From Acutalibacter sp. (GTDB lineage Bacteria; Bacillota; Clostridia; Oscillospirales; Acutalibacteraceae): 12,282 bases of DNA. Positions 1-12,282 of this stretch are shown piece after piece (the stretch's first letter is position 1; each line of letters opens with the position of its first letter). Location of the stretch: positions 1 to 12,282 of the forward strand of contig JAAWSH010000020.1 in assembly GCA_022801475.1 (NCBI GenBank). Direction: 5' to 3'. The notes beneath the pieces are model-generated. The model saw only the letters and a program-made list of their open reading frames with translations, ran no database searches and had not been told where the DNA came from. The translations under genes and the position numbers were made by a program.

Positions 1-709
1 CCGGGTGCTGAACAATGTGCTTAGCATAATGATTGAGAAGGGTTATGTGGGCCTAGACATTGACATGGAGTTTGTCCAGGCCCAGGACGCGGAGGGCTAT
101 CTGGCGTTTTTAGAGCGCACCGCCAAGATGCTGCACCAGCATGGGTACTTCCTACATGTGGATCTGCCCCCCAAGGCCTCGGCTTTAGAGGGCGGGCCTC
201 TGTACGAGGCCTACGACTACCAGGCCATTGGCCAGGTGGCAGACTCTGTACTGCTGATGACCTATGAGTGGGGCTATACCTATGGCCCGCCCATGGCTAT
301 AGCGCCCATTGACCAAGTGCGGCCTGTGGTAGAGTACGGGACAAAAACCATTGACCGGAGAAAGATCCTTATGGGTCTGCCCAACTACGGCTATGACTGG
401 ATTCTGCCCTTTGAGCGGGGCGCCACCCGGGCCACGGCCATTGGCAACGAGTATGCGGTAGAGATTGCCCAGCGGCAGGGAGCGGAGATCCAGTATGACG
501 AAACAGCCCAGTCCCCCTGGTTTATGTACACGCGGGACGGGCTGAAACATGTGGTATGGTTTGAGGATGTGCGAAGCATAGAAAAAAAGTACAGCCTGAT
601 GGATGAATTCGCCCTGCGGGGCGGGAGCTACTGGAACTTGATGCGGCCTTTTCAGCAAAACTGGTCCTTTTTGGCAGCCCGATACGCCATTGAGAAGAAA
701 AAAGCGTAA
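1..709 (+). CDS. GH18 family glycosidase, YaaH/SleL-like spore peptidoglycan hydrolase (5' partial)
   Basis: This is the C-terminal part of a glycoside hydrolase family 18 TIM barrel; the frame is open at the window edge, so about 235 residues are visible and the true start lies upstream. Counting from the GTG at position 5, the catalytic signature D-x-D-x-E is seen as LDIDMEFV (residues 17-24), with Glu22 as the expected proton donor. Later GH18 landmarks are MTYEWG (barrel strand with Tyr) and the C-terminal GGSYWNLMRPF segment. Relatives in spore formers (YaaH, SleL) cleave N-acetylglucosaminidic bonds in cortex peptidoglycan and usually carry N-terminal LysM repeats; any such repeats would be outside the window. 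The next gene converges on it with about 52 bases between the two stop codons and no visible terminator hairpin. The family call is firm; the germination role is inferred. Confidence 0.85.
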   Translation, partial: RVLNNVLSIMIEKGYVGLDIDMEFVQAQDAEGYLAFLERTAKMLHQHGYFLHVDLPPKASALEGGPLYEAYDYQAIGQVADSVLLMTYEWGYTYGPPMAIAPIDQVRPVVEYGTKTIDRRKILMGLPNYGYDWILPFERGATRATAIGNEYAVEIAQRQGAEIQYDETAQSPWFMYTRDGLKHVVWFEDVRSIEKKYSLMDEFALRGGSYWNLMRPFQQNWSFLAARYAIEKKKA

Positions 710-761
710 GGCAAGGCTCTTAGAGGAAGCGTGACATAAAACCTGTGCCAGCAGACCCTAT

Positions 762-1487
762 CTATTTAGCCGTCCGGTATACATAGGCCCGGCCCTTCAT
801 ACCAATTTGCTCTACCGCGCCCAGCTCCCGGGCCGCACTAAGGGCCAGTGAACCCGCCATGCTGGAAAATCTTCCCAACCGGCAGAAATCCTTGGCGGTA
901 AACTCTTCCGGCAGTCCGGGCGGCAGCAGCCGGGTGCTCTCCCCAGGCCCTAGGACCCACACCTCGTCCAACAGGCGCACGGGCATACGCTCATACCGGG
1001 TATAGCCCCTGCGGCCCTGGCCGTCCTTTAGGCGGTACTCCTCCACCTCCAGCACCGGCACAGAAAAGCCCAGCCCCGGCCGCCCCAGCAGGGGCCGTAT
1101 GCGGTACAGCTCCGGCAGAATCTCCCAGGGCCCCCCGGGCTTTGGGCTTTTTCTTTTTCGGGATATGGCCCCCTCCTGGCTCATGCTAATCAGCCACTTG
1201 ACCCCTGCAACTGGGTACACCACGGTCACTGGGTAGGCCTTCAGAAAAAAATCCAGCTTTTCCCGCAGTCGGCCAAATCCTCCGGTCTGTATCTCCATAA
1301 TGCCCTGGGGGTTGACAATATCCGCCACAAAGCGGCCCACTCCCACCTCCCGGCACAAAGGGTCTGGCTCCAGGTATAACTTTAGCGCGGCGTGCAAAGT
1401 TTTTTCCTTTAAGGTGCCAATGCCCCCGGCTCCGGGCCGGGCCTCCATCACCTGGGCACAGGCCCATAAAAACCGTTCCTGATCCAT
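762..1487 (-). CDS. Uncharacterised protein with PD-(D/E)XK-like motifs and a possible C-terminal winged helix
   Basis: I do not recognise a named family for this 241-residue protein. The N-terminal third reads like a conserved nuclease-type core: Glu28 in TLKEKTLH, Asp56 in GRFVADIV, and Glu65-x-Gln67 in IMEIQT, an order (E...D...ExQ) similar to PD-(D/E)XK enzymes with Gln in place of Lys. A basic patch RKRKSPK follows at about residues 110-116. The last 45 residues (FTAKDFCRLGRF... to YVYRT) resemble a small helix-turn-helix with a beta wing. No signal peptide or membrane segment is seen. The ATG overlaps the upstream stop by one base (TGATG), pointing to translational coupling with the amidohydrolase gene. 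The nuclease reading is inference only; a catalytically inactive DNA-binding protein is equally possible. Confidence 0.7.
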   Translation of the reverse strand: MDQERFLWACAQVMEARPGAGGIGTLKEKTLHAALKLYLEPDPLCREVGVGRFVADIVNPQGIMEIQTGGFGRLREKLDFFLKAYPVTVVYPVAGVKWLISMSQEGAISRKRKSPKPGGPWEILPELYRIRPLLGRPGLGFSVPVLEVEEYRLKDGQGRRGYTRYERMPVRLLDEVWVLGPGESTRLLPPGLPEEFTAKDFCRLGRFSSMAGSLALSAARELGAVEQIGMKGRAYVYRTAK

Positions 1488-2302
1488 CAGCCCAGTTTAA
1501 ACAGCCGGGCAAAGTTTCCGTATAGCACGGCCCGGTTTTCCTCTTCGGTAAGGCCCAGGGCAAAAAACCGCGCCAGCTCGTCCTCCACAGGCCACATGGG
1601 AAAGTCTGTGCCAAACAGGGTGTACTCCACCCCAAAGCACGCCATGCTCTCCAGGGCCTCTTCCCGGCTGAGAAACCCCAGAGAGCTGGAGGTGTCCACA
1701 TACACATGGGCCCCTTTCAGGCAGCGGCGGGCCTCCTCCCACTCTGTATACCCCCCCAGATGAGCGGCAACGCAAGTGAGCTCCGGCAGCTTGTCCAGCA
1801 CCCGGGCCAACCGGATGGGGGAAGAAAAATCCTTACGCCTGTCCCCCGTGTGGAACAAAATGGGCAGCCCGCGGCTCTGGACCGCCCGATAAAAAGGCAG
1901 CATGGCCGGGTCGTCAATCTGAAATTCCTGAAAGTCCGGGTGCAGCTTAATGCCCCGAAGCCCCAGGGCCTGGATGGCGTCCAGGCCCTCTTCGATCTTT
2001 TCAATATCCTGGTGCCAGGCCCCCAGTCCCACAAACTGGGGATATTGAAGGCAGGCCCCGGCAATAAAGCGGTTAATGGAATCCACTTGCTCGGCTTTTG
2101 TAGCCACAGAACATACTAAAAATTGGTCTATGCCCGCCCTGCCGCCGGTTTCGGCCAGGACGGCGGGCAGCCCCACGTAGCGCATAGACAGGTCGTAGAA
2201 GCTTCCCACCGAGGCGGTGGCCTTTTCAGCAATTTTTTCCGGGTAGATATGGGCGTGGGCGTCGGCGGCAGGGTAAGCCACGCCGTTCCATGTTACTGGC
2301 AA
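1487..2302 (-). CDS. Amidohydrolase-2 family metal-dependent hydrolase
   Basis: This is a 271-residue TIM-barrel hydrolase or decarboxylase-like enzyme (COG2159 / Amidohydro_2). The metal and catalytic landmarks are present in order: HAH at residues 16-18, KLHPD at 119-123, FHTG (His151), AHLGGY (His181) and FGTDFPMW (Asp233). The length is normal for the single-domain group. The substrate cannot be read from sequence; members act on carboxylic acids, lactones or amides. The start is probably TTG at 2302: no in-frame ATG fits the conserved N-terminus, and AAAGGA lies nine bases upstream, inside the end of queH. It sits five bases after the queH stop and its own stop overlaps the next start by one base, so the three genes should form one transcript. 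A role linked to queuosine is not shown. Confidence 0.88.
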   Translation of the reverse strand: MPVTWNGVAYPAADAHAHIYPEKIAEKATASVGSFYDLSMRYVGLPAVLAETGGRAGIDQFLVCSVATKAEQVDSINRFIAGACLQYPQFVGLGAWHQDIEKIEEGLDAIQALGLRGIKLHPDFQEFQIDDPAMLPFYRAVQSRGLPILFHTGDRRKDFSSPIRLARVLDKLPELTCVAAHLGGYTEWEEARRCLKGAHVYVDTSSSLGFLSREEALESMACFGVEYTLFGTDFPMWPVEDELARFFALGLTEEENRAVLYGNFARLFKLG

Positions 2303-2307
2303 TCGAG

Positions 2308-2922
2308 TCAGTCCTTTCTTTTAGAGTACACACAGCCACAGTAGTTCTGTCTATACAGACCATATTCCCGGGAGAGTTCCACCGAGCGCTTGTAGCCCTC
2401 CCGCTTTTTAAAGTCCGCAGGCAGGTGCTTCACCCCATACCGGGCGGCCAGCTCCTCGCCAATGCGGTTCAGCTCCCGGGCATTTTTTAGGGGGCTGATG
2501 GACAGGGTGGTGGTAAAGTAGTCCGCCCCCAGGTCTTGGGCGGCCCGAGCGGCCTCTTCCAGGCGCAGGCGATAGCAGATAAGGCACCGGGCGCCCCCCT
2601 CGGGCTCCTCCTCCAGGCCTTTCACCGCTTGGGAAAAGTCCTCTCCCCGGTACTGGCAGGGCGCCAGAGAGACCGGGTTTTCCAGGGGCATTTGGGCTAT
2701 TAGCCGCCGCAGCTCCTCCAAGCGTTTTTGATACTCTGCCCAAGGGGAGATGTTGGGGTTATAATAGAGCAGGATAATGGAAAAATATTGGCCAAGGTAC
2801 TCCAGCACCGCACTGGAACAGGGCGCGCAGCAGGCATGCAGCAAAAGCCGGGGCGGCGGGCCCGAGAGACCATCAATTAATTTTTCCAGCTCTTTTCCAT
2901 AATTTCTTGGGCATGGCGGCAC
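2308..2922 (-). CDS. queH: Epoxyqueuosine reductase QueH
   Basis: This 204-residue protein matches the QueH (formerly DUF208) family, the non-cobalamin enzyme that reduces epoxyqueuosine to queuosine in tRNA as the last step of queuosine synthesis. The family cysteines are visible: HACCAPC (Cys31, Cys32, Cys35), RCLIC (Cys113, Cys116) and YCGC (Cys195, Cys197). The conserved TTTLSISPLKN block is at about residues 137-147. These residues are known to bind a 4Fe-4S cluster and an adjacent metal. The start is taken as GTG at 2922 because GGAAGGAG lies eight bases upstream on the minus strand and no in-frame ATG is available. It is the first gene of a three-gene minus-strand operon. No preQ1 riboswitch is recognisable in its upstream region. 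Confidence 0.93.
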   Translation of the reverse strand: MPPCPRNYGKELEKLIDGLSGPPPRLLLHACCAPCSSAVLEYLGQYFSIILLYYNPNISPWAEYQKRLEELRRLIAQMPLENPVSLAPCQYRGEDFSQAVKGLEEEPEGGARCLICYRLRLEEAARAAQDLGADYFTTTLSISPLKNARELNRIGEELAARYGVKHLPADFKKREGYKRSVELSREYGLYRQNYCGCVYSKRKD

Positions 2923-3200
2923 AGGAAACGCTCCTTCCTTTTATTATGGCCATGGAGTTCTGCTCCACACCTTGTCTAAATTTTTTTTGAAAAAAGTTTC
3001 TTAAGGCATTTTCTAAAATCGTAGATCTAAAATTCTCTTTAAGATAACACGCCGGCCCTTGTCACAAAGCAGCAGGCTTTAAGAAGCTTTTGCGCCGCCA
3101 CCGCAGAGAGGCGTGGACCCACCCCACAAGGCCCCGGACCGCAGGCCCGTATCACCAAGGCGGCATCCAGGACCGGGTTGGCAAAAGCAAAACATATCCC

Positions 3201-3216
3201 GTCACAATTTTGTAAC
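3201..3216. promoter_or_regulatory. Operator-like imperfect palindrome upstream of the DUF212 promoter
   Basis: The arms GTCACAA and TTGTAAC are separated by TT and match as an inverted repeat with one mismatch. They end nine bases before the -35 box, a position suited to a regulator binding site. No regulator can be named. Confidence 0.3.
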
Positions 3217-3224
3217 AATATTGA

Positions 3225-3253
3225 TTGACATGAACCGTCAAAACCCTTACAAT
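3225..3253 (+). promoter_or_regulatory. Sigma-A promoter of the DUF212 gene
   Basis: A consensus -35 box TTGACA (3225-3230) is followed after exactly 17 bases by TACAAT (3248-3253). Transcription would start near 3260, giving a leader of about 30 nt with the ribosome-binding site AAAGGGGA at 3276-3283. Confidence 0.85.
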
Positions 3254-3289
3254 AGTACTATTGAAATAATCCTTTAAAGGGGACTCTCC

Positions 3290-3778
3290 ATGGACCTTGC
3301 GTTTTTGATCTCAAACCCGCTGATCAACGTCAGTGTGATTTCCTGGGCCTCGGCGCAGCTTTTGAAAACTTTGGTGGACGCGGTCAAGCATAAACAGTTT
3401 GACCGCCACCGGCTGGCCGGGGCTGGAGGTATGCCCAGCTCCCACTCGGCGGTAACCTGCTCGGTACTGCTGACCTCTTACTATCTCTATGGGTTCAATT
3501 CCCCTGTGTTCGCCCTGGCCTTTGTGCTGGCCCTGATTGTCATGTATGACGCCACTGGCGTGCGCTGGGCGGCGGGGCTGCACGCCAAGGCCATCAACCA
3601 CATTGTGGAGTATCTGGAGAAAAGCGAGAACCCAGAGGACAAGCGGGCCCTGCACGAGCTGATCCCCCGGCTCAACGAGTCCCTGGGGCACCGGGTACGG
3701 GAGGCCATTTGCGGCGCGGGGCTGGGCTTTCTCATCGCGGTGATCGGGCATTTAAGCCGCACTGGGGGCGCGTCCTAA
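3290..3778 (+). CDS. Divergent PAP2 family membrane protein (DUF212, YuiD-like)
   Basis: This 162-residue integral membrane protein belongs to the DUF212 group, a distant branch of the PAP2 acid phosphatase/VanZ-like superfamily. Its marks are GGMPSSHSA (residues 46-54), VMYDATGVR (84-92) and LGHRVREA (132-139). Hydrophobic segments lie at about 5-25, 55-68, 71-88 and 139-155. The usual DATGVRR reads DATGVRW here, a small departure. Family members are presumed lipid-phosphate or polyprenyl-phosphate phosphatases, but no activity is established for the bacterial group. ATG at 3290 follows AAAGGGGA by six bases and a near-consensus promoter. The stop overlaps the stop of the convergent uracil-DNA glycosylase gene by three bases, leaving no room for an intergenic terminator. 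The physiological role is unknown. Confidence 0.9.
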   Translation: MDLAFLISNPLINVSVISWASAQLLKTLVDAVKHKQFDRHRLAGAGGMPSSHSAVTCSVLLTSYYLYGFNSPVFALAFVLALIVMYDATGVRWAAGLHAKAINHIVEYLEKSENPEDKRALHELIPRLNESLGHRVREAICGAGLGFLIAVIGHLSRTGGAS

Positions 3779-4353
3779 GCTTTTGCCACGTCGCAGCCCA
3801 GCTGGTCGATTTTTTCCCGCAGGGCAAGAAAATCCTCAAAGACTTCGGGCTTTTGCCGGGGGTTGCGCAAAAGGGCCGCCGGGTGCAGGGTTGCCATCAT
3901 CAAGGTGCCGTTTTTTTCCACGAACTGTCCATGCTCCCGGGTGATTTTGATGTCTGGCTTCATCATGCGCATGGCGGCCACCCGGCCCAAACACACCACA
4001 ATTTTGGGGCGCAGCAGGGCAAACTGGTTGCGCAGCCAGCCAATGCAGGCCTCCTGCTCCTCGGGCAGGGGGTCTCGGTTTTGGGGCGGGCGGCACTTGA
4101 CAATATTGGCAATATAGATATTGGTTTTCCGGTCCAGGTCTACCGCGGCTAAAAGCTTGTCCAGCAGCTGGCCTCCCCGGCCCACAAAGGGTTCGCCCTG
4201 CAGGTCCTCATTTTCCCCTGGCCCCTCTCCCACAAACAGCACCTTTGCCCTGGGGTTGCCCACGCCAAACACCACATGGTGGCGGTTCTGGCACAGGCCG
4301 CATTTCTGACAGTTTTGGCAGGCTGCTTCCAGGGCTTCCCAGTTGTCAAACAT
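3775..4353 (-). CDS. Type-4 (Fe-S) uracil-DNA glycosylase
   Basis: This 192-residue base-excision repair enzyme removes uracil from DNA. It shows the family-4 layout: an N-terminal cysteine cluster (CQNCQKCGLC, Cys12 to Cys21) and Cys87/Cys103 spaced by 16 to complete the 4Fe-4S site. Motif A is GEGPGENEDLQGEPFVGRGG at residues 43-62, NIVKCRPPQNRDP follows, and the motif B loop is HPAALLRNP (157-165). The start is ATG at 4353 because AAAGGAG sits ten bases upstream and the conserved cysteines begin 12 residues in; the frame continues 21 codons further upstream but those run into the promoter. It has its own consensus promoter and converges on the DUF212 gene with a three-base overlap of stop codons. 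Confidence 0.94.
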   Translation of the reverse strand: MFDNWEALEAACQNCQKCGLCQNRHHVVFGVGNPRAKVLFVGEGPGENEDLQGEPFVGRGGQLLDKLLAAVDLDRKTNIYIANIVKCRPPQNRDPLPEEQEACIGWLRNQFALLRPKIVVCLGRVAAMRMMKPDIKITREHGQFVEKNGTLMMATLHPAALLRNPRQKPEVFEDFLALREKIDQLGCDVAKA

Positions 4354-4387
4354 AGGCCGCACACTCCTTTGGGATCGTTTTGGGTTG

Positions 4388-4416
4388 ATTATACCACGGG
4401 GGCGGTGCAAAGTCAA
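4388..4416 (-). promoter_or_regulatory. Sigma-A promoter of the uracil-DNA glycosylase gene
   Basis: Read on the minus strand, TTGACT (4416-4411) and a perfect TATAAT (4393-4388) are separated by 17 bases, with an upstream TG that makes an extended -10. The predicted start is near 4381, about 28 nt before the ATG. Confidence 0.88.
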
Positions 4417-4663
4417 ACCTCGCCCTTTTCTAGAAAGATGCCAGGGTTTTTAGGGCCAGAGTCCCCCCGCCGCCAGAGGGGCTCTGGCCCTTGCCTGCGC
4501 TGCCGCTCCGGCAGGTGCTGGATGTGTTCTACCGGAACACATTCCTCAAGCCGGAAGAAGCCCCCGCCGGGTTGGCACACGACACAACAAAATTTTTCCT
4601 GTTCCGCCCCGGAAAGCTTGCGCGTAGAACAACGCCTTTGGACACTCCCCCAAAACCCGGCCC
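4417..4663. other. Divergent intergenic region with a long hairpin and a possible coding remnant
   Basis: This lies between the divergent promoters of the glycosylase and pduL genes. It contains a ten-base perfect inverted repeat, AGGGCCAGAG (4452-4461) and CTCTGGCCCT (4482-4491), extended inward by CCCC/GGGG, with no T-run on either strand in terminator position. Plus-strand frame 4434-4667 stays open for 77 codons without a start and includes the protein-like stretch LRQVLDVFYRNTFLKPEE. It may be the decayed end of a lost gene; evidence is weak. Confidence 0.35.
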
Positions 4664-4692
4664 TTGATTTTTCCCGCGCCCAGTATTATAAT
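4664..4692 (+). promoter_or_regulatory. Sigma-A promoter of the pduL-EEP operon
   Basis: TTGATT (4664-4669) and a perfect TATAAT (4687-4692) are spaced by 17 bases. Transcription should start near 4699, leaving a leader of about 30 nt before the pduL start. Confidence 0.85.
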
Positions 4693-4729
4693 ATTGAGAG
4701 ACAGCAAACCAATTTTTGGAGGCATTTTT

Positions 4730-5296
4730 ATGAAAGTTATGGTAGAAACTTCCGCGCATCACGTCCATGTTTCCGACCAGGACCTGGCCACCCTGTTCGG
4801 CCCTGGCGCGGCACTGACCAACAAGAAGGATCTTTCCCAGCCCGGGCAGTTTGCCTGCGCCGAAAAGGTGGAGGTAGTAGGTCCCAAGGGGTCCATGTCC
4901 ATGTCCATTTTGGGCCCCACCCGGCCCGAGACCCAGGTGGAGATCTCTCTGACCGACGCCCGCAAGCTGGGCGTTACCGCGCCCATTCGGGAGTCTGGGG
5001 ATCTGGAGGGTACCCCTGGCTGCACCCTGAAGGGCCCCGCCGGCCAGGTGACCCTTGAAAAGGGCGTCATTGCCGCCAAGCGCCACATCCATTTTAATCC
5101 CGAAGAGGCCAAAGAGGCCGGTGTGGAGGACAAGCAGATCGTCTCTGTAAAGGTAGACTACAACGGCCGCGCCCTGGTGTTTGGCGACGTAGTCTGCCGG
5201 GTAAGCCCCAAGTATGCCCTGGCCATGCACGTGGACACCGACGAGTCCAACGCCGCAGCACTGCCCGGCACGGTTGACGGGGAGATTATCAAATAA
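4730..5296 (+). CDS. pduL: Phosphate acyltransferase, PduL family
   Basis: This 188-residue protein is a PduL-type phosphotransacylase, which interconverts acyl-CoA and acyl-phosphate and is unrelated in fold to Pta. The two beta-barrel domains each show the metal-binding histidine motif: SAHHVHVS (His11, His13) and AKRHIHFN (His119, His121). The C-terminal MHVDTDESNAA block carries His167. These histidines are known zinc ligands in the family. There is no N-terminal encapsulation extension and no microcompartment shell gene nearby, so it probably acts in the cytoplasm in acetate or propionate fermentation and energy conservation. ATG at 4730 follows TTGGAGG by seven bases; the frame is open upstream but that part overlaps the promoter. 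The next gene begins at the base after the stop codon, so the two are co-transcribed. Confidence 0.92.
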   Translation: MKVMVETSAHHVHVSDQDLATLFGPGAALTNKKDLSQPGQFACAEKVEVVGPKGSMSMSILGPTRPETQVEISLTDARKLGVTAPIRESGDLEGTPGCTLKGPAGQVTLEKGVIAAKRHIHFNPEEAKEAGVEDKQIVSVKVDYNGRALVFGDVVCRVSPKYALAMHVDTDESNAAALPGTVDGEIIK

Positions 5297-6079
5297 ATGA
5301 TGAACAAGCTCAACGTTTTCACCTATAACCTGCGTATTGACGTGCAGGGAGACGGGAAGAATTCTTTCCAGAACCGCCGGGACTTTATTCTGGCCCGATT
5401 CCCCAGCTATGGGGCGGCGCTGGTGGGGTTTCAGGAGACAGCCCCCCATATGCGCCAATGGCTGATAGAGAACCTGGCCGGCTACCAGGTCTGCGGCCTG
5501 GGCCGGGAGGCTGACCTACAGGGCGAGAGCAACCCCATTGCCTACCGGGCAGACCTGTTCGAGCTGGTGGCACTGGATATGTTTTGGCTATCCGATATCC
5601 CCTGGAAGCCAGGCAGCCGCTTTGCCACAGACCAGAGCGACTGCCCCCGCATCTGTACAGTAGCCGCTCTGCGGCATAAGGAAAGCGGCCGTCTGCTGCG
5701 CTGTTATAACACCCACCTGGACCATCTGGGGCCCATTGCCCAGGCCCAGGGACTCAGCCTGGTGCTGGCCCGCATGGCAGAGGACTATGCCCGCTGGCCC
5801 ATGCCTGTAATTTTAATGGGTGACTTCAACGCCTTCCCCCACAGTCCGGTGTACAAAAGCGCCCAGGGCTTTGCTGGCTGCGGCGCGCCCCTGGTGGACG
5901 TGACCGCCGGCCTGGGAGGCACCTTCCACGATTTTGGCCGGCTGGCCCAGCTGCAAAAAATCGACTATATTTTTACTAACCTGCCCTGCAACCCGGCTCA
6001 ATCCCTTTTGGCCCAGGATGAGGCGGACGGGGTGTATCTTTCCGACCACTACCCGGTAGGGGCTGTGGTGGAGCTGTAG
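5297..6079 (+). CDS. Endonuclease/exonuclease/phosphatase (EEP) family protein
   Basis: This 260-residue protein has the full EEP catalytic set: TYNLR (Asn11), GFQET (Glu47), NTHLDH (His140), MGDFNAFPHS (Asp176, Asn178), KIDYIF (Asp223) and SDHYPV (Asp250, His251). Members hydrolyse phosphodiester or phosphomonoester bonds in DNA, sugar phosphates or lipids with a divalent metal. The short, secretion-signal-free form seen here is common in Firmicutes and usually has no known substrate. It starts immediately after the pduL stop codon (TAA-ATG-ATG); the second ATG is an alternative start. GGGGAG lies about 12 bases upstream, inside pduL. A strong terminator follows 30 bases after the stop. No functional link to PduL is evident beyond the shared transcript. 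Confidence 0.9.
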   Translation: MMNKLNVFTYNLRIDVQGDGKNSFQNRRDFILARFPSYGAALVGFQETAPHMRQWLIENLAGYQVCGLGREADLQGESNPIAYRADLFELVALDMFWLSDIPWKPGSRFATDQSDCPRICTVAALRHKESGRLLRCYNTHLDHLGPIAQAQGLSLVLARMAEDYARWPMPVILMGDFNAFPHSPVYKSAQGFAGCGAPLVDVTAGLGGTFHDFGRLAQLQKIDYIFTNLPCNPAQSLLAQDEADGVYLSDHYPVGAVVEL

Positions 6080-6108
6080 GGACAAGATTCTCTCAACATA
6101 AAAAGAAC

Positions 6109-6157
6109 CCGGCGCACGATGGAGGCTTTTCCATGTGCGCCGGCCTTTTTATTTTTT
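6109..6157. terminator. Strong rho-independent terminator after the pduL-EEP operon, probably bidirectional
   Basis: The stem CCGGCGCACGATGGA (6109-6123) pairs with TCCATGTGCGCCGG (6130-6143), with a single bulged base, and is followed by CC and a T-rich run (6146-6157). On the other strand the stem is followed by a T5 tract from the A-run at 6100-6104, so it may also stop minus-strand transcripts from the SGNH gene. Confidence 0.93.
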
Positions 6158-6232
6158 ATGGAGCGCCATCTGACCCACGCCGGGCCAAAGCAGATGCCCG
6201 CCGCTTTTCACCGCATGGCAACACAGCATTAT

Positions 6233-6343
6233 AGTAAACGCACTTGAAAATCGGTACATCCCGATTTTCAAGTTGAGCGGCTGAGCCGCCTGGTTCAAAA
6301 GAGGTATTCTACCTCTTTTGAGCCAACAGCAAAGCCGTTTACT
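6233..6343. repeat. Cloverleaf-shaped inverted-repeat element
   Basis: An outer eight-base perfect stem, AGTAAACG (6233-6240) with CGTTTACT (6336-6343), encloses three successive hairpins. Arm 1 is a perfect 13-base stem, 6242-6254 with 6261-6273. Arm 2 is GCGGC (6277-6281) with GCCGC (6285-6289). Arm 3 is a 15-base stem, 6292-6306 with 6310-6324, with one G-T pair. The element begins eight bases beyond the stop codon of the minus-strand SGNH gene. It has no coding frame and no clear target-site duplication. It may be a dispersed palindromic repeat or miniature mobile element, or an mRNA 3'-end structure; copy number cannot be judged from one window. Confidence 0.75.
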
Positions 6344-6351
6344 CTACCCAT

Positions 6352-7050
6352 TTAACCGGCGCAGTCCTGTCCCGCCGCTTTCAGTACTTCCAGCATTTCC
6401 TCCAATACCGCCCGGTATCCGTCAGGATACATGTGCATCCCCTCAATGGTGTACTCCTCTTTCAGACTGCCGTCCGCCGCCGTGATGCCTTGATTAAAGT
6501 TGTGGAACAGCGCGCCATTTTGTCCCGCCAGGGCCTCCACGGCCTGGTTGGCCTCCGCAATGCGCCGGTTGGTCCGCCGCGTGAACACATCGGGCATAAA
6601 AGAGCGCAGGCCCACCGGCTCATTCACCGGATAGTACGCCATCAGATGGAGAACCGCCTGGGGCAGCCGGGCCTTAATCTGGTCCAAGATGCTCTGGTAG
6701 CGCGCCACCAGACCCTCCAGGGTATAGTCCTCGGCGCTTAGGTCATTGGTGCCGATATTGATAAAAATATACTTTGGCTCCAGCTGGAACACACAGGGGT
6801 CCAGCACTTCTAAGAGCTCTGTAGTGGTAAAGCCGCCCACGCCCCGGTTGTACACGGTAATAGAAAGCCCCAGGTCCATAAGCAGCTCCTCAACGGGAAA
6901 CATTTCCATCAGGCTGGACCCGCAGAACAGAATCTGCCCCTTTTTTACAAAGAGGTTACGCCTGCGGAAAGCTTCTACTTTCATGGCCTTATCCCGCCGG
7001 CCCTGTTCCTCAAGCATCTTTTGCATTTCTTGCCATATGGCATCTGACAT
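6352..7050 (-). CDS. SGNH/GDSL-type hydrolase
   Basis: This 232-residue protein has the SGNH esterase blocks in order: FCGSSLME with nucleophile Ser46, NRGVGG (Gly72 region), GTND with Asn102, and EGMHMYPDGY with His206. The last block normally reads D-x-x-H; here it is E-x-x-H (Glu203), and the consequence is unknown. Enzymes of this group remove acetyl or acyl groups from polysaccharides, peptidoglycan or lipids. No signal peptide is seen, so it is probably cytoplasmic. The start is taken as ATG at 7050, six bases after GAGGTG; a GTG at 7059 overlaps that ribosome-binding site and is less likely. It follows the beta-lactamase-like gene by 45 bases in the same direction, so they likely share a transcript. 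Confidence 0.9.
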   Translation of the reverse strand: MSDAIWQEMQKMLEEQGRRDKAMKVEAFRRRNLFVKKGQILFCGSSLMEMFPVEELLMDLGLSITVYNRGVGGFTTTELLEVLDPCVFQLEPKYIFINIGTNDLSAEDYTLEGLVARYQSILDQIKARLPQAVLHLMAYYPVNEPVGLRSFMPDVFTRRTNRRIAEANQAVEALAGQNGALFHNFNQGITAADGSLKEEYTIEGMHMYPDGYRAVLEEMLEVLKAAGQDCAG

Positions 7051-7095
7051 GGTGAACACCTCGAATCACAATATGGTGGATGTTAGGGCGCGGCC

Positions 7096-7974
7096 CTACA
7101 GCTGGGGGTAAATCTCCTCAAATACCGCGTCCAGCAGCTGGTCCGCCTGGCGGCACTCGGCGGTAATGGTCACCACCGCGTCCTTGTCCTCCATCACAAT
7201 GGAGAACTGCCCGTACTTGCCGTCCGCCCGGTAAGAGCCCTTCGCCCCCCGCCAGAACAGATAGCCATAGCCATCTCCGCCGTTTTCCACCTGCTTTTGG
7301 GTGGCCTCTTCCAGGTAGGCCTGGGGCACCAGCTGCCGCCCCTGCCAGCGGCCCTTTTGCAGGCAGAGCAGCCCAAAGCGGTGCAGCTCGTCCAGAGTCA
7401 GGAACATGCCCCCGGCCCCAAAAGTATAGCCCATGGGGTCGGTCTCCCAGGTAGTGGTGGTTATGCCTATAGGTTCCAGCAGCCGGGGCCCCAGGTAGCG
7501 CAGCAGGTCGCAGCCCGCCCGGCGCTGCACCAGCACCCCCGCCAGGTAGGGGCCCACGTTATTATAGAGGAACCGGGTGTCCGGCTCATCTGTAAAGGGC
7601 TGGGCCAGGCTCAGCTTTACCCAGTTCTTTTCCTGATGCAGGGGCCGGTCTCCGCCCATCAAAAAGCTCTCCGGCTGGCCCAGGCACATGGTCAGAAGGT
7701 CCCGCACCGTGGCCTTGGCCAGGTTGGGAGAGACCTCCTTTGGCAGCTCCTCTGGAAAAGCCTCGGTTAGCTTCTCGTCCAAAGAGAGCAGCCCCTCCTT
7801 TTGGGCAATACCCACCGCCGCGCTGGTGAAGCTTTTGCTGGCCGAGTACACGTTCCTGCGGCACAGGTCGTCCCAGGCGTAGCGGCCCGCCTCTTCCCCG
7901 TGCCAAGAGACCACCACCGCCAGGGCCCGCAGGGGTCCAGCCTTTTGAATAAAGCCGTGCATGTCTAGTTTCAT
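7096..7974 (-). CDS. Beta-lactamase-family serine hydrolase (class C / penicillin-binding protein-like)
   Basis: This 292-residue protein belongs to the broad serine beta-lactamase / DD-peptidase superfamily (COG1680). The catalytic SxxK motif is SASK (Ser44 to Lys47), followed by YNN (Tyr137 to Asn139). A GKYG element at 252-255 occupies the place of the KTG/HxG motif. The catalytic Ser lies very early, and no signal peptide or membrane anchor is present, which argues against a secreted beta-lactamase and for an intracellular esterase or peptidase. ATG at 7974 follows AAAGGA by ten bases. It is the first gene of a pair with the SGNH hydrolase. I found no convincing promoter in the 130 bases between it and prfC, so some read-through from prfC is possible. 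Confidence 0.88.
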   Translation of the reverse strand: MKLDMHGFIQKAGPLRALAVVVSWHGEEAGRYAWDDLCRRNVYSASKSFTSAAVGIAQKEGLLSLDEKLTEAFPEELPKEVSPNLAKATVRDLLTMCLGQPESFLMGGDRPLHQEKNWVKLSLAQPFTDEPDTRFLYNNVGPYLAGVLVQRRAGCDLLRYLGPRLLEPIGITTTTWETDPMGYTFGAGGMFLTLDELHRFGLLCLQKGRWQGRQLVPQAYLEEATQKQVENGGDGYGYLFWRGAKGSYRADGKYGQFSIVMEDKDAVVTITAECRQADQLLDAVFEEIYPQL

Positions 7975-8106
7975 GGTTGCGCCGTCCTTTCTTTGATGGT
8001 TGTATTTCTTGATTTCTATTTGCGTCCTTGCTATTACAAAATATTGCGCGGCCCAGGCGGAAACAGACCGTGTTCAGGCAGCGTACAGGACCGCGAATAC
8101 AGATTC

Positions 8107-9711
8107 TTATCCCTGGCTGAACTCCGACAGCATCAGCCCTGGGTTTTTATCCAGGGCCCAGTTGATGCTCCACTGGTTACTAAACAACAGCAAATACCGC
8201 CCCCGCAGGTCCTGCACCTTCTTGGTGTCTGTGGTCAGGTTCAGTTTTTTCACGGCAGCCTCGTCCAGGTTCTCGTTGTCAATCCAACGGATAAACGAGT
8301 AGGGCAGGGTCTGCATGTGTACCTCTACGTTGTACTCGTTCTCCATCCGGTACTGGAACACATCAAACTGTAGGCTGCCTACCACGCCCACAATGACCTC
8401 TTCCATGCCCGCGCCCAGCTCCTGAAAGATTTGGATGGCCCCCTCCTGGGCAATCTGGTTGGCACCCTTTACAAACTGCTTGCGCTTCATGGTGTCCTTT
8501 TGCCGCACCAGACTGAACAGCTCCGGCGCGAAGGTGGGAATGCCCTGAAAGCGCAGTTTCTTCCCCGGGGCGCAGAGGGTGTCGCCAATGGAGAACACCC
8601 CAGGGTCGAACACGCCGATGATGTCCCCGGCATAGGCCTCTTCGATGATCTCCCGGCTCTGGGCCATCATCTGCTGGGGCTGGGAGAGCTTCATCCGCCG
8701 CCCGCCCTGGACGTGCTCCACCTCCATGCCTTTCTCGAACTTCCCGCTGCATATGCGGATAAAGGCGATGCGGTCCCGGTGGGCCTTGTTCATATTGGCC
8801 TGGATCTTAAAGACAAAGGCCGAAAAGTTGTCCGCGTAAGGGTCAATGGGGTCCCCGGCGGTTTTTCTGGGCAGGGGCGGGGTGGTCAGGCGCAGGAAGT
8901 TTTCCAAAAAGGGCTCTACCCCAAAATTGGTAAGGGCCGAGCCGAAAAATACCGGCGAAAGCTGGCCGTGGCGGACCTTCTCCAGGTCGAACTCATACCC
9001 GGCCCCATCCAGCAGCTCTACGTCGTCCCGCAGGGTATCGTATAGATACGGGCCCACGGCCTCCTTCAGCTCTGGGTCCTCCAGGGTGTAGTCCCGCTCC
9101 TTTACCTCCCGGCGGCCCGCGCCGCTTTCTTCGGGCTCGAACTTCAGCACCCGGTTTTTCTCCCGGTCATACACGCCCTTAAAGTCCACGCCGGAGCCAA
9201 TGGGCCAGTTCATGGGGTAGGTGCCAATGCCCAGCTCCTTTTCTATTTCGTCCAGCAGGTCGTAGGGGCTTTGAGAGTCCCGGTCCATCTTGTTGATAAA
9301 GGTGAAAATGGGGATGTCCCGCATGACGCAGACCTTAAACAGCTTGCGGGTCTGGGCCTCCACGCCCTTGCTGGCGTCGATGACCATAACGGCCGAGTCC
9401 GCCGCCATTAGGGTGCGGTAGGTGTCCTCCGAAAAGTCCTGATGGCCGGGGGTATCCAAAATATTGATGCAGTAGCCGCCGTACTGGAACTGCATCACAG
9501 AGGATGTGACGGAGATGCCCCGCTGCTTTTCGATTTCCATCCAGTCCGAGACCGCGTGGCGGGAGTTCCTCTTTCCTTTGACCATACCGGCCAGGGTGAT
9601 GGCGCCGCCGTAGAGCAGGAACTTTTCGGTGAGGGTGGTTTTGCCCGCGTCGGGGTGGGAGATAATGGCAAAGGTCCGGCGGCGGGTAATTTCAGATTGA
9701 TAATCAGGCAA
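8107..9711 (-). CDS. prfC: Peptide chain release factor 3 (RF3)
   Basis: This 534-residue translational GTPase removes RF1 and RF2 from the ribosome after peptide release. It shows the GTP-binding motifs SHPDAGKTT (residues 18-26), GISVTSSVM (65-73), DTPGH (86-90) and NKMDR (140-144), then the RF3-type domains II and III with VVGSLQFDVFQYRMENEY near residue 450. Length is normal. The start appears to be TTG at 9711: AAAGGA lies nine bases upstream, and the nearby ATG is out of frame and closes after five codons (ATG GCT TAC TTT GCC TGA). The gene has its own promoter and a leader of about 255 nt with an ATG-TAG unit. A weak hairpin (8088-8094 with 8048-8054, minus strand) follows the stop without a good T-run. 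Confidence 0.96.
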   Translation of the reverse strand: MPDYQSEITRRRTFAIISHPDAGKTTLTEKFLLYGGAITLAGMVKGKRNSRHAVSDWMEIEKQRGISVTSSVMQFQYGGYCINILDTPGHQDFSEDTYRTLMAADSAVMVIDASKGVEAQTRKLFKVCVMRDIPIFTFINKMDRDSQSPYDLLDEIEKELGIGTYPMNWPIGSGVDFKGVYDREKNRVLKFEPEESGAGRREVKERDYTLEDPELKEAVGPYLYDTLRDDVELLDGAGYEFDLEKVRHGQLSPVFFGSALTNFGVEPFLENFLRLTTPPLPRKTAGDPIDPYADNFSAFVFKIQANMNKAHRDRIAFIRICSGKFEKGMEVEHVQGGRRMKLSQPQQMMAQSREIIEEAYAGDIIGVFDPGVFSIGDTLCAPGKKLRFQGIPTFAPELFSLVRQKDTMKRKQFVKGANQIAQEGAIQIFQELGAGMEEVIVGVVGSLQFDVFQYRMENEYNVEVHMQTLPYSFIRWIDNENLDEAAVKKLNLTTDTKKVQDLRGRYLLLFSNQWSINWALDKNPGLMLSEFSQG

Positions 9712-9750
9712 AGTAAGCCATCCTTTCGTATAATTTTAGGGCAGCGCCGA

Positions 9751-9930
9751 CTAAAGATGCTGCGCGAGTTGCGCAGCAGACTTTCTGTTGCCCGTTTTGA
9801 GCAGCCAATCTCGCGACTGGCAGGGAAAACTGGTGCAAGCTGGCGAAAAAAGATCCGGCAAATTGTCCGCGGTCTTTGTGCGGCGCCGCCTTTCGGTCAA
9901 GCCGCCCGTAGGGGGCTCCTTTAAGGGCAT
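9751..9930 (-). CDS. Possible 59-codon leader ORF upstream of prfC (doubtful)
   Basis: An open frame starts at ATG 9930, seven bases after the ATG-TAG unit, and ends in TAG at 9751, 40 bases before the prfC start. The product would be strongly basic (ERRRRTK) with a Pro-Pro pair near its start. Its only Shine-Dalgarno-like sequence (AGGA) touches the ATG, so independent initiation is unlikely; re-initiation after the start-stop unit is conceivable. The composition does not look like a conserved protein. Confidence 0.2.
   Translation of the reverse strand: MPLKEPPTGGLTERRRRTKTADNLPDLFSPACTSFPCQSRDWLLKTGNRKSAAQLAQHL
9758..9778 (-). promoter_or_regulatory. Stable hairpin in the prfC leader
   Basis: TGCTGCGC and GCGCAGCA form a perfect eight-base stem around a five-base loop, ending 46 bases before the prfC start. 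Only a short T-rich tail (TCTTTAG) follows on the minus strand, so it is at best a weak terminator and may be a structural part of the leader. Confidence 0.55.
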
Positions 9931-9937
9931 TCCTGTT

Positions 9938-9957
9938 CTACATGGGTCACACTCCTT
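9938..9957 (-). promoter_or_regulatory. Start-stop mini-ORF (ATG-TAG) with a Shine-Dalgarno site in the prfC leader
   Basis: About nine bases after the predicted transcription start, AAGGAG (9957-9952) is followed after an ideal eight-base gap by ATG (9943-9941) directly abutting TAG (9940-9938). A ribosome would initiate and meet a stop codon at once. That it responds to release-factor activity is inference; a chance occurrence is possible. Confidence 0.45.
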
Positions 9958-9972
9958 GGAGATAGTGGGTCT

Positions 9973-10001
9973 ATTATACACCAGGAAGGGAAAACTTGCA
10001 A
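9973..10001 (-). promoter_or_regulatory. Sigma-A promoter of prfC
   Basis: On the minus strand TTGCAA (10001-9996) and a perfect TATAAT (9978-9973) are separated by 17 bases. Transcription would begin near 9966, giving a leader of about 255 nt before the TTG start of prfC, long for a housekeeping gene. Confidence 0.82.
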
Positions 10002-10202
10002 GTGGGGCGGACGCCCCCCGGCCCAGAAAGGAACGCCTTGCGCGGTGAACGCGCGGCGACTGAAAACGGCCCACAAAGCCGGCGGCACGCCTTTATGACA
10101 CAGATAGAATATCCTTCCGTCCTAGCGGCATAATAATAACCAGTGTATCAAAAAGCCCCTACCCTCTAAGACGCATCTCTTTGAATGAAAGGATGAAGCA
10201 TT

Positions 10203-11177
10203 ATGTGTACATGCGTGGCAATGAAAACCCAGGACGTATATTTTGGCCGTACTATGGACATTGACTACCGGTTTGGAGAGCGTGTGGTGGTTACCCCCCG
10301 GAACTATTCCTTTGCCCTGAAAAACGGCGAGAGCTTTGAGACCTGGTACGCTATGGTGGGCATGGCCTCTGTGATGGATGGCTATCCCCTGTATGCCGAG
10401 GCCACCAACGAAAAGGGGCTGTCCATTGCCGGGCTCAATTTTCCTGGCAACGCCTATTACGGCGAACCTGTGCCCGGCCGGCTGAACCTGACCCCCTATG
10501 AACTTATCCCCTGGGCCATGGGGAACTTCGCCACCATTGCAGAGCTGCGCCGGGAGCTAAAAAACGTTTGGCTGACCAACCAGCCTTTTGCCAAAAATCT
10601 GCCCCTGGCCCAGCTGCACTGGATGATTAGCGACGGAGAACAAAGCCTGGTGGTAGAGCAGACCCGCCAGGGTCTGAGCGTGTACGAAAACCCCATGGGC
10701 GTGCTCACCAACAACCCGGAGTTTCCTTTTCACCAAATGAACCTAAACAGTTATATGAACATCAGCTGCCAGCCGGCTCAAAACCGTTTTTCACGGCTGG
10801 TGGATTTAAAATCCTACGGACAGGGCATGGGGGCCATGGGGCTGCCAGGGGACGACTCTCCTACCTCCCGATTCATCCGAGCCAGTTTTTATAAGCTGAA
10901 TTCCCAGTGCGACGGTACGGACGCAGGGTCCCTTTCTCAAATCTTCCATATTCTGGAGGGAGTTTCTATTGTGCGGGGCTCGGTGGTGGTCAGCGGCAGT
11001 ACCTGCAGCGTGACCACCTATACTTGCTGTGCCAACGCCACCCGGGGGGTTTACTACTATAAAACCTATGCCAATAGCCAGCTGACCGCCGTGCGCTTGA
11101 CAGACGCTAACAAAAGCGCGGAAGCCCTTTCGATATATGAAATCGACGAGACCCCCCAGGTGCGGTATGTAAACTGA
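10203..11177 (+). CDS. bsh: Bile salt hydrolase (choloylglycine hydrolase family)
   Basis: This 324-residue Ntn-hydrolase cleaves the glycine or taurine amide of conjugated bile acids (EC 3.5.1.24). After Met1 removal Cys2 becomes the N-terminal nucleophile. The other catalytic residues match those of the Clostridium perfringens enzyme: Arg16 and Asp19 (FGRTMDID), Asn79 (GLNFPG), Asn170 (LTNNPEF) and Arg223 (SPTSRFIR). LHWMISD and VVEQT further support bile salt hydrolase over penicillin V acylase. The loop before GLPGD reads YGQGMG. No signal peptide is present, so it is cytoplasmic, as usual. ATG at 10203 follows AAAGGA by nine bases. No terminator separates it from the ABC-F promoter that begins ten bases after its stop, so its transcripts probably run into that leader. 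Confidence 0.95.
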   Translation: MCTCVAMKTQDVYFGRTMDIDYRFGERVVVTPRNYSFALKNGESFETWYAMVGMASVMDGYPLYAEATNEKGLSIAGLNFPGNAYYGEPVPGRLNLTPYELIPWAMGNFATIAELRRELKNVWLTNQPFAKNLPLAQLHWMISDGEQSLVVEQTRQGLSVYENPMGVLTNNPEFPFHQMNLNSYMNISCQPAQNRFSRLVDLKSYGQGMGAMGLPGDDSPTSRFIRASFYKLNSQCDGTDAGSLSQIFHILEGVSIVRGSVVVSGSTCSVTTYTCCANATRGVYYYKTYANSQLTAVRLTDANKSAEALSIYEIDETPQVRYVN

Positions 11178-11186
11178 AAAAAGCTC

Positions 11187-11215
11187 TTGACAACTACACG
11201 CAATGCCGCTATAAT
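11187..11215 (+). promoter_or_regulatory. Perfect-consensus sigma-A promoter of the ABC-F gene
   Basis: TTGACA (11187-11192), 17 bases, TATAAT (11210-11215): both boxes and spacing are exact consensus. It begins ten bases after the bile salt hydrolase stop codon. Transcription should start near 11222, some 250 nt before the ABC-F start codon, which suggests that control lies in the leader rather than in promoter strength. Confidence 0.93.
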
Positions 11216-11244
11216 TTCTATAAATTGAATGATGAGGTGAAAAG

Positions 11245-11256
11245 ATGTTGAAGTAA
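11245..11256 (+). CDS. Three-codon leader ORF (Met-Leu-Lys-stop)
   Basis: ATG TTG AAG TAA lies about 23 nt after the predicted transcription start and is preceded by a good Shine-Dalgarno sequence, GAGGTGA (11234-11240). Nothing else in the first 70 nt of the transcript has a comparable ribosome-binding site. In ABC-F antibiotic-resistance genes, very short upstream ORFs serve as drug sensors: a stalled ribosome changes the folding of the following RNA. That role is inferred here from position and context. Confidence 0.55.
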   Translation: MLK

Positions 11257-11299
11257 GCTCAAAGAAAACCACAAAAATTCCACTGCTTTTAGGATTCAT

Positions 11300-11331
11300 C
11301 CCTGAAGGCTGAGTTTTTGCCGGGTTTTTTT
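11300..11331 (+). terminator. Terminator-like hairpin 1 in the ABC-F leader
   Basis: CCC (11300-11302) and GGC (11307-11309), with a four-base bulge between them, pair with GCC (11319-11321) and GGG (11322-11324), followed directly by T7 (11325-11331). The stem is short and bulged, so strength is uncertain. It could end bile salt hydrolase read-through or act as a leader attenuator. Confidence 0.45.
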
Positions 11332-11400
11332 GGGCTGAGGGCCGCCTGCTGGGTGCGGGCTTGGCCTGTGCGCATCTTTTTCTTTTGCCTTTTGGGCCCT

Positions 11401-11430
11401 AGGTCTGTTAAAATTCGACAGCCCTTTTTT
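11401..11430 (+). terminator. Terminator-like hairpin 2 (attenuator candidate) in the ABC-F leader
   Basis: AGG (11401-11403) and CTGT (11405-11408) pair with ACAG (11418-11421) and CCT (11423-11425) around a nine-base loop, with one internal mismatch, followed by a T-run to 11430. AGGGC at 11338-11342 could pair either with GCCCT at 11396-11400 or with GCCCT at 11421-11425, a possible antiterminator competing with this stem. Confidence 0.5.
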
Positions 11431-11473
11431 GTGCGCATACGTCCATCCCCGGCCAGATAGGAGGTATGCGCAT
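11431..11473 (+). promoter_or_regulatory. Hairpin masking the ribosome-binding site of the ABC-F gene
   Basis: TGCGCATAC (11432-11440) is perfectly complementary to GTATGCGCA (11464-11472). After a G/G mismatch, TCC (11442-11444) pairs with GGA (11460-11462), inside the AGGAGG Shine-Dalgarno sequence (11459-11464). The stem therefore covers the ribosome-binding site and reaches the first base of the TTG start. A second copy of TGCGCAT at 11369-11375 could pair with the same right arm. Confidence 0.65.
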
Positions 11474-12282
11474 TGTTACAAGTAAAAGGCCTAACCATTA
11501 CCATGAGGAAGGACTCGCGGGTTCTGCTGCGGGACCTGGACTTTGCCCTGAACCCTGGAGATAAGGTAGCCATCATTGGTGAGGAAGGGGATGGGAAGTC
11601 CACATTACTAAAACTTTTATTCCATGAAACTTTAGTGGAGTCCTACGCCGACTGGGAGGGCTCTATTGCCAAAAAAGGAATGATTTTGGGCTATCTGGCC
11701 CAAGAGGTGTCCCCCCAGGAAGGGGCGCTGTCTGTTTACGAATACTGCTGTGCACAGCCAGGCTTTTTAGAGGCTAATCCTGCCGGGCTGGCCGCGGCCG
11801 GGGCCCCGGTGGGGGTTTCTCTGGAGGATTTTTACGCCCAGCGGCTGGTTTCCAGCCTTTCCGGCGGGGAAAAGGTTAAGCTGCGTATGGCCCTGCTTGG
11901 GCTGCGCCAGCCAGACGCCTACCTGCTGGATGAGCCCAGCAACGACCTAGACGTAGAGACCCTGGAGTGGCTGGAGGACTTTATTATACGCTGCCCCCAG
12001 CCGATGCTGTTCATCTCTCACGACGAGGTGCTGCTGGAAAAAACCGCCAACGCCGTGCTACACCTGGAGCAGCTGCGCCGCAAAACTCTGCCCCGCTGGA
12101 CTCTGGCCCGGATGGGCTACCGCCAGTATGTGGAGGAACGCCTCCAGCGCTTCGGCCGCCAAGAGCAGGCCGCCAAAAAGGAGCGGGAAGAGGACCGCAA
12201 GCGCCAGGAAAAGCTGCGGAAAATTGAGCAGAAAGTGCAGCATCAGCTGGACGCCATCAGCCGCGCCAACCCCGCCGGGGGA
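11473..12282 (+). CDS. ABC-F family ATPase (3' partial), possible ribosome-protection antibiotic resistance factor
   Basis: The first 270 codons of an ABC-F protein are visible and the frame runs off the window. The first ATPase domain is complete: Walker A GEEGDGKST (residues 36-44), LGYLAQE Q-loop, signature LSGGE (129-133), Walker B YLLDEPSNDLD (150-160) and the H-loop ISHDE (181-185). There are no membrane segments. From about residue 225 a highly charged helical stretch rich in Glu, Lys, Gln and Arg starts the inter-domain linker. ABC-F proteins bind the ribosomal E site; some act as translation factors, others displace antibiotics. The subfamily cannot be settled from half a protein, but the attenuator-like leader favours the resistance type. 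TTG at 11473 is preceded by a perfect AGGAGG eight bases upstream; the nearer ATG at 11466 is out of frame. Confidence 0.92.
   Translation, partial: MLQVKGLTITMRKDSRVLLRDLDFALNPGDKVAIIGEEGDGKSTLLKLLFHETLVESYADWEGSIAKKGMILGYLAQEVSPQEGALSVYEYCCAQPGFLEANPAGLAAAGAPVGVSLEDFYAQRLVSSLSGGEKVKLRMALLGLRQPDAYLLDEPSNDLDVETLEWLEDFIIRCPQPMLFISHDEVLLEKTANAVLHLEQLRRKTLPRWTLARMGYRQYVEERLQRFGRQEQAAKKEREEDRKRQEKLRKIEQKVQHQLDAISRANPAGG

Follow-up and report, generated by a model that had tools for sequence, protein, structure and literature searches.

The stretch of Acutalibacter sp. DNA analysed here (referred to below as the window: 12,282 nucleotides, a whole contig) carries a leader at positions 11187-11472, ahead of an ABC-F gene, which we interpret, with a probability of about 0.82, as a ribosome-sensing attenuator of this gene resembling that of vmlR. 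Comparison with related sequences indicates that this leader is real and conserved. Our computations revealed (i) conservation of the promoter, the Shine-Dalgarno (SD) sequence, and the length and stop codon of a short upstream ORF (uORF), (ii) coevolution of two mutually exclusive pairings, and (iii) a switch in the nascent RNA that depends on a ribosome footprint. We further infer, as somewhat more likely than not, that a drug is the natural cause of the stall and that the ABC-F protein confers resistance. All features of the window described below lie on the + strand.

Promoter and three-codon ORF

As the original prediction had read from the sequence, the leader begins with an exact-consensus promoter of the sigma-A type, TTGACA-N17-TATAAT (11187-11215; TTGACA at 11187-11192, TATAAT at 11210-11215, 17-nt spacer, 12/12 consensus matches), followed by an SD-like GAGGTG (11234-11239) and the three-codon mini-ORF ATG TTG AAG TAA (Met-Leu-Lys; 11245-11256). 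The region comprising GAGGTG and the start codon (11234-11247) is also the 5' arm of a predicted anti-antiterminator, and pairs with 11372-11385. The comparison with relatives was based on 27 leaders of the genus, a set from which the rows L001 (the window itself), L109 (the window's own species, 99%) and L029-L039 plus L045 (genome_contigs copies from species of the genus) were dropped. In the 85 nt preceding the mini-ORF, the highest-scoring promoter pair had at least 10/12 matches in 25 of these leaders, and the 17-nt spacer was found in 26.

The prediction also withstood comparison with orthologues, since ATG-N6-TAA precedes the orthologous ABC-F gene at all 28 genus loci and the stem arms coevolve (see below). 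The ATG is invariant in the genus alignment, the inner codons vary, and the flanking sequence has strongly diverged. A three-codon SD-ATG unit was detected in 26/27 genus leaders (1.05 in shuffles), and the same SD criterion identified no two- or four-codon ATG units in them; judging by the peptide counts, the leader missed is L113, whose ORF, at -323, is close to the limit of the scanned 330 nt. Control leaders of other genes contained a three-codon unit in only 2 of 83 cases, both encoding MRD. A motif pattern for the mini-ORF occurred in 19/29 genus genomes, once per genome and always at the ABC-F leader (0 for the reversed control), the ten genomes missed being G300, which is 60% complete and gave no ABC-F match, and nine with ORF contexts outside the pattern. 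Beyond the genus, a three- or four-codon ORF was present at 46 of 69 loci (a set without L029-L039 and L045, which includes near-duplicates, e.g. L043/L044, and some uncertain start codons); related loci encode MR-x and, chiefly in Lachnospiraceae, the four-codon M-x-x-R.

Seven different tripeptides are encoded by the 27 genus leaders, with Leu, Phe, Ile, His or Arg at codon 2 and Val, Lys, Ala or Leu at codon 3. The tripeptide sequence is thus not conserved, and the term sensor, used in the earlier proposal for the tripeptide ORF, should be applied to where the ORF lies and how long it is more than to its residues. The same variation of codons 2 and 3 argues against amino-acid attenuation, in which the mini-ORF would sense the charging of one tRNA (Leu, Lys, Val or Arg). 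A leader ORF ahead of a terminator is the classical layout of such systems; however, a run of two codons is too short, and no T-box or any other Rfam family was matched at gathering score within the window. We consider this explanation highly improbable.

The predicted anti-antiterminator

The segment 11222-11395 gave a folding z of -3.9 relative to dinucleotide shuffles. In the predicted folds, an SL-1-like anti-antiterminator (11239-11381) is formed by pairing of 11239-11248 with 11372-11381 and of 11256-11266 with 11326-11336; it holds codons 2-3 of the mini-ORF in an internal loop and contains an inner hairpin (11272-11319; 11272-11280 with 11311-11319, and 11285-11293 with 11301-11309). 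Enclosure of the uORF in a 5' hairpin, a criterion of vmlR/cplR-type attenuators, was found in the window and in the 27 leaders. In all 27, the mini-ORF region pairs at least 16 of 24 nt with a distal partner, the anti-uORF segment (mean 19.4 nt, vs 7.2 nt with the leader body shuffled). Cognate arms pair better than non-cognate ones (permutation, 27 leaders, p = 0.00005), although our permutation tests ignore relatedness among the species and their p-values consequently overstate independence. RNAalifold, run on a plain MAFFT alignment, recovered the inner hairpin alone, because the anti-uORF columns were out of register.

Two terminators had originally been proposed within the leader. The first (11300-11331) was rejected on the basis of folds and a terminator scan, as it overlaps the inner hairpin and its stem belongs to the anti-antiterminator: the fold places the T-run (11325-11331) opposite AGCTCAAAGAA (11256-11266), in the 3' arm of the larger hairpin. 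The second (11401-11430) does exist, with a stem of 11401-11409 paired with 11417-11425 and a T-run at 11425-11430, but at -4.9 kcal/mol it is weak, which leaves the leader with a single, weak intrinsic terminator.

Terminator and predicted ribosome-dependent switch

The terminator scan of the region listed neither of these two sites. It listed 11285-11309 (overlapping 11300-11331), 11353-11371 and one site outside the leader, and these three terminator-like sites in 901 bases do not exceed chance (1.3, sd 1.5, in shuffles). Among the 27 genus leaders, 20 carry a strong terminator ahead of the gene, 19 of them identified by the scan (-20 to -32 kcal/mol) and one (L123) named by hand. The scan matched 22/27 leaders and gave no match in L009, L010, L110, L117 and L120; in the window and L123 its match was not the gene-proximal hairpin, which was named by hand instead. 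Beyond the genus, a terminator was found at 40 of 69 loci, compared with 12.1 in shuffles.

Folding also predicted that the anti-uORF segment can alternatively pair with the terminator flank and the 5' arm. The antiterminator predicted for the window with a ribosome on the mini-ORF (11332-11406; 11332-11336 with 11402-11406, and 11338-11343 with 11395-11400) was obtained by folding RNA up to 11413 with the footprint on. Its arms coevolve among the leaders (permutation, p = 0.0002); the segments used for coevolution came from a sequence alignment whose input ended 8 nt past the fold-defined segment, and are hence not wholly fold-free. Over-long anti-uORF segments, some of which spanned multiloops, gave weak antiterminator pairing over the 27 leaders (mean z -0.76), and with tighter segments the mean z was -1.82, with z < -1 in 15/20 leaders and +0.40 for L131, for which a 7-nt segment was used. 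A NusG-type TTNTTT motif follows the anti-uORF segment in 15/27 leaders (3.7 expected), but the T-rich arm confounds this count.

When RNA that included the whole terminator was folded at equilibrium, the footprint lowered the terminator probability by more than 0.2 in just 1 of 22 leaders. Folds of the finished leader thus show no switch, and action during transcription, i.e. kinetic control, would therefore be required. After this negative result we devised a test on nascent RNA truncated before the terminator 3' arm (anti-uORF segments of the window, L121 and L131 set by hand). With a simulated ribosome, the pairing flipped in every one of the 20 strong-terminator leaders, and the antiterminator rose from a mean of 0.05 to 12.0 expected pairs. 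In 15 of the 20, at most 10% of flank shuffles performed as well; in the remaining five the switch was no better than chance (at least 23% of shuffles as good), and L121 fell below all its flank shuffles. When the footprint was moved to +16 or beyond, fewer than 5 pairs formed at every offset in 15/20 leaders.

These results also bear on the view that a strong promoter simply precedes an untranslated leader with incidental stems. Short ORFs and hairpins are common, the terminator-like sites are within chance numbers, and both equilibrium tests (terminator probability and SD access) showed no switching, all of which is in line with chance. Such an origin is nevertheless contradicted by the conservation of the mini-ORF, the coevolution of the arms and the nascent-RNA switch, and its probability is, in our estimate, very small.

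Predicted SD masking in TTG-start leaders

The SD of the ABC-F gene (AGGAGG, 11459-11464) lies within a hairpin (11431-11473) in which GTGCGCATAC (11431-11440) pairs with GTATGCGCAT (11464-11473), with additional pairing of TCC with GGA, so that pairing covers four of the six SD bases and continues to the first base of the start codon. This hairpin was absent from the earlier reading of the sequence. The same repeat is present in six TTG-start leaders (the window and five others) and is not general in the genus. The isolates represented by L030 and L031 likewise have a TTG start. In the equilibrium test of SD access, in which the SD position was mis-set for L009 and L121, the SD-to-start stretch of the six leaders is 9 to 24% unpaired, and the footprint does not open it. 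Of these six, only 3 show the freed anti-uORF segment paired to the anti-SD arm. The folding models indicate that, in the window's species, SD masking is a further layer of control beside the terminator.

For the window and its TTG-start relatives, control might even be exerted on translation only, with the SD hairpin as the switch and the weak terminator as a remnant. This is a variant of the attenuator model, compatible with it for the ATG-start species. It draws on the repeat common to all six leaders, on the -4.9 kcal/mol of the window's hairpin, and on the scan, which detects no T-tract hairpin in 4/6 leaders. However, the window retains a T6 tract behind its hairpin, L114 has a hairpin of -11.4 kcal/mol with a T-tract, and the proposed unmasking pairing is limited to half of the leaders. 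We regard translation-only control as a real possibility, somewhat short of even odds.

Proposed mechanism

According to the attenuator model, the strong promoter would produce leader RNA constantly. In the absence of a drug, ribosomes would initiate on the three-codon ORF and complete it rapidly, and the ORF region would fold onto the anti-uORF segment, so that the terminator forms before the gene; in the window's species, the SD of the gene would be masked as well. When a drug freezes a ribosome at or just after initiation, the stalled ribosome would cover the 5' arm and free the anti-uORF segment, which could then capture the terminator flank and the 5' arm during transcription, yielding full-length mRNA. 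Unmasking of the SD would presumably accompany the stall. The short ORF and the 172-residue linker of the protein point to a drug of the pleuromutilin, lincosamide or streptogramin A kind.

The ABC-F protein

The ABC-F gene noted earlier behind the leader is indeed located there; it starts with TTG at 11473 and runs off the contig end at 12282 after 270 codons. The protein of the near-identical locus L029 comprises 510 aa. The gene was detected in 28 of 29 genus genomes searched, and is patchy beyond the genus (21/300 sampled family genomes at E 1e-40).

The protein has two ABC domains and an extended linker, as required of ARE-ABCF proteins. The distance from the NBD1 SHD motif to the NBD2 Walker A is 168-175 residues, compared with 172-175 in Vga, Lsa and Msr and 145-146 in housekeeping proteins. 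Walker A and the first LSGG, where found, are 88-98 residues apart, vs 126-131 in PoxtA and housekeeping proteins, which means that NBD1 carries no long insert. These properties bear on the alternative that the same attenuator controls a general translation factor, induced by any early-elongation or initiation stress. This alternative is compatible with the attenuator itself; however, the Vga/Lsa/Msr-like linker span, the NBD1 without a long insert and the patchy distribution are unlike those of a housekeeping factor, and we consider it unlikely.

The L029 protein scored 263 bits against NCBIfam NF000355 (cut-off 380), and likewise reached none of the cut-offs for Msr (192/680), Vga (182/725), Sal (174/725), Lsa (129/750) and OptrA (152/1450), these scores being taken from the best 25 of 182 matches; against the CplR model NF043038 it scored 152.5 bits (cut-off 780). 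Sequence identity in structural alignments was 25-27% to VmlR2 and 23-24% to VmlR, neither of which was in the tree. Besides housekeeping proteins, the references in the tree were OptrA, PoxtA, a Vga-family protein, Msr(A) and Lsa(E), the last two on long branches and hence of unsure placement; the rows L003-L005, from the window's own genome, are ABC exporters by eye and served only as a far outgroup. The proposal of an unplaced ABC-F subfamily therefore holds relative to the five tree-placed resistance ABC-Fs and the NCBIfam cut-offs given, with VmlR and CplR outside the tree. Judged by these scores, the clade is accepted by none of the curated models listed among the best 25 of 182 matches.

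Comparison with known leaders and significance

The architecture proposed here has been demonstrated experimentally for vmlR and cplR (PMC9226507, PMC10201436). In vmlR of B. subtilis (uORF MIN, SL-1 to SL-4), a three-codon uORF lies in the bulge of an anti-antiterminator, and an antiterminator overlaps the terminator, which is followed by an SD-sequestering hairpin (PMC9226507). Counterparts of these elements are also predicted in the window's leader, where the terminator is weak. In contrast to vmlR, however, the host is different, the ABC-F protein falls outside the named subfamilies by the models tested, the peptides are MLK, MLV, MRK and others, and the SD is masked by a perfect 10-bp repeat, in TTG-start leaders only. 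Efficient induction of vmlR is reported to depend crucially on which residues its uORF encodes (PMC10201436), which fits poorly with the variable residues observed here and counts against the model.

In cplR of C. difficile (uORF MR[I/M]), transcription and translation attenuation are combined, with a three-codon uORF inside a 5' hairpin and a terminator at the gene start (PMC10201436). The leader described here is predicted to share this layout, with a terminator that is weak in the window, and both layers of attenuation, but the terminator stem of cplR itself holds the SD, whereas terminator and SD hairpin are separate here. Listeria lmo0919/vgaL is an ABC-F gene induced by lincomycin (PMC6310831), whose uORF and anti-SD elements have been aligned in a figure with those of cplR (PMC10201436); VgaL is an ARE1 protein, and the protein studied here lies outside the Vga-family reference in the tree, a comparison made on the proteins. 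Three- or four-codon uORFs also precede the ARE-ABCF genes of VmlR2 (MK[L/Q]) and LsaA (MAGN) (PMC10201436), with a consensus other than the MR-x and M-x-x-R of the related loci. In a literature search that covered the genus itself only partly, none of the papers listed dealt with the leader of an ABC-F gene in Acutalibacter.

A broader and tentative reading, which we hold to be possible yet rather doubtful, is that the anti-uORF segment is an exchangeable hub, and that one genus has rewired a three-codon sensor from a terminator to SD masking while the tripeptide drifts and relatives use the four-codon M-x-x-R. The hub would act on a terminator in most species and on SD masking in TTG-start species, and the window would keep remnants of both. 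If true, ORF length and position would be sensed, the residues would tune which drug triggers the response, and a previously uncharacterised ABC-F clade would be spread over gut Bacillota.

The leaders vary naturally in tripeptide (seven in the genus), in ORF length (three vs four codons between families) and in predicted form of control (terminator vs SD masking), and this series is suited to the question of what a three-codon uORF senses, one that the CplR paper calls for (PMC10201436). On the present analysis, a leader that appears to sense drugs precedes, in many gut Clostridia, an ABC-F gene of a clade outside the curated models listed. Commensals would then possess an intrinsic and inducible protection of their ribosomes, possibly missed by resistome tools.

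The ABC-F locus and its neighbourhood

The window is one entire contig of a genome of 269 contigs (64% complete), whose closest relative in the genome collection is Oscillospiraceae bacterium B59_59_AM_H (99% protein identity); within named genera, the best match was to Acutalibacter isolates (66–70%). Sequence reading places the start codon of the ABC-F gene, TTG, at 11473 (plus strand). The gene extends past the contig end, and in the near-identical locus L029 it comprises 510 codons. Within the genus, 28 of 29 genomes carry it, including all 20 that are at least 90% complete; across the family, it was detected in 21 of 300 sampled genomes (E 1e-40). The clade is outside the coverage of the curated models tested. 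In 28 of its 29 proteins the Walker B/D-loop of NBD2 reads DEP[T/S]RN[F/L/V]SP, not DEPTNHLD.

Immediately 5' of the ABC-F promoter lies a bile-salt-hydrolase-like gene (choloylglycine hydrolase, 10203–11177, plus strand; NCBIfam NF038245, 400.8 bits, cut-off 350). Among the loci searched, the window's own species (loci L029 and L109) was the only one with this neighbour near ABC-F; thus, the leader travels with ABC-F and not with the hydrolase-like gene. The gene for peptide chain release factor 3 (8107–9711, minus strand; 758 bits, cut-off 473) is two genes away from ABC-F, and is also located a few kb or less from it in L030 and L085, which is possibly a coincidence. Downstream of ABC-F, the near-identical genome carries a 365-aa ORF (L029 4856–5953, plus strand), whose product may resemble FIST-domain sensor proteins.

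A mini-ORF of constant length

The promoter (TTGACA-N17-TATAAT, 11187–11215, plus strand), the SD-like GAGGTG followed by the mini-ORF ATG TTG AAG TAA (11245–11256, plus strand), and the TTG start of the gene are all as claimed in the original prediction. The promoter is conserved: 25 of 27 genus leaders match the consensus at 10 or more of the 12 positions. Alignment of the orthologues, proposed there as a check, revealed that the mini-ORF (ATG-N6-TAA) is kept in all 28 genus loci examined, at −174 to −323 relative to the gene and always with the stop TAA, and that the stem pairs vary on both sides. After removal of one duplicate species, the peptides of the 27 leaders were MLV (11), MLK (5), MRK (4), MFA (3), MRL (2), MHA (1) and MIV (1). 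An alignment of these leaders that covers the mini-ORF, its distal partner and the sequence between them (mean column identity 37%) has ATG, TAA and the next G among its invariant columns, while codons 2 and 3 are variable.

An SD-preceded three-codon ATG unit within 330 nt was detected in 26 of the 27 leaders, versus 1.05 in dinucleotide shuffles; under the same SD criterion and distance, no leader contained a two- or four-codon ATG unit. Only 2 of 83 leaders of other genes from the same loci carried a three-codon unit. Of the 29 genus genomes, 19 contain the extended mini-ORF motif, each as a single copy at the ABC-F leader, and the reversed motif, used as a control, was absent from all 29.

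The analysis was extended to 69 further loci beyond the genus, some of them near-duplicates. In 46, a three- or four-codon unit starting with ATG or GTG lies between −80 and −320; 40 have a hairpin of −10 kcal/mol or stronger with a T-tract in the final 150 nt (12.1 expected from shuffles), and 35 have both. When only ATG starts were counted, three-codon units were found in 22 loci (3.95 expected) and four-codon units in 18 (3.70 expected). The three-codon peptides included MRK (8 times), MRN (4) and MRI (2), and 10 of the 18 four-codon peptides end in Arg: MSGR (twice), MSSR, MIGR, MIIR, MTIR, MYQR, MILR, MRSR and MTDR. Nine of these ten come from records titled Lachnospiraceae, Roseburia or Bilifractor. 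Such M-x-x-R units precede ABC-F in L043, L047, L051, L054, L055, L064, L072, L096, L101 and others; the Acutalibacter group has a three-codon unit where chiefly Lachnospiraceae have a four-codon one.

A predicted anti-antiterminator

The leader (11222–11395) folds at −65.7 kcal/mol, versus −49.2 for shuffles (z −3.9). In the fold predicted for the repressed state, the mini-ORF's SD and start are base-paired to 11372–11385, and the stretch from its stop onwards to 11326–11336; codons 2–3 form an internal loop. This fold corresponds to SL-1 of vmlR, an ABC-F gene of B. subtilis, in which the uORF sits in a bulge (PMC9226507).

Every one of the 27 genus leaders pairs 16 or more of the 24 nt around the mini-ORF with a distal segment (mean 19.4 nt, versus 7.2 with the leader body shuffled). 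This pairing was better than 95% of the leader's own shuffles in 20 leaders, and better than all 60 in 13. The pairs vary on both sides: at the base 3' of TAAG we observed C-G (16), G-C (4), T-A (4), T-G (2) and G-T (1), although these counts are biased towards pairing because they were drawn from each leader's own best fold. A point against this structure is that RNAalifold on a plain alignment recovered the inner hairpin alone. Relative to the other genus leaders, the window's anti-antiterminator contains approximately 35 extra nt (11337–11371) with a second copy of GGGCT, which in sequence looks as if produced by local duplication.

Predicted switching on the nascent RNA

The distal (anti-uORF) segment can alternatively pair with 5'-arm bases of the terminator nearest the gene and with those immediately preceding that arm (in the window, 11332–11343 with 11395–11406 in the predicted fold). 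Since both share this partner, the terminator flank mimics the mini-ORF region. With segments defined by sequence alignment, cognate duplexes were stronger than non-cognate ones, both for mini-ORF and segment (−20.6 versus −15.1 kcal/mol, p 0.00005, 27 leaders) and for segment and terminator flank (−16.7 versus −13.8 kcal/mol, p 0.0002, 20 leaders).

Expected antiterminator pairs were then computed for RNA cut before the terminator 3' arm, with and without a footprint (a simulated ribosome) on the mini-ORF. In the 20 strong-terminator leaders the mean was 0.05 without and 12.0 with the footprint, and all 20 gained more than 2 pairs. Shuffling the terminator flank reduced the mean to 5.5. At most 10% of flank shuffles matched the real flank in 15 leaders; in L111, L113, L119, L121 and L130 at least 23% equalled it, and the 4.3 pairs of L121 were fewer than in every one of its shuffles. 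With the footprint moved to +16 or further, fewer than 5 pairs formed at all offsets in 15 leaders, but not at every offset in L119, L123, L126, L127 and L131.

Predicted termination and SD masking

The two-terminator picture of the original prediction did not hold, and SD masking has to be added to it. In the window, a terminator scan of the leader region found no more sites than in shuffles, which counts against the model. A strong hairpin with a T-tract precedes the gene in 20 of the 27 genus leaders. The scan detected 19 of these (−20 to −32 kcal/mol), and that of L123 was added by hand. For 17 of the 19, the distance to the gene is 20 to 40 nt; in L113 and L121 it is 132 and 85 nt, with extra sequence in between.

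In the six leaders whose gene starts with TTG (the window, L009, L010, L114, L117 and L120), the terminator is weak (window −4.9, L114 −11.4) or was not found by the scan. These leaders share a repeat, TGCGCATA/TATGCGCA, which spans the SD to the start codon of the gene. In the six, 9 to 24% of this stretch is unpaired; for the remaining 21 leaders the figure is 16 to 57%, so that the two ranges overlap. The simplest reading is that the TTG-start leaders have shifted from termination towards SD masking, and that the window retains traces of both. Both layers occur together in vmlR and in cplR of C. difficile (PMC9226507, PMC10201436).

Equilibrium folding speaks against the switch. In the TTG-start leaders, folding with the footprint left the SD hairpin closed at equilibrium, and an alternative pairing with the anti-SD arm was seen in only three of the six. 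On finished RNA, terminator probability dropped by more than 0.2 with the footprint in just 1 of 22 leaders. The terminator therefore wins once the RNA is complete and the SD hairpin stays shut at equilibrium, so that the switch would have to depend on the order of transcription.

Probable mode of induction

The central idea of the original prediction, attenuation of ABC-F by its leader, is upheld and considerably strengthened. Drugs that stall ribosomes at initiation or immediately afterwards, which induce through the vmlR and cplR leaders (PMC9226507 and PMC10201436), would require no specific peptide, and this would fit a mini-ORF constant in length and free in residues. According to a figure legend in PMC9226507, each of the uORF variants MIN, MDN, MDK and MRK supports lincomycin induction of vmlR, and MRK also occurs among the present leaders. 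In contrast, PMC10201436 describes the identity of the vmlR uORF as crucial for efficient induction, which counts against residue-free sensing. Lincosamides, pleuromutilins and streptogramin A are the predicted inducers. The ABC-F leader is a further case of an already known type of regulator.
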